A DNA stretch of 64,000 nt from Cellulophaga algicola DSM 14237 (GTDB lineage Bacteria; Bacteroidota; Bacteroidia; Flavobacteriales; Flavobacteriaceae): NCBI RefSeq assembly GCF_000186265.1, contig NC_014934.1:2666001-2730000 (forward strand). The letters run 5' to 3'. The notes below the pieces were generated by a model. It had not been told where the DNA came from. It ran no database searches and worked only from the letters and a program-made list of their open reading frames with translations. Made by a program: the position numbers and the translations under genes. This document shows positions 1-64,000 of this stretch, one piece after another; the first letter of the stretch is position 1; the number at the start of each line of letters is the position of its first letter.

Positions 1-96
1 GGAGATAGATGTATTAAAACAGTATCCTTAACGGCACCTTCAGGAGCAGCCAATAGGGCTGTGGGTGGTTTTGAGGCTTATAAAATGATGAAAAAT
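1..96. other. Left edge, no assignable gene
   Basis: Plus-strand frame 1 is open from the window edge to a TAA at 166-168, but it reads through the terminator hairpin at 97-134 and has no recognisable family motif. Frame 2 stops at 29-31 and frame 3 at 6-8. A plus-strand gene probably ends near here, converging on the lipoprotein gene, but its frame cannot be decided from this edge. Confidence 0.3.
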
Positions 97-134
97 AAAA
101 ACCCGGAATTCAATACCATTGATTTCCGGGTTTT
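97..134 (-). terminator. Bidirectional intrinsic terminator
   Basis: The arms AAAACCCGGAA and TTCCGGGTTTT form a perfect stem of about 11 bp with A/T tracts on both sides. It lies 31 bases beyond the stop codon of the minus-strand lipoprotein gene and would also serve a plus-strand gene arriving from the left edge. Confidence 0.8.
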
Positions 135-164
135 ACAGTATAGACAATTTTTTAAAAATTCAAT

Positions 165-1586
165 TTAAGGCATTGTTCTGTTTACAGTAATAGCATTAGA
201 TAAATCAAAACATCCTTCTAGATTATTTGCATTCATGCCTATTTCAGCACCTGCTAACCCTTCTTCATAACGCAAATACCATATGAGACATACGCCAACT
301 CCTGCACCATCAAAATCAACTCCTTCAAGAGCTGCTAATGTTGGAGGCATTCCTAAAATTTTGCCGTCAGCATCGGTGATCACATAAGTGCTCAATGAGC
401 CACTTGCATTAGTATCGTCTAAGGTAATTCCAGATACGAAGTCAGAAGTACCATCAATAGTAAAGTTATAAGGACCACCAGAAAGTGTACCGGCTTCTGT
501 CTTACTCCTTGTAACAGATAGAGCGTTAGATAGGTCAAAATCACCTTCTAAGTCATTTGCATTCATACCAACTTCTGCTCCGGTAATACTACCATTGTAA
601 CGTAAGTACCAGATTAAACAAACCCCAGCACCTGCGCCATCAAAATCTACCCCTTCAACAGCAGCCAAAGTAGGGGGTAGCCCTAATATGTTTCCTTGAT
701 CATCTGTAATAACCCAAGAATTATTTTCACCAGATACATTTGCACTATCTAAAGAGATTCCTGAAACCATATCAGCCGTACCGTCAATACAAAAGTTATA
801 AGGACCACCAGTTAGTACACCTGCATTAGCACCTTGTGTTCTTGTAACCATAATAGAATTAGACAAGCTAAAGCAACCCTCTAAATCATTTGCATTCATA
901 CCTACTTCAGCACCTGTTAACCCATCTTCATAGCGTACATACCAAATTAAACAAACACCAGCTCCAGCTCCGTCAAAATCAACGCCTTCTACAGCTGCTA
1001 AGGTAGGAGGCATTCCTAAGATGTTTCCATCTGCATCTGTAATTACATAGGTGCTATTACTTCCGCTAGAATCACTGCTATCTAAACTTAAGCCTGAAAC
1101 CATATCAGGTGTTCCATCAATAGTAAATTCATAAGGACCACCAGTTAGTACTCCTGCGTTCGTTTTATTTCTTGTTACTTGTATGGAGTTTGAAAGATCA
1201 AAAGTTCCTTCTAGGTTAGACGTATTCATACCTACTTCAGCACCTGCTAAACCATCTTCGAAACGTAGGTGCCAGATAAAACATACTCCAGCTCCAGCAT
1301 CGTCAAAATTAACACCTTCTACGTCAGCTACTGTTGGTGGTAGCCCTAAGATATTACCTTGATCATCTGTAATAACCCAAGTACTATTTGTACCCATGGC
1401 ATCAGCGTCGTCTATGGTTATACCACTTACCATATCTGCTGTACCATCTACACAAAAGGTAAAAGGGCCGCCAGCAATAGAGCCTGCTGCAGGAATTACT
1501 TGTAGTTCTTGATTGTCATCATCGTCGTCGCAACTTGTAAATGCTAAGGCGAGAATCATGCTTGTAATTAAATAGATTTTTTTCAT
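165..1586 (-). CDS. Secreted lipoprotein with four tandem ~109-residue repeats
   Basis: A 473-residue protein starting with a lipoprotein signal peptide (MKKIYLITSMILALAFTSC, lipobox FTSC), followed by an acidic DDDDDN linker. The Asp-rich region after the cysteine is typical of surface-displayed lipoproteins in Bacteroidota. The rest is four consecutive copies of one module of about 109 residues. Each copy carries GGPY/F-x-F-DGT-D-VSG, a WVITD or YVITD strand with GxILG-PPT, a GVDFDGAGAGVC-IW core, and a GAE-GMN---LEG-F-LSN end. Some copies have Cys pairs where others have Thr/Phe. No known enzyme motif is visible; a beta-sandwich adhesion or binding module is an inference. It is monocistronic, with terminators on both flanks. 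The ATG at the signal peptide is the only sensible start. Confidence 0.85.
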   Translation of the reverse strand: MKKIYLITSMILALAFTSCDDDDDNQELQVIPAAGSIAGGPFTFCVDGTADMVSGITIDDADAMGTNSTWVITDDQGNILGLPPTVADVEGVNFDDAGAGVCFIWHLRFEDGLAGAEVGMNTSNLEGTFDLSNSIQVTRNKTNAGVLTGGPYEFTIDGTPDMVSGLSLDSSDSSGSNSTYVITDADGNILGMPPTLAAVEGVDFDGAGAGVCLIWYVRYEDGLTGAEVGMNANDLEGCFSLSNSIMVTRTQGANAGVLTGGPYNFCIDGTADMVSGISLDSANVSGENNSWVITDDQGNILGLPPTLAAVEGVDFDGAGAGVCLIWYLRYNGSITGAEVGMNANDLEGDFDLSNALSVTRSKTEAGTLSGGPYNFTIDGTSDFVSGITLDDTNASGSLSTYVITDADGKILGMPPTLAALEGVDFDGAGVGVCLIWYLRYEEGLAGAEIGMNANNLEGCFDLSNAITVNRTMP

Positions 1587-1784
1587 TACTTAAATTTTTA
1601 GGTGAATACAAATAAAGTGAACCTATTCTGTAATAAAATCACATGGAGATAAACTTACTGTGATACTTTCGGGATATTTTAGTTATTGATAATCAAATGA
1701 TTAAAGATATTTTTTTTAATTATGTCAAGAAAATAGGTCTTTAAAAATAGATGTAATACTAAACCAATAAAAATGGAAGAATAT

Positions 1785-1822
1785 AAAACCCCAGAATTTA
1801 ATAGTATTAATTTTGGGGTTTT
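1785..1822 (-). terminator. Intrinsic terminator of the beta-barrel gene
   Basis: The arms AAAACCCCAGAATT and AATTTTGGGGTTTT pair with a 10-base loop and allow a run of U on either strand. It lies 27 bases past the stop of the minus-strand outer-membrane protein gene. Confidence 0.8.
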
Positions 1823-1849
1823 TAAGTATAAAAATAAGAGCAAACTATA

Positions 1850-2710
1850 TTAAAACTCTAGAGATAGACCAAGAGAAAAAGTGGCGCCATCATAAATATT
1901 TTTTCTATTGACTAATATATCAGTATAGTCGGAGTACTCAGCAACTATACTATATTTGTCATTTAATTTGTACACACCATTAAACCCAAATGAAGTAAAT
2001 GTGGTTCCTTCACCGTATAAAAATGATGAATTTTGATTTCCACTTTCTTTTGAATCTAATTTTTCTTGAATTTTCAATTTCCCAATAAGGTAGAATTTAT
2101 CTAAAAATAAATGACCTAATTCTGCTCCTGCTTGAAATTGATTGCTAAATGATTCTGTTCTAAAGTTTACCCCCGAATAGATGCTACCGTAAGTTTTTCC
2201 ATTTGGGAAAGAATGTGAAGCAATTAAATTTGTCCACACATTAAATTCACCATCTGATGTTGGTAGATTAATGGTATTTATTTGTCCGAAATCATCCGCT
2301 TCTTTTGCTGTTGCAAAATTCACACCATTATTAGTAGGTATATCAAAATCTACCTGAATAGCAATAGGGCTTTCTTTAAAGATTTTATATTTGAATCCTA
2401 ATTTAATACTCCCTACGCCGGCTACTGTTTCTGTGGTACTAAAATTATTTAAAACAAGTGCGGGGATAGATAAGATACTTGTAAAACGATCTGTTATACC
2501 ATACTCACCGTATAATGAAAGACTTTGGCTGTTAAAGGTGCTACCTTGATCAGAGAGTGCGCCTGTAGTGGTATAATAATCGTGAGAAGAAAAAGTAGAA
2601 GCAGTAACTTGACCATAAAACCCTTTAGCTTCTCTAGTCCAACCACTTTGTGCGTTAATTTTAAATGTTATTAAGAATAACATAAAGGTTATTGATACTA
2701 TTTTTTTCAT
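1850..2710 (-). CDS. Outer-membrane beta-barrel protein, function unknown
   Basis: About 286 residues from the ATG at 2710, which begins the signal peptide MKKIVSITFMLFLITFKINAQ. An upstream in-frame start at 2740 would add 10 charged residues before the signal and is unlikely. The mature part alternates short aromatic/hydrophobic strands with turns (for example SLYGEYGITDRFTSILSIP, KLGFKYKIF, FGFNGVYKLNDKYSIVAEYSD) and ends in the aromatic residue Phe (LGLSLEF), as expected of an outer-membrane barrel of 10-14 strands. It resembles the broad MetA/phenol-degradation-like or transporter-like barrels, but the family is not identified. The gene lies 100 bases downstream of a small lipoprotein gene on the same strand, so the two may be co-transcribed and work together at the outer membrane. 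Confidence 0.75.
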   Translation of the reverse strand: MKKIVSITFMLFLITFKINAQSGWTREAKGFYGQVTASTFSSHDYYTTTGALSDQGSTFNSQSLSLYGEYGITDRFTSILSIPALVLNNFSTTETVAGVGSIKLGFKYKIFKESPIAIQVDFDIPTNNGVNFATAKEADDFGQINTINLPTSDGEFNVWTNLIASHSFPNGKTYGSIYSGVNFRTESFSNQFQAGAELGHLFLDKFYLIGKLKIQEKLDSKESGNQNSSFLYGEGTTFTSFGFNGVYKLNDKYSIVAEYSDYTDILVNRKNIYDGATFSLGLSLEF

Positions 2711-2735
2711 AGCTGCTTTTTTATTTTTTAAAAAG

Positions 2736-2787
2736 AACACCTTTGAGTACCTACACGAATAATTTCTGATAGTAAGACAAAGGTGTT
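2736..2787. repeat. Inverted repeat between lipoprotein and barrel genes
   Basis: The 10-base arms AACACCTTTG (2736-2745) and CAAAGGTGTT (2778-2787) are perfectly complementary across a 32-base spacer. They lie between the stop of the lipoprotein gene and the start of the barrel gene. This could be an mRNA processing hairpin or a regulator site; no U tract follows, so it is not a standard terminator. Confidence 0.5.
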
Positions 2788-2809
2788 ACTTTAAACTTAA
2801 GAGGTATAA

Positions 2810-3289
2810 TTAGTTTAATTCTGCATTACCGAAAGGAATATTAGCAGTAGCACACCATAAAATAATGTGTGTATATTTTGCGTCTGGAGCAGCAGATAAT
2901 TTAATAAATTTCTCTCCGTTAGCAGCTGCATTACCAATTAGCATAAGATCTGGATTACCATTTGCAGGATCTGGAGTATAAACTGCTGATGTAGATAAAA
3001 AGATACCAACGGTACCAGTACCTAATTCTGTTGTAAAATCACTTTCAAAATGAATAAAGCTAGTGCTATCATCATCAGTACCTAATTCAGCTGTACCCGC
3101 AGTTGGAGTTCCGCTTTCTGCTACGAATGAACCAACTCTTGAGGCTACTAAAGTTCCGTTTGGTAAAGATGAATCTATAGTAACAGTCTCAATTATTGTT
3201 TCTGTGTCATCATCACTAGAACAGCTAGTTGTTAGAATAAATACAGATACTAATGCTACTTTTGAAATTAATAAAATTCCTTTTCTCAT
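2810..3289 (-). CDS. Small predicted lipoprotein, function unknown
   Basis: A 159-residue protein with the lipoprotein signal MRKGILLISKVALVSVFILT and lipobox TTSC, followed by SSDDDTE. The mature part is Gly/Thr/Ala-rich with alternating beta-like segments (GTLVASRVGSF, GTAELGTDDDSTSFIHFESDF, YTHIILWCATANIPFG). It resembles in shape the short lipoproteins of the electron-transfer DM13-like type, but no diagnostic motif is certain, so no function is assigned. The gene sits upstream of the outer-membrane barrel gene on the same strand and probably forms a two-gene unit with it. Confidence 0.7.
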   Translation of the reverse strand: MRKGILLISKVALVSVFILTTSCSSDDDTETIIETVTIDSSLPNGTLVASRVGSFVAESGTPTAGTAELGTDDDSTSFIHFESDFTTELGTGTVGIFLSTSAVYTPDPANGNPDLMLIGNAAANGEKFIKLSAAPDAKYTHIILWCATANIPFGNAELN

Positions 3290-3500
3290 AATAAATTTGA
3301 TTTTTAAATTATTTAAATTGATTTACGACAATCGCTTTGAGTTATTAGCTCTTTCGATTCTACAGGTGCAAACTTATAGGTAAGAAATCACGGAATTATC
3401 ACAGATTTATAAAGAAAGAATTATGGTAAGAAATTTTAATTTTTATGATTGTTTTGCTGTTTGATTTTGAGTTGTTTAGGTCTAAATTATTATCATAAAA

Positions 3501-3536
3501 AAAAGCCACAAATTCAATTTTGAATTTGTGGCTTTT
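3501..3536 (-). terminator. Strong intrinsic terminator
   Basis: A 17-bp perfect inverted repeat (arms 3501-3517 and 3520-3536, including GCCACAAATTC and GAATTTGTGGC) with a minimal loop and A/T tracts. It lies 19 bases past the stop of the 46-residue minus-strand ORF, so it marks the end of that transcript, probably shared with the M20 peptidase gene upstream. Confidence 0.85.
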
Positions 3537-3555
3537 GAAAACAAGAGGACTACTG

Positions 3556-3696
3556 TTATTTCTTGTTTTGCTGTTCTTTTATGGTTCTCTTCTCAATATC
3601 AAACCTATTTGTTGTTTGACTTGTGTTTCCCGTAGGGTTTGTAGGATTTGTTTGTTCCACTGTTCTTTTTAATCTTTTATCATCTATAATTCCCAT
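3556..3696 (-). CDS. Small hydrophilic protein of 46 residues, unknown
   Basis: An ATG at 3696 opens a 46-codon ORF ending in TAA at 3556. The protein starts MGIIDDKRLKRTVEQT, continues with an Asn/Thr/Pro-rich middle (NPTNPTGNTSQTTNRFD) and ends in a charged helix (IEKRTIKEQQNKK). It has no signal peptide, membrane segment or cysteine. Support: a purine-rich stretch (AAAAAAAGAGAAAC) just before the ATG, a sharp terminator 19 bases after the stop, and location in a 500-base gap that would otherwise be empty. It lies 104 bases downstream of the M20 peptidase gene on the same strand and may be its last cistron. No family is recognised. Confidence 0.55.
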   Translation of the reverse strand: MGIIDDKRLKRTVEQTNPTNPTGNTSQTTNRFDIEKRTIKEQQNKK

Positions 3697-3800
3697 AGTT
3701 TCTCTTTTTTTGGTTCAACTACAAGATAAGGTAAAACTGTTTTTTACTCCGTTAAGGCTATTGTAAGACTTTGTTATAACCTTGTTAAACTAAACCTTAC

Positions 3801-5297
3801 TTATTCTAAAGGACTAGATAATAAACGGTAAAATGTGCGAATCCCGTATCCAATCTGGCTAATTTTTAAATTTTCATTTGGGCTATGTTGATTGTTGTCT
3901 GGATTTACCATAGGAACAATAAAGGCAGGAATTTTTAATTCATTAATAAAAGGTGCGATTGGTACCGTACCTCCCATAATGCGAATTTGAACCACATCTT
4001 CTTGAAATTCTTCTTTTAGATTATTCAATATAAAATTTCCGTAGGTGTTATTAAGGTCTGTTCTGAATGCATCAGTAACACCACTCTCCGTGATTTTAAT
4101 GATTTTGTTATACGCTAAGCGTTCTTCTTTAGTAGGCTCTTTTGAAGTAATAAAATAGCCTTGATTCTGAATGTGTTTTTTTATCAATTCTTTTAATTTA
4201 CTCCCGTCCGATTCAGGAACAAGACGTATATCTAATTCTGCTATGGCATTCTCAGGAATAATTGTTCTAGCCTCGTCACCTGTCCATCCAGAAGATAGAC
4301 CTCTGATGTTTAATGACGGGTATTGTAATGCTTCTTGATAAAAAGATCCTACCTTTTCAGGAGTACGGATTTGTAGATCTTTATTAATAATTTCTGCATT
4401 ATCTGGAACATTTTTTAGGATGTTCATGGTTTCTTCATCGATACTGATGCCGTCATAATACCCCGCTATTGTAACTTTTCCGTCTTTGTCTTTCATGCTC
4501 GCTAACAATTGCGAAAGTTGAAAACCAGGATTTGGGGCATAGTTACCATAATGGCCGCTATGTTGGGGTTTTATTGGACCATATGTGGTAAGAGTCATTG
4601 TTGTGATTCCTCGACAGCCATAAACAATAGTCGGTTTTCCAGAACTATGCACAGGACCGTCATTGATAATTAAAAAATTAGCCTCTAAGAGTTCTTTATA
4701 TTCTTTAACGGCTTTTGGTAGCGGTTTACTACCACTTTCTTCTTCACTATCTATAATAATTTTAACGTTGAAGGGGAGCGCTGTTTCATTCTTTTTTAAT
4801 AAATCAAAAGCATTAAGCAACATTACAATAGGCCCTTTGTCATCTGATGTAGACCTTCCGAATAAACGCCACTCCTCATTTAAATCAGTATTTAAATCTT
4901 CAAATAATTCATTTTTATACGTGTCGCCATCTTGGGATTTTAATACTACTTGATACGGATTTTTTTGATCCCATTTAGAGGCGTCTACAGGCTGTCCATC
5001 AAAATGCATATAAAAAAGTATAGTGGGCTTACCTTCAATAATAGGTAGCGTTGCAAAAAATAAAGATTGACCTGAAGTTGGTAATATAGATGTATTGAAT
5101 CCTCTTTCGGTAAACTTTTTAGTTAACCAAGTTAAGTTTCTATTCATCTCTGCATGGTCTGTAGCATTGTTAGGAATGGAAACAAAATCTCTTATTTCAT
5201 CAATGCTATGTCTAATTTGTGATTGTAATTGTGCAGTTTCTTGAGCACTCATCGCTACACTTGCCAAAGCTAAAAGGCAAATTAGAATCTTCTTCAT
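3801..5297 (-). CDS. Exported M20-family metallopeptidase
   Basis: A 498-residue protein with signal peptide MKKILICLLALASVAMSAQ, so it acts in the periplasm or outside. The M20/ArgE/CPG2 di-zinc fold is clear: the first metal ligand is in FYMHFDGQPVD (His98, Asp100); the bridging Asp is in GRSTSDDKGP (about 152); the catalytic and ligand Glu pair is in IIDSEEESGS (about 185-186); and the last His is in NNQHSPNENL near residue 473. The dimerisation insert lies around 230-390 (GHYGNYAPNPGF, GLSSGWTGDEARTIIPENA). The family removes residues from peptides or acylated amino acids; the exact substrate cannot be read here. It is transcribed away from the trp operon, 65 bases after the last gene of that operon. 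Confidence 0.88.
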   Translation of the reverse strand: MKKILICLLALASVAMSAQETAQLQSQIRHSIDEIRDFVSIPNNATDHAEMNRNLTWLTKKFTERGFNTSILPTSGQSLFFATLPIIEGKPTILFYMHFDGQPVDASKWDQKNPYQVVLKSQDGDTYKNELFEDLNTDLNEEWRLFGRSTSDDKGPIVMLLNAFDLLKKNETALPFNVKIIIDSEEESGSKPLPKAVKEYKELLEANFLIINDGPVHSSGKPTIVYGCRGITTMTLTTYGPIKPQHSGHYGNYAPNPGFQLSQLLASMKDKDGKVTIAGYYDGISIDEETMNILKNVPDNAEIINKDLQIRTPEKVGSFYQEALQYPSLNIRGLSSGWTGDEARTIIPENAIAELDIRLVPESDGSKLKELIKKHIQNQGYFITSKEPTKEERLAYNKIIKITESGVTDAFRTDLNNTYGNFILNNLKEEFQEDVVQIRIMGGTVPIAPFINELKIPAFIVPMVNPDNNQHSPNENLKISQIGYGIRTFYRLLSSPLE

Positions 5298-5362
5298 TCG
5301 GTTGTTTTGATTTTTATTGAAAAGTAAGATTAAATGTATTGATTTTATATCAGAAAACAGCT

Positions 5363-5593
5363 TTATTTAGGCTGCTCTTTCCTGAATAAGCTCTTCACAA
5401 TTAATCGTATTAAAAGTATAAAAGGTAAACCATGTAAAACTACATCAAACCAGTCCTTAAAAGTCATACCAATAGCTCCACCAGCAATCCATTTTAACTT
5501 TCCCCATAGATGAGGTTCTGGGAAAAATGGAGCTAACCCTAGCGTAAGACACGCTAGGAGAATTAGTTTCCAGTTATTAAAAAAATCTTTCAT
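5363..5593 (-). CDS. Small two-helix membrane protein at the end of the trp operon
   Basis: The ATG at 5593 gives a 76-residue protein (MKDFFNNWKLILLACLTLGL) that begins 4 bases after the trpA stop; a longer in-frame start would overlap trpA. Two hydrophobic segments (about residues 8-22 and 49-65) are separated by a Trp/Gly/Pro-rich loop (FFPEPHLWGKLKWIAGGAIG), and the protein ends in basic residues. No catalytic motif is visible and the function is unknown. The tight spacing means it is expressed with the tryptophan genes, but that alone does not show a role in the pathway. Confidence 0.75.
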   Translation of the reverse strand: MKDFFNNWKLILLACLTLGLAPFFPEPHLWGKLKWIAGGAIGMTFKDWFDVVLHGLPFILLIRLIVKSLFRKEQPK

Positions 5594-5597
5594 AAAC

Positions 5598-6362
5598 CTA
5601 TGCTCTAATTGTACGGACAAATTCAGGAATTGCCTCAGGGCCTTTTTCGGTTAAATGTTTTATAAATGCAGAACCAATAATAGCGCCTTTTGCATGCGCT
5701 GTAGCTTGCTGAAAAGTTTCTGCATTATTAATTCCAAAACCTACAATTTGTGGGTTTTTAAGATTCATAGCACCAATGCGATTAAAATAAGTAGTTTGTT
5801 CCGTTCCAAATCCTGATTTAGAACCGGTAACACTAGCCGAACTTACCATATAGATAAAAGCATCAGAAGCCGTGTCAATTTGTTGAATGCGGTTATCACT
5901 TGTTTGCGGCGTAATTAAAAAGATATTTTTTAAATCATATTTTTTAAAAATGGCTTCATATTCGTCTTGATACACATCTAAAGGTAAATCCGGCATAATC
6001 AACCCATCAATCCCTATTTCTGCACATTTTTTGCAAAAAGCTTCTACGCCGTATTGTAACATAGGATTAAAATAGCCCATTAGAATTAAAGGTATTGAAA
6101 CCGATTTTCGAATGTCTTTCAATTGCTCAAAAAGTAAATTTGTAGTCATCCCATTCTTAAGAGCAGCCGTGGAACTATTTTGAATAGTAGGGCCATCTGC
6201 TAAAGGATCACTAAAAGGTAATCCTATTTCTATCATGTCAATACCACTAGCTTCTAAATCCTGAATAATTTTTACAGTATCATTTAAAGATGGGTATCCT
6301 GCGGTGAAATATATGGACAAAAGTTTTTTATCCTCTTGCATTTTTTGGTTTATTCTATTCAT
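5598..6362 (-). CDS. Tryptophan synthase alpha subunit
   Basis: 254 residues, a TIM barrel that cleaves indole-3-glycerol phosphate into indole and glyceraldehyde 3-phosphate and passes indole to TrpB. The catalytic Glu46 (MIEIGLPFSDP) and Asp56 (PLADGPTIQ) match the two known acids. Phosphate-binding loops are visible as VSSASVTG and GFGINNAE near the C-terminus. The length is slightly short of the usual 260-270, within normal range. It starts 3 bases after the trpB stop, consistent with translational coupling of the two subunits. Confidence 0.97.
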   Translation of the reverse strand: MNRINQKMQEDKKLLSIYFTAGYPSLNDTVKIIQDLEASGIDMIEIGLPFSDPLADGPTIQNSSTAALKNGMTTNLLFEQLKDIRKSVSIPLILMGYFNPMLQYGVEAFCKKCAEIGIDGLIMPDLPLDVYQDEYEAIFKKYDLKNIFLITPQTSDNRIQQIDTASDAFIYMVSSASVTGSKSGFGTEQTTYFNRIGAMNLKNPQIVGFGINNAETFQQATAHAKGAIIGSAFIKHLTEKGPEAIPEFVRTIRA

Positions 6363-6365
6363 TTT

Positions 6366-7547
6366 TTACAAATTGAAATATTTTATATAATTATCTAAAT
6401 CCTTATCACCACGACCAGATAGACTGATGACTACAACATCGTCAGATTTAAAGGTTCTATGTTTAAATATGGCTAAGGCGTGGCTCGTTTCTATAGCAGG
6501 GATTATTCCTTCTAGCTGTGTTAATTCCAAACCAGATTTCATAGCTTCATCGTCTGTAGCAGAATAAAATTCTCCACGGCCAGATGTATATAAGTGCGCA
6601 TGCATAGGTCCAACGCCTGGGTAATCTAGCCCTGCAGATATAGAATATGGCTCTGTAATCTGTCCGTCATTTGTTTGCATCAATAGCGTCTTGCAACCAT
6701 GAATAACACCTTCTTTTCCTAAAGCAGATGTAGCTGCACTTTCGCCAGAATTAATTCCTTTTCCAGCAGCTTCTACCGCAATGATACCAACTTCTGGTTC
6801 ATGTAAAAAATGATAATAGGTTCCTGCAGCATTACTACCGCCGCCAATACAAGCAACTACATAATCTGGATTTTCTCGCCCTTCTTTTTCTTTTAACTGC
6901 CATTTTATTTCTTCAGAAATAATAGATTGAAAACGAGTGACCATATCAGGATAGGGGTGCGGGCCAATAGCCGAACCAATAATGTAATGGGTATCTACTG
7001 GGTTGTTGATCCAATCACGGATAGCTTCATTGGTAGCATCTTTTAAAGTTCTGCTGCCAGATAAAGCGGGTCTAACTTCGGCACCAAGCATTTTCATACG
7101 TGCTACATTTGGTGCTTGACGCGCAATATCTATCTCTCCCATATACACCACACACTTCATTCCCATTAATGCGCAAACAGTAGCAGTAGCAACACCGTGT
7201 TGCCCAGCGCCAGTTTCGGCAATAATTCTGGTTTTGTTTAAGCGTTTTGCCATTAATATTTGGCCAATAGTGTTATTTATTTTGTGCGCCCCAGTATGGT
7301 TTAGGTCCTCACGTTTTAAGTAAACCTTAGTGTTGTATTTTTCTGAAAGTCGCTTTGCAAAATACAAAGGCGAAGGTCTGCCTACGTAATCTTTTAAAAG
7401 CTGATCAAATTCTTCCTTAAAATCTGGTTCCGCCATTATTTTTAGGTAGTTTTGGCGTAGCTCCTCCACGTTTGGGTATAGCATTTCTGGGATGTATGCT
7501 CCACCAAATGCTCCGTAGTATCCTTTTTCAGTTGCGTTATAATTCAT
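6366..7547 (-). CDS. Tryptophan synthase beta subunit
   Basis: 393 residues, the PLP enzyme that condenses indole with serine to give tryptophan. The Schiff-base Lys89 lies in LNHTGAHKINN, the catalytic Glu in AETGAGQHG, and the PLP phosphate loop in CIGGGSNAAG. The conserved C-terminal SGRGDKD is also present. Length and order are as in the classical TrpB1 group. It lies 76 bases downstream of trpF and 3 bases upstream of trpA in the same operon. Confidence 0.97.
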   Translation of the reverse strand: MNYNATEKGYYGAFGGAYIPEMLYPNVEELRQNYLKIMAEPDFKEEFDQLLKDYVGRPSPLYFAKRLSEKYNTKVYLKREDLNHTGAHKINNTIGQILMAKRLNKTRIIAETGAGQHGVATATVCALMGMKCVVYMGEIDIARQAPNVARMKMLGAEVRPALSGSRTLKDATNEAIRDWINNPVDTHYIIGSAIGPHPYPDMVTRFQSIISEEIKWQLKEKEGRENPDYVVACIGGGSNAAGTYYHFLHEPEVGIIAVEAAGKGINSGESAATSALGKEGVIHGCKTLLMQTNDGQITEPYSISAGLDYPGVGPMHAHLYTSGRGEFYSATDDEAMKSGLELTQLEGIIPAIETSHALAIFKHRTFKSDDVVVISLSGRGDKDLDNYIKYFNL

Positions 7548-7623
7548 AGGAATTAGTGTTTAGTAAGAAATATAAAGTATTCTCTTTTTTGTCGCTAAAG
7601 AATGCTTAAAATTCCATTATATT

Positions 7624-8307
7624 TTAGTTCTTTTTCAAATTTTTTATCAATTGTTCTAAGCTGTCAATATCCTTAAGACCAGGTGATGTTTCAAATTTAC
7701 TATTGACATCTATGGCATGGCAATATTTTGAAGCGGGTACCTTTAAGAATGCTTCAAGCTTAGTTATTTCTTCAAGACCAATACCACCACTTAGGAAATA
7801 GGGTTTTTTAGAAGGGTATTTCTTTAATACATCCCAATTAAAAGTATACCCATTTCCTCCAGGAAGTTTTCCTTTGGTATCAAATAAAAAGAAATCTGTA
7901 ACCTCTTCGTAGGCTTCTAAAACATTAAAATTAAATTCTTCTTTAATAGAAAAAACTTTAATGATTTGAATTGTACTATTTTTTTCTTTTAATGCTTTGC
8001 AGAATTCTGGAGATTCATGACCATGAAGTTGTACAGCCAACAACTTATAATCTTCCACTTTACGAGAGATTTCTTCGATAGTAGCATCAACAAATACCCC
8101 CACTTTTTTAATATGATGTGGAATTGCTTCCAGCGGACCTTCAAAATTTCTTTTAGAAGGTTCCCAAAAGATAAACCCTAAATAATCAGGTTGCAATGCA
8201 GCAACTTTAGCGGTATTAAATTTCATGCCGCAAATTTTTAACTTTAGATGATGATGTTCTAAAGTTGTCGGTACTTTGTCTAATAGAGTATATTTATCTG
8301 CCGTCAT
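7624..8307 (-). CDS. Phosphoribosylanthranilate isomerase
   Basis: A 227-residue TIM barrel catalysing the Amadori rearrangement of phosphoribosylanthranilate. Motifs in order: KICGMK with the catalytic Cys (about residue 26), GVFVD, VQLHG, FLFDTKG with the catalytic Asp, GGNGYTFNW, FLSGGIG and AIDVNSKFETSPGLKD. The 20 residues before KICGM are longer than usual; no in-frame ATG lies closer to the core, so a TTG/GTG start or a genuine extension are both possible. It starts 7 bases after the trpC stop. Confidence 0.95.
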   Translation of the reverse strand: MTADKYTLLDKVPTTLEHHHLKLKICGMKFNTAKVAALQPDYLGFIFWEPSKRNFEGPLEAIPHHIKKVGVFVDATIEEISRKVEDYKLLAVQLHGHESPEFCKALKEKNSTIQIIKVFSIKEEFNFNVLEAYEEVTDFFLFDTKGKLPGGNGYTFNWDVLKKYPSKKPYFLSGGIGLEEITKLEAFLKVPASKYCHAIDVNSKFETSPGLKDIDSLEQLIKNLKKN

Positions 8308-8314
8308 TTCTATA

Positions 8315-9103
8315 TTATTTGGCTTCTAATTGTTCAATGAATTTTTTAGCGTGAGCACCAGGAGTATCGGTTTTCATAAAATTCTCACCAATTAAAAAAC
8401 CTTGGTATCCATAGTCTTTCAAATCTTGAATAGCAGCGATAGAACTTATTCCGCTTTCAGAAACTTTTACAAAATCATCAGGAATTAAAGCAGAAAGAGC
8501 TTTACTTGTTTCTAGACTTACGTCAAAAGTTTTTAAGTTTCTATTATTTACACCTAACATATCTAAACTTGGCATGATAGATTTCTGTAACTCTTCTTCG
8601 TTGTGAACCTCTAATAGCACATTTAGTTTTAGGCTTTTTGCAAATTCAGAAAGATTTTTAATTTCTTCTTTTGATAAAATAGCAGCAATCAATAAAATTA
8701 CATCTGCCCCATAGGCTTTTGCTTCTAAAAGTTGGTATTCATCAATAATAAATTCTTTACGGAGTAATGGAAATTTTGTAGCGGCTCTTGCAATAAGAAG
8801 ATCATCTAGAGAGCCCCCAAAGTATTTGGCATCGGTTAAAACAGACATTCCACATACTCCTGCAGCTTCATAGCCAGTAGCAACATCTTGTACATTTAAA
8901 CTTTGGTTGATTTCTGATTTAGAAGGCGATCTTCTTTTGTGTTCTGCAATGATGCCAGAGGCACTATTGCGTAATGCGGTCGCTAGAGAATTTTCAGGTC
9001 TGGCAAATAAAACAGATTGCTCTAATTGCGAAACGGGAATTAGCGCTTTTCTAAGTGCTACTTCCTTGCGTTTGTCTAGTACTATTTTATCTAATATGTT
9101 CAT
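8315..9103 (-). CDS. Indole-3-glycerol phosphate synthase
   Basis: 262 residues, a TIM barrel that closes the indole ring. Recognisable segments: LDKIVLDKRKEVA at the start, AEHKRRSPSK with the catalytic Lys, SVLTDAKYFGGS, LRKEFIIDEYQ with a second catalytic Lys, GADVILLIAA, VEVH-like LLEVHNEEEL, GVNNRNLKTF, VSESGI and FLIGENFM. It is a stand-alone TrpC rather than the TrpC-TrpF fusion of enterobacteria. The gap to trpD is 8 bases. Confidence 0.97.
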   Translation of the reverse strand: MNILDKIVLDKRKEVALRKALIPVSQLEQSVLFARPENSLATALRNSASGIIAEHKRRSPSKSEINQSLNVQDVATGYEAAGVCGMSVLTDAKYFGGSLDDLLIARAATKFPLLRKEFIIDEYQLLEAKAYGADVILLIAAILSKEEIKNLSEFAKSLKLNVLLEVHNEEELQKSIMPSLDMLGVNNRNLKTFDVSLETSKALSALIPDDFVKVSESGISSIAAIQDLKDYGYQGFLIGENFMKTDTPGAHAKKFIEQLEAK

Positions 9104-9111
9104 CTTAAAAT

Positions 9112-10107
9112 TTATAAGGCACTCAATGCTTGTAGTTTTTTTAAAGCGGCTAATCCTCTTCCACTTACTAATGATTCTTTTGCTCTTTCAAAACCTTGCA
9201 TCGGGGTTAAGCCGTCAACAGTAGCAATGGCCATTCCTGCATTAGCGCAGACCACATTAATTTGAGCTTCGGTACCTTTTCCTTGTAAAATATTTAAGAA
9301 TATTTGAGCAGATGCTTCAATACTTTCTCCTCCTGCAATTTCTTGCATGCTTACCGCACGTACGCCAAAATCTGATGGCTTAAGCATACTTTCTGTGGTG
9401 TTAGATATTGTTTTTGTGTTACCCGTTAAAGAAATTTCATCATACCCATCTAAGGCATGAAGTACCGTAAAGTTTTTATCGGTATTCTGATAAAGGTATC
9501 CATACATTCTAGCGAGTTCTAAATTGAAGACACCCACCATCTGATTTTTTGGAAATGCAGGGTTCACCATTGGACCCAACATATTAAAAAATGTTTTTAC
9601 CGCTAGTTCTTTTCTGATGGGAGCTACATTTTTCATGGCTGGGTGAAATAAGGGAGCGTGTAAAACACAAATTCCGGCCTCATCAATGCTTTTTTCTAAA
9701 AAACCAGCGTCACTACTAAATTTGATTCCTAGAAATTCCATAACGTTGCTGCTTCCACACTTGGAAGAAACGCCGTAATTACCATGTTTGGTGACTTTAA
9801 TACCAGCTCCTGCAGTAACAAAAGAAGCTAGCGTAGAGATGTTGAACGTATCTTTTCCATCACCACCCGTACCGCATAAATCTACGGGATTATAGGCAGA
9901 TAAATCTACGGCTAAACAAAGTTCTAGTAAGGCATCACGAAAACCCTCTAGTTCTTCTATCGTTACACTACGCATCATATATACTGTTAAAAAAGCAGCA
10001 ATCTGGCTGGTGTTGTAATCTCCTTTTGCTATGTTAACCAATACCTGCTTTGCATCTGCTTTAGCGAGTACATCGTGGTTAATTAGTCTGTTTAATATAT
10101 CTTTCAT
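9112..10107 (-). CDS. Anthranilate phosphoribosyltransferase
   Basis: 331 residues, transferring phosphoribose from PRPP to anthranilate. The PRPP-binding motif DLCGTGGDGKDTFNIST (about residues 77-93), KHGNYGVSSKCGSSNV, and the catalytic-loop region HPAMKNVAPIRKEL are all visible. The N-terminal helical domain is intact. It is separated from trpG by 93 bases, the widest gap in the operon, and is preceded by the purine-rich GAGGAGATT before the ATG. Confidence 0.97.
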   Translation of the reverse strand: MKDILNRLINHDVLAKADAKQVLVNIAKGDYNTSQIAAFLTVYMMRSVTIEELEGFRDALLELCLAVDLSAYNPVDLCGTGGDGKDTFNISTLASFVTAGAGIKVTKHGNYGVSSKCGSSNVMEFLGIKFSSDAGFLEKSIDEAGICVLHAPLFHPAMKNVAPIRKELAVKTFFNMLGPMVNPAFPKNQMVGVFNLELARMYGYLYQNTDKNFTVLHALDGYDEISLTGNTKTISNTTESMLKPSDFGVRAVSMQEIAGGESIEASAQIFLNILQGKGTEAQINVVCANAGMAIATVDGLTPMQGFERAKESLVSGRGLAALKKLQALSAL

Positions 10108-10200
10108 AATCTCCTCGTTACCATTCCAAGCGGGAACAGTTTTTAGTGTGTTATTACTTTATTTTTTAATCCCCCTAAATTAAGGTGTTTCTTTTCTAGC

Positions 10201-10767
10201 TTAAGATAATAACCAGTTCTGTAAAATCTTTTTCCCGTCAGGAGTCAAGACAGACTCTGGGTGAAATTGTACCGCAGATACATCGTAAGTAGTATGGCGC
10301 AATGACATAATTTGTCCATTTATATCAAAAGAGGTAGCAATCACAGAGTTGGGTAAATCTTTAGGGTTTACGACCCAAGAATGGTAGCGGCCCACTTTTA
10401 TTTCTGAAGGTAAATCTTTAAAAAGGGCATCCTCTTGTGTAATAGTAATAGGGGTAGCAATACCATGATAAACCTGTTCAAGGTTAATCAATGAGCCCCC
10501 AAATACTTCGGCAATTGCTTGTTGTCCTAAGCATACACCAAAAATTTTCTTAGTTGGAGCGTAGGTTCTAATAATATCTTTTAATAAACCTGCTTCTTCA
10601 GGGATTCCTGGTCCTGGAGAAAGAACGATGTATTCAAAAGCATCAACCTCTTCTAAAGAAAGTTGATCGTTTCTTTTTACAATCACTTCGCAATCTAGAT
10701 CTTCTAAGTAATGAACTAAATTATAGGTGAAGCTATCGTAATTATCTATGACTAAAATTTTCTTCAT
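10201..10767 (-). CDS. Anthranilate synthase glutamine amidotransferase component
   Basis: 188 residues of the class I glutamine amidotransferase (GATase) type. It supplies ammonia to TrpE. The oxyanion strand LSPGPGIP, the nucleophile Cys79 in GVCLGQQAIAE and the His-Glu pair in QFHPESV complete the catalytic triad. Because it is in the trp operon it is called TrpG, but the same protein could also serve aminodeoxychorismate synthase (PabA role). It starts 2 bases after the trpE stop. Confidence 0.96.
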   Translation of the reverse strand: MKKILVIDNYDSFTYNLVHYLEDLDCEVIVKRNDQLSLEEVDAFEYIVLSPGPGIPEEAGLLKDIIRTYAPTKKIFGVCLGQQAIAEVFGGSLINLEQVYHGIATPITITQEDALFKDLPSEIKVGRYHSWVVNPKDLPNSVIATSFDINGQIMSLRHTTYDVSAVQFHPESVLTPDGKKILQNWLLS

Positions 10768-10769
10768 GA

Positions 10770-12167
10770 TTATATGGTCTCAGCAATTTCAAGTGCTTTT
10801 GTTAAAGCACCAAGTTTATTATAGGTCTCTTGTAATTCGTCTTCAGGCTTAGAGGCAGCAACAATTCCTGCGCCAGCTTGGTAATGTAGGCTATGGTTTT
10901 TACTAAGAAAGGTTCTAATCATAATAGCATGATTAAAGTTTCCATTAAAATCCATAAAACCTATAGCACCACCATAATAGCCTCTACTTGTTTTTTCGTA
11001 TTTTTCTATCAACTGCATCGCCATGTGTTTTGGAGCACCACTTAACGTACCTGCAGGAAAAGTATCTGCAACTACTTTCATGGTGGGGATGTCTTTTTTC
11101 TTTTGACCAACCACTTTAGATACAAGGTGAATAACGTGCGAAAAGAATTGTACTTCGCGGTAATTAGTTACTCTCACCATATTTCCATTACGGCTCAAAT
11201 CGTTTCGTGCTAAATCTACCAGCATTACATGCTCGCTATTTTCTTTATCATCCTCCGTCAATTCTTTTGCGATAATGGCATCTTTTTCATCATCTCCGGT
11301 ACGTTTAAAAGTACCGGCTATAGGATGAATTTCTGCAGCACCATCTTTAACGATTAATTGTGCTTCTGGAGAACTTCCGAATATTTTAAAATCGCCATAA
11401 TCAAAATAGAATAAATAAGGTGATGGATTTATAGAGCGTAGCGCTCTGTACACATTGAATTCATCGCCTTTAAATCCTTGAGAAAAACGACGTGATAATA
11501 CCAGTTGGAAAACATCACCTCTTTGGCAATGCTTTTTAGCTAGTTTTACCTGTTCTTTAAAATCATCATCTTCTAAATTTGAAGCAACTTTACCATCTAG
11601 GGTAAAGTTATAAGAAGCGAAATTCTTTACGTTTAATATTTGCTCTATTTCAGTGACGTTACTCTCTGATTCGTAACAGTTAGAAAAAATGTAGGCTTCA
11701 TTTTTAAAATGATTTATAGCGATGATATTTTTATAAACAGCATAATAAATATCTGGTATCGCAACCGAATTCTCTTTTTTAGAAACATTTACATCTTCAA
11801 AATACCGAACGGCATCATAAGCCATATAGCCAAAGAGGCCATTATCAATAAATTTAAAATCGTTCTCATCGGCTATAAACCTTTTGCTGTAATCTTCAAT
11901 GATGCTGACCACATCCGTAGAAGTGTCAATAGCTATTTCTTCAACCTTACCATCCGGGAATTGCTGGGTGATAATTTCGTTTTCTACTTTAATAGATGCA
12001 ATAGGATTGCAGCAGATATAAGAGAAACTGTTGTCATTGGCATGGTAGTCACTTCCTTCCAGTAAAATGCTGTTGGGGAAACGATCTCGAATTTTAAGGT
12101 ATACACTTACCGGAGTAATTGTGTCGGCAAGTATTTTCTTGTAATGGGTATGTAGTTTGTACGTCAT
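10770..12167 (-). CDS. Anthranilate synthase component I
   Basis: 465 residues, the chorismate-binding subunit and first enzyme of the pathway. The N-terminal regulatory motif LLEGSDYHANDNSFS corresponds to the LLES-type element that binds tryptophan for feedback inhibition, which is expected though one residue differs. The chorismate-binding domain includes GDVFQLVLSRRF, IFGSSPEAQL, HPIAGTFKRTG, EHVMLVDLARNDL, TFPAGTLSGAPK, YYGGAIGF and QAGAGIVAASKPEDE. It is the first structural gene after the leader peptide and attenuator hairpin. Confidence 0.97.
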   Translation of the reverse strand: MTYKLHTHYKKILADTITPVSVYLKIRDRFPNSILLEGSDYHANDNSFSYICCNPIASIKVENEIITQQFPDGKVEEIAIDTSTDVVSIIEDYSKRFIADENDFKFIDNGLFGYMAYDAVRYFEDVNVSKKENSVAIPDIYYAVYKNIIAINHFKNEAYIFSNCYESESNVTEIEQILNVKNFASYNFTLDGKVASNLEDDDFKEQVKLAKKHCQRGDVFQLVLSRRFSQGFKGDEFNVYRALRSINPSPYLFYFDYGDFKIFGSSPEAQLIVKDGAAEIHPIAGTFKRTGDDEKDAIIAKELTEDDKENSEHVMLVDLARNDLSRNGNMVRVTNYREVQFFSHVIHLVSKVVGQKKKDIPTMKVVADTFPAGTLSGAPKHMAMQLIEKYEKTSRGYYGGAIGFMDFNGNFNHAIMIRTFLSKNHSLHYQAGAGIVAASKPEDELQETYNKLGALTKALEIAETI

Positions 12168-12187
12168 CTTTAATGCTATAAAATAAG

Positions 12188-12214
12188 TAAGGCTTGTCGT
12201 GATGACAAGCCTTA
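12188..12214 (-). terminator. trp attenuator terminator hairpin
   Basis: An 11-bp perfect stem (TAAGGCTTGTC with GACAAGCCTTA, 5-base loop), read on the minus strand, lies between the leader-peptide stop (12244) and the trpE start (12167). It is followed by ACUUAUUUUAU, a moderate U tract. Position, strength and the Trp-rich leader upstream make it the likely terminator of a transcription attenuator. It could otherwise be a simple readthrough hairpin. Confidence 0.8.
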
Positions 12215-12225
12215 TATATATATTT

Positions 12226-12282
12226 AATACAATGGTGCTTTGCTCACGCGTTTTTTCGTAAGTTATTCCACCACCATGTATT
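12226..12282 (-). promoter_or_regulatory. Predicted 1:2 pairing of the trp attenuator
   Basis: In the minus-strand transcript, AAUACAUGGUG covering the first Trp codons (12272-12282) is complementary to CACCAUUGUAUU (12226-12237) with one bulged base. This would be the pause-type 1:2 structure. I could find only a 4-bp match (AAGC with GCUU) for a 2:3 antiterminator, so the full switching mechanism is not shown by eye. Confidence 0.55.
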
Positions 12283-12300
12283 TACAGTTAAATTTTTCAT
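12244..12300 (-). CDS. trp operon leader peptide with three tandem Trp codons
   Basis: An 18-codon ORF, MKNLTVNTWWWNNLRKNA, begins at 12300 and ends in TGA at 12244-12246, 76 bases before the trpE ATG. Three consecutive TGG codons in such a short peptide directly upstream of a terminator hairpin and trpE are the hallmark of ribosome-mediated trp attenuation. When Trp-tRNA is scarce a ribosome would stall at the TGG run and change folding of the RNA downstream. A GGAG lies only three bases before the ATG, because the promoter -7 element almost touches the start codon. Confidence 0.9.
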   Translation of the reverse strand: MKNLTVNTWWWNNLRKNA

Positions 12301-12306
12301 TGACTC

Positions 12307-12336
12307 CAAAGATAGAAATCATTTTTAAGATTTCAA
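12307..12336 (-). promoter_or_regulatory. trp operon promoter
   Basis: Read on the minus strand, TTG (12334-12336) is followed by 19 bases and then TATCTTTG (12307-12314), an exact match to the Bacteroidota TTG-N19-TAnnTTTG promoter. Transcription would start within roughly 5-8 bases of the -7 element. That is at or just before the leader-peptide ATG, implying an almost leaderless leader mRNA. Confidence 0.75.
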
Positions 12337-12357
12337 ACAGCATTTCATAAAAAAAAT

Positions 12358-12394
12358 AAACCCCACAATACAATTAACAGTAGCGTGGGGTTTT
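12358..12394 (-). terminator. Terminator of the MarR-nitroreductase-YceI operon
   Basis: The arms AAACCCCAC and GTGGGGTTT form a 9-bp stem followed on the minus strand by an A/T run giving UUUAUUUUUUUU. It lies 19 bases past the yceI-like stop and isolates that operon from the trp promoter next to it. Confidence 0.85.
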
Positions 12395-12412
12395 GTTATT
12401 TTTTTAATAGGT

Positions 12413-12997
12413 TTAGAATTGTAAATCTACTACTAAATCAAATTCATCATAGATTGCTTTATCTTTCAACGTATCTGTAAAGTTAGTAGAACCATAATGT
12501 ATGTCGTAAACAGTTCTATCAACTTTTAAGTTAGCGGTTGCTTTACTCCCATAAACAGAAACATCAAAAGAAACTGGTGCAGTTTTACCTTTAATGGTTA
12601 AATCTCCTGTTACTTCATAAGAATTTTTGCCAGTAGCTTTTACAGTAGTGAAAATCAATTTAGACGTATTATGAGCTTCAACACCAAAAAAGTCATCAGA
12701 ATTTAAGTGACCTTCTAATTTTTCTTTGCCTTCGCCCGCTTTTAAATCTTCAACACTAATAGTTGCCATATCTATAAGGAACTCACCGCCAGTTAATTTA
12801 TCGCCATCAAATAGTAATGTTCCAGACTTTAGGTTAATTTTTCCGTAGTGAGATCCTGCAAACTTATACCCTTTCCAAGTTACAGTACTAGTTTCGGCAT
12901 TTACTTCTTTCTTTTCACCATCTATTGGGTTTACTCCTGCAGTTGCAGCTGTTGCTATTACGATTGCAAATACGGCACTTAAAATATTTTTTTTCAT
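12413..12997 (-). CDS. YceI family lipocalin-like protein
   Basis: 194 residues with signal peptide MKKNILSAVFAIVIATAATA. The mature part is a YceI beta-barrel: VTWKGYKFAGSHYGKINLKSG at the start, GGEFLIDMATISVEDLK, LEGHLNSDDFFGVE, then GDLTIKGKTAPVSFDVSV and a last strand ending VVDLQF. The family forms a periplasmic barrel that binds polyisoprenoid or other lipids; the ligand here is not known. It is the third gene of an apparent operon behind a MarR regulator and a nitroreductase, 25 bases after the latter. YceI-like genes occur beside nitroreductase/MarR pairs in redox or electrophile-stress clusters, which is the likely context. Confidence 0.92.
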   Translation of the reverse strand: MKKNILSAVFAIVIATAATAGVNPIDGEKKEVNAETSTVTWKGYKFAGSHYGKINLKSGTLLFDGDKLTGGEFLIDMATISVEDLKAGEGKEKLEGHLNSDDFFGVEAHNTSKLIFTTVKATGKNSYEVTGDLTIKGKTAPVSFDVSVYGSKATANLKVDRTVYDIHYGSTNFTDTLKDKAIYDEFDLVVDLQF

Positions 12998-13022
12998 GTT
13001 TTTAAAATTTAGTGATTGTTGT

Positions 13023-13655
13023 TTATATGTATTGAATTAATTTTTCTTTGGATTTTCTAACCTTTTTATAATGCTGTGTGTCATCATCTTCAGCTCTGTA
13101 GCCAATAGTTACCAGTACAGAGGTATTTAAGTTTTGAGCGTCTAAGCCTAAAATCTTATTAAACTCGGCAGGTTCAAAACCTTCCATAGGGCAGGTGTCA
13201 ATTTTTAAATCGGCCGCAGCAGATAATACATTTCCTAGTGCAATATACGTTTGTTTAGCTGCCCAGATAGCTTTTGTTTCATCAGAAAGGGGCATTAGTT
13301 TAGACTTCATGAAATCTGAATAACCTGCTAATGCTTCAGAAGGTATACCCCTAGTTTCACTTATATCCTCGATATGATTGTCTATTAATTCTTCATTAAA
13401 GGTGGTATGATGTACGAAAGCTATTAAATAGCTAGCATCCGTTATTTGCGATTGTCCCCAAGCAAATGGTTTTAATTGTTCACGAATAGTAGGATCTTCT
13501 ATTACGAGTATTTTGTAGGGTTGTAGCCCATAAGAAGATGCCGTTAAGGATGCAGCGTCTAAAATAGTTTCAAAATCTTCTTTAGCCACTTTCTTAGTAG
13601 TATCAAATTTCTTGGTGGCGTAACGCCAATTTAAGTTATCAATATAATTGCTCAT
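13023..13655 (-). CDS. NAD(P)H-dependent nitroreductase family protein
   Basis: 210 residues of the FMN-binding nitroreductase fold (NfsB-like). It starts NYIDNLNWRYATKKFD, with the Arg and Lys that bind the FMN phosphate and ribityl chain. ASLTASSYGLQPYKILVIEDP supplies the next FMN contact, and WAAKQTYIALGNVLSAAADLKIDTCPMEGFEP is the central helix and flavin loop. The end VTIGYRAEDDDTQHYKKVRKS is also typical. It likely reduces quinones or nitro compounds in the cytoplasm. The gene starts 8 bases after the MarR stop, so it is probably controlled by that regulator. Confidence 0.93.
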   Translation of the reverse strand: MSNYIDNLNWRYATKKFDTTKKVAKEDFETILDAASLTASSYGLQPYKILVIEDPTIREQLKPFAWGQSQITDASYLIAFVHHTTFNEELIDNHIEDISETRGIPSEALAGYSDFMKSKLMPLSDETKAIWAAKQTYIALGNVLSAAADLKIDTCPMEGFEPAEFNKILGLDAQNLNTSVLVTIGYRAEDDDTQHYKKVRKSKEKLIQYI

Positions 13656-13663
13656 GTTTTAGT

Positions 13664-14110
13664 TTAAAATTTGTCAAATAATTTATTCAATAGTATTAAA
13701 TCTTCATTGGTAAACTTCTCTAGAATAATGTCTTCAGAAGTTATCATTGCTTTATCCATTTTTAGTAAAACCTCTTGTCCAGAAGCTGTTATATAGATCT
13801 CCACTTTTCTTCGGTTGCTTTCGCAAGTAGTACGCTCTACATATCCTTTTAGAATTAGCTTATCTACAAGCCTGGTCGTATTACTCATTTTAGTAACCAT
13901 ACGTTCGTTGAGGGTGCTCAAATTTGCAGCCTTGCCATTCTGACCTCTTAAAATTCGCAAAACATTAAATTGTTGAAGCGATACATCAAAAGGTTTTAAC
14001 TGATTCATTGTAATCTCTGTAATCTTATTGCCTACTAGGTTTAAATGAATAAGAGTCCTTTGGCGTAAAGGAATTTCTTTGTCTGTTTTTATGATGGCTT
14101 CTACATTCAT
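13664..14110 (-). CDS. MarR family transcriptional regulator
   Basis: 148 residues with a winged helix: QLKPFDVSLQQFNVLRILRGQ is the helix before the HTH, LSTLNERMVTKMSNTTRLVDKLILKGYVER is the recognition region, and RRKVEIYITASGQEVLLKMD is the wing and following helix. It is the first gene of the nitroreductase-YceI operon. Two palindromes sit directly before its ATG, one overlapping a TACATTTG promoter element, which suggests self-repression relieved by a small ligand. Within MarR it is close to the type that controls YceI/nitroreductase genes in Bacteroidota; the inducer is unknown. Confidence 0.93.
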   Translation of the reverse strand: MNVEAIIKTDKEIPLRQRTLIHLNLVGNKITEITMNQLKPFDVSLQQFNVLRILRGQNGKAANLSTLNERMVTKMSNTTRLVDKLILKGYVERTTCESNRRKVEIYITASGQEVLLKMDKAMITSEDIILEKFTNEDLILLNKLFDKF

Positions 14111-14114
14111 GTTG

Positions 14115-14143
14115 ATACAATAATTGTATATACAAATGTATAT
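14115..14143 (-). promoter_or_regulatory. Two adjacent operator-like palindromes with -7 element
   Basis: ATACAATAATTGTAT (14115-14129) is a perfect 7-bp inverted repeat around one base. The overlapping ATATACA-AA-TGTATAT (14128-14143) is a second one. The second contains CAAATGTA on the plus strand, which is TACATTTG on the minus strand, an exact -7 promoter match; no clear -33 TTG is seen. A MarR dimer bound here would cover the promoter and start site of its own operon. Confidence 0.7.
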
Positions 14144-14213
14144 TTATTTTTTTGATGTATTTATTAATTATTTGTTAAATTTTTGTAGCGCTACCGCTAT
14201 CTTGTTTCGGTTA

Positions 14214-14524
14214 AACCAAAATACTATCTGGAAATTTTTGGAGTTCATTAAAATGGGCAAAAGCTTTTAATTACGCCTTAGTTAAAACTAGATTTTATAA
14301 AACTCCTAATGGGGGCATAGTATATGTGCCTAAAGGTGAAATTTCTCATTTTAATGATGATGGGGCAGTTTATAGAATAAAAGTAGATGATAAAGAGTAC
14401 TTTTGGGACTACAGAGAAGGATTATAGTATGATGTTTACAATAACATTTATAGTTCAAATGGTAATGTTTTGATTGGCAACCGTAGTCCAAGGTATGTAA
14501 AAGAAGCTTACAGAAAATTAATGA
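14214..14524 (+). pseudogene. Broken 5' part of a polymorphic-toxin-like gene
   Basis: From 14214 the frame is open without any start codon and encodes a coherent sequence (GNFWSSLKWAKAFNYALVK, then GGIVYVPKGEISHFNDDGAV, then DDKEYFWDYREGL). A TAG follows at 14425-14427, and the same frame continues with SSNGNVLIGNRSPRYVKEAYRKLMN up to about 14526. There the reading must shift frame to join the toxin ORF beginning YEYVTPN. This is therefore the decayed upstream part of a longer gene, carrying one in-frame stop and one frameshift and lacking its own N-terminus. Confidence 0.6.
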
Positions 14525-15229
14525 ATGTACGAGTACGTTACCCCCAATGCCTATTTAAGTGTAATAATAGGTAATGGTATGCAAGAGTATACCATTAGCC
14601 ATTTTAATGCAAGTACTGGTGGGGTTACGAGCTTTGGTGGAGCTTATTATAATGGTAAAGATTTTAATGAAAAAGATTATCCAGAAGTTGGCACAGGAGA
14701 ATCATTTGTACCTATTTTGGACTCTGGTAAACAAGCCTATTATGATTTTCAAGATGGGGACCATGGTTGGCGAGCATTGAATACTGGTATGGCAATTTCT
14801 GATGTTTTTTTGGTGAAGTCTGTATTTAGCGGTTTATGGAAAGCTGTTTTGTCAAAAGGTGTTGTTGGTGGCACTAAGCGGTACTTTGGTTACGGAATGT
14901 CGCATGAATATGGTGCAAGCGTTGCAAGATGGAAACGAATGGGTGTTGATATGAGTGGGAAAAAACATCATTGGGCTATAAGTCGCGAATTAATGGAACG
15001 ACAACCTTGGCTAAAGCAGATAGGCAATCAGACCTGGAATTTAAAACGTTTTGGCAGTATAGCAAGCCACATGCGTTGGGGGCATGGGAATGCTTTTCCT
15101 AGTGAAGAATTATCACGTATAATTTACTGGAAATTAGCTTATCCTATATCTTCAGCCCCATGGTGGTTTAGATTAGGTGGAATTTCGACAGGTGGTCGTT
15201 TATATCAAAATATCGAGAGGGATGAATAA
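14525..15229 (+). CDS. Polymorphic-toxin C-terminal region with HHW nuclease-like motif
   Basis: The open frame gives 234 residues, but the ATG at 14525 is probably internal: coherent coding continues upstream in another frame, so this is likely the 3' part of a larger damaged gene. Residues 1-120 carry Gly/Tyr-rich linker-like sequence (GVTSFGGAYYNGKDFNEKDY, DGDHGWRALNTGMAISDVF). Residues 148-188 carry GKKHHWAISRELM, then QPWLKQIGNQTWNLKRFGS and SHMRWGHG. The HHW plus WN plus RWGHG pattern resembles the tips of Rhs-type and other polymorphic toxins with HNH-related nuclease folds; this is a pattern judgement, not a search result. The stop overlaps the next gene by 8 bases. Whether the protein is still made is unclear. 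Confidence 0.6.
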   Translation: MYEYVTPNAYLSVIIGNGMQEYTISHFNASTGGVTSFGGAYYNGKDFNEKDYPEVGTGESFVPILDSGKQAYYDFQDGDHGWRALNTGMAISDVFLVKSVFSGLWKAVLSKGVVGGTKRYFGYGMSHEYGASVARWKRMGVDMSGKKHHWAISRELMERQPWLKQIGNQTWNLKRFGSIASHMRWGHGNAFPSEELSRIIYWKLAYPISSAPWWFRLGGISTGGRLYQNIERDE

Positions 15230-15659
15230 TAGTATAATGTTCCCAGCTTTATATGTGAATCATATGACAGGTGATATTGGTGTCTATATTAGAAAAAAAA
15301 GAATTGCAGCAGAATCTTTTTTAAGAGATAAAAAGCATGTCAAAACATATCAAAAAAATGTTGTCATCATAGATTCGCAAGGAAATGTTTATACTCAAAT
15401 ACGCAAGAAACAAGCAGGTGAAATTAGTTTATGGCATAGTATTGTATATTTAACTAAGATGGTTTATGTTGAATCTGTTGTTGAAGATGAAGTTGGTTTC
15501 ATGAGTTTATCAGAACTAAAAGCAACGATTATGGTTATTGTAAAAAATAAACCAAAAAAATGGCTTCCACTTGGTCCTGTAAATGTTGTACAAGAATTCT
15601 TAGATGAAGCAAAAACATATAAAGAGGTTATGCGAGTCTTCAATGCTAAAATTAAATAA
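15222..15659 (+). CDS. Candidate immunity protein for the adjacent toxin
   Basis: The ATG at 15222 gives a 145-residue acidic/basic mixed cytoplasmic protein (MNNSIMFPALYVNHMTGDIG) with no signal peptide or membrane segment. It starts inside the last codons of the toxin ORF (8-base overlap), the usual arrangement for toxin-immunity pairs, and it is intact while the toxin gene upstream is broken. It contains beta-like segments (NVVIIDSQGNVYTQIRKKQ) and a C-terminal helix (VVQEFLDEAKTYKEVMRVF). No family is recognised; the immunity role is inferred only from position. Confidence 0.55.
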   Translation: MNNSIMFPALYVNHMTGDIGVYIRKKRIAAESFLRDKKHVKTYQKNVVIIDSQGNVYTQIRKKQAGEISLWHSIVYLTKMVYVESVVEDEVGFMSLSELKATIMVIVKNKPKKWLPLGPVNVVQEFLDEAKTYKEVMRVFNAKIK

Positions 15660-15767
15660 TTTTCAAGATGGTGATTATGGTTGGGGAGCATTGAACACAA
15701 GTACGGCAATTTCTGATGTTTTTTTTATCGTTCCCTATTTGGTGGCTTTGGTAAGGCAATTTAGATA
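15660..15767 (+). pseudogene. Displaced duplicate fragment of the toxin
   Basis: Bases 15660-15720 encode FQDGDYGWGALNTSTAISDVF, a near copy of FQDGDHGWRALNTGMAISDVF in the toxin about 0.9 kb upstream. After a run of T the match continues in another frame as RSLFGGFGKAI and ends at TAG. It is a truncated, frameshifted second copy directly after the immunity gene, as seen where toxin tips have been exchanged by recombination. Confidence 0.65.
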
Positions 15768-15885
15768 GCTTTTAGAAATCTACATGCTTCTTTTTAAAAC
15801 ATTGGTTGCATACTTTTCGTTAAGAGTATTAAATTGTAAGTTCTAATCTCTAGGCCTAGTGTAAGGTTTTATTTAAATAATGCAC

Positions 15886-15893
15886 TATTTTTG
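15886..15893 (+). promoter_or_regulatory. Possible -7 element of the rhodanese gene
   Basis: TATTTTTG matches TAnnTTTG and lies 23 bases before the rhodanese ATG. No clear TTG is found at the expected -33 distance, so this is a weak promoter call. Confidence 0.4.
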
Positions 15894-15916
15894 GAGAACT
15901 TAAAATACATAAAGAA

Positions 15917-16228
15917 ATGGCAGATTTATCACAAGAAGAATGGGTAGCGCAATTAAATAATGATGACAATGCTTTTATTTTAGATGTCCGTACGCCTGAA
16001 GAAGTAGAAGAGGGTTACATCCCAGAGGCTACAAATATAGATATACATTTAGGACAAGGTTTTTTAGATGAAATAGAGAAACTAGATAAAAGTAAAAACT
16101 ACTACGTGTATTGCCGTTCAGGAGCAAGAAGTGGGCAAGCTTGTGCTATTATGAATAGTGTAGGTTTTAAAAATGCAGATAATTTATTAGGTGGTTTTAT
16201 GAATTGGGAAGGTGAAGTGGCTGAGTAA
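15917..16228 (+). CDS. Single-domain rhodanese-like protein
   Basis: 103 residues forming one rhodanese domain: ILDVRTPEEVEEGYIPEATN is the typical entry motif, and YYVYCRSGARSGQACAIM holds the catalytic Cys66 in a six-residue loop CRSGAR. The end MNSVGFKNADNLLGGFMNWEGE is the usual C-terminal helix region. Such proteins carry a persulfide sulfur in the cytoplasm, for sulfur transfer or thiosulfate/GlpE-like activity. It has no signal peptide. It is a single-gene unit with its own terminator. Confidence 0.93.
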   Translation: MADLSQEEWVAQLNNDDNAFILDVRTPEEVEEGYIPEATNIDIHLGQGFLDEIEKLDKSKNYYVYCRSGARSGQACAIMNSVGFKNADNLLGGFMNWEGEVAE

Positions 16229-16265
16229 TTTCAGGAACCTTAAAGAGATTTTTTTTAAAAGAGGA

Positions 16266-16306
16266 AAGACATAAATACTGATGTAGTCAGTGTTTATGTC
16301 TTTTTT
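16266..16306 (+). terminator. Intrinsic terminator after the rhodanese gene
   Basis: AAGACATAAATACTG pairs with CAGTGTTTATGTCTT (one G-U pair) across a 7-base loop, followed by TTTTTT. It lies 37 bases past the stop codon. Confidence 0.88.
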
Positions 16307-16324
16307 GCTTTTATTTACTATCTT

Positions 16325-17629
16325 ATGCCTTGTAAACTATACCATTACATGCGCGAAGACTTTCTTCATTTTATTTGGAAACATAAGAAAATTCCCATAG
16401 CTAACTTGATAAGTACAACTAATGAAGCTATTGAAATAGTTAAAGTGGGTACGCACAATTATTTTGCGGGACCAGATTTTTTCAATTCACAGATTAGAAT
16501 AGGGAATCAATTATGGGCGGGTAATGTAGAGATACACATTAAAGCCTCTGATTGGTATGCACACAACCATGAACTTGATGCAAACTATGCTAATGTAATA
16601 TTACATGTGGTCTGGGAAGAGGATACCGCTATTTATCGTAAAGATAATATACCTATTCCAACGTTAGAGCTTAAAACTTATTTGCCGGAAGAATTAGTTT
16701 TGAGCTATGAAAAGCTATTTTCAAAAAGTGGCAAAAGTTTTATTAATTGTGAAAAACAAATTGAAGACGTAGCTGCTTTTACACTTAGAAATTGGCTAGA
16801 TAGATTATATTTTGAACGTTTAGAAGATAAATCGAAGCTTATTTTAAAGCTTTTAGAAGATTCTAAAAATAATTGGGAAGAAGTATTGTTTGTGATGCTT
16901 TTGAAAAATTTTGGATTAAAAATAAATGGAGATGCTTTCTTGAGTTTGGCTCAGCACGTAAATATAGCTGTTATTCGAAAAATAGGAGGGAATACTATGC
17001 AGCTCGAAAGTTTGTTATTTGGGCTTTCGGGTTTATTAGATGAAAGTAATGATGATATTTTTTTTAAAGAATTAAAAAAAGAATATCAGTACGTGAAACT
17101 TAAATTTCAATGTACAGGAGATGGTGTTTTAAAACCGGCATTTTTTAAGTTGAGACCACCTAACTTTCCAACAATTAGATTATCACAATTTTCAAATTTA
17201 TATTCGGGTCAACATAACTTGTTCAGTAAGCTTATTGAAGCTACAACTTTAGAAGAAATGTATTCTATTTTTAGCGTAGATGCTAGTGTGTACTGGGATA
17301 CTCATTATACATTTGGTAAAGAATCTAAAAAAAGCAAAAAGAAACTCACTAAAAAATTTATAGATCTTTTGATTATAAACACCGTGCTGCCACTAAAGTT
17401 TTGCTATGCGCACCACCATGGAAAACCGATTGATGAGGTTTTGATTGCTATAATTTCAGACATCAAAAAAGAAGAAAATACCATTATACATAAGTTTGAT
17501 GCGTTAAAGGTTTCTGTGTCTAACGCAATGGAGAGTCAGTCTATTCTGCAATTATACAACGAGTATTGTACTAAAAATAAATGCTTGCAATGTGCTATAG
17601 GTAATAGGTTATTAAAAGGAAATGATTAA
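16325..17629 (+). CDS. DUF2851 family protein
   Basis: 434 residues matching the Bacteroidota-specific DUF2851 family. The N-terminus MREDFLHFIWKHKKIP, the segments THNYFAGPDFFNSQIRIG and LWAGNVEIHIKASDWYAHNH, and NVILHVVWEED are the conserved core. The C-terminus has a Cys-rich ending YCTKNKCLQCAIGNRLL. No biochemical function is established for the family; the conserved GPDF, NVEIH and WE acidic residues have led to thoughts of a nuclease-like fold, which is inference. It begins soon after the rhodanese terminator and is followed 9 bases later by the PspC-like gene. Confidence 0.88.
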   Translation: MPCKLYHYMREDFLHFIWKHKKIPIANLISTTNEAIEIVKVGTHNYFAGPDFFNSQIRIGNQLWAGNVEIHIKASDWYAHNHELDANYANVILHVVWEEDTAIYRKDNIPIPTLELKTYLPEELVLSYEKLFSKSGKSFINCEKQIEDVAAFTLRNWLDRLYFERLEDKSKLILKLLEDSKNNWEEVLFVMLLKNFGLKINGDAFLSLAQHVNIAVIRKIGGNTMQLESLLFGLSGLLDESNDDIFFKELKKEYQYVKLKFQCTGDGVLKPAFFKLRPPNFPTIRLSQFSNLYSGQHNLFSKLIEATTLEEMYSIFSVDASVYWDTHYTFGKESKKSKKKLTKKFIDLLIINTVLPLKFCYAHHHGKPIDEVLIAIISDIKKEENTIIHKFDALKVSVSNAMESQSILQLYNEYCTKNKCLQCAIGNRLLKGND

Positions 17630-17638
17630 TTTTAACAC

Positions 17639-17866
17639 ATGAATTTTTTATATCAACTATTATACTTTTTTCAAAAACACGGTTTTGAAGTATGTAGGCG
17701 TATAGCCGAGCGTTTAGGGATTCGTATACGTGTGGTAAGAACTTCATTTATTTATCTAACCTTTGTAACACTCGGTTTTGGTTTTGCCTTGTATTTGTTT
17801 GTTGCCTTTTGGTTAAAAATTAAAGATTTGGTATATACCAAAAGAACTTCGGTCTTTGACTTGTAA
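17639..17866 (+). CDS. Short PspC-domain membrane protein
   Basis: 75 residues. FEVCRRIAERLGIRIRVVRTSF is the PspC-type amphipathic start and FIYLTFVTLGFGFALYLFVAFWL is its transmembrane helix. The family links envelope stress to phage-shock proteins in enterobacteria; in Bacteroidota many stand-alone short versions exist without PspA or PspB, as here. It sits between DUF2851 (9 bases) and the K+ channel (3 bases), so it is probably co-transcribed with both. Confidence 0.85.
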   Translation: MNFLYQLLYFFQKHGFEVCRRIAERLGIRIRVVRTSFIYLTFVTLGFGFALYLFVAFWLKIKDLVYTKRTSVFDL

Positions 17867-17869
17867 GCT

Positions 17870-18877
17870 ATGCTAAGACTTTTTAGATCTAAAATATATT
17901 TAGCGGTATTTCTTATGACGGCAGTGTTGTTGTTTGGAGTATTGGGCTATCGTTATATTTCAAATTACGATTGGGTAGACGCTATTTACATGACGGTAAT
18001 CACTGTAACTACTGTTGGGTTTTCAGAAGTAAGGCCGTTAGATGCGCAATCAAAATTTTTTACCATATCATTAATCGTTTCGAGTGTATTTATATTTGCC
18101 TTTGCTATTTCTGTTATAACAGAATATGTTCTAGGTAGAAATTCTCTTCAATTATTAAAAAAGAAAAAAGTGAAATCTAAAATTAATAGTCTTACAGATC
18201 ATGTCATTATTTGCGGTTATGGAAGAAATGGTACACAGGCAGCAGAACGTTTAAAAGCGTACAAGCGTCCATTTGTCGTTATAGAAAAGGATAAAGAAAT
18301 TATTGAACGTTTTGAAGAAAATATACTTTTTATTGAAGGTGATGCTAATGATGATGAAGTTTTATTAGAAGCGGGTATTGAACGAGCAAAATTTTTAATC
18401 ACGGCACTTCCTGATGATGCTACAAATTTATTTGTAGTGCTTTCATCGCGACAGTTAAATAAAGATTTATTTATCATTAGCCGAGCATCATTATCAACAT
18501 CACAAAAAAAACTTGTACTTGCGGGTGCTAATAAAGTAATTATGCCAGATAAGATTGGTGGAGACCATATGGCGTCTTTAGTTGTGATGCCAGATTTGAT
18601 CACCTTTATAAATAAACTTTCTGTAGAAGGTGGGCATACCACGAATTTAGAGGAAGTTTCAATAGAAGATTTTACAGATCAAATGGAATGTAATTCCCTT
18701 AGAGACTTAGATTTAAGGAGAAAAACAGGCTGCACAATTATTGGATATATTTCTCCAGAAGGGGAGTATATAATAAATCCTGAAGCAGATTTACAATTGC
18801 AACCCAAAAGCAAGGTAATCGTCTTAGGAAGGCCAGAACAAATTCGTAAATTAAACGAAATGTTTCATATCGTTTAA
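17870..18877 (+). CDS. Potassium channel with RCK (TrkA) regulatory domain
   Basis: 335 residues. Two transmembrane helices (about 10-28 and 65-85) flank a pore helix and the selectivity filter in TVITVTTVGFSEV, with TVGF in place of TVGYG. The cytoplasmic part starts HVIICGYGRNGTQAAERL, a Rossmann-type TrkA-N/RCK nucleotide site, with acidic FVVIEKDKEI after it. The TrkA-C domain follows at about 245-330. It is expected to be a K+-selective, ligand-gated inner-membrane channel acting as a tetramer. It starts 3 bases after the PspC gene. Confidence 0.92.
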   Translation: MLRLFRSKIYLAVFLMTAVLLFGVLGYRYISNYDWVDAIYMTVITVTTVGFSEVRPLDAQSKFFTISLIVSSVFIFAFAISVITEYVLGRNSLQLLKKKKVKSKINSLTDHVIICGYGRNGTQAAERLKAYKRPFVVIEKDKEIIERFEENILFIEGDANDDEVLLEAGIERAKFLITALPDDATNLFVVLSSRQLNKDLFIISRASLSTSQKKLVLAGANKVIMPDKIGGDHMASLVVMPDLITFINKLSVEGGHTTNLEEVSIEDFTDQMECNSLRDLDLRRKTGCTIIGYISPEGEYIINPEADLQLQPKSKVIVLGRPEQIRKLNEMFHIV

Positions 18878-18965
18878 ACAGATTTAAATAATATTCCTTG
18901 ATTGCGTAGTTTTTTTTTAGGATATTGCTGACGACTAGACTAATTATAAAACAAATTTACATATT

Positions 18966-20675
18966 ATGAAGTATAGACTTCTTACGCTGTTTACATTAAT
19001 GGCACCTATTATTACCTTTTCTCAGGAGGTTGTGGAAAAAGGATTGGATGAAAAAATTGACGAAGCATTTAAGCCTATTTCAGATTTCTTTTCCGCGGTA
19101 ATATTTTTTAATGTTTGGCAAGATCCAGATATTCCGTTTGTATTAGTTTTATTAGTAGCCAGTGCATTATTTTTTACCATCTATTTTGGTTTTCCAAATG
19201 TAAGATACTTCGGAAAAGCTATCAGTACGGTTAGAGGAAAGTATGAAGATATAGAAAAACATGGTGCTAAAGAATTATACGGAGAAGACGGTATAGCACA
19301 AGGTCAAGATTTGTCAAATGTTGATATTGAAGAGCATTTAGTAGGTTTAGAAGATGATTTGGCCGTAAGCGGCGATATAATAGATACGATCAGAGATGAA
19401 AGTTCTGACGGAGAAGTAAGTCACTTTCAGGCACTTGCCACTGCAGTATCTGGTACTGTTGGTAATGGTAACATTGCCGGGGTTGCCTTAGCAATTGCAC
19501 TAGGGGGGCCTGGAGCTACGTTCTGGATGATCGTATGCGGGCTTTTAGGGATGTCTACAAAATTTGTGGAATGTACTTTAGGGGTTCAATACCGTGATGT
19601 AGGTGAAGATGGAACTGTTTATGGTGGTCCAATGTATTACTTAAGTAAAGGATTAAAACAGAAAGGATTTAAGAAATTAGGGAAAGTTGCAGCAGTAGTT
19701 TTTGCTATTTTCTGTATTGGTGGTTCTTTTGGTGGTGGTAACGCTGCACAATCTAATCAGGCTACTATTGTATTAAAAGAATTGTTTAATTGGCAAAGTA
19801 GTGCAGCCGGTGCTATTGTAGGTTTGGTACTTGCAGTCTTAGTAGGCGTTATTATTATAGGAGGTATTAAAAGAATTGCTCAAGTAACAGAAAAGGTAGT
19901 GCCATTTATGGCAATTATGTATGTAGTTGCTTGTTTGTATATCATTTTTGCTAATATTAGTTTAGTTGATGATGCTGTTTCACTTATTGTATCGGAAGCA
20001 TTTAGTCCTAAAGCAGCTAGTGTAGGTGGTTTTATAGGCGTCTTGTTAGTTGGATTTAAGAGAGCAGCCTTTTCTAATGAAGCAGGTGCTGGTTCTGCGT
20101 CTATCGCACACTCAGCAGTACGTACAAAATATTCTGCAAGTGAAGGTCTAGTAGCGTTGTTGGAGCCATTTATTGATACTGTTTTAATCTGTACGATGAC
20201 CGCTTTAGTAATTGTTATTTTTAATTTTGGAGGTTATTTTGAATATGGTTTAGATGTAAGTTCTGATGGTAGTGGTGCTGTTCAAATAGGAGCAGATGTT
20301 GTTCAAGGTGCTGGTATTACAGCTAAGGCTTTTGCGGCATACATACCTTATTCTAATGTTTTCTTAACAATAGCCGTAGTATTGTTTGCGGTGTCTACTA
20401 TGATTTCTTGGTCTTATTATGGACTACAATCATGGAAATTTTTATTCGGTAGAGGTAAAGCGGCAGATTTAACCTATAAATTTTTATTCCTTGCTTTTGT
20501 GGTTATTGGTGCTGCAGCAAGTATGGGGTCTATCTGGGCATTTTCAGATGCAATGATTTTTGCAATGGTGTTCCCGAATATGGTAGGATTATTTTTCCTT
20601 TTCCCTGTAGTTAAAAAACAGCTGAAGAGATACCTTGATGCAATTAAGCTTAAGTATGATGCTATTGAAGATTAA
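18966..20675 (+). CDS. Sodium/alanine symporter, AGCS family
   Basis: 569 residues of an inner-membrane transporter. Family motifs are plain: HFQALATAVSGTVGNGNIAGVA is the first conserved helix, GPGATFWMIVCGLLGMSTKF the second, and GGPMYYLSKGL, AFCIGG-type IFCIGGSFGGGNAAQSNQ, and FKRAAFSNEAGAGSASIAHSA follow, with about ten helices in total. The N-terminus is longer than usual: a hydrophobic signal-like segment (MKYRLLTLFTLMAPIITFS) and a loop of about 70 acidic residues after the first helix. Substrate is probably alanine or glycine with Na+. A strong terminator follows 24 bases past the stop, inside the next gene. Confidence 0.93.
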   Translation: MKYRLLTLFTLMAPIITFSQEVVEKGLDEKIDEAFKPISDFFSAVIFFNVWQDPDIPFVLVLLVASALFFTIYFGFPNVRYFGKAISTVRGKYEDIEKHGAKELYGEDGIAQGQDLSNVDIEEHLVGLEDDLAVSGDIIDTIRDESSDGEVSHFQALATAVSGTVGNGNIAGVALAIALGGPGATFWMIVCGLLGMSTKFVECTLGVQYRDVGEDGTVYGGPMYYLSKGLKQKGFKKLGKVAAVVFAIFCIGGSFGGGNAAQSNQATIVLKELFNWQSSAAGAIVGLVLAVLVGVIIIGGIKRIAQVTEKVVPFMAIMYVVACLYIIFANISLVDDAVSLIVSEAFSPKAASVGGFIGVLLVGFKRAAFSNEAGAGSASIAHSAVRTKYSASEGLVALLEPFIDTVLICTMTALVIVIFNFGGYFEYGLDVSSDGSGAVQIGADVVQGAGITAKAFAAYIPYSNVFLTIAVVLFAVSTMISWSYYGLQSWKFLFGRGKAADLTYKFLFLAFVVIGAAASMGSIWAFSDAMIFAMVFPNMVGLFFLFPVVKKQLKRYLDAIKLKYDAIED

Positions 20676-20686
20676 ATAGTACACTT

Positions 20687-21568
20687 ATGAATATTTTTAA
20701 ATCCCACTTCAAGTTCTCAAAACAAGAACGAAGTGGGATTTTCTTTTTACTCTTTTTTATTGTACTACTTCAAATTGTGTATACCTTTTATATTACAAGG
20801 CTAGATGATGCCTCTTTAGTGCATCTTAAAGAAGATAAAAAGGGGCAATCTCAAATAAATGAGCTTAAGAAAAATGCACGGCGCAAAGATAGCATCGTGA
20901 TTTTTCCTTTCAATCCTAATTACATTACAGATTATAAAGGATATTCTTTAGGAATGTCTGTGTTAGAAATTGATAGGTTGCATGCGTATAGGGCAAACCG
21001 TAAATTTGTAAATTCTATTGAAGATTTTCAAAAGGTAACTTTGGTGTCAGATTCTTTGATAACTAAAATTTCGCCCTATTTTAAATTTCCTGATTGGGTT
21101 ACTAATAAACGTTCTAAAAAAGAAGAAACTTTGGTTTCTACTACAAGAAGTGTCAAGGCCAATAAACAGTTGGTCAGTGATATTAATTTAGCGACCGCTT
21201 TAGAGTTAAGAGCGGTAAATGGTATAGGGGATAAGTTGTCGGCACGAATAATCAAATTCAGAGATAGGTTAGGGGGTTTTATAGATGATGAGCAGGTTTC
21301 TGAGGTCTATGGGTTAGACCCTGTGGTGCTTAAGAGAATTGCAGCGCACTTTAAAGTTTTATCCATACCTAAGCTTAATAAAATAAATATCAATACAGCT
21401 TCGGTTTCAGAACTGTCAAAATTAGTGTATCTAAATTATACGGTATCGAATGCTATTGCCCGCTATCGTGAAGAAAATGGAGCTTTCCATTCCTTTGATG
21501 AATTAAAAAATATAGAGGGGTTTCCTTCCGAAAAAATCAATAGAATATCTTTATATTTGGCATTATAA
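20687..21568 (+). CDS. Membrane-anchored helix-hairpin-helix (ComEA-like) protein
   Basis: 293 residues. It starts NIFKSHFKFSKQERSGIFFL, then one transmembrane helix (about 18-36), so the rest lies outside the cytoplasm. Three helix-hairpin-helix units follow: an early one around 90-120, NLATALELRAVNGIGDKLSAR at about 163-185, and NINTASVSELSKLVYLNYTV with FDELKNIEGFPSEKIN near the end. The family binds DNA, as ComEA does in uptake, but in Flavobacteriia its role is not tested. The first 60 bases of the gene form a strong terminator-like hairpin that ends the upstream transporter transcript. The conserved KQERSGIFFL start supports the ATG used. Confidence 0.85.
   Translation: MNIFKSHFKFSKQERSGIFFLLFFIVLLQIVYTFYITRLDDASLVHLKEDKKGQSQINELKKNARRKDSIVIFPFNPNYITDYKGYSLGMSVLEIDRLHAYRANRKFVNSIEDFQKVTLVSDSLITKISPYFKFPDWVTNKRSKKEETLVSTTRSVKANKQLVSDINLATALELRAVNGIGDKLSARIIKFRDRLGGFIDDEQVSEVYGLDPVVLKRIAAHFKVLSIPKLNKININTASVSELSKLVYLNYTVSNAIARYREENGAFHSFDELKNIEGFPSEKINRISLYLAL
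20699..20749 (+). terminator. Intrinsic terminator inside the start of the helix-hairpin-helix gene
   Basis: AAATCCCACTTC (20699-20710) and GAAGTGGGATTT (20730-20741) form a perfect 12-bp stem, extended by GTTCT/AGAAC inside, and the U-rich run TTTTCTTTTT follows. It would terminate the AGCS transcript, yet codes for residues 5-21 of the next protein. Confidence 0.75.
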
Positions 21569-21655
21569 AAAAAAAGTTATGAAAAATATCACGATTTACT
21601 TTTTAAATGTGTGGTATTTTCATCTTAGAAACTAATTTTCAAAATATATATATAG

Positions 21656-22825
21656 ATGAAAAGTATGTACTTCACAGAAGAGCATCAGTTGTTTAGAGAA
21701 AGTCTCAAAAGTTTTTTAAAGAAAGAAGTTGTTCCTCATATAGATAAATGGGAGAGTACAGGTACTATAGAGCGCTTTATTTGGGCTAAATTTGGCGAAA
21801 TGGGATATTTTGGTCTCGCCACTCCAGAAAAAGATGGAGGCTTAGAATTAGATTTGTTTTATACGGTTATCTTTTTAGAGGAACTTCAGAAAATAAATTC
21901 AGGCGGATTTGCTGCAGCAATGTGGGCGCATGCATATTTGGCAATGACCCATTTGAACAAAGAGGCAGATGATGAGTTAAAAAAACAATACCTAACGCCA
22001 AGTGTACTAGGAGAAAAAATTGGTTGTTTGTGTATATCTGAGCCTTTTGGAGGGAGTGATGTGGCAGGAATGCTTACTACTGCTGAAAAAAAAGGCGACA
22101 CTTATGTTATTAATGGTTCTAAAACATTTATAACTAATGGTGTGTATTGCGATTATATGATCGTTGCAGCTAAAACTAATTCAGAATTAGGGAATAAAGG
22201 GATTAGCATATTTTTGATTGATAAAAAAACACCAGGAGTATCCGCAACTAAATTAAATAAATTAGGATGGCGTGCTTCAGATACAGGAGAGATTGCCTTT
22301 GATAATGTTACTATTCCTGCATCTAACCTTATGGGAGAAGAAAATAAAGGTTTTTCTTATATTATGGAACATTTTGCTTTAGAACGTTTAATCATGGGTA
22401 TAAATGCTCATGCAAGAGCAGAATATGCTTTAGATTATGCGTTACAATATATGTCAGAGAGACAGGCTTTTGGAAAAACCATAGATAAGTATCAGGCGTT
22501 ACGTCATCGTTTTGTAGAACTGCAAGCAGATATGGAAATGTGTCGTGAATATAATTATTTGGTTGCTTACAGGTTAAATAAAGGAGAATATGTTGTTAAA
22601 GAAGCTACCATTTCTAAGTTGAAGTCTACTAAAATGGCAGACGAGGTAATTTATGATTGCTTACAATTCTTAGGAGGGTATGGGTATATGGAAGATTATC
22701 CGTTAGCAAGATTACTTCGGGATAGTCGTTTAGGGCCTATCGGAGGAGGTACTTCAGAAATTTTAAAAGAGATTTTGGCTAAAATTATGATCGATAAAAA
22801 AGAATATAAGACCACTAAAGTGTAA
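21656..22825 (+). CDS. Acyl-CoA dehydrogenase
   Basis: 389 residues with the flavin dehydrogenase fold of short-chain acyl-CoA dehydrogenases. The N-terminal helical domain (about 5-115), IGCLCISEPFGGSDVAGM (acyl-CoA and flavin contacts), TFITNGVYCDYMIVAAKT, and GLGWRASDTG-like KLGWRASDTGEIAFDNVTIP are visible. The C-terminal domain has ERQAFGKTIDKYQALRHRF and ends in DCLQFLGGYGYMEDYPLARLLRD-type sequence with GGTSEILKEI. The position of the usual catalytic Glu lies in GGYGYMEDYPL. It oxidises an acyl-CoA during fatty acid or branched-chain degradation; the specific substrate is not readable. It stands alone, followed by the rpsU promoter. Confidence 0.93.
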   Translation: MKSMYFTEEHQLFRESLKSFLKKEVVPHIDKWESTGTIERFIWAKFGEMGYFGLATPEKDGGLELDLFYTVIFLEELQKINSGGFAAAMWAHAYLAMTHLNKEADDELKKQYLTPSVLGEKIGCLCISEPFGGSDVAGMLTTAEKKGDTYVINGSKTFITNGVYCDYMIVAAKTNSELGNKGISIFLIDKKTPGVSATKLNKLGWRASDTGEIAFDNVTIPASNLMGEENKGFSYIMEHFALERLIMGINAHARAEYALDYALQYMSERQAFGKTIDKYQALRHRFVELQADMEMCREYNYLVAYRLNKGEYVVKEATISKLKSTKMADEVIYDCLQFLGGYGYMEDYPLARLLRDSRLGPIGGGTSEILKEILAKIMIDKKEYKTTKV

Positions 22826-22894
22826 TAATATTGTTTTTATTTCATTGATTATGAGCGGTCTAAGGTTTATTTTTTTGATTTTATTGCATATGGG

Positions 22895-22924
22895 TTGCTA
22901 ATTGTCAAATAGTTTATATCTTTG
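22895..22924 (+). promoter_or_regulatory. rpsU promoter
   Basis: TTG (22895-22897), 19 bases, then TATCTTTG (22917-22924): an exact Bacteroidota promoter. The 5' UTR would be about 30 bases. Confidence 0.8.
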
Positions 22925-22944
22925 CAGTCTTAATCACTAAAGAG

Positions 22945-22951
22945 AGGAGGT
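22945..22951 (+). promoter_or_regulatory. Strong Shine-Dalgarno sequence of rpsU
   Basis: AGGAGGT is a 7-base perfect match to the anti-Shine-Dalgarno sequence of 16S rRNA, 8 bases before the ATG. Few other genes here have one. Flavobacterial ribosomes hide the anti-SD with bS21, so an SD on rpsU itself fits autoregulation by bS21 levels. Confidence 0.8.
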
Positions 22952-22959
22952 TGTAGCCC

Positions 22960-23154
22960 ATGTTAATTATACCAATAAAAGAAGGAGAAAACATAGATAG
23001 AGCATTGAAGCGTTTCAAGCGTAAGTTCGATAGAACTGGAACAATGCGTCAATTGAGAAAGCGTCAGCAGTTTACGAAGCCCTCAGTTGCACGTAGAGCT
23101 CAGATTCAAAAAGCGCATTATATTCAAGGCTTGAGAGATCAAGAAGAGATATAA
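22960..23154 (+). CDS. Ribosomal protein bS21
   Basis: 64 residues, small and very basic: IIPIKEGENIDRALKRFKRK at the start and RTGTMRQLRKRQQFTKPS in the middle. The C-terminal half (VARRAQIQKAHYIQGLRDQEE) is longer than in some phyla and is part of the Bacteroidota form that contacts the 16S 3' end. It binds the 30S platform near the anti-Shine-Dalgarno sequence. It has its own promoter, a strong SD and a terminator. Confidence 0.96.
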   Translation: MLIIPIKEGENIDRALKRFKRKFDRTGTMRQLRKRQQFTKPSVARRAQIQKAHYIQGLRDQEEI

Positions 23155-23178
23155 TATCTAACAATTTATAATATAATT

Positions 23179-23210
23179 AAGCCTCGCAATTTTTTTTGCG
23201 AGGCTTTTTT
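23179..23210 (+). terminator. rpsU intrinsic terminator
   Basis: AAGCCTCGCAA and TTGCGAGGCTT form an 11-bp stem with a 6-base loop, then TTTTTT. It separates rpsU from the recombinase gene. Confidence 0.9.
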
Positions 23211-23260
23211 GTTGTTTAATTTATATGAGTGTTGTAGGTAATCTTTTGTATTTTTACTAT

Positions 23261-24151
23261 ATGTCTGTAGTTGCATTTATTGCTTATTTATCCTTAGAGA
23301 AAAAGTATTCCTTAAATACTATAAAGGCTTATGAAAATGATCTAAACGAGTTTATCTTGTTTTGTAAGGATACGAGCGAGGTGGTTAATATTGATGAGGT
23401 GTCTTATGTTATGATCCGAAATTGGATCGTTGCTCTGGTTGCAGCTAAAATTGTAAACCGGACAATTAATAGGAAGATAGCTTCTTTAAAAGCATACTAT
23501 AAATTCTTATTAAAAACAGAAACTATATCTGTTACACCTCTTGCTAAACATAAAGCTTTAAAAACAGCTAAAAAAATTGAGATTCCTTTTTCTGAAGCAG
23601 AAATGAATGAAATCTTAGTTGCAATACCATTTTCAGAAGATTTTGAAGGGATTAGAGATAAGTTAATTATAGAGTTGCTTTATGCTACGGGAATACGTCG
23701 CATAGAGTTGGTCAATTTGAAAGTTGTAAATGTTGACTTAAGGCAAAAAACAATTAAAGTTTTAGGGAAAAGAAATAAAGAACGGATTGTTCCATTAGTG
23801 GCTTCTTTGGTCTTGTTGTTTCAGGAGTATTTAGATGCGCGTAGTTCTGTTGTTTCTGTAGGTGCGAAAGAGTTTGTCTTTTTGTTAAAGTCGGGAGGTA
23901 AAATTTATGAAACGCTTGTGTATAGGGTTATAAATCATTATTTCGGTTTGGTGTCTAGTAAAGTAAAAAAGAGCCCTCATATTCTCCGACATACTTTTGC
24001 AACGCATTTGTTAAATAAAGGTGCCGATTTAAATTCTGTAAAAGAATTGTTAGGGCATGCTAGTTTAGCCTCTACGCAAGTGTATACTCATAATAGTATA
24101 GCGGAATTAAAAAAAGTTCATTTGAAGTCGCATCCTAGAAATAAAAATTAG
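23261..24151 (+). CDS. Tyrosine recombinase of the XerC/XerD family
   Basis: From the ATG at 23261 (MSVVAFIAYLSLEKKYSLNT) the protein has 296 residues, the usual Xer length. An in-frame ATG at 23225 would add 12 residues (MSVVGNLLYFYY). The catalytic residues are all visible: Arg in ELLYATGIRRIELVNL, Lys in VLGKRNKERIVPL, His and Arg in HILRHTFATHLL, His in LLGHASLASTQVYTH and the nucleophile Tyr there. The N-terminal SAM-like core-binding domain covers about 1-90. It resolves chromosome dimers at dif sites. It follows rpsU, an order common in Flavobacteriia. Confidence 0.93.
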   Translation: MSVVAFIAYLSLEKKYSLNTIKAYENDLNEFILFCKDTSEVVNIDEVSYVMIRNWIVALVAAKIVNRTINRKIASLKAYYKFLLKTETISVTPLAKHKALKTAKKIEIPFSEAEMNEILVAIPFSEDFEGIRDKLIIELLYATGIRRIELVNLKVVNVDLRQKTIKVLGKRNKERIVPLVASLVLLFQEYLDARSSVVSVGAKEFVFLLKSGGKIYETLVYRVINHYFGLVSSKVKKSPHILRHTFATHLLNKGADLNSVKELLGHASLASTQVYTHNSIAELKKVHLKSHPRNKN

Positions 24152-24511
24152 ATTTTATTTTAGATGAACTAGTCTTTAAATTTTAATGTGATGATAGTGT
24201 ATTTTAACTGATGTGTTTCAATGAAGAAGGTAATTTGATGAGTTCTTTTTAAATCGGATTAAAAAAATAATCATTTTTCTAAAAAAAAATTATTTTTCTA
24301 CTTTTTATCTAGAAGTTAAAAAAAGGAAGTTTATAGTGCTGTGTTTTGGGATGTATTAAATTGTATGTGCTTAAAAATGAATTTATTGTAAATAAGTATA
24401 GCGGTTCATTTAAAGTGGTTCTGGGTAAGGTGTGTGATTCGTTAAATAGGGGCTTAGTGTGGTAAAAAGAGAAAATTAAGAAAAAAAAGTAAAATTTTAT
24501 TGAAAAACATT
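24152..24511. other. AT-rich intergenic stretch between xer and tRNA cluster
   Basis: About 360 bases with no intact ORF above 40 codons, no clear terminator and several A or T runs. In many Flavobacteriia, from memory, the gene for the ribosome hibernation factor RaiA/HPF stands here. Plus-strand reading gives only a faint similarity to that protein (FDEFFLNRIKKIIIFLKKN), so it may have been lost. Confidence 0.5.
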
Positions 24512-24540
24512 TTGAATAACTAAAAATATATCTACATTTG
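24512..24540 (+). promoter_or_regulatory. Promoter of the tRNA-tuf cluster
   Basis: TTG (24512-24514), 18 bases, then TACATTTG (24533-24540), fitting the Bacteroidota consensus. It lies 51 bases before the first tRNA. Confidence 0.8.
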
Positions 24541-24591
24541 CAGTCCGTTAGAAAAGCGGGCTTTTTTTAAGCCAAAAAAAGTTAGTAAAAA

Positions 24592-24665
24592 GCCGATGTA
24601 GCTCAGCTGGCTAGAGCAGCTGATTTGTAATCAGCAGGTCGTGGGTTCGAGTCCCTCCATCGGCT
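24592..24665 (+). tRNA. tRNA-Thr(TGT)
   Basis: Acceptor GCCGATG pairs with CATCGGC; the anticodon loop TTTGTAA within GCTGA/TCAGC stems gives anticodon TGT; the T arm is GTGGG-TTCGAGT-CCCTC. No CCA is encoded. It is the first of four tRNAs before tuf. Confidence 0.95.
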
Positions 24666-24690
24666 CTTAAGTTCTTTAAAATAATGGTTC

Positions 24691-24772
<82 letters not shown>

Positions 24773-24873
24773 CTTTAAAGAATTTATTTTTAAAAGTATT
24801 AAGTGCAATTGAAAAATTGTTCTTAAATTTGAAATGTTGAAATATTGTTGACTTGTAAAGTTGGCAAATAATT

Positions 24874-24946
24874 GCGAGAGTAGCTCAGTTGGTAGAGCGT
24901 CAGCCTTCCAAGCTGAATGTCGCCGGTTCGAACCCGGTCTCTCGCT
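24874..24946 (+). tRNA. tRNA-Gly(TCC)
   Basis: Acceptor GCGAGAG pairs with CTCTCGC; anticodon loop CTTCCAA gives TCC; D arm AGCTCAGTTGGTAGAGC and T arm CCGGTTCGAACCCGG are regular. Confidence 0.95.
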
Positions 24947-25027
24947 CTAATAAAACCTTGAGTTTAAAAGGTTGTTTTTTTTGGGTTTTAATCTTCTTTT
25001 TAGTATTTGGATTATGAACTCAGATAG

Positions 25028-25099
25028 GCCGGTGTAGCTCAGGGGTAGAGCGTTTCCTTGGTAAGGAAGAGGTCATGAGTTCAAATCTCATCATTGGCT
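25028..25099 (+). tRNA. tRNA-Thr(GGT)
   Basis: Acceptor GCCGGTG pairs with CATTGGC including two G-U pairs; anticodon loop TTGGTAA gives GGT; T arm contains GAGTTCAAATCTC. It is 54 bases before the tuf start. Confidence 0.95.
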
Positions 25100-25153
25100 C
25101 AAATAAGACATAAATTGTACACTAATATAAACTAAGATTAAAATTCAATAAAC

Positions 25154-26341
25154 ATGGCTAAGGCAACATTTGATCGTTCTAAACCGCACTTAAATATCGG
25201 TACTATTGGACACGTAGATCACGGTAAAACTACATTGACTGCCGCTATTACAACAGTTTTAGCAAACGCAGGATTGTCTGAAATGAGAAGTTTCGACTCA
25301 ATTGATAATGCACCTGAAGAAAAAGAAAGAGGAATTACTATTAATACATCACACGTAGAATATTCTACAGCTAACCGTCATTACGCTCACGTTGACTGTC
25401 CAGGTCACGCGGATTACGTAAAGAACATGGTTACTGGAGCTGCTCAGATGGATGGTGCTATTCTTGTTGTTGCTGCTACTGATGGTCCAATGCCACAAAC
25501 ACGTGAGCATATCCTTTTAGGTCGCCAGGTTGGTATTCCTAGAATGGTTGTATTCATGAATAAAGTGGATATGGTTGATGATGAAGAATTATTAGAGCTT
25601 GTTGAAATGGAAGTTAGAGAATTGCTTTCTTTCTATGAGTATGATGGTGATAATGGTCCTGTAATTGCTGGTTCTGCTTTAGGAGCATTAAACGGTGAGC
25701 AAAAATGGGTTGATACAGTTATGTCTTTAATGGATGCTGTTGATTCTTGGATCGAATTACCTAAGAGAGATGTTGAAAAAGATTTCTTAATGCCAGTTGA
25801 AGATGTATTTACTATTACGGGTCGTGGTACTGTTGCTACTGGTCGTATTGAAACTGGAATAGCGAACACTGGTGATCCTGTTGAGATTATTGGTATGGGT
25901 GCTGAGAAATTAAATTCTACAGTTACTGGAGTTGAAATGTTCCGTAAGATATTAGATAGAGGTGAAGCTGGTGATAACGTAGGTCTTTTATTGAGAGGTA
26001 TTGAAAAATCTCAAATAAAAAGAGGTATGGTAATCTGTAAGCCAGGTTCAGTTAAGCCACATGCTAAATTCAAAGCAGAGGTTTATGTTCTTAAGAAAGA
26101 AGAAGGTGGTCGTCATACACCATTCCATAACAACTACCGTCCTCAGTTCTATGTAAGAACTACAGATGTTACAGGAACAATTATGCTTCCTGATGGAGTT
26201 GAAATGGTAATGCCAGGTGATAACCTTACTATTAATGTTGAATTATTATCTCCAATTGCTTTGAGTGTTGGTTTACGTTTCGCTATCCGTGAAGGTGGTA
26301 GAACTGTAGGTGCAGGTCAGGTAACAGAGATTACAGATTAA
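25154..26341 (+). CDS. Elongation factor Tu
   Basis: 395 residues, delivering aminoacyl-tRNA to the ribosome as a GTPase. GTP motifs: GHVDHGKT (19-26), the switch-[25 protein letters not shown] and the SALGAL-type G5 loop. Domains II and III follow ([47 protein letters not shown]). It lies in the tRNA-tuf-tRNA-Trp-secE order usual in Flavobacteriia. Confidence 0.98.
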
Positions 26342-26371
26342 GCAATATAGAGTATAAAAATTATTTTCATC

Positions 26372-26399
26372 AAGGGTGTCCGTTATTAACGGATACCTT
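26372..26399 (+). terminator. Hairpin between tuf and tRNA-Trp
   Basis: The arms AAGGGTGTCCGTTA and TAACGGATACCTTT form a 14-bp stem with two G-U pairs and no loop to spare. Only a short T run is included in the 3' arm, so it may be a partial terminator or a processing site rather than a full stop. Confidence 0.6.
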
Positions 26400-26414
26400 T
26401 CGATGTAAATAGAA

Positions 26415-26487
26415 ACGGGTGTAGCTCAGTTGGTAGAGCACTGGTCTCCAAAACCAGGTGTCGTGAGTTCGAGTCTCCCCTCCCGTG
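26415..26487 (+). tRNA. tRNA-Trp(CCA)
   Basis: Anticodon loop CTCCAAA inside CTGGT/ACCAG gives anticodon CCA; D arm AGCTCAGTTGGTAGAGC; T loop TTCGAGT. The acceptor ACGGGTG/CTCCCGT has one T-T mismatch and the T stem one mismatch. It lies directly before secE. Confidence 0.93.
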
Positions 26488-26560
26488 CTAATAAAGAGAG
26501 GTTATTAAGCGAGAAATTGGTTAATGGCCTATTGTATTATAAAAGTAAATCTTTCGCAGC

Positions 26561-26749
26561 ATGTTAACATATATCAAGGAATCCTTTGAGGAGCTTAGGA
26601 CTAATATAACATTACCTTCCAAATCTGAAGCATCAAATTTGATGGTAATTGTTGCTGTTTTTTCTATTTTATTTGCTTTGGCGACTTGGGGTGTAGACAG
26701 TCTTTTTAGTTATTTAATTGATATCTATTTTGATAAATTAATAAATTAA
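26561..26749 (+). CDS. Preprotein translocase subunit SecE
   Basis: 62 residues with one transmembrane helix: amphipathic YIKESFEELRTNITLPSKSE, then LMVIVAVFSILFALATWGVD and a short end. This is the single-helix form of SecE that clamps the SecY channel. It is 11 bases before nusG, the classical pair. Confidence 0.95.
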   Translation: MLTYIKESFEELRTNITLPSKSEASNLMVIVAVFSILFALATWGVDSLFSYLIDIYFDKLIN

Positions 26750-26759
26750 GAAAAGATCT

Positions 26760-27311
26760 ATGTCAGAAGTATTGGATAAGAAGTGGTATGTAGTTAGGGC
26801 TGTAAGTGGTCAAGAAAATAAAATAAAGGGTTACATCGAATCAGAAGTAGCTCGTTTAGGTTTTGGAGACTATTTAGATGAGGTTTTAGTGCCTACTGAA
26901 AAGGTAATTCAAGTTCGTAATGGAAAGAAGGTAAATAAAGAAAGAGTTTATTTTCCTGGATACATTATGGTTAAAGCTAACCTTGGAGGTGAGGTTGCCC
27001 ATATTATACGTTCTATTACTAACGTAATTGGTTTTCTAGGTGAAACTAAAGGAGGAGATCCTGTTCCATTAAGAAAAACCGAAGTAAATAGAATGTTAGG
27101 TAAGGTTGATGAGTTAACTGTTACAACAGAAAATGTTGCTATTCCTTTTGTTATGGGAGAAACGGTTAAGGTTATTGACGGACCTTTTAATGGATTTAAC
27201 GGAACAGTTGAAAAAATTAATGAAGAGAAGCGTAAGCTTGAGGTTATGGTGAAGATTTTCGGAAGAAAAACTCCATTAGAACTAAGTTATATGCAGGTAG
27301 AGAAAGTATAA
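26760..27311 (+). CDS. Transcription termination/antitermination factor NusG
   Basis: 183 residues. The NGN domain starts KWYVVRAVSGQENKIKGYIE and includes KVNKERVYFPGYIMVKA, and the C-terminal KOW domain has ETVKVIDGPFNGFNGTVEKI. It links RNA polymerase to Rho or ribosomal protein S10. It is co-transcribed with secE and followed by rplK. Confidence 0.97.
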   Translation: MSEVLDKKWYVVRAVSGQENKIKGYIESEVARLGFGDYLDEVLVPTEKVIQVRNGKKVNKERVYFPGYIMVKANLGGEVAHIIRSITNVIGFLGETKGGDPVPLRKTEVNRMLGKVDELTVTTENVAIPFVMGETVKVIDGPFNGFNGTVEKINEEKRKLEVMVKIFGRKTPLELSYMQVEKV

Positions 27312-27379
27312 ATTTAGAACTGTTACATAAAAAAAGTTGTGTTGCTTCCAATTGACACAATTTAATTTAATTTAAGACA

Positions 27380-27817
27380 ATGGCAAAAGAAATTAGTAAA
27401 GTAGTTAAACTACAAGTTAGGGGAGGTGCAGCGAATCCGTCGCCACCGGTTGGACCCGCTTTAGGTGCTGCCGGTGTTAACATCATGGAGTTCTGTAAGC
27501 AATTTAATGCACGTACGCAGGACAAACAGGGTAAAGTTTTACCTGTTGCTATCACCGTATACAAGGATAAGTCGTTTGACTTCGTTGTAAAGACACCGCC
27601 GGCGGCAGTTCAGCTTATGGAAGCGGCTAAGATTAAAAAAGGATCAGGTGAACCTAACCGAGTTAAGAACGGAAACGTATCTTGGGATCAAATTAAGACT
27701 ATCGCTGAAGATAAAATGGTAGATCTTAATGCATTTACAATCAATTCTGCGATGAGCATGGTTGCTGGTACTGCAAGATCTATGGGTTTGAAGGTTTCAG
27801 GAACTAGACCTTTTTAA
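27380..27817 (+). CDS. Ribosomal protein uL11
   Basis: 145 residues. [24 protein letters not shown] is the Pro-rich N-terminal region that binds factors and the C-terminal domain (about 70-145, ending [13 protein letters not shown]) binds 23S rRNA. It forms the GTPase-associated stalk base with uL10 and bL12. Confidence 0.98.
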
Positions 27818-27835
27818 TATCTTAAAAGCAATATA

Positions 27836-28525
27836 ATGGCAAAATTAACGAAAAATCAAAAAGAAGCGCTTTCTAAGATTGATAAGAATAAAATCTATTC
27901 TTTAGCTGAAGGGTCTGCTTTGATAAAAGAAATCACAAAAGCAAAATTTGATGCATCTGTTGAACTCGCTGTTCGTTTAGGAGTAGATCCTAGAAAAGCG
28001 AATCAAATGGTGCGTGGTGTAGTTACTTTACCTCACGGTACAGGTAAGGATGTAAAAGTTCTTGCTTTGGTAACTCCAGATAAAGAAGCAGAAGCTAAAG
28101 AAGCTGGTGCTGATTTTGTAGGTTTAGATGAGTATTTAGAAAAAATTAAAGGCGGTTGGACAGATGTTGATGTTATCATCACTATGCCAAGTGTTATGGG
28201 TAAATTAGGTCCTTTAGGTAGAGTATTAGGTCCTAGAGGTTTAATGCCTAACCCTAAAACAGGAACAGTAACTATGGATGTAGCGAAAGCTGTAGCTGAA
28301 GTTAAAGCTGGTAAAATTGACTTTAAAGTTGATAAAACTGGTATTGTTCATGCTGCAATTGGTAAAGTTTCATTTTCAGAAGATAAAATCTACGAAAATG
28401 CTAAAGAACTTATTGATACTTTAAATAAGTTGAAACCAACTGCTTCAAAGGGTATTTATATTAAGAGTATTTTCATGTCTAGTACGATGAGTCCTAGTGT
28501 GCAATTAGATACTAAATCAGTTTAA
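27836..28525 (+). CDS. Ribosomal protein uL1
   Basis: 229 residues, with the signature [20 protein letters not shown] and PNPKTGTVT. It forms the L1 stalk; in many bacteria it also represses the rplKA mRNA, but no matching site was looked for here. Confidence 0.98.
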
Positions 28526-28536
28526 TTCGTATTAAG

Positions 28537-29055
28537 ATGACAAGAGAAGAAAAATTAAACGTAATAGAAGATTTAACTGCGAAATTAGGTGATGCTACTA
28601 CAATATACTTAGCTGATATATCTGGTTTAGATGCAGTTACTACTTCAGATTTAAGAAGAGCTTGTTTTAAAGCTAATATTAAATTAGCTGTAGTTAAAAA
28701 TACCTTGCTTGCTAAAGCAATGGACGCTTCTGATAAAGACTTCGGAGAACTTCCTGATGTTCTTAAGGGTAGTACTTCTTTAATGTTTGCAGAAACTGGT
28801 AACGGTCCTGCAAAATTGATAAAAGCTTTTAGAGCTAAAACTAAAGACAAACCATTATTAAAAGGTGCTTTTGTAGAAGAGGCAGTTTATATTGGTGACG
28901 ATCAATTAGAAGCTTTAGTTAATATCAAATCTAAAGAAGAAGTTATTGGTGATATTATCTCTTTACTTCAGTCTCCGGCTAAGAATGTTATTTCTGGTCT
29001 TAAGTCTGGTGGTGGTAAAATTGCTGGTATTCTTAAAACTTTATCAGAAAGATAA
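28537..29055 (+). CDS. Ribosomal protein uL10
   Basis: 172 residues: REEKLNVIEDLTAKLGDATT at the start, GLDAVTTSDLRRACFKANIK, and VVKNTLLAKAM are family features, and the C-terminal helix binds bL12 dimers. It starts 11 bases after rplA. Confidence 0.97.
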   Translation: MTREEKLNVIEDLTAKLGDATTIYLADISGLDAVTTSDLRRACFKANIKLAVVKNTLLAKAMDASDKDFGELPDVLKGSTSLMFAETGNGPAKLIKAFRAKTKDKPLLKGAFVEEAVYIGDDQLEALVNIKSKEEVIGDIISLLQSPAKNVISGLKSGGGKIAGILKTLSER

Positions 29056-29108
29056 AACGTACGCACTAAAAACAATTATATTTTAAAAATTTATTAAACG
29101 ATAGAAAA

Positions 29109-29480
29109 ATGGCAGATTTAAAAGATTTCGCAGAACAATTAGTTAACTTAACAGTAAAAGAAGTTAATGAATTAGCTAATATATTAAAAGATGAGTACGG
29201 TATCGAACCTGCTGCTGCTGCTGTTGCAGTTGCTGCTGGTGGTGGTGATGCTGCTGTTGCTGAAGAGCAAACAGAATTTGATGTTATCTTAAAAGCAGCT
29301 GGTGCTTCTAAGTTAGCAGTTGTTAAATTGGTTAAAGAATTAACTGGTTTAGGTTTAAAAGAAGCTAAGGATATCGTTGATAGCGCACCAAAAGCAATCA
29401 AAGAAGGTATCTCTAAAGATGAAGCAGAAGGAATTCTTAAGTCATTAGAAGAAGCTGGAGCAGAAGTTGAGCTTAAATAG
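29109..29480 (+). CDS. Ribosomal protein bL12
   Basis: 123 residues. The N-terminal dimerisation region ([20 protein letters not shown]), an Ala/Gly hinge (about 37-55), and the C-terminal factor-binding domain ([40 protein letters not shown]) are in order. It is expressed above its neighbours in most bacteria; hairpins after the gene may lower transcription into rpoB. Confidence 0.97.
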
Positions 29481-29502
29481 TAGAAGCAACCATAATATTT
29501 TT

Positions 29503-29571
29503 GGTTTAGGTCTATTCACATTTGTGTCTAGACCTAAACCTATTTATGTATGTAGCCTTAAATTACATACA
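29503..29571 (+). promoter_or_regulatory. Two tandem hairpins between rplL and rpoB
   Basis: GGTTTAGGTCTA (29503-29514) with TAGACCTAAACC (29529-29540) is a perfect 12-bp stem, and TGTATGTA (29547-29554) with TACATACA (29564-29571) an 8-bp stem. Neither has a strong U run. By analogy with the enterobacterial rplL-rpoB space they may be an attenuator or RNase III site. Confidence 0.6.
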
Positions 29572-29611
29572 ATTTTAGAGTAAGTATTCATAATCAAAAT
29601 TTTGTCCATTG

Positions 29612-32600
29612 ATGGTTACAAATCAGACTGAGAGAATAAATTTCGCATCCGCTAAGAACATTCCGAATTATCCGGATTTCTTGGACATTCAGGTGAAGTC
29701 GTTTCAAGATTTTTTTCAATTAGAAACTAAATCTGACGAAAGGGGAGATGAAGGACTATATAATACATTTCAAGAGAATTTTCCTATTACAGATACTAGA
29801 AACCAGTTCGTATTAGAGTTCCTTGATTATTTTATTGATCCTCCTCGTTATTCTATACAAGAATGTATAGAGCGTGGTCTTACCCATAGCGTTCCGCTAA
29901 AAGCAAGATTAAAATTATATTGTACTGATCCGGAACATGAGGATTTCGAAACTATTGTTCAGGATGTATATTTAGGTACTATCCCTTATATGACGCCAAG
30001 TGGTACTTTTGTTATCAATGGTGCAGAGCGTGTTGTTGTATCACAATTACACAGATCACCAGGTGTTTTCTTTGGACAATCATTCCATGCAAATGGAACA
30101 AAATTATATTCTGCGAGAGTTATTCCTTTTAAAGGATCTTGGATAGAATTTGCAACTGATATCAATGGCGTTATGTATGCTTACATTGATAGAAAGAAAA
30201 AATTACCTGTTACTACACTTTTTAGAGCCATTGGTTTTGAAAGTGATAAAGATATATTAGAGATTTTTGACCTTTCTGAAGAGGTTAAAGTTTCTGTAGC
30301 GGGACTTAAAAAAGTGCTAGGTCGTAAATTAGCGGCAAGAGTATTAAATACTTGGCATGAAGATTTCGTAGATGAAGATACTGGTGAGGTAGTATCTATT
30401 GAAAGAAATGAAATTGTTTTAGATCGTGATACTATTTTAGAAAAAGAACACATTGAGCAGATTGTTGATGCTGATGTTAAAACGGTTCTTTTACATAAAG
30501 AAAGTGCTGCTCAATCTGATTATGGTATCATTCATAATACACTACAAAAAGATCCTACCAATTCTGAAAAGGAAGCAGTAGAACATATATACCGTCAATT
30601 ACGTAACGCTGAGCCGCCAGATGAGGAAACAGCAAGAGGTATTATTGATAAATTATTCTTTTCTGATCAACGTTATAACTTAGGTGAAGTTGGTCGTTAC
30701 AGAATGAATAAGAAATTAGGTTTAGATATTGGAATGGACAAGCAGGTCTTGACTAAAGAAGATATCATTACTATTATTAAATATTTAATTGAGTTAATTA
30801 ATTCAAAAGCTGAAATTGATGATATTGATCACTTGTCTAACCGTCGTGTTAGAACCGTGGGTGAGCAATTATCACAACAGTTTGGTGTTGGTTTAGCACG
30901 TATGGCTAGAACAATTCGTGAGCGTATGAATGTACGTGACAACGAAGTGTTTACACCTATCGATTTAATTAATGCTAAGACATTATCATCAGTTATTAAT
31001 TCTTTCTTTGGAACAAACCAGTTGTCTCAATTTATGGATCAAACGAATCCATTAGCTGAGATTACGCACAAGAGAAGATTATCTGCTCTTGGGCCAGGTG
31101 GTTTATCAAGAGAAAGAGCAGGTTTCGAAGTACGTGATGTTCACTATACACACTATGGTAGATTATGTCCTATTGAAACTCCTGAAGGGCCAAACATTGG
31201 TTTGATTTCTTCATTAGCCGTTTTTTCTAAAGTTAACTCTATGGGCTTCTTGGAAACTCCATATAGAAAAGTAGAAAATGGTAAAGTTGATATTCAAAAC
31301 TTTGGCTATTTAAGTGCAGAGGAAGAAGAAGGAATGAAAATTGCGCAAGCAAACATTCCAATGGATGAAGAAGGTAATATTACCGCTGAGAAAGTTATTG
31401 CAAGAGAAGAAGGAGATTTCCCAGTTGTGGATCCATCTGAAATTCAATATACAGATGTTGCGCCTAATCAAATTGCATCTATTTCTGCATCGCTTATTCC
31501 ATTCTTGGAACATGATGATGCGAACAGAGCATTGATGGGATCAAACATGATGCGTCAAGCAGTTCCTTTATTAAAACCTCAAGCGCCGATTGTTGGTACT
31601 GGATTAGAGCGTCAAGTTGCTTCTGATTCTAGAGTATTGATTAATGCTGAAGGAGATGGAGTTATACAGTATGTAGATTCTCTTATGATTACTATTAAGT
31701 ATGATAGAACAGAAGAAGAGCGTTTAGTAAGTTTTGAAGATGATTCTAAAACTTATGAACTTGTTAAATTTAGAAAAACTAACCAAGGAACAAGTATCAA
31801 CTTAAAACCTATCGTAAGAAAAGGTGATAAAGTTAGAAAAGGTCAAGTACTTTGTGAAGGGTATGCAACTGAAAATGGAGAGTTAGCTTTAGGTAGAAAC
31901 CTTAAGGTAGCCTTCATGCCATGGAAAGGGTATAACTTTGAGGATGCAATTGTAATTTCTGAAAAAGTGGTTCGTGAAGATATATTCACCTCTATCCACG
32001 TTGATGAATATTCTTTAGAAGTTAGAGATACTAAATTAGGTGCAGAAGAATTAACTAATGATATACCAAACGTTTCAGAAGAGGCTACAAAAGACTTAGA
32101 TGAAAATGGTATGATAAGAATTGGTGCTGAAGTAAAACCTGGTGATATTTTAATTGGTAAGATTACTCCAAAAGGAGAATCTGATCCTACTCCAGAAGAA
32201 AAATTACTTCGTGCTATATTTGGTGATAAAGCTGGTGATGTAAAAGATGCGTCTTTAAAAGCTTCACCATCATTAAGAGGTGTTGTAATTGATAAGAAAT
32301 TATTCTCTCGTTCTGTAAAAGATAAGAGAAAACGTTCTGAGGATAAAGAAGCAATTTCTAATTTAGAATTAGAATACGAAGTTAAATTCCAACAATTAAA
32401 AGATGTTTTAATTGAGAAATTATTTAACCTAGTAAATGGTAAAACTTCTCAAGGTGTATTAAATGACCTTGGTGAAGAAGTACTTCCAAAAGGAAAGAAA
32501 TATACCATGAAGATGCTTAATGCTGTAGACGATTTTGCTCACTTAGTTGGTGGACTTTGGACTACGGATAAGGATAATAATAACTTGGTTACAGATTTAT

Positions 32601-33421
32601 TACACAACTATAAAATTAAACTTAATGACCTTCAGGGTAACCTAAGAAGAGATAAGTTTACGATTTCGGTTGGTGATGAGCTGCCAGCAGGTATTATGAA
32701 ATTAGCTAAGGTTTATGTTGCTAAAAAACGTAAATTAAAAGTTGGTGATAAAATGGCAGGACGTCACGGAAACAAAGGTATCGTTTCTAGAATCGTACGT
32801 CATGAAGACATGCCTTTCTTAGAAGATGGTACACCAGTAGATATCGTGTTGAACCCATTAGGGGTGCCTTCTCGTATGAACATTGGTCAGATTTATGAAA
32901 CTGTTCTTGGTTGGGCAGGTCTTAAATTAGGAAAGAAATATGCAACGCCAATTTTTGACGGTGCTAGTCTTGATCAAATCAATGCTTACACAGATGAAGC
33001 TGGTATTCCTAGATTTGGACATACCTATCTTTATGATGGTGGTACAGGACAACGTTTCGATCAACCTGCGACAGTTGGTGTTATCTACATGTTGAAATTA
33101 GGTCATATGGTAGATGATAAGATGCATGCTCGTTCAATCGGACCATACTCATTAATTACACAACAACCATTAGGTGGTAAAGCACAATTTGGGGGTCAAC
33201 GTTTTGGAGAGATGGAAGTTTGGGCACTAGAAGCATATGGAGCATCTGCAACTTTACGAGAAATATTAACAGTTAAGTCTGATGATGTTGTTGGTAGAGC
33301 TAAAACATATGAAGCTATTGTAAAAGGAGAGACAATGCCAGAACCTGGTTTACCAGAATCTTTCAATGTATTAATGCATGAACTTAAGGGATTAGGTTTA
33401 GATATTAGGCTGGAAGAGTAG
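29612..33421 (+). CDS. RNA polymerase beta subunit
   Basis: 1269 residues from the ATG at 29612 ([19 protein letters not shown]); the TTG one codon before is less likely. Core regions are intact, including the rifampicin-region [19 protein letters not shown] and [13 protein letters not shown], the switch region [12 protein letters not shown] and the C-terminal [20 protein letters not shown]. In the rifampicin region the usual sensitive residues (Gln, Asp, His, Ser) appear as wild type by eye. It is followed by rpoC after 65 bases. Confidence 0.98.
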
Positions 33422-33486
33422 TAAGAATAGGTTTTTGAGAGACACTATTTAGTAAAACAATTTTAATTTATCATCACCATATTGTT

Positions 33487-36400
33487 ATGGCTAGACAAAG
33501 AGATAATAACACAATAAAAAGGTTCGATAAAATTTCAATAGGCTTGGCCTCACCAGAATCTATTCTGGCAGAGTCAAGAGGAGAAGTTTTAAAGCCTGAA
33601 ACTATTAACTATAGAACGCATAAACCTGAGCGTGACGGTCTTTTTTGTGAGCGTATTTTTGGCCCAGTTAAAGATTATGAATGTGCTTGTGGTAAATACA
33701 AGAGAATTCGTTACCGTGGTATCGTTTGTGATCGTTGTGGGGTAGAAGTTACCGAAAAGAAAGTACGTAGAGATCGTGTAGGTCACATTAACTTAGTTGT
33801 TCCTGTTGCTCACATATGGTATTTCCGTTCTTTACCAAATAAAATTGGATACTTATTAGGTTTACCTTCTAAGAAATTAGACATGATCATCTATTATGAG
33901 CGTTATGTTGTAATTCAACCAGGTATTGCTAAAGGCCCTGAAGGTGAAGAAATCAATAAAATGGATTTCTTAACTGAAGAGGAGTATCTTAATATATTGG
34001 AATCAGTTCCAGTAGAAAATCAATATTTAGAAGATTCTGACCCTAACAAGTTTATCGCTAAAATGGGTGCTGAGTGTTTAATAGATATTTTAGCACGTAT
34101 CGATTTAGATGTGCTTTCTTATGAATTAAGACATAAAGCAAATACTGAAACTTCTAAGCAACGTAAGACTGAAGCACTAAAAAGACTTCAAGTTGTTGAG
34201 TCTTTAAGAGAGTCTCAAGAAAATAGAGAGAACAGACCTGAGTGGATGATTATGAAAGTAATCCCAGTTATTCCACCAGAATTACGTCCTCTAGTTCCTT
34301 TAGATGGTGGTCGTTTTGCGACTTCAGATTTAAATGATCTTTACAGAAGAGTTATTATTCGTAACAACCGTCTAAAAAGATTGGTTGAGATTAAAGCTCC
34401 TGAAGTAATTCTTAGAAACGAGAAGCGTATGCTTCAAGAATCTGTAGATTCTTTATTCGATAACACAAGAAAAGCTTCTGCTGTTAAAACAGAATCAAAC
34501 AGACCGTTAAAGTCTCTTTCTGATTCATTAAAAGGTAAACAAGGTCGTTTCCGTCAAAACTTATTGGGTAAACGTGTAGATTATTCAGCACGTTCAGTAA
34601 TTGTTGTAGGACCAGAATTAAGATTGTTTGAATGTGGTATTCCTAAGGATATGGCTGCAGAACTTTACAAGCCTTTCGTAATACGTAAGTTAATCGAAAG
34701 AGGTATTGTAAAAACAGTTAAGTCTGCTAAGAAGATTATAGATAAAAAAGAGCCTGTAGTTTGGGATATTCTTGAAAATGTATTAAAAGGTCACCCAGTT
34801 TTATTAAACAGGGCTCCTACATTACACCGTTTAGGTATTCAAGCATTCCAGCCTAAATTAATTGAAGGTAAAGCGATTCGTTTACACCCATTAGTATGTA
34901 CTGCATTTAATGCGGATTTTGATGGGGATCAAATGGCGGTTCACTTACCATTAGGTCCAGAAGCAATTCTGGAATGTCAATTATTAATGTTGGCTTCTCA
35001 CAATATATTAAACCCTGCAAATGGTTCTCCAATTACGGTACCATCTCAGGATATGGTCTTGGGTCTGTATTATATGACCAAAGAACGTAAATCAACTCCT
35101 GAAGTTCCTGTTAAAGGTGAAGGCTTAATTTTCTATTCTGCAGAAGAGGTAGTTATTGCCCATAACGAAGGAATGGTAGATTTAAATGCTGGCGTTAAAG
35201 TAAGAGCAAAAAACTTTAATGAAGCTGGTGAGTTGGTGTATCAAATTATTCCAACTACTGTAGGTAGAGTATTGTTCAATAGAATGGTGCCGGAGAAAGC
35301 TGGTTATATTAACGAAGTATTAAATAAAAAATCTTTAAGAGATATTATTGGTGGAATTTTAGAGGCTACAGATGTACCTACTACTGCTGATTTCTTGGAT
35401 AAGATTAAAACAATGGGTTATGAGTTCGCTTTCAAAGGTGGTCTTTCATTCAGTTTAGGAGATATTATTATCCCACCTGAAAAGCATGAAATGATTGCTG
35501 ATGCTAATGGACAAGTTGAGGGTATTATGGCCAATTATAATATGGGTCTTATTACCAACAACGAACGTTATAACCAAGTAATTGATGTTTGGACATCTAC
35601 CAACTCACAGTTGACTGAATTAGCGATGAAGCGTATTCGTGAAGATCAACAAGGATTCAACTCTGTGTATATGATGCTTGATTCTGGTGCGAGGGGTTCT
35701 AAAGAGCAAATCCGTCAGTTAACAGGTATGCGTGGTTTAATGGCTAAGCCTAAAAAATCTACTGCCGGTGGTGGTGAAATTATTGAAAACCCTATTCTTT
35801 CTAACTTTAAGGAAGGTCTTTCAATTCTTGAATACTTTATTTCTACGCACGGTGCACGTAAAGGACTTGCAGATACAGCATTAAAAACTGCAGATGCTGG
35901 TTACTTAACACGTCGTTTAGTAGATGTTTCACAAGATGTTATTATTAACACAGAAGATTGTGGTACATTAAGAGGTATTGAAGTAGAAGCTTTAAAGAAA
36001 AATGAAGAAATTGTTGAAACTTTAGGAGAGCGTATATTAGGTAGAGTTTCTTTACATGATGTATATAATCCTTTGACGGAAGAATTAATTCTAAAAGCAG
36101 GACAAGAAATATTAGAAGTAGATGTAAGATTAGTTGAAGCATCTCCTGTTGATAAGATAGAAGTACGTTCTGCACTTACATGTGAGGCAGAGAAAGGTAT
36201 TTGTGGTAAATGTTATGGTAGAAACCTTTCAACCAATAAAATGGTACAAAGAGGTGAAGCTGTAGGTGTAGTAGCTGCTCAATCTATTGGAGAGCCAGGT
36301 ACACAGTTAACGTTACGTACATTCCACGTAGGTGGTATTGCGGGTAACATTTCTGAAGACAACAAGTTATCTGCTAAATTTGGTGGTGTTGCTGAGATTG

Positions 36401-37785
36401 AAGATCTAAGAACAGTAACGTCTACAGATAATGAGGGTAATCCTAGTGAAATTGTAATCTCTAGAACTTCTGAGATTAAAGTTGTTGATGCTAAATCTGG
36501 TATCGTTTTAAGTACGAATAATATCCCTTACGGGTCTCAGTTATTTGTTAAGAACGGATCTAAAGTCGCTAAAGATGAAGTAATTTGTCAATGGGATCCA
36601 TATAACGGAGTTATCGTTTCTGAATTTCCAGGAAAGATTGCTTACGAAAATGTTGATCAAGGGGTAACCTATCAGGTAGAAATTGATGAGCAAACTGGTT
36701 TCCAAGAGAAAGTAATTTCTGAATCTAGAAACAAAAAGTTAATACCTACTTTACTTATTATGAATAGTAAAGATGAAGTATTACGTTCATACAACTTACC
36801 AGTAGGTTCTCACATTATGGTAGATAACGGTGAGAAAATTAAAGAAGGTAAAATCTTAGTTAAAATTCCACGTAAGTCTGCTAAATCTGGGGATATTACC
36901 GGTGGTCTTCCAAGAGTTACTGAATTGTTTGAAGCACGTAACCCTTCTAATCCAGCTGTTGTTTCAGAGATTGATGGTGTTGTTTCTTTCGGTAAAATTA
37001 AAAGAGGTAACCGTGAGATTATTATAGAATCTAAATTAGGTGAGGTTAAAAAGTATTTAGTAAAACTTTCTAATCAAATATTAGTACAAGAGAACGATTA
37101 TGTTCGTGCTGGTATGCCACTTTCTGATGGATCTATAACTCCAGAAGATATCTTAAAAATTAAAGGTCCATCTGCTGTTCAACAGTATTTAGTGAACGAA
37201 GTTCAAGAAGTATATCGTTTACAAGGGGTGAAGATTAATGATAAGCATTTTGAGGTAGTTGTACGTCAAATGATGCGTAAAGTAAGAATTCAAGATCCGG
37301 GAGATACTATTTTCTTAGAAAACCAATTGGCACACAAAGATGATTTTATCACAGAGAATGATGGAATTTTCGCTAAGAAAGTTGTTGTAGAAGTAGGAGA
37401 GTCTGATACCTTGAAAGCGGGTCAAATTATTACACCACGTCAGTTAAGAGATGAAAACTCTGTATTGAGAAGAAATGATAAAGCTTTAGTAGAAGCTAGA
37501 GATGCAATTGCTGCTACAGCAACGCCAATACTGCAAGGTATTACACGTGCTTCACTTCAGACGAAATCATTTATCTCTGCGGCCTCTTTCCAAGAGACAA
37601 CTAAAGTATTAAACGAAGCAGCAGTTGCTGGTAAGATTGATGATTTAGAAGGCTTAAAAGAGAATGTTATTGTTGGTCATAAAATTCCTGCAGGAACAGG
37701 AATGAGAGATTACGATAGTATAATCGTTGGTTCTAAAGAAGAGTATGATGAAATAATGGCTCGTAAAGAAGAATTTAAATTCTAA
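33487..37785 (+). CDS. RNA polymerase beta' subunit
   Basis: 1432 residues. The N-terminal zinc site is [20 protein letters not shown] (about 70-90), the catalytic Mg-binding loop is [12 protein letters not shown], the bridge helix and trigger loop regions follow ([36 protein letters not shown]), and the second zinc site is [13 protein letters not shown]. Length is normal for Bacteroidota. Confidence 0.98.
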
Positions 37786-37799
37786 ATAATAATGTGTTT

Positions 37800-38105
37800 A
37801 TGAGTGATCAAAACCAGAAACAAATTAATATTGAGTTAGATGAAAAAACAGCGGAAGGAATTTATTCCAACTTAGCGATCATTAACCACTCTGTATCTGA
37901 GTTTGTAGTTGATTTTATAAGTATGATGCCAGGTGCTCCTAAGGCAAAAGTGAAGAGTAGAATTGTTCTTACTCCTCAGCATGCCAAAAAGTTCCTAAAA
38001 GCATTAAATGATAATGTCAAGAGGTTTGAGAGTGCTCATGGTACCATTAAAGATTACGAACAACCTCCAATTCCAATGAATTTTGGACCAACTGGAGAAG
38101 CTTAA
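37800..38105 (+). CDS. DUF3467 family protein
   Basis: 101 residues from the ATG at 37800; a GTG two codons earlier is possible. The protein reads QINIELDEKTAEGIYSNLAI, then EFVVDFISMMPGAPKAKVKS and SRIVLTPQHAKKFLKALNDN, which is the DUF3467 family. It is usually found directly after rpoC in Bacteroidota, and its function is not established. It ends the plus-strand block, 14 bases from the rpoC stop, with a terminator following. Confidence 0.9.
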   Translation: MSDQNQKQINIELDEKTAEGIYSNLAIINHSVSEFVVDFISMMPGAPKAKVKSRIVLTPQHAKKFLKALNDNVKRFESAHGTIKDYEQPPIPMNFGPTGEA

Positions 38106-38111
38106 TAATAA

Positions 38112-38145
38112 AAAATCCCGTGATGTGAATCACGGGATTTTTTTT
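38112..38145 (+). terminator. Bidirectional terminator between DUF3467 and prfC
   Basis: AAAATCCCGTGAT and ATCACGGGATTTT form a 13-bp stem with a GTGA loop and T or A runs on both sides. It serves the convergent rpoBC-DUF3467 and prfC transcripts. Confidence 0.92.
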
Positions 38146-38161
38146 ATCATTTTTTTAATGC

Positions 38162-39751
38162 TTATTCAAATTCAGATGTGAATTTTAAAATAACGCTAGG
38201 GTATTTCTGTTGCGTCATTTGTAACGAGAATTGAGAATCTGCAAGAAAAACTAATTGTCCTCTTTTATCTTTTGCTAAGAATTTCTGTTTTACACGTTTA
38301 AACTCTTTAAATTCATCATTTTTAGGATCTTTAGGAGCAACCCAACACGCTTTGTATACAGGGAAATTTTCATAGGTACACTTTGCACCATATTCATGCT
38401 CTAAACGGTATTGAATTACTTCATATTGTAGTGCTCCTACAGTACCAATAACTTTACGCCCATTTAATTCAAGGGTAAATAATTGTGCGACACCTTCATC
38501 CATTAACTGATCAATTCCTTTAAATAATTGTTTCGATTTTAAAGGGTCAGCATTATTAATATATCTAAAATGTTCAGGAGAGAAACTTGGTATTCCCTTG
38601 TAGTGAAGATTTTCACCTTCGGTTAAAGTGTCACCAATTTTAAAATTTCCAGTATCGTGTAGACCAACGATATCACCAGGATAAGAGATATCTACAATTT
38701 CTTTTTTCTCAGCGAAAAAAGCATTTGGACTTGAGAATTTTAATTTTTTATTATGGCGTACATGTAAATAAGGAGTGTTTCGTTCAAAAGTCCCAGATAC
38801 AATTTTAATAAAAGCTAATCTATCTCTATGTTTAGGATCCATATTGGCATGTATTTTAAATACAAAACCAGTAAACCCTTTTTCGTTAGCTTTAACCAGG
38901 CGTTCTTCCGCCATCTTAGGTCTTGGAGTAGGGGCTATGTCAACAAAACAATCTAACAATTCTCTAACGCCAAAATTATTTAATGCAGACCCAAAAAATA
39001 CAGGTTGTAAATTACCCGCTAGATATTCTTCTCTGTCAAACTCAGGATATACGCCATGAACTAGTTCTAGGTTCTCTCTTAAATCTGTAGCTGCTTTGGT
39101 CCCTATAATCTTTTCAAGCTCAGGATTGTTGATAGTGTCAAAAGCAATTACATCTTCAATATTTCTTTTATTATCTCCACTGAAAAGATTGATGTTTTTT
39201 TCGTAGATATTATAGATTCCTTTAAAATCGTAACCCATACCAATAGGAAAGCTTAAAGGAGTAACTCTTAATCCTAACTGTTGTTCAACTTCATCAAGTA
39301 AGTCAAAAGCATCTTTACCTTCACGATCCATTTTATTAATGAATACAATTATAGGAATTTTACGCATTCTACATACTTCTACTAATTTTTTAGTTTGTTC
39401 TTCGACACCTTTAGCAACATCGATAACCACAATAACACTATCTACAGCTGTTAGTGTTCTAAAAGTATCCTCAGCAAAATCTTTATGCCCAGGGGTATCT
39501 AAAATATTTATTTTTTTGTCCCTATATATAAAGGCTAAAACAGAAGTTGCAACAGAAATACCACGTTGTCTTTCAATTTCCATGAAATCACTTGTAGCTC
39601 CTTTTTTAATTTTATTATTTTTGACTGCGCCAGCCTCTTGTATGGCGCCACCAAATAGTAATAATTTTTCTGTTAGTGTGGTTTTTCCTGCATCTGGATG
39701 CGAAATGATACCAAATGTTCTTCTTCTTTGAATTTCCTTTTCAAAACTCAT
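38162..39751 (-). CDS. Peptide chain release factor 3
   Basis: 529 residues from the ATG at 39751 ([20 protein letters not shown]). GTPase motifs: [43 protein letters not shown]. The rest matches RF3: [23 protein letters not shown] and [13 protein letters not shown]. It recycles RF1/RF2 after termination. It is a single-gene transcript convergent with the RNA polymerase operon. Confidence 0.96.
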
Positions 39752-40169
39752 ATTCAATGTTTTTGCAAAAATAGGATAAAATTAGTTGCTTGTTCTTTTT
39801 AATAAATATTTAAAATATATTAGACTTTTTTCAGTGTCTTTTTTTTGATTCAACTATTTGATAATGAGTGGTTAGAATTGTTAAATTCATCGATGAATAG
39901 CTTAATTCCTACAAGTGTAGGAAAATACCCGAAGTCTTTTTTTACCGTTTATCCGTATTTAAAACTGTTCAATTCTCTTAGGTTTATGTCATACATCGAT
40001 TATATTTGCCGTTTAAAGATTAATGTGGATTCGTGCTAGCCGTGGTTTATCAATTATATTAATAAGCTATATCTTGCATCATATTTCTAAAGATCAGAAG
40101 ACCCCATCTTCTTACTAAAATGTTATAACCTAAATGCCATGGTGATTAGTCAACTATAAACTAACGCAT
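39752..40169. other. Intergenic region upstream of the type B adhesin gene
   Basis: About 420 bases between divergent prfC and the adhesin gene. A 64-codon plus-strand frame that starts with TTG is not supported by any feature. It holds a 14-bp palindrome at 39885-39898. No exact TAnnTTTG promoter with a good -33 was found; AT-rich and probably holds both promoters. Confidence 0.5.
39885..39898. promoter_or_regulatory. 14-bp palindrome ATTCATCGATGAAT
   Basis: A perfect palindrome 271 bases before the adhesin ATG. Its inner 12 bases, TTCATCGATGAA, recur at 56714-56725, 234 bases before the collagen-like gene. A shared regulator site is possible. Confidence 0.45.
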
Positions 40170-43100
40170 ATGGATATTTTTACTTTAATAAATAAATATA
40201 GGAAACTACTAAGATTTTCCTATAAGTTTTTTCTTTTCCTTTTTGTATTTACTGCACTATCTTCTTTTAGTGGGTATAGCAAAGGATTAGACTTCGCAGT
40301 CTACTTTGTAGATTCAGATCGTGATAAAATCATCGATACAAAAGACTTAGATTCTGATAATGATGGAATCCTTGATACTGTTGAAGGATACAGTTCTTAT
40401 GGGTCAAGAGACACCGATGGCGATGGTATTCCAGATTATTTAGATATCGATTCTGATAACGACGGAATTTTAGACAATGTAGAAGCTCAGACTACTGCAG
40501 GGTTTATTCCAGCGCTTGGAGTAGATAAAGATATGAATGGGTTGGATGATGCTTACGAGCATTGTCCTAAACAAGGCTTAACTCCTGTTGATACGGATGG
40601 CGATGGTATTCCAGATTATTTAGATATTGATTCTGATAATGATGGTATCTTGGATAATGTTGAAGCTCAAAATGATGCTAGTTATAATCCTAAAAGCGGT
40701 TTGGATGCTAATGGAAATGGGTTAGATGATCAATATGAGAATTATTACGGAACAGGTTTAACTCCGATAGATACAGATGGAGATAAAGCTCCAGATTATA
40801 GAGATTTAGATGCTGATAATGATGGTATTCTAGATAATGTAGAGGCTCAGGTTTCTTCAGCTTATACAGCGCCATGTGGTGTAGATTCGGATGGTAACGG
40901 TTTAGATGATCACTATGAGAATTCGCCGGGTTCTGGTGAAGGAATTACTCCAATAGATACTGATGGAGATGGTACACCAGATTTCAGAGATCTTGATTCT
41001 GATAATGATGGTTGTAGTGATACTATGGAAGCAGGGTTTATTGATGCGCTATTGTTTGAAAATAGAGATAGTAGACTTGGAAATGTAAGTCCACCGAGGG
41101 TGAATGCCATGGGTAAAGTTATTTCGGGAGAAAATGGTGAAGGTTATACTACACCATTAGATTCCAATGCGAATGGAATTTTAGATTTTCGTGAATCTGC
41201 CTATACTGATGCTTGTAATAAGATGATAACTGTTGTTGATGATACTGCTACAACAGAAGAGAATATACCAGTAGTTATTGATGTATTAGATAATGATTCA
41301 AACATACCTTCAGATGGAACCCTTACGGTAACAACACCAGAAAACGGAGTAGTTGTTATTAATGATGGTGGTACCCCAGATGATATTAGTGATGATACCA
41401 TTACCTATACACCAAACGATGGTTTTACAGGTGAAGATGATTTTGAGTATACAATTTGTGATACATTAGGTAACTGTGAAACAGGAACTGTTACAATTGA
41501 AGTAACTACACCAAGTACTTTAATCGACGTTGTTGATGATACTGCTACAACAGAAGAGAATACACCAGTAGTTATTGATGTATTAGATAATGATTCAAAC
41601 ATACCTTCAGATGGAACCCTTACGGTAACAATACCAGAAAACGGAATAGTTGTTATTAATGATGGTGGTACCCCAGATGATATCAGTGATGATACGATTA
41701 CCTATACACCAAACGATGGTTTTACAGGTGAAGATGATTTTGAGTATACAATTTGTGATACATTAGGTAACTGTGAAACAGGAACTGTTACGATTGAAGT
41801 AACTACACCAAGTACTTTAATCGACGTTGTTGATGATACTGCTACAACAGAAGAGAATACACCAGTAGTTATTGATGTATTGGATAATGATTCAAACATA
41901 CCTTCAGATGGAACCCTTACGGTAACAACACCAGAAAACGGAGTAGTTGTTATTAATGATGGTGGTACCCCAGATGATATCAGCGATGATACCATTACCT
42001 ATACACCAAACGATGGTTTTACAGGTGAAGATGATTTTGAGTATACAATCTGTGATACATTAGGTAACTGTGAAACAGGAACTGTTACAATTACGGTAGC
42101 AGCACCAGTAATTCTTGACGTTGTTGATGATACTGCTACAACAGAAGAGAATACACCAGTAGTTATTGATGTATTGGATAATGATTCAAACATACCTTCA
42201 GATGGTACCCTTACGGTAACAACACCAGAAAACGGAGTAGTTGTTATTAATGATGGTGGTACCCCGAATGATATTAGTGATGATACTATCACCTATACAC
42301 CAAACGATGGTTTTACAGGTGAAGATGATTTTGAATATACAATCTGTGATACATTAGGCAACTGTGAATCAGGAACTGTTACAATTGAAGTAACTACACC
42401 AAGTACTTTAATTGACGTTGTTGATGATACTGCTACGACAGAAGAGAATACACCAGTAGTTATTGATGTATTGGATAATGATTCAAACATACCTTCAGAT
42501 GGAACCCTTACGGTAACAACACCGGAAAACGGAGTAGTTGTTATTAATGATGGTGGTACCCCAGATGATATCAGCGATGATACCATTACCTATACACCAA
42601 ACGATGGTTTTACAGGTGAAGATGATTTTGAGTATACAATTTGTGATACATTAGGTAACTGTGAAACAGGAACTGTTACGATTGAAGTAACTACACCAAG
42701 TACTTTAATTGACGTTGTTGATGATACTGCTACAACAGAAGAGAATACACCAGTAGTTATTGATGTATTGGATAATGATTCAAACATACCTTCAGATGGA
42801 ACCCTTACGGTAACAACACCAGAAAACGGAGTAGTTGTTATTAATGATGGTGGTACCCCAGATGATATCAGCGATGATACGATTACCTATACACCAAACG
42901 ATGGTTTTACAGGTGAAGATGATTTTGAGTATACAATTTGTGATACATTAGGTAACTGTGAAACAGGAACTGTTACGATTACAGTAGCAGCACCAGTAAT
43001 TCTTGATGTTGTTGATGATTCAGCCATTACGGATGAAAATACACCAGTAGTTATTGATGTATTAGATAATGATTCAAACATACCTTCAGATGGAACCCTT

Positions 43101-44177
43101 ACGGTAACAACATCAGAAAACGGAGTAGTTGTTATTAATGATGGTGGTACCCCAGATGATATCAGCGATGATACGATTACCTATACACCAAACGATGGTT
43201 TTACAGGTGAAGATGATTTTGAGTATACAATTTGTGATACATTAGGTAACTGTGATACGGGAACTGTTACAATTACGGTAACAGCACCAGTAATTCTTGA
43301 TGTTGTTGATGATTCAGCCATTACGGATGAAAATACACCAGTAGTTATTGATGTATTAGATAATGATTCAAACATACCTTCAGATGGAACCCTTACGGTA
43401 ACAACACCAGAAAACGGAATAGTTGTTATTAATGATGGTGGTACCCCAGATGATATTAGCGATGATACGATTACCTATACACCAAACGATGGTTTTACAG
43501 GTGAAGATGATTTTGAGTATACAATCTGTGATACATTAGGTAACTGTGATACGGGAACTGTTACGATTACAGTAGCAGCTTACGATGTTATTGATGCAGT
43601 AGATGATATTTATGAAACAACAACTTCAGGAGGGACATTAGAAGGTAATATTCTTGATAACGATCTATTGAATGGTGAACAAGTTTCTATATCAGAAGTA
43701 GAAATAACTTCTACGCCTACTGGTCCATTAATGGTAAACACAGACGGAACAGTTACAGTAGATACCGACACTGCTCCAGGAACTTATACTATAGCGTATA
43801 CCATTTGTGAAATAGCAGTACCAACCAATTGCGATACAGCAACAGTTACGGTTATTATAGAAAATGATTATCAAAAAATAGAAGTTAACCAGATGGTAAC
43901 GCCGAATGGTGATGGTAAGAATGATTTCCTATTCATTAGAAATGTGGAATTTGCCCTTAATAATACATTGAAAATTTTCAATAGATGGGGTATATCTGTG
44001 TATGAGGGAGAAGGATATAACAATCAAAATAATGTATTTGACGGACGTTCAAGAGGTAGATCTACTTTCTCTAAAGACGAGTATTTACCATCAGGTGTAT
44101 ATTTCTATATATTCGATTATCAAGATGTAAATGGTAAAGCAATAACTGATAGTGCTTATATCTATATAAGTAAATAA
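40170..44177 (+). CDS. Giant T9SS type B (gliding-associated) adhesin with TSP3-like and Ig-like repeats
   Basis: 1335 residues. A long signal region (about 1-40, hydrophobic [16 protein letters not shown]) is followed by calcium-binding thrombospondin type 3-like repeats (about 50-290) with motifs such as [20 protein letters not shown]. Eight nearly identical repeats of 98-99 residues follow (about 355-1136; each reads [20 protein letters not shown] ... [20 protein letters not shown]). A diverged domain comes next. The C-terminal domain from about 1235 ([45 protein letters not shown]) is the gliding-motility-associated/CHU_C type B signal for export by the type IX system. It is followed by PorP/SprF and OmpA genes, the typical trio for this class. 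Confidence 0.93.
41232..43578 (+). repeat. Eight tandem 294/297-bp repeats in the adhesin gene
   Basis: Units begin at each VVDD (GTTGTTGATGAT) and are almost identical in DNA, with only scattered third-base changes. Two linker types alternate: VTTPSTLID and [16 protein letters not shown]. The last two units carry DSAITDEN instead of DTATTEEN. The high DNA identity indicates recent duplication or gene conversion. Confidence 0.95.
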
Positions 44178-44214
44178 ATAATAATAAATAATAGTACTGA
44201 GAACACTATATATT

Positions 44215-45165
44215 ATGAATAAATTAATTTTTTTAGTACCCCTTGTTTTGGCATCGCTATTTTTTCAGAGCTCACAAGCTCAACAAGATGCGCAATACAC
44301 CCAGTATATGTTTAATACCATGAGTGTAAACCCCGCTTACGCAGGTTCACGAGGACAGTTGAGTATTGGTGCCTTATATAGGTCTCAATGGGTAGGATTA
44401 GATGGTTCACCGACAACACAGACATTAAACCTACATTCCCCTATTAGGAATAGTAGATTGGGCTATGGCGTGTCAATAGTAAATGATGAAATAGGTAATG
44501 GAACTGTTCAGGAAACATATCTAGATGGAGTAATATCCTATACAATAGATGTTTCGCAAACTGGAAAGTTATCTTTTGGACTTAAAGCAGGAGGTAATTT
44601 ATTAAATCTAGATTTTAATAAACTTCGAAATTTTGATAGCGAAACGGTTACTGGTGATAATATAGAAAACAAATTTTCTCCAAATTTTGGATTAGGATTG
44701 TACTACCACACAGATAAGTTTTATTTAGGTTTATCAGCTCCTAATATATTAGAGACAGATCATTTTGATAATTCTGCTCGTGATGCAAACTCGGTTGCTT
44801 TTTTGTCTACAGAGCGTATCAATTTTTATGCAATTACTGGGTATGTATTTGATTTGTCAAGTGATTTTAAATTTAAGCCTGCTCTTTTAACAAAAGTTGT
44901 TGGTGGAGCACCTTTACAAATAGATCTATCTGCTAATTTTATGTACAATGAGAAATTTACTTTTGGTGCAGCATATAGATGGGATGCAGCAGTAAGTGCT
45001 ATGGCTGGTTTTCAAATATCAGATCAATTTATGGTAGGATTAGCGTATGATAAAGAAACAACAGAATTGGGGTCAACTAGATTTAACGATGGCTCTTTTG
45101 AAGTGTTTTTAAGATTTGAGCTAACAAGATCATTCCAAAAATTAGTATCACCACGCTTCTTCTAA
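44215..45165 (+). CDS. PorP/SprF family outer-membrane protein
   Basis: 316 residues with signal peptide (MNKLIFLVPLVLASLFFQSS ... QAQ). The family start AQYTQYMFNTMSVNPAYAGS is present, then GALYRSQWVGLDGSP and a barrel with strands ending LVSPRFF. PorP/SprF proteins pair with type B CTD substrates and help hold or move them on the cell surface. It lies 37 bases downstream of the adhesin gene and 9 before the OmpA gene. Confidence 0.95.
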   Translation: MNKLIFLVPLVLASLFFQSSQAQQDAQYTQYMFNTMSVNPAYAGSRGQLSIGALYRSQWVGLDGSPTTQTLNLHSPIRNSRLGYGVSIVNDEIGNGTVQETYLDGVISYTIDVSQTGKLSFGLKAGGNLLNLDFNKLRNFDSETVTGDNIENKFSPNFGLGLYYHTDKFYLGLSAPNILETDHFDNSARDANSVAFLSTERINFYAITGYVFDLSSDFKFKPALLTKVVGGAPLQIDLSANFMYNEKFTFGAAYRWDAAVSAMAGFQISDQFMVGLAYDKETTELGSTRFNDGSFEVFLRFELTRSFQKLVSPRFF

Positions 45166-45174
45166 ATTACAATT

Positions 45175-47112
45175 ATGCTTAGAAAAATACTTTATACAGT
45201 AGTTTTGCTACTTGTTTCAATAGGAAGTTTATCCGCACAAGACAAAAGTCTTGAACGCGCAAACGCTAAATACGATGAATTCTCGTTTACTCCCGCTATA
45301 GATATTTACAAGAAGGTTCTTGATAAAGGTTTTGTTTCTGCAGAACTTTTAAAGAAATTAGGAAATTCTTATTATTTCAATGCGGAATATAAAGATGCAT
45401 CTGAAATTTACGGACGACTAGTTACAGAATATCCAACAGAGGTAACTCCTGATTATTACTTCAGATATGCTCAAACATTAAGAAGTTTAGGAGAATACGA
45501 AGCAGCCGATGATTTGATGAAGAAATTTTCGGATATGACATCTGGAGATTATAGAGCTAATAACTTTACCACAGAGAGAGATTACCGAAAAGAAATTAAA
45601 GAAAATTCTGGAAGATATAGTATAGGACCTTTTGAATCTAACACCGTTTATTCAGAGTTTGCACCATCTTACTATAAAGAAGGTTTACTTTTTTCTTCAG
45701 ATAGGGATACTGGAAACCTTGCAAAATATAGACATACTTGGAATTCAAAAGACTTCTTGGATATTTATAAAATTAATGTTGATAGCGTTTCTATGAGCAA
45801 AGTAGTTAAAATGGATAAGGCGATAAATACGCGTTTTCATGAATCTACTACAGTAGCGACTAAAGATGGTAAAACAATTTATTTTACTAGAAATAATTTT
45901 AAAGAGGGTAAATCTGTTAAAGACGATAATGGCGTAATCCGATTAAAGATTTTTAGAGCTGTTATGGAAGATAGTATATTTGCATATATCGAGGAACTTC
46001 CATTTAATAGTGATAGTTATTCTGTAGCGCATCCCGCTTTAAGTCCTGACGAAAAGACATTGTATTTTGCCTCAGATATGCCAGGTACTTTAGGAGAATC
46101 AGATATTTTTAAAGTAACCATCAATGACGATGAAACTTTTGGTACTCCAGAAAATTTAGGGAATACCATAAATACAGAAGCAAGAGAAACATTTCCTTTT
46201 GTAACAAGTGAAGAAATTCTTTATTTTTCTTCAGAAGGACATCCTGGATTAGGAGGTTTAGATGTTTTTGCAACTAAGATTAAAGATAACAACTATACTG
46301 GCATTGTAAAAAATGTAGGGGAACCTATAAATGGAAAATTAGATGATTTTACATTTATTTTTGATGAAGATACAAAAACGGGTTACTTTGCTTCAAACAG
46401 AGAGAGTGGTTTAGGTAATGATGATATCTATAGTTTTGTTGAAAATATCCCATTAGAATTAGATTGTAAACAACCAGTTTCTGGTGTCGTTAGAGATAAA
46501 ATTTCAAACCAAGTACTAGTAGGAGCTACTGTAAAAGTAATCAACGAAGATAATGTTGAAATTTTGCAGATCCTTACAGATGCTAATGGTTATTATGAGA
46601 TTTTGATAGATTGTGATCAAGGTAATTTTATACGTGCAATGACAGATGGTTACATCCCTTCAGAAGAATATATGGGAGAATCTGATGGAAAACCACAGGT
46701 AATTGATTTCTACTTGGAGCGAGATAAAATTGGAGCTGGTTTTGGTGATGATTTAGCTAAGTTATTACAGTTGAGTACCATTTACTTCGATTTAAATAAA
46801 TATAATATTAGACCAGATGCCGAAGTAGAAATACAAAAAGTTATAGCTGCAATGGAAAAATATCCAAGTTTAAAAATCAAAGTTAATTCACATACCGATA
46901 GTCGTGGTAAAGATGCTTACAATTTGTGGTTATCCCAAAAGAGAGCAGAATCTACTGTAGGGTATATGGTCTCTAAAGGAATATCTGCAGATAGACTTGA
47001 AGGCGAAGGTTTTGGTGAAACTAAATTAGTAAATGGATGTGGTAATAATTCTAAATGTTCTTCTAAGGAACATGACTTAAATAGAAGATCAGAATTTATT
47101 ATTAGGGAATAG
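45175..47112 (+). CDS. OmpA family protein of the T9SS-associated trio
   Basis: 645 residues with signal peptide MLRKILYTVVLLLVSIGSLSA. TPR-like helices (about 25-115), WD40-like PD40 strands (about 150-420; HPALSPDEKTLYFASDMPG, FYFVT-like FPFVTSEEILYFSSEG), one carboxypeptidase regulatory-like domain (about 430-510; VSGVVRDKISNQVLVGATVK), and the OmpA peptidoglycan-binding domain (about 540-640; IKVNSHTDSRGKDAYNLWLS) follow each other. It anchors the adhesin/PorP complex to the cell wall and is co-transcribed with it. Confidence 0.94.
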   Translation: MLRKILYTVVLLLVSIGSLSAQDKSLERANAKYDEFSFTPAIDIYKKVLDKGFVSAELLKKLGNSYYFNAEYKDASEIYGRLVTEYPTEVTPDYYFRYAQTLRSLGEYEAADDLMKKFSDMTSGDYRANNFTTERDYRKEIKENSGRYSIGPFESNTVYSEFAPSYYKEGLLFSSDRDTGNLAKYRHTWNSKDFLDIYKINVDSVSMSKVVKMDKAINTRFHESTTVATKDGKTIYFTRNNFKEGKSVKDDNGVIRLKIFRAVMEDSIFAYIEELPFNSDSYSVAHPALSPDEKTLYFASDMPGTLGESDIFKVTINDDETFGTPENLGNTINTEARETFPFVTSEEILYFSSEGHPGLGGLDVFATKIKDNNYTGIVKNVGEPINGKLDDFTFIFDEDTKTGYFASNRESGLGNDDIYSFVENIPLELDCKQPVSGVVRDKISNQVLVGATVKVINEDNVEILQILTDANGYYEILIDCDQGNFIRAMTDGYIPSEEYMGESDGKPQVIDFYLERDKIGAGFGDDLAKLLQLSTIYFDLNKYNIRPDAEVEIQKVIAAMEKYPSLKIKVNSHTDSRGKDAYNLWLSQKRAESTVGYMVSKGISADRLEGEGFGETKLVNGCGNNSKCSSKEHDLNRRSEFIIRE

Positions 47113-47132
47113 AATACTTTAAAAATTTAAAT

Positions 47133-47168
47133 AAAAAAGCAGTTATCTTATTGGGTAGCTGCTTTTTT
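47133..47168 (+). terminator. Terminator after the adhesin-PorP-OmpA unit
   Basis: AAAAAAGCAGTTA pairs with TAGCTGCTTTTTT (one G-U pair), 20 bases past the OmpA stop, with the U run within the 3' arm. It closes the three-gene unit. Confidence 0.85.
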
Positions 47169-47381
47169 ATTTATGTGTTTTTACTAATTTTAAGCCGCGA
47201 TTTTGATCTAATTATCAGTTCTATTTAAAACGGCAACAATCTTTTTCATAGGGATATACTTCGGTTTTTCCTTGCTACACAACAAAATTTAGATAAACGA
47301 TGTCTCGTTAGGTATTTTTACTGGGAATATAGCGGTGCCAATAATCACTTTAATTAGGTAGGTACTTCTTTAGTAAAATAC

Positions 47382-50300
47382 ATGACCCTATTTAAACATA
47401 TTATTTTTTACATACTATTATTATTCTCAGGAATGATTTCTGCACAAGAAACATTTAGAGATAATTTTAGTACTGTATCCTATTCTAATAATAATGGTAG
47501 TTCTAATTTTTCTACAGATTGGATAGAAACTGGAGATAACGACAATGGACCTACTTCTCAATACCTAAGAATTAGTAGTAACCGACTCGAACTTTATTAT
47601 ATATGGTCAGAGAATATACGTAGATCAGCGAATCTTGATGGTGCTTCAATTGCAGTGCTAAGTTTTAATTGGCAAGCTATAAGTCTAGGAGGTAGTAGAG
47701 TGTTGGGGATACAGGTTTCAAATAATGGAGGTGTTTCTTATACAACTATAGGTACTATTGGTGATAATAATTCAGGCACGTTTAGTCAAGATATTTCGGG
47801 CTTTATTTCTGCTACGACTACAGTGAGATTTGCAAGATCAGGTAATAACTGGCGAAATGATGATTATGCCTACATCGATAATTTTTTGATTACCGCAACT
47901 TACCCTGCACCTATACCTATACTAGAAATAAACGATGTAACGGTAGACGAGGATTCCGGAAATGCTGTTTTTACAGTTTCTCATACGGGTTCAAATGCTG
48001 CTGCTCCATTTACCGTTAATTATCAAACGGTAAATGGCTCTGCTATAGATGGTAGTGATTATACGGGTAGTACAAGCGTGTTGAGTTTTAATGGTACTGT
48101 CGGGGATACAGAAACTATAACCATTCCTATATTAGATGATGGAACTATTGAAAATCCTGAGAATTTTACCATTGAATTTACCTTAACGTCTGACCCAACA
48201 GCTGATATTACGGATACGGCAATAGGTACTATTATAGATGATGATGCACTTATCATGACAGATGGAGGAAGCGCGACTACATGTAGTGATACATTTTTTG
48301 ATCCAGGAGGGCTTTCTAATTACAGTAATAACCAAGATGTAACCTATACAATTTGTCCAGATACGGCAGATACCTATTTAAATATCAATTTCACAAGTTT
48401 TGAAGTTGTTACAGGAGATATTTTATATGTTTATGATGGTAACTCTACAGGAGCAGCATTAATAGGGCAGTATGATAGTGCTAATGTTCCAACATCTATA
48501 AACTCTTCAGCTGCTTCAGGTTGTTTAACATTTAGGTTTGTTTCCAATGGAAGTAATACAGGAGCGGGTTGGGAGGCAGAGATAAATTGTTTTCCTGATG
48601 GACCAATTATAATAATTGAAGATATTTCTTTTGATGAAGATGTTGGTAATGCTGTTTTTACAGTTAGGTCTACAAGAGCTGCTCATGGAAGAAATGTATT
48701 CTTATTTGGATTTGTGGAAGCGCCTTTTACTGTTGATTTTCAATCTGTAGATGGGCTAGCCTTAGCGGGTAGTGATTATACTGCAGTATCCGGAACACTA
48801 ACATTTACAGGAGAACTAAATAATATTCAGACAATATCTGTACCCATTGGTAATGATGGTGTGCCTGAGTTTGCAGAAGACTTTGATATAGAATTTACAG
48901 GAGCTACCGCTCAATACGCTACGGTAAACTATAATGATAAAGGAAAAGGAACAATAAACTCACAAATTCTAGCAAATGACCCTTTAACCCTATTTCAAGA
49001 ATTTGATGGGTATTATGATTATTCTACTACTGGAGGTACATTACGTACGAGTCCTAATGGGGGCTCCCCTTGTGCTGTTACGACATCATCGTCCAATAGT
49101 TTGGTTTCTCCAGTTCCTGGCACTGCTGTTGTAGAAAGAGCTTACCTATATTGGTCTCATTCTAGTACGGTACGTGATGCAGATGTTACTTTTGAAGGAC
49201 AAAGTGTGTCTGCAAATTTTTTGTATCAGACCTCTTTAGGCAACAGAAACTTTTTTGGATATGTAAGTGACGTAACTACAATAGTAAAAGGTGTTTCTGA
49301 TTTATCAAATAATGTTTTTGATTTTGAAGATTTAACTATAAATAATACAGGAGAGTATTGTACTACGAGTACAGTTTTAGGTGGTTGGGCCTTAATGGTT
49401 TTTTATGAAGACAGATCATTACCAGCAGTAAATATTAATTTGTATCAAGGTTTTGATGGTTTAAGTAATGATGGTAATTCGTTTACGTTAGATTCTTTTT
49501 ATGCTATTTCAGGTGAAGGAGCAAAAGCATCATTCTTATCATGGGAAGGAGATCCAGATTTAGATGGGTCTAGTTCTGGTTCTACAAATCCAGAAGAACT
49601 TTCAATTACAAATCAAAGAAATCAGAATTTTATATTGACAGGAGATGGAGGGCAAACAGGAAATAACTCTTATAACTCTACAATTTATGATAATACAGTA
49701 GGACCACCAGTTTACAACAATGCTAATATGTATGGTGTAGATTTAGATACTTATGATATTTCATCATTTATACAACCAGCAGATAGTGAAGTAACGGCAA
49801 ACGTAGATGTTGGTCAAGATTTTGTTATTTCTGCAGCAGTAGTTTTAAAGGTACCTTCTAATTTGATAGCGGGCCGGGTTTTTGAAGATGTTAATTACCC
49901 TGGAGGTATAGGTCGTGACCAAGTAATTTCGGGCGGAATAGGAATGTCTGGAACTATCGTGGAACTTTTTGATTCTTCTGGTGTCTTCATCCAAAGAAAA
50001 AATACGGAAGCAAACGGAAATTACTCATTTGGAGGTATGGCAGATGGAGATTATTTTATTAAAGTAGTGAGCTCTACAGTGAGATCTACTAGAGGTAATG
50101 GGCCAAACTGTTCTTCTTGTTACCCAACACAAACGTATAGGACCGAAATGGTTTCTGGAAGTATTGTAGATGTTACTGATGAAGTAGGGGGAGCTAACCC
50201 TAAAGCCACTCAAGACGTATCTTTAGGAGTTTTCAATAATGCACAAAGTATATCTAGTGTAGAGGTTGCAGGTAATGGTGTAGTAGGTATTAATTTTGGA

Positions 50301-51872
50301 TTTAATTTTAATACGATTGTAAATACCAATGAAACGGGTCAGGGTTCTTTACAACAATTTATTCTGAATTCTAATACCCTATCAGAAACAGGTTTAGATA
50401 TAGAAGCAAATTCTATTTTTGATCCAGCGGCAGAAGAAGATACTTCAATTTTTATGATTCCCCCAACGGGTGATGCTTTAGGCAGAGCAGCAGATGCTAA
50501 TTATGCAGCTGGAATTTTCGACGTGCTGATTTCTAATGGAAATTCACTTTCTGAAATTACAGGAACAAATACGGTGTTAGATGGGAGAACGCAAACAGCA
50601 TATTCAGGAGATTCTAATTCAGGAACTATCGGTGCAGGAGGTACAGCAGTAGGAACATCTGCTACCGCATTACCTGATTATATACGTCCAGAAATTCAAA
50701 TTCATAGGGACAATGGAGATGTGTTGAGTGCATCAGGAACAGATGTGGTTATCAGAAATGTAGCGGTGTATGGAAATAATAATGCAGGAATTATAATAAA
50801 TGGTGGCGCTGTTACTATTTCTAATTCCTTATTAGGCGTAAATGCACTTGGAAGTGCTGCAGGAAACATAGACTACGGAATAGAAATTAAAAATGGAGTA
50901 GCAATAATTGACTCAAATTATATTTCTTCAAATACAGATGCAGGTGTTTTTGTAGATGGAGGAACAAGTACTTTGATTCAAAATAATCATTTTGATGCTA
51001 ATGGAGCGACAGGTTGTGATGATAATATTTTGTTAGCAGATGGCTCTGGGATACTCATACATCAAAATTTAATTGATAATTCAGCAGCCTTAGGTATTGA
51101 TGGAGAAGCAATTTCTGGTGGTGTCGTTATCACAGAAAATACGATTACGAATGCAGGTCAGAACGGGGGTAATTGTAGTGGCAAGATAGAAAATGCAGGA
51201 ATAAGATTGCACGGTAGTGATTCGGCCATTGAAAATAATATAATTGCTACGAATGCAGGTTCCGGAATAGTTATTTCTGGAGGAACTACTTCTGGAAACT
51301 TAATATCACAAAATTCTATTTTTGCGAATGGAACTACCGCAGATGCTTTAGGTATAGATTTAGATGCAACAGATTCATTAGGGGATGGAGTAACATTAAA
51401 TGATTCTGGAGATGGGGATTCAGGACCAAACGGATTGTTGAATTTTCCAATAATTTCAAATGCATTTGTCTCGGGATCTAATTTAGTAATAGAAGGTTGG
51501 TCTAGACCGGGAGCTACCATTGAAGTGTTTTTAACAGATATCAATGAAGGTTCTGCTAGCGCTGGAGAAAATCAATTAGGTTTAGCTACAGATTACGGAG
51601 AAGGTCAAATCTATCTTGCTACAGTAATCGAAGGTTCTTCAGTAGATTTATTAACAATAACTACTCCATATACCGATGTAGATGGAAATACAGATAATAC
51701 GAATAAATTTAGATTTGTTATTGCTGGACCACTAAATATTGCTGTTGGTAATTTTATTACATCTACTGCAACTATATCAAATTCAACCTCTGAGTTTTCT
51801 CCCTTTAGTATTATTAAAAACTATACGCTAATTACCAATAGAAGGATTACTTATAGAGTAAAGTCAAACTAA
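47382..51872 (+). CDS. Giant secreted protein with Calx-beta, CUB-like and beta-helix domains
   Basis: 1496 residues with signal peptide MTLFKHIIFYILLLFSGMIS. Domains in order: a jelly-roll-like region (about 25-175); a Calx-beta repeat (about 177-290; ILEINDVTVDEDSGNAVFTV); a CUB-like domain (about 295-405; four Cys); a second Calx-beta (about 412-530); a long domain with FQEFDGYYDYSTTGG and VERAYLYWSHS (about 535-825); an SdrD/Cna-B-like module (about 828-915); and parallel beta-helix strands (about 1120-1330) with Ca-type acidic loops. The last residues are ITNRRITYRVKSN. No type A or B C-terminal domain is seen; the short tail may be the sorting signal. It is a plus-strand gene not tightly linked to its neighbours. 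Confidence 0.85.
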   Translation: MTLFKHIIFYILLLFSGMISAQETFRDNFSTVSYSNNNGSSNFSTDWIETGDNDNGPTSQYLRISSNRLELYYIWSENIRRSANLDGASIAVLSFNWQAISLGGSRVLGIQVSNNGGVSYTTIGTIGDNNSGTFSQDISGFISATTTVRFARSGNNWRNDDYAYIDNFLITATYPAPIPILEINDVTVDEDSGNAVFTVSHTGSNAAAPFTVNYQTVNGSAIDGSDYTGSTSVLSFNGTVGDTETITIPILDDGTIENPENFTIEFTLTSDPTADITDTAIGTIIDDDALIMTDGGSATTCSDTFFDPGGLSNYSNNQDVTYTICPDTADTYLNINFTSFEVVTGDILYVYDGNSTGAALIGQYDSANVPTSINSSAASGCLTFRFVSNGSNTGAGWEAEINCFPDGPIIIIEDISFDEDVGNAVFTVRSTRAAHGRNVFLFGFVEAPFTVDFQSVDGLALAGSDYTAVSGTLTFTGELNNIQTISVPIGNDGVPEFAEDFDIEFTGATAQYATVNYNDKGKGTINSQILANDPLTLFQEFDGYYDYSTTGGTLRTSPNGGSPCAVTTSSSNSLVSPVPGTAVVERAYLYWSHSSTVRDADVTFEGQSVSANFLYQTSLGNRNFFGYVSDVTTIVKGVSDLSNNVFDFEDLTINNTGEYCTTSTVLGGWALMVFYEDRSLPAVNINLYQGFDGLSNDGNSFTLDSFYAISGEGAKASFLSWEGDPDLDGSSSGSTNPEELSITNQRNQNFILTGDGGQTGNNSYNSTIYDNTVGPPVYNNANMYGVDLDTYDISSFIQPADSEVTANVDVGQDFVISAAVVLKVPSNLIAGRVFEDVNYPGGIGRDQVISGGIGMSGTIVELFDSSGVFIQRKNTEANGNYSFGGMADGDYFIKVVSSTVRSTRGNGPNCSSCYPTQTYRTEMVSGSIVDVTDEVGGANPKATQDVSLGVFNNAQSISSVEVAGNGVVGINFGFNFNTIVNTNETGQGSLQQFILNSNTLSETGLDIEANSIFDPAAEEDTSIFMIPPTGDALGRAADANYAAGIFDVLISNGNSLSEITGTNTVLDGRTQTAYSGDSNSGTIGAGGTAVGTSATALPDYIRPEIQIHRDNGDVLSASGTDVVIRNVAVYGNNNAGIIINGGAVTISNSLLGVNALGSAAGNIDYGIEIKNGVAIIDSNYISSNTDAGVFVDGGTSTLIQNNHFDANGATGCDDNILLADGSGILIHQNLIDNSAALGIDGEAISGGVVITENTITNAGQNGGNCSGKIENAGIRLHGSDSAIENNIIATNAGSGIVISGGTTSGNLISQNSIFANGTTADALGIDLDATDSLGDGVTLNDSGDGDSGPNGLLNFPIISNAFVSGSNLVIEGWSRPGATIEVFLTDINEGSASAGENQLGLATDYGEGQIYLATVIEGSSVDLLTITTPYTDVDGNTDNTNKFRFVIAGPLNIAVGNFITSTATISNSTSEFSPFSIIKNYTLITNRRITYRVKSN

Positions 51873-51953
51873 TATGATTTTAAAACTAAGACTTTAGTCT
51901 TACGAACGTTTATACTTACTTCATTTTGGTGAGTTTTTTCTCAATTTATATTT

Positions 51954-54900
51954 ATGGTTAATAATAAACATGAATACTTTTGTTTTATAAAAATGCAAAT
52001 GAATATTAAAACCTTTCCACTTTACATAAAATTAGGAATTGGCATTCTATTTTTGTTAGTGTTTTTTAATAGCAAAGCAGAAACTACATTTACAAAAAGT
52101 GTAGGCTCTTACGAGCCTTGTACAGATCCAACTGGTGTAGATACAGATGGAGACGGAATTAATGACGTTTGTGATTTAGATAATGATAATGATGGAATTT
52201 TAGATGAAGATGAATGCTTTCGTTCGTCAAGTTTAGTGGGTAATGGAGATTTTACAAGTTGGATATTCTATACGGATGCTAATAATCCTGGTTGGACAGG
52301 TAGTGGTAATCAGTGGAATAAAGATGCTGATAGGGCATGGTTTCCTCAATGGAATGGTACCGGTACAGCATCTTTTTATCAAACAATTAATGTAAGTTCA
52401 GGTAGTGAAAACAGTATAACTTTTGATGTAGGTGCCAATACTAGTTATAATAATCAAGTAGTCTTAAATGTTTTGATTGATGGTGCTACAGTATTGTCAG
52501 AAACATCAAACCAAATTGCAGTAACAAATGGTGGGCAATCTCAAAACGGTAATGCTACTTTAAATATGGTTTCAAGAACTATTGTTTTTACACCAACATC
52601 TAGTACAATCGTATTAAGGTTTAATGGTGTTTCAACATCAGGAAATCATGACATGATGTACATAGATAATGTAATTTTAACTACTGGTTGTTCTGATTTT
52701 GATAATGATGGTGTTCTTAATATTCATGATTTAGATAGTGATAATGATGGCATTTATGATACTGTAGAGGCCGGTCATAATCAAACGCACTCTAACGGTG
52801 TATTAATAGGAGATGTAGGTACAGATGGTATTCCTAATTCGGTACAGTCAAGTCCGAATAATGGAACTGTAAATTATACAGTTTTAAATTCGGAAAATGA
52901 GGGAAATAAAGATTTTATAGATTTAGATAGTGATGGGGATGGATGTAATGACGTTATTGAATCTGGTTTTACTCAGAATTCAACTAAATCTGGAGAATTA
53001 CAAGGCTCGGGTTATAATGCGACTACAGGAAAAGTAACAGGTAATTTAGATGGCTATACTACCCCTATAGATAATAATAGTAACAATATATATGATTACA
53101 GAGAAGCAGGTACTATTCCTATTATAACAACTCAGCCACAAGATAAATTTGTTTCAGAAGGCAGCAATGTAATATATATGGTAGCTACATCTGCAAGTGA
53201 TAATACATATGAGTGGCAAATAAGTACAAATGATGGAGTCACTTTTTCTAGTATATCAGGTGCTAATGGAGCTAGTTATTCTATAAATGGAGTTTCTAAT
53301 TCGCAGGATAAAAACTTGTATAGAGTACTTGTTTCAGATAGTTCATTTAAGTGTACTCCAGCAATTTCTTCAGCAGCTATTCTGAGAATAGTTTTAGATA
53401 GTGATAATGATGGAGTTGTAGATACAGATGATAGAGATGATGATAATGATGGAATTTTAGATGCTATAGAAGCAACTAATTGTGGTCCTGGAGCTGCAAC
53501 GGTTAATGTTGTAATTTTTTCAGAAGATTTTGGAATTGCATCTGGTAGTAGAATATCAACACCTTACACAAATTATATTTTTGAAAATGGAAGTAATGAC
53601 CTACAAGATGGATATTATACAATTTTTGAAGACATTTCATCTACAGCATCTTGGGCTCCTTCACTATGGCAGTCAAGAGGAGATCATACATCAGGGTCTG
53701 ATAGGATGGCAATTTTTAATGCTAATAATACTGCAGGACGAGAATTTTACAGAAGGACTTTGGTTCAAGTAGAACCAGATGTGCCTTTAGATATATCTTT
53801 CTGGGTAATGAATTTGGATGTTGATCAAGATAATAACGACGGAAGAATAGAGCCAGATATAACAGCCTTAATTCAACAGAATGGTGCTACAGTGTTCTCT
53901 TTTGAATCAGGTTCAATTCCTAGAGAAGCAAATGGCTCTGCCGATGCTTGGAAAAATTTTATAGGATCGTTTACACCAACATCAACCACCGCGTTAGAAT
54001 TAGTCTTAATTAATAATGCACCAGGAGGATTAGGTAATGATTTAGCATTAGATGATATTCAAATTGTACAATCTTTCTGTGACTCAGACAATAATGGTAT
54101 TCCAAATACTTTAGAAGCAGATAGTGATGGAGATGGTTGTACAGATTCAGATGAAGCTTATGCTAATAGAGATGCAGATTTAGATAATAATGGTAAATAT
54201 GGTTCTGGTGCCCCAATTGTAAATTCAGATGGTACGGTTGTAGCAGCATCCTACCAAACTCCACATGACGGAAACTTAAATGGTATTTATGATTATGCAG
54301 AAGCATATACTGTGGTAGCAATTACACAACAACCTTTAAATCAATATACGATTATTGGGGATGATGCTATTTTTTCAGTGACAGCAACAGGTGGTACTAG
54401 TGGTAATTTAGATTATCAATGGCAGCAAAGTCTTGATGATGGTGCTACTTTTACAAATATATCTGGAGCGACCAGTAGTAGCTATACGGTGTCAAACGTA
54501 AGTACGGCAGATCATAAAAAACAATTTCGCGTCTTAGTTTATGATTCAGCTTATATCTGTACAGATGAATATTCTAATGAAGTTATATTGTTTGTTGACG
54601 AAGATACCGATGCGGATGGGATTTTAAATATATTAGATTTTGATGATGATAATGATGGAATTTTAGATGTAGACGAAGGTTGTGGAAATTTAATAATAAA
54701 CTCTTCTTTTGAACAACAAGATTTCACTGATCCAGCAACTTTTCCAGATGGATTTACAGATGGGTCTGGTACATTTATAGGGGCAACATATAATACTAAT
54801 GAGTTAGCAGGTTGGAACTATACGACTAATTTAGATGGTTGGGTAGGCGGAGGAAGTCCATCTTGGACTCCAGATGTTTATGCTCCAGCATACCATGGCA

Positions 54901-56603
54901 ACTAATATATAGATGTTACAGGTAATAATAATGTAACAAGTGGAGTAAACAATACGCTTTCTCAAATCATAACTACAGAAGTTGGTAAAACATATATCTT
55001 TTCATTCTTTTGGGGAGAAGATATTGGGCATGAGGTAGGAACACAAGTAACATTAGATGTAGATGTAGTAGATTCTGGGAATACTCCTATTATTGATGAC
55101 ACGCTAAATTACACAGCAGAGGGTCTTGTACAAGGTATAAGAGGTCCTAAAAAATGGCTTTACTACGAGCGCAGTTTTGTAGCAACAACAACGGAAACAA
55201 CAATTCAATTTTATGCAACTCCTGATGGGACTTCAAATGGTGCTGCTTTAGATTTAGTGAGTGTTACTCCAACTACAGAATGTTTAGATAGTGATAATGA
55301 CGGAGTTCCAGATGTTTTTGATTTGGATAGTGATAATGATGGTATTTATGATGCTGTGGAAGCTGGGCATAATCAAGCTCATACTGACGGAGTTGTTACT
55401 GGAGCAGTCGGTACAGATGGCGTACCAGATAATGTTCAGAATGACCCAAATCGTGAGACTGTGAATTATACGTTATCAGATTCGGATTTAGATACGATAC
55501 CTGATGTTTTAGAATTTGATTCAGACAATGATGGGTGTAATGACTCAGATGAAGCCTATGGTGCAAAAGATACAGATTCTGATGCCAATGGATTTTATGG
55601 AAGTGGACAACCAAATGTTGATGTTAATGGTAGAATAACTGCAGCAACATATCCGGAGCCTAATGATGGTGATTCAAATACTGTTTATGATTATAAAGAA
55701 AAGAAACAAGCGCCTATAATAGCAGACAAAAATAATACTACAATACAAGCATGTTACAGTACAGATGTAACCTTAATTAATTCTGCTTTATATGCAGATA
55801 CATTTCAGTGGCAATTATTAAATGGAAGTAATTGGATTGATATATCAGATAGCACAAAGTATTCAGGTACGGGTACCAATACATTAGATATTATAAATGT
55901 TACTCTTACAGAAAATGGTAATCAATACCGGTTAATAGCATCACATAGCAGTACTATTTGTGATGAAGATAGTAGTGGCGTAACTACTTTGAACGTTAAC
56001 GATGAAATGGATGCCCCTGTTAGTGGTGGCGACCAATCTTATTGTTCGGGAGATTCAATTCCACAATTATCAGCGAATGTACCATCAGATGAAACTGTTG
56101 ATTGGTATGCAAATTTATCAGGGGGTACCGCTTTATTAGAAAGTAGTTTATCGTATACGCCTGCTGGTGCAGGAACGTATTATGCTGAAGCCAGAAGCAC
56201 AACATTTGTAGGCTGTACTAGTACTACTAGAACACCGATAACTTTAACAGAAGAGTCTCCGTCGGTAGTTACTATTGGTGCTGATCAAGTAGTTTTTGTA
56301 GGAGATAATGCTATTTTCACCGCTACAGCCTCAAATTCAGATACTTTTCATTGGGAGGTAAGTACGGATGGAGGAATAACATTTAATTCCGTCGCAGAGA
56401 GTTCAGAATATACAGGAACACAAACAGTTACTTTGACAGTAGTTTCTGCCCGAGCTTTACAAAATGGGTATCGCTTTAGGTTTGTAGCATCAACAGCAGG
56501 TTCCTCTTGCGGAACTACAAATTCGTCTTCTGCAGTATTGACCGTTAAAGTAAAGACAGTGATCACAAATAGAAGGATAACTTACAGAGTTAAAAAGAAT
56601 TAG
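51954..56603 (+). pseudogene. TSP3-like/Ig-like surface protein broken by an in-frame TAA
   Basis: One frame runs from 51954 to 56603 (1549 codons with one interruption). The likely start is the ATG at 51999 ([20 protein letters not shown]), which begins the signal peptide. The part before the stop (to 54905) has calcium-binding motifs ([20 protein letters not shown]), two jelly-roll-like regions and Ig-like repeats ([32 protein letters not shown]). At 54903-54905 a TAA stands in YHGN-stop-YIDVTG, where CAA (Gln) would fit the usual GNQYID pattern. After it the same frame continues through [20 protein letters not shown], more Ig-like repeats and the tail ITNRRITYRVKKN. A single C-to-T change or sequencing error is the simplest explanation; otherwise two products are made. 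Confidence 0.85.
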
Positions 56604-56625
56604 ACTCTTCATGTAGTAGAAAAAT

Positions 56626-56663
56626 ATAAAAGGTCTAAAAAAGAGGTCATTTAGACCTTTTAT
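56626..56663 (+). terminator. Hairpin after the broken surface-protein gene
   Basis: ATAAAAGGTCTAAA and TTTAGACCTTTTAT form a perfect 14-bp stem with a 10-base loop, 23 bases past the stop at 56603. The U run is only within the 3' arm, but location fits a terminator. Confidence 0.7.
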
Positions 56664-56959
56664 AGGTTGTGAAACATTGTAGGTATAATTAAATACAATC
56701 CTTAGAATATGTTTTCATCGATGAATTTATACATCTAATCCCTTGTTGCTGTTGGCGATATCGATAAAATGTAGTTAAGAATTTTGTAAGACCTCAGGTA
56801 TTAGTTCCTAGACCTTGGTATTTTATACATACACAACATTTATTTTCCCTGACTCAAGCTAATGTTAATTTTGTAAAGTGTAGGTGGGCCTATTTTGTTT
56901 AATAAAGTAGACTTATGCTAATTATACGCCCTATTAAAGTTTAAGATACCCCCAGAATC
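56664..56959. other. Upstream region of the collagen-like gene
   Basis: About 300 bases with no ORF. It contains the palindrome TTCATCGATGAA (56714-56725) and, closer to the gene, TTTTG-N17-TATTTTG in GTAAAGTGTAGGTGGGCC, which resembles but does not exactly match the Bacteroidota promoter. Confidence 0.5.
56714..56725. promoter_or_regulatory. 12-bp palindrome TTCATCGATGAA
   Basis: A perfect palindrome identical to the core of the 14-bp palindrome before the type B adhesin gene. Both lie 230-275 bases ahead of giant surface-protein genes, so a shared regulator is possible. Confidence 0.45.
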
Positions 56960-57385
56960 ATGAATAAAAATTTATTTTTACTAGTATTCCTATTAATGAC
57001 TACTGTTGCATTTTCGCAAACTACGGTGACGTTAGAAGATCAATGTAATTGTGAAGTATTAAGCGGTACAGATGTTACTGCACCAGGAATGACAACTCCA
57101 GCAGGAGCAGATATCGGCGATGTTTATGTGAACACAGATACCGGAACAATTTATTTCTGGGATGGAGATTCTTGGGAATTAACTTCTTCGGACAATCAAC
57201 AAATTCAAGATTTTAGTTTTGATGAACTGACGAATCAATTAACATTACAGTTAGAAAATGGGGGTACTGTAAGTGTTGATGTTTCTACACTACAAGGTGA
57301 CGGTAATATAACGTCACCAAATGGTACTATTACTATTTCAGGAGATGCTAATGCGTTATTAGGAGATGTAGAAGTAGATATTATT

Positions 57386-58382
57386 TCAGGTGGAGTAGAT
57401 CAAGTATTGGTTACCGATGCCACTGGTGCTGTAGAATGGGTAGATAAATCTACTTTTTCAGCTATTGCCGATCAAGTAACTATTACTGGTTTAGGAACTG
57501 TAGCAGATCCTTTTAAAGTAGAAGACTTAGCTATTGTAACAGACAAATTAGCAGCAGATGCAGTGACTAATGATAAGTTAGCGGATAATGCTGTTCAAAC
57601 AGAAAATATAGTAAATGGTACAATTTTAACTGAAGATATTGCTTCAGGCGGAGTAGATCAAGTATTGGTTACCGATGCCACTGGTGCTGTAGAATGGATC
57701 GATCAATCAGATTTTGATGCTATTGCCGATCAGGTAACTATTACTGGTTTAGGAACTGTAGCGGATCCTTTTAAGGTAGAAGACTTAGCTATTGTAACAG
57801 ATAAATTAGCAGCGGATGCAGTGACTAACGATAAGTTAGCGGATAATGCTGTTCAAACAGAAAACATAGTAAACGGTACAATTTTAACTGAAGATATTGC
57901 TTCAGGAGGAAATGATCAAGTATTGGTTACCGATGCCACTGGTGCTGTAGAATGGGTAGATAAATCTACTTTTTCAGCTATTGCCGATCAAGTAACTATT
58001 ACTGGCTTAGGAACTGTAGCGGATCCTTTTAAGGTAGAAGACTTAGCTATTGTAACAGACAAATTAGCAGCGGATGCAGTGACTAATGATAAGTTAGCGG
58101 ATAATGCTGTTCAAACAGAAAATATAGTAAACGGTACCATTCTAACAGAAGATATTGCTTCAGGTGGATTAAATCAAGTATTGGTTACCGATGCCACTGG
58201 TGCTGTAGAATGGATCGATCAATCAGAATTTGATGCTATTGCCGATCAAGTAACTATTACTGGATTAGGAACTGTAGCGGATCCTTTTAAAGTAGAAGAC
58301 CTAGCTATTGTAACAGATAAATTAGCAGCAGATGCTGTGACTAATGATAAGTTAGCGGATAATGCTGTTCAAACAGAAAATA
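57386..58382 (+). repeat. Four 258-bp tandem repeats in the collagen-like gene
   Basis: Units start at TCAGG at 57386, 57644, 57902 and 58160, an exact period of 258 bases; the last unit is shortened. Each encodes a segment with [34 protein letters not shown] and [12 protein letters not shown]. They are almost identical, with only [10 protein letters not shown] versus [10 protein letters not shown] changing. Confidence 0.9.
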
Positions 58383-61300
58383 TTCTTTCAGAAGGTAATG
58401 ATAAAGTATTAGTAACGAATGCTGCTGGTATTGTTGAATGGATTGATAAAGCTACTTTAGTTCCAGCAACAACGGTTTCAAATACCAGTACAGTAAATAC
58501 ATTAGCTACAACGGTAGATGGAGTTACAGGTGCGGGAGTTGCTATTATAAATAGTAATGAATTATCCTTAGATACGAATAACGAATTAGTAAGTACTATA
58601 AATGGTGAAGCGTCTACAGCGTTAGATTTAGAACCAGCAATTGTTGCCAATCAAAAAACTACTTCTGTTATAGAAGGTACAGGTGTAAATGTTACTAATA
58701 CGACAACAGGAAACAATACAGCATATACCGTAACAGTAGATCCTACAGATATAATAGGAGATGGAACAATTTCTTCTACGGATATTGTAGTTTCTGGTGG
58801 AGCAAATTCCACCTTAAACGATGTTACATTAGAGATAGCCGATAATGCTATTACGAATGCGAAAATGGCAGATAATGCTATTACAACTACAGAGATTTTA
58901 GATGGTACTATTGCTAGTGCAGATATTGCACCTAATGCAGTAAATGCCGCAACAATAAATGGTGACGTAGCTGGTGCAGGTTTAATTCAAAATGCTACAA
59001 CAGGAGCACTAGAAGTAAATGAAGCAGCGATAGCAGATGGTACTATTTCTTCAACAGACTTAACCGTGACAGGTGGAGATAATTCAGTTTTCAAAGATGT
59101 TACGTTAGAAATTACAGCAGGGGCAGTAGGCACAACAGAATTAGCAGCAGATGCAGTAACCAATTCAAGATTAGCAGATGATGCCGTACAAACAGAAAAT
59201 ATTCTTTCTGAGGGTAATGATCAAGTATTAGTAACGAATGCTGCAGGAGATGTAGAGTGGATTGATAAAGCTACTTTAGTTCCTGCAACGACAGTTTCAA
59301 ACACTAGTGCTGTAAATACATTAGCTACAACTGTAGATGGTGTAACAGGAGCAGGAGTTACTATCATTAATAGCAATGACCTATCTTTAAATACAAGTAA
59401 TGAGTTAGTAAGTACTGTAAATGGAGAAGCTTCTTCTGTAATAGATTTAAGTCCATATATAAACACAGATACACAAGATATTAGTAGTAGTGTTATTACG
59501 CCAAATGAAACCGTACGTGTAGCATTAGTAGATGGGGGTACTACAGATGTAGATATTCGTGATGCAGATTCAGACCCTACAAATGAATTAACTCAGACAG
59601 GATCAGGAGGTCCAACAGGAAGTCCAACAAACGGTACTACATATGTAGATACGGATACTGGGCAAATGTATGTATATGAAGATACTTGGAAGCAAGTAGG
59701 CGGAAGTGCGACACCAGCGGCAGATATAGTAACAACATTAGCTAGCTCTGATAATGTGACTTATACCTATACTTCAGAAAATAATACAATAACATCTTTT
59801 GATGGTACCGATGATCAAGATGCATCAGAAGTTACTTATGATGATGCTACCTCTTCAATAGGAGCAGCAAATGTTCAGGAGGCAATTGAGGCTTTAGCTT
59901 CAGGAAGTACAGATGACCAAGCCTTAAGTTTAGCTACAGGTAATATATTAACCTTAGAAGATGGTGGTACAGTAAACCTAACTCCATTCTTAGACAATAC
60001 AGATGATCAAGAAATTACAGCTTTTAGTTTAGACAATACATCAAACGTATTGACTTTGACTTTAGAAGATGGAGGTACAGAGACTGTAGATTTCACTACA
60101 GTTTTAGCTGCAGCAGGGACAGATGATCAAACTGCTACCGAGGTAGCTGTTACAGATACCGCTAATAATTTTACGGCAACGGATGTAGAAGGAGCATTAG
60201 CAGAATTAGCTTTAGAAAGTACAGATGACCAAGCCTTAAGTTTAGCTACAGGAAACATATTAACCTTAGAAGATGGTGGTACAGTAAACCTAACTCCATT
60301 CTTAGACAATACAGATAATCAAGAAATTACAGCTTTTAGTTTAGACAATACATCAAACGTATTGACTTTGACTTTAGAAGATGGAGGTACAGAGACTGTA
60401 GATTTCACTACAGTTTTAGCTGTTGCAGGGACAGATGACCAAGCCTTAAGTTTAGCTACAGGTAATATATTAACCTTAGAAGATGGCGGTACAGTAAACC
60501 TAACTCCGTTTTTAGATAATACAGATGACCAAACTGCTACCGAGGTAGCTGTTACAGATACCGCTAATAATTTTACGGCAACGGATGTAGAAGGAGCATT
60601 AGCAGAATTAGCTTTAGAAAGTACAGATGACCAAGCCTTAAGTTTAGCTACAGGAAACTTATTAACCTTAGAAGATGGTGGTACAGTAAACCTAACTCCA
60701 TTCTTAGACAATACAGATGATCAAGAAATTACAGCTTTTAGTTTAGACAATACATCAAACGTATTGACCTTGACTTTAGAAGATGGAGGTACAGAGACCG
60801 TAGATTTCACTACAGTTTTAGCTGCAGCCGGGACAGATAGTCAAGATTTAAGTTTAACAGGCGATGATCTTACATTAACAAACGATCCAACAGCAACAGC
60901 AATTGATTTATCAGCTTATAGAGAAACTGTATCTGGTATAAATGACATTACAGTTACGGACGATGGAGCAGGGAATTTTACTGTTGATTATGTTGATGGA
61001 GATAAAGATTCTACGAATGAATTAACTCAGACAGGATCAGGAGGCCCCTCAGGTAGTCCTGTAAATGGTACTACATATGTAGATACGGATACAGGGCAAA
61101 TGTATGTATATGAAGACTCTTGGAAACAAGTAGGCGGAAGTGCGACACCAGCGGCAGATATAGTAACAACATTAGCTACCTCTGATAATGTAACCTATAC
61201 CTATACTTCAGAAAATAATACGACAACATCTTTTGATGGTACCGATGATCAAGATGCATCAGAAGTTACTTATGATGATGCTACCTCTTCAATAGGAGCA

Positions 61301-61825
61301 GTAAATGTTCAGGAGGCAATTGAAGCTTTAGCTTCAGGAAGTACAGATAACCAAGCCTTAAGTTTAGCTACAGGAAACATATTAACCTTAGAAGATGGTG
61401 GTACAGTAAATTTAACTCCGTTTTTAGACAATACAGATAATCAAGAAATTACAGCTTTTAGTTTAGACAATACAACAAACGTATTGACCTTGACTTTAGA
61501 AGATGGAGGTACAGAGACCGTAGATTTCACTACAGTTTTAGCTGCAGCCGGGACAGATAGTCAAGATTTAAGTTTAACAGGCGATGATCTTACATTAACA
61601 AACGATCCAACAGCAACAGCAATTGATTTATCAGCTTATAGAGAAACTGTATCTGGTATAAATGACATTACAGTTACGGACGATGGAGCAGGGAATTTTA
61701 CAGTTGATTATGTTGATGGAGATAATGATGATCAAAACGAGATTGAATTACCAACAGGAGGTACTAGTGGTCAAGTTTTATCAACTGATGGTTTAGGTAC
61801 TTATGACTGGGTAGATGCTGATACT

Positions 61826-63428
61826 GGTCCACAAGGAATAAAAGGAGATCAAGGTGATCAGGGAATCCAAGGTATTCAAGGCGAAACAGGTGATACTGGC
61901 GCTCAAGGAGTTCAAGGAGAAACTGGTCCACAAGGAATTAAAGGAGATCAAGGTGATCAGGGAATCCAAGGTATTCAAGGAGAAACTGGTGATACTGGCG
62001 CTCAAGGTATTCAAGGCGAAACAGGTGACACTGGCGCTCAAGGTATTCAGGGAGAAACGGGTCCACAAGGATTAAAAGGAGATCAAGGTGATCAGGGAAT
62101 CCAAGGTATTCAAGGAGAAACTGGTGATACTGGTGCTCAAGGAGTTCAAGGAGATCAAGGTGATCAGGGAATCCAAGGTATTCAAGGAGAAACTGGTGAT
62201 ACTGGTGCTCAAGGAGTTCAAGGAGATCAAGGTGATCAGGGAATCCAAGGAATCCAAGGCGAAACAGGAGATACTGGTGCTCAGGGAATCCAAGGCGAAA
62301 CAGGTGCTCAGGGAGTTCAAGGAGAAACTGGTCCACAAGGATTAAAAGGAGATCAAGGTGATCAGGGAATCCAAGGTATTCAAGGCGAAACAGGTGATAC
62401 TGGTGCTCAAGGAGTTCAGGGAGAAACTGGTCCACAAGGATTAAAAGGAGATCAAGGAGATCAAGGAGATCAAGGAGATCAAGGAATTCAAGGAGAAACA
62501 GGAGATACTGGTGCTCAGGGAGTTCAGGGAGAAACTGGTCCACAAGGAATAAAAGGAGATCAAGGTGATCAGGGAATCCAAGGAATCCAAGGAGAAACAG
62601 GAGATACTGGCGCTCAAGGAGTTCAGGGAGAAATTGGTCCACAAGGATTAAAAGGAGATCAAGGTGATCAGGGAATTCAAGGTATTCAAGGAGAAACAGG
62701 TGACACTGGTGCTCAAGGTATTCAGGGAGAAACTGGTCCACAAGGAATAAAAGGAGATCAAGGTGATCAAGGTATTCAGGGAGAAACTGGTCCACAAGGA
62801 ATAAAAGGAGATCAAGGTGATCAAGGAATTCAAGGAGAAACAGGTGACACTGGTGCTCAAGGTATTCAGGGAGAAACTGGTCCTACAAGGAATAAAAGGA
62901 GATCAAGGTGATCAGGGAATCCAAGGTATTCAAGGAGAAACTGGTGATACTGGTGCTCAAGGAGTTCAGGGAGAAACTGGTCCACAAGGATTAAAAGGAG
63001 ATCAAGGTGATCAGGGAATCCAAGGTATTCAAGGCGAAACAGGTGATACTGGCGCTCAAGGAGTTCAAGGAGAAACTGGTCCACAAGGAATAAAAGGAGA
63101 TCAAGGTGATCAGGGAATCCAAGGTATTCAAGGAGAAACTGGTGATACTGGTGCTCAAGGAGTTCAGGGAGAAACTGGTCCACAAGGATTAAAAGGAGAT
63201 CAAGGTGATCAGGGAATCCAAGGTATTCAAGGCGAAACAGGTGACACTGGCGCACAAGGTCCAGCAGGACAAGATGGTCAACCAGGTCAGGCTGGTCAAG
63301 ACGGTGCTACTGGAGCACAAGGTTCTAGGGGGCAAGCAGGTCAAGATGGAGCTACAGGTTCACAAGGTCCAGCAGGACAAAATGGTCAGGATGGTCAAGA
63401 CGGAGCTACAGGTCCAGCAGGAGATCCA
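61826..63428 (+). repeat. Collagen-like Gly-X-Y repeats
   Basis: 178 consecutive Gly-X-Y triplets (after removing one extra base) built from short cassettes such as [18 protein letters not shown] and [12 protein letters not shown]. Cassettes differ in order and number, showing slipped or unequal recombination. The last 20 or so triplets change to the more classical GPAGQDGQPGQAGQDGATG type. Confidence 0.95.
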
Positions 63429-64000
63429 GCGACTGATGATCAAACTTTAAGTTTATCAGGTTCAGATTTGACTATTTCAGGTGGAAATACTATTGATATT
63501 AGTAGTATTAATACCGATGATCAATATGATGATGAAGTTTTATTACGTACACCGATTGATGTAGATGAAGGAGGAGAAACTTCACCAACAAATGAAACGA
63601 CAGTACAAGAAGTAATACAAGCAATAGCTCCAATTACATCTAAGGCGGCTAGAATTTTTTATCCACCTTCAATTGCAGTAGATGTATCTACAAATGGAAC
63701 ATTTACTATTGATTTGTATGATGAGTACATTCAGCAATATGGCTCTCCAACAGTAGGGAGTGCAGGTGCACCAAATGCATTGCCGACCTATACGAGAACA
63801 GAATTGTATTACTATGTTACGTATGCAGATCCAGCTGTTTTTGGTAACGGTACAGCAGTCTCAGGTATGTCTATTGATGCAAATGGTAATTTAACATATC
63901 AGGTTCAAAATCAGCCAACAAACTACAATTCATTAATCAACGTAGTTTTCGTAGTAAAATAATTTAAGCGAATAAACAGAAAATCATAGTTTGAAAGCAA

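Follow-up and report, generated by a model that had tools for sequence, protein, structure and literature searches.

The window (the whole 64,000-nucleotide stretch of Cellulophaga algicola DSM 14237 analyzed here) carries a trpEGDCFBA operon on its minus strand. Pfam identifies TrpE, a TrpG-like GATase, TrpD, TrpC and TrpF in that order, and trpB and trpA come next in the operon (ORFs judged by eye). The TrpE shares 98% identity with its counterpart in Cellulophaga baltica DSM 24729. The upstream neighbor of the trp locus is a YceI-domain gene (Pfam). Directly downstream of this gene, about 25 bases upstream of the trp promoter, there is a terminator-like hairpin (ACCCCAC...GTGGGGT plus T-runs, 12360-12392). 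The window also has a 234-aa ORF without a Pfam match at 14525-15229, followed on the same strand by an overlapping 160-aa ORF. The features of the trp locus are:

12334-12336, minus strand: TTG of the -33 element (read from the sequence)
12307-12314, minus strand: -7 element TATCTTTG (TAnnTTTG; read from the sequence, and relatives)
12301-12302, minus strand: predicted transcription start, giving a 5' UTR of 1-2 nt (from flavobacterial box-to-TSS distances)
12244-12300, minus strand: leader peptide ORF MKNLTVNTWWWNNLRKNA, stop TGA (sequence, and WW leaders of family genera)
12268-12276, minus strand: three tandem Trp codons, the control codons (sequence)
12272-12282, minus strand: segment 1, outer strand AAUACAUGGUG, partner 12226-12237 (fold and RF01692 structure line)
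12257-12262, minus strand: segment 1, inner, CUUACG, partner CGUGAG (alignment pairing)
12244-12248, minus strand: segment 2a, CGUGA, with the leader stop inside it, partner UCACG at 12198-12202 (alignment pairing)
12237-12240, minus strand: segment 2b, AAGC, partner GCUU at 12207-12210 in the terminator 5' arm (alignment; weaker support than 2a)
12226-12237, minus strand: segment 2, outer, CACCAUUGUAUU, partner the Trp codon region (RF01692 structure line and fold)
12188-12214, minus strand: intrinsic terminator, with 5' arm 12214-12204, loop 12203-12199 and 3' arm 12198-12188 (palindrome count and alignment)
12180-12187, minus strand: interrupted U-tract CUUAUUUU (sequence)
12204-12320, minus strand: match to Rfam RF01692, Bacteroid-trp, 55.3 bits with a cut-off of 49 (covariance model)
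10770-12167, minus strand: trpE, first gene of trpEGDCFBA (Pfam on trpE, G, D, C and F)

The promoter reads TTG, N19, TATCTTTG and six bases up to the leader ATG at 12300. The leader has 18 codons and a TGA, and the trpE ATG (12167) is 76 nt past the leader stop. The terminator has 11 bp if the outer U-A pair is counted, with loop AUCAC, and the U-tract that follows is broken up. An earlier note on this DNA had described the 18-codon ORF (12300-12244) with three tandem TGG codons (12276-12268), the 11-bp hairpin ahead of trpE (12214-12188) and an exact TTG-N19-TAnnTTTG promoter six bases before the leader ATG, and all are present. The segment said to be complementary to the Trp codons was recovered too: these codons pair with a downstream segment in the fold of the leader RNA (-36.3 kcal/mol, z -5.0 relative to 200 shuffles). 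The window has a single copy of this exact 10-bp palindrome with its 5-nt loop, where none is expected (100 shuffles). Four copies of TGGTGGTGG were counted in the window (0.19 expected), as were four of TTG-N19-TAnnTTTG (1.8 expected; 10 of 100 shuffles reach as many). The last two counts prove little alone, and the weight lies in conservation.

The leader matches RF01692 over the full model (1-131) at 55.3 bits, above the gathering cut-off of 49, and it is located upstream of trpEGDCFBA in a member of the Bacteroidetes, as for that family. This is the sole Rfam match above the gathering cut-off at the trp leader. Thus, the kind of element is already known. In the accessible text of the two sources, Weinberg et al. 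(PMC2864571, Table 1) enter Bacteroid-trp as 'y' for RNA, 'y' for cis-regulatory and 'n' for switch, and a 2019 paper (PMC6414381) describes the element as conserved ahead of the trp operon of F. psychrophilum and compares it with attenuation in E. coli. Given these publications on the Bacteroid-trp element, the idea of trp attenuation here is not new. The Cellulophaga element has in common with RF01692 the site before the trp operon, the Trp codons and a 1:2-type hairpin. The structure line of RF01692 contains this hairpin only and ends in the terminator 5' arm, with neither terminator nor antiterminator. No description of an antiterminator of Bacteroid-trp, or of a near-leaderless trp leader in the phylum, was found in the searched portion of the literature, which takes in few subscription papers and no supplements. 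The accessible part of PMC9723704 covers structured 5' regions of amino-acid operons in F. psychrophilum; 'trp' and 'tryptophan' are absent from its main text, which therefore gives no trp mechanism, antiterminator or leader start.

We surveyed one genome per genus of the Flavobacteriaceae (149 genomes), 148 of which have a TrpE-like match. Upstream DNA was taken for 130 of the 148; left out were 12 weak, paralogue-like matches, the fragments G066, G079 and G147, and the full-length G057, G062 and G124. An ATG-started ORF with tandem Trp codons precedes trpE in 125 of the 130 genera. A WWW leader is visible by eye in three of the five misses (L118 and L162 with a TTG start, L132 with a GTG start). 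The L104 stretch is trpE coding sequence without a leader region (an RF01692 match is at the end of another contig there), and no Trp leader was seen by eye in the L207 upstream stretch. A hairpin finder located the terminator in 123 of the 125 leaders, and the two misses (L192, L199) show one by eye. Most of the stems found have 9-15 bp. In the alignment, the terminator helix is paired in 99.7% of cells, with both-side changes in 5 pairs. The leader and hairpin, for which the earlier note had proposed a check in relatives, are therefore conserved.

RF01692 matches 109 of the 149 family genomes (95 above the cut-off). In a draw across the phylum it matches 30 of 296 genomes, only two of them from outside the family. 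Both runs used stricter filters, which lose weak matches. Outside the family, 28 genomes of the class have a TrpE match (17 and 11 in two sets), and a WW, WWW or WLW leader precedes trpE in 27 of them; thus the real range is wider than what RF01692 recognizes. In the one exception, L259, RF01692 matches (L216) about 1.3 kb upstream of trpE. In other classes of the phylum (L385-L414), 17 of 30 trpE loci have a leader ORF with at least two close Trp codons, so trp attenuation may be phylum-wide.

Some loci have a small GIY-YIG-type ORF inserted between the trp terminator and trpE (L044, L058, L059, L061 at 1177-1461, L062, L081, L008, and L168 at 98-394 on the minus strand), and L117 may retain a remnant of one. 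Pfam PF01541 is matched by the L061 and L168 inserts; the other ORFs were judged by look. A palindrome like TTTCCGCGAAGGCGGAAA precedes most of the inserts, and no Rfam family match to it was found at the five insert loci and L117 that were scanned. The insert beside the attenuator looks like a recurrent mobile-like insertion.

The antiterminator pairing had been called not obvious by eye; comparison with relatives reveals it as the CGUGA...AAGC motif. By the leader stop is a sequence, mostly UCGUGA followed by A or G, whose complement is the terminator loop plus the first bases of the 3' arm (UCACGA). When the 123 genera are aligned (MAFFT-based), the bases in the six main column pairs form standard pairs in 112/122, 119/122, 118/122, 113/122, 119/123 and 114/123, and those in the flanking column pairs in only 45/122 and 64/108. 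The helices of segment 2 were scored on a separate alignment of 62 of the 123 genera. The helix of segment 2a with the loop is paired in 94.9% of cells and that of segment 2b with the 5' arm (AAGC:GCUU) in 67.9%. The helix of inner segment 1 (CUUACG, right after the Trp codons) with the motif is paired in 72.3% of cells. The whole antiterminator structure is 84.4% paired in the 62-genus alignment, and at most 46% when slid. Shuffling of partners lowers this value only to 83.7%, because the 2a columns hardly vary. Cells with changes on both sides number 7 in the same alignment (1.6 when shuffled), yet two slides give 11 and 8. Covariation, which the earlier note had suggested as a check, is scarce in these nearly invariant columns. 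The inner segment 1 helix has 37 cells changed on both sides as opposed to 11.7 in shuffles; a control slide of -3 also gives 37, with a slightly higher covariation score. As read from the alignment, this CUUACG:motif pairing is the usual competing 1:2 pairing.

We rejected APC-corrected mutual information as proof of the 2a-loop pairing. Only one segment 2a-loop pair (columns 47-118) stands near the top of the ranking, third of 1775 cross pairs, and the measure is uninformative because there is too little variation in the motif. The evidence comes instead from swaps, shuffles and a small number of divergent genera. Among the 103 genera whose loop is the usual one, 87 have a match better than that of dinucleotide shuffles (p<0.05). 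Twenty genera have unusual loops; the genus's own loop beats at least nine tenths of swapped loops in 11 and fails to do so in 9. When the upstream part is swapped 6 of the 20 pass, and 9 of the 20 reach p<0.05 in the shuffle. Motif and loop are wholly changed in L181, L196 and L208, which pass both partner swaps and the shuffle, and L191, L193, L204 and L205 pass the loop swap only. No convincing motif was identified in L184 and L198 among these 20. By these comparisons, at least three divergent genera have changed motif and loop together. The predicted antiterminator contacts with the best support in Flavobacteriaceae involve the loop and the beginning of the 3' arm; support for the 5' arm is weaker. 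On this point the 'complete attenuator' on the enterobacterial pattern has to be corrected.

The motif position in each genus is the best match to its own loop, and hence loop-defined; so placed, it begins 25-28 nt downstream of where the first Trp codon begins in 114 of the 123 family genera. Stop codon positions range, with one genus excepted, from 9 nt downstream of the motif start to 13 nt upstream of it, and the stop overlaps the motif in 61 of 123. The nearly fixed distance from Trp codons to motif, with a stop position that is not fixed, fits a stalled ribosome having to leave the motif free.

Nascent RNAs ending three bases into the 3' arm were folded with masks of our own choice (their size is that of the usual ribosome footprint); the stalled mask represents a ribosome on the third Trp codon. 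Across the 123 genera, pairs between upstream sequence and terminator average 13.0 with the stalled mask, 6.8 unmasked and 1.9 when masked to the stop, and at least eight such pairs form in 123/123, 61/123 and 8/123, respectively. With shuffled upstream sequence, the stalled mask gives 7.1 pairs on average as against the 13.0. Loop-side pairs number 6.6 (2.3 in shuffles) and 5'-arm pairs 6.4 (4.9 in shuffles), so that contact with the loop clearly exceeds chance and contact with the 5' arm exceeds it only slightly. The mean energy is -13.0 kcal/mol as opposed to -6.5 kcal/mol for shuffled sequence, and the real value is lower in 123/123. For the RNA in the window, the stalled antiterminator (-12.2 kcal/mol) is predicted to be less stable than the RNA with the terminator (-19.1 kcal/mol), and antitermination would thus have to win kinetically. 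Among the 27 class genomes outside the family, which have quite different sequences, the energy is below the shuffled mean in 27/27 (p<0.05 in 13/27), and upstream-terminator pairs are not above the shuffled mean in 7/27. The terminator 5' arm is often the main partner there (by eye).

The promoter gives an indication of where the message begins. In the accessible text of two flavobacterial studies, the -7 box is at -12 to -5 in F. psychrophilum (PMC9723704) and probable promoters of F. johnsoniae have 4-5 nt from box to start (PMC6847099). From this spacing, the 5' end of the Cellulophaga trp RNA is predicted 1-2 nt before the AUG, which suggests that the message starts almost exactly at the first leader codon. 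Of the 125 genera whose WW leader starts with ATG, 123 have an exact -7 box ahead of it, and in 107 of these 123 a TTG precedes the box at N16-22 (N19 or N20 is usual). In 80 named close relatives the box-to-ATG gap is 4-8 nt in 77, 28 and 30 nt in two, and one has no box. Family-wide (123 genera), the gap is 9 nt or less in 51, 10-12 nt in 14, 14-22 nt in 54 and longer in 4. The short-gap mode is 5 nt (25 genera; the calls for L101 and L139 are doubtful). For a gap of 14-22 nt the predicted 5' UTR is about 10-18 nt, and the WW leader that follows is of the same kind. Outside the family, the gap is 9 nt or less in 17 of 25 (13 of 20 for exact boxes alone), and 2 of 27 leaders have no box.

Within the Cellulophaga genome, we sampled 199 promoter-proximal ORFs in 20 stretches of 20 kb (400 kb). 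An exact -7 box is present within 70 nt in 51 of the 199, at 9 nt or less in 7 and at 4-9 nt in 4. With the exact -33/-7 pair, 9 of 345 ORFs qualify, which is too few for a rate, and one of them is at 9 nt or less.

A TrpE tree (quick, with long branches; 97 rows, 93 with a near/far state, and L104 mis-framed and without one) requires at least 13 changes between near and far starts, at least 8 of them forced by starred branches, and shuffled labels require 28.6. Thus, the start mode is clustered yet lineage-dependent, and so not needed for the switch. We claim no direction of change because the tree is quick and its branches long. The near-leaderless trp start, as predicted from promoters, is shared widely among relatives and is not required. 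The near-leaderless initiation raised in the earlier note therefore survives as a promoter-based proposal common in relatives; as a required step it does not, since 54 of the 123 family genera have a gap of 14-22 nt.

The histidine operon has a comparable arrangement. In the Cellulophaga genome, a MKNYTTHHHHFYTCFQAR leader precedes hisG (L241), and its box TACTTTTA, with one mismatch, is 7 nt before the ATG. His-rich leaders are present at 45 of 50 family hisG loci (the 50 were taken from 123 genomes with a match). The sequence upstream of hisG is thus likely to include a his attenuator. With near and far divided at 9 nt by an automatic rule that ignores kinship, his and trp agree in 34 of 41 genomes (15 both near, 19 both far). 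The disagreements are 7 with his far and trp near, and 0 the other way. By eye, G075, G129, G001 and G086 are apparent box-picking errors, G144 is borderline, the trp gap of 0 in G049 is doubtful and the his/trp difference in G131 looks real. No leader was seen in the Cellulophaga stretches before ilvD or two homoserine dehydrogenase genes, the latter two stretches stopping short of the gene start.

Trp control codons and an intrinsic terminator between leader and trpE are present in the sequence, and comparison and folding indicate, within the limits given above, a mutually exclusive antiterminator. We consider it very probable (about 0.86) that the element is a ribosome-mediated transcription attenuator of the trp operon. 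Attenuation of this kind had been claimed in the earlier note; the sequence supports it strongly, and it is already catalogued (RF01692; PMC2864571, PMC6414381). The complementarities and their conservation come from the comparison of genomes, to which the scheme below adds predicted ribosome positions, timing and effect on transcription. RNA polymerase would start 1-2 nt before the leader AUG, and a ribosome would load on the almost leaderless end without a Shine-Dalgarno sequence. When charged tRNA-Trp is plentiful, the ribosome would reach the stop and cover segment 2 (CGUGA...AAGC), and the terminator would form before trpE. When charged tRNA-Trp is short, the ribosome would stall on WWW and mask inner segment 1 (CUUACG). 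Segment 2, then free, would capture the emerging terminator loop and the first 3'-arm base or bases (UCACG), and probably also part of the terminator 5' arm (GCUU). With the terminator captured, transcription would read on into trpE.

Alternatively, segment 2 could form a pseudoknot with the loop while the lower terminator stem persists, and this pairing would tune or stabilize termination instead of preventing it. The best-conserved contacts reach no further than the loop and the initial bases of the 3' arm, stems mostly of 9-15 bp mean that the lower stem could remain, and the 5'-arm contacts in folds (6.4 as opposed to 4.9 shuffled) agree with this. In other families (L246, L249, L256), however, visual inspection shows segment 2 paired with the 5' arm itself, which excludes the terminator, and the motif has a competing partner right after the Trp codons; we find the pseudoknot quite improbable. 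Less credible by far is control of the terminator by a trans-acting factor, with the leader ORF incidental. TRAP-like proteins and T-box tRNA binding do control trp genes elsewhere (in Bacillus), but no T-box is recognized here, RF01692 being the sole Rfam match above the gathering cut-off, and the Trp-rich ORF is conserved, with its nearly fixed distance from Trp codons to segment 2.

The predicted start may also be misplaced. The true start could be further upstream or elsewhere, with an ordinary 5' UTR, so that 'near-leaderless' would be an artefact of box calling. The position is a promoter prediction, two short-gap calls in the family are doubtful (L101, L139), and the accessible text of several studies has very short 5' UTRs as few in the group: 5.5% are leaderless in F. 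psychrophilum (PMC9723704), about 3.7% of B. thetaiotaomicron 5' UTRs are shorter than 10 nt (PMC7366714), and in F. johnsoniae the 5' UTR exceeds 10 nt for 87% of the transcripts that have a probable promoter (PMC6847099). We nevertheless think an artefact unlikely: an exact box is 4-8 nt from the ATG in 77 of 80 close relatives and 9 nt or less from it in 51 of 123 genera, the TTG is properly spaced in 107 of 123, and only 4 of the 199 sampled Cellulophaga ORFs have an exact box at 4-9 nt.

The attenuator reading places the element beside trpL of E. coli, with which it shares a short Trp-rich ORF, competing 1:2, 2:3 and 3:4 pairings and ribosome position as the sensor. Enterobacterial trpL has a longer 5' UTR with a Shine-Dalgarno sequence. 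The Cellulophaga RNA differs from E. coli trpL in being predicted near-leaderless and in its three tandem Trp codons, and segment 2 in Flavobacteriaceae would take chiefly the terminator loop and first 3'-arm bases. Leaderless trp leaders are on record, in the accessible text, in Sinorhizobium (rnTrpL of S. meliloti, PMC7298713) and Streptomyces (trpL1 of S. lividans, MFAHSTRNWWWTAHPAAH, PMC8079986); in both, the RNA opens directly with the Trp leader ORF, within an attenuator before trpE, and both belong to phyla other than that of Cellulophaga. Several leaderless leader peptides are described for S. lividans (PMC8079986), whereas in Flavobacterium such mRNAs are few (PMC9723704, PMC6847099).

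What is new relative to the catalogue is the predicted antiterminator half, which is outside the Rfam model and the literature found, together with a near-leaderless start that appears shared but dispensable. We put forward a broader reading only tentatively, at slightly less than even odds. In Bacteroidia, where ribosomes make little use of Shine-Dalgarno sequences and mRNAs are mostly leadered, near-leaderless trp (and often his) attenuators would be old and widely kept, both operons tending to change initiation mode together, and the Flavobacteriaceae antiterminator would catch the emerging terminator loop and first 3'-arm bases rather than mainly the 5' arm. A catalogued motif with a one-hairpin published model becomes a testable switch with named bases, and RF01692 is seen to cover only part of the real range of trp leaders. 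The locus also provides a natural case for asking how ribosomes that seldom use Shine-Dalgarno sequences load fast enough on a nascent, almost leaderless RNA to determine whether a terminator located some 90-115 nt from the start will form.
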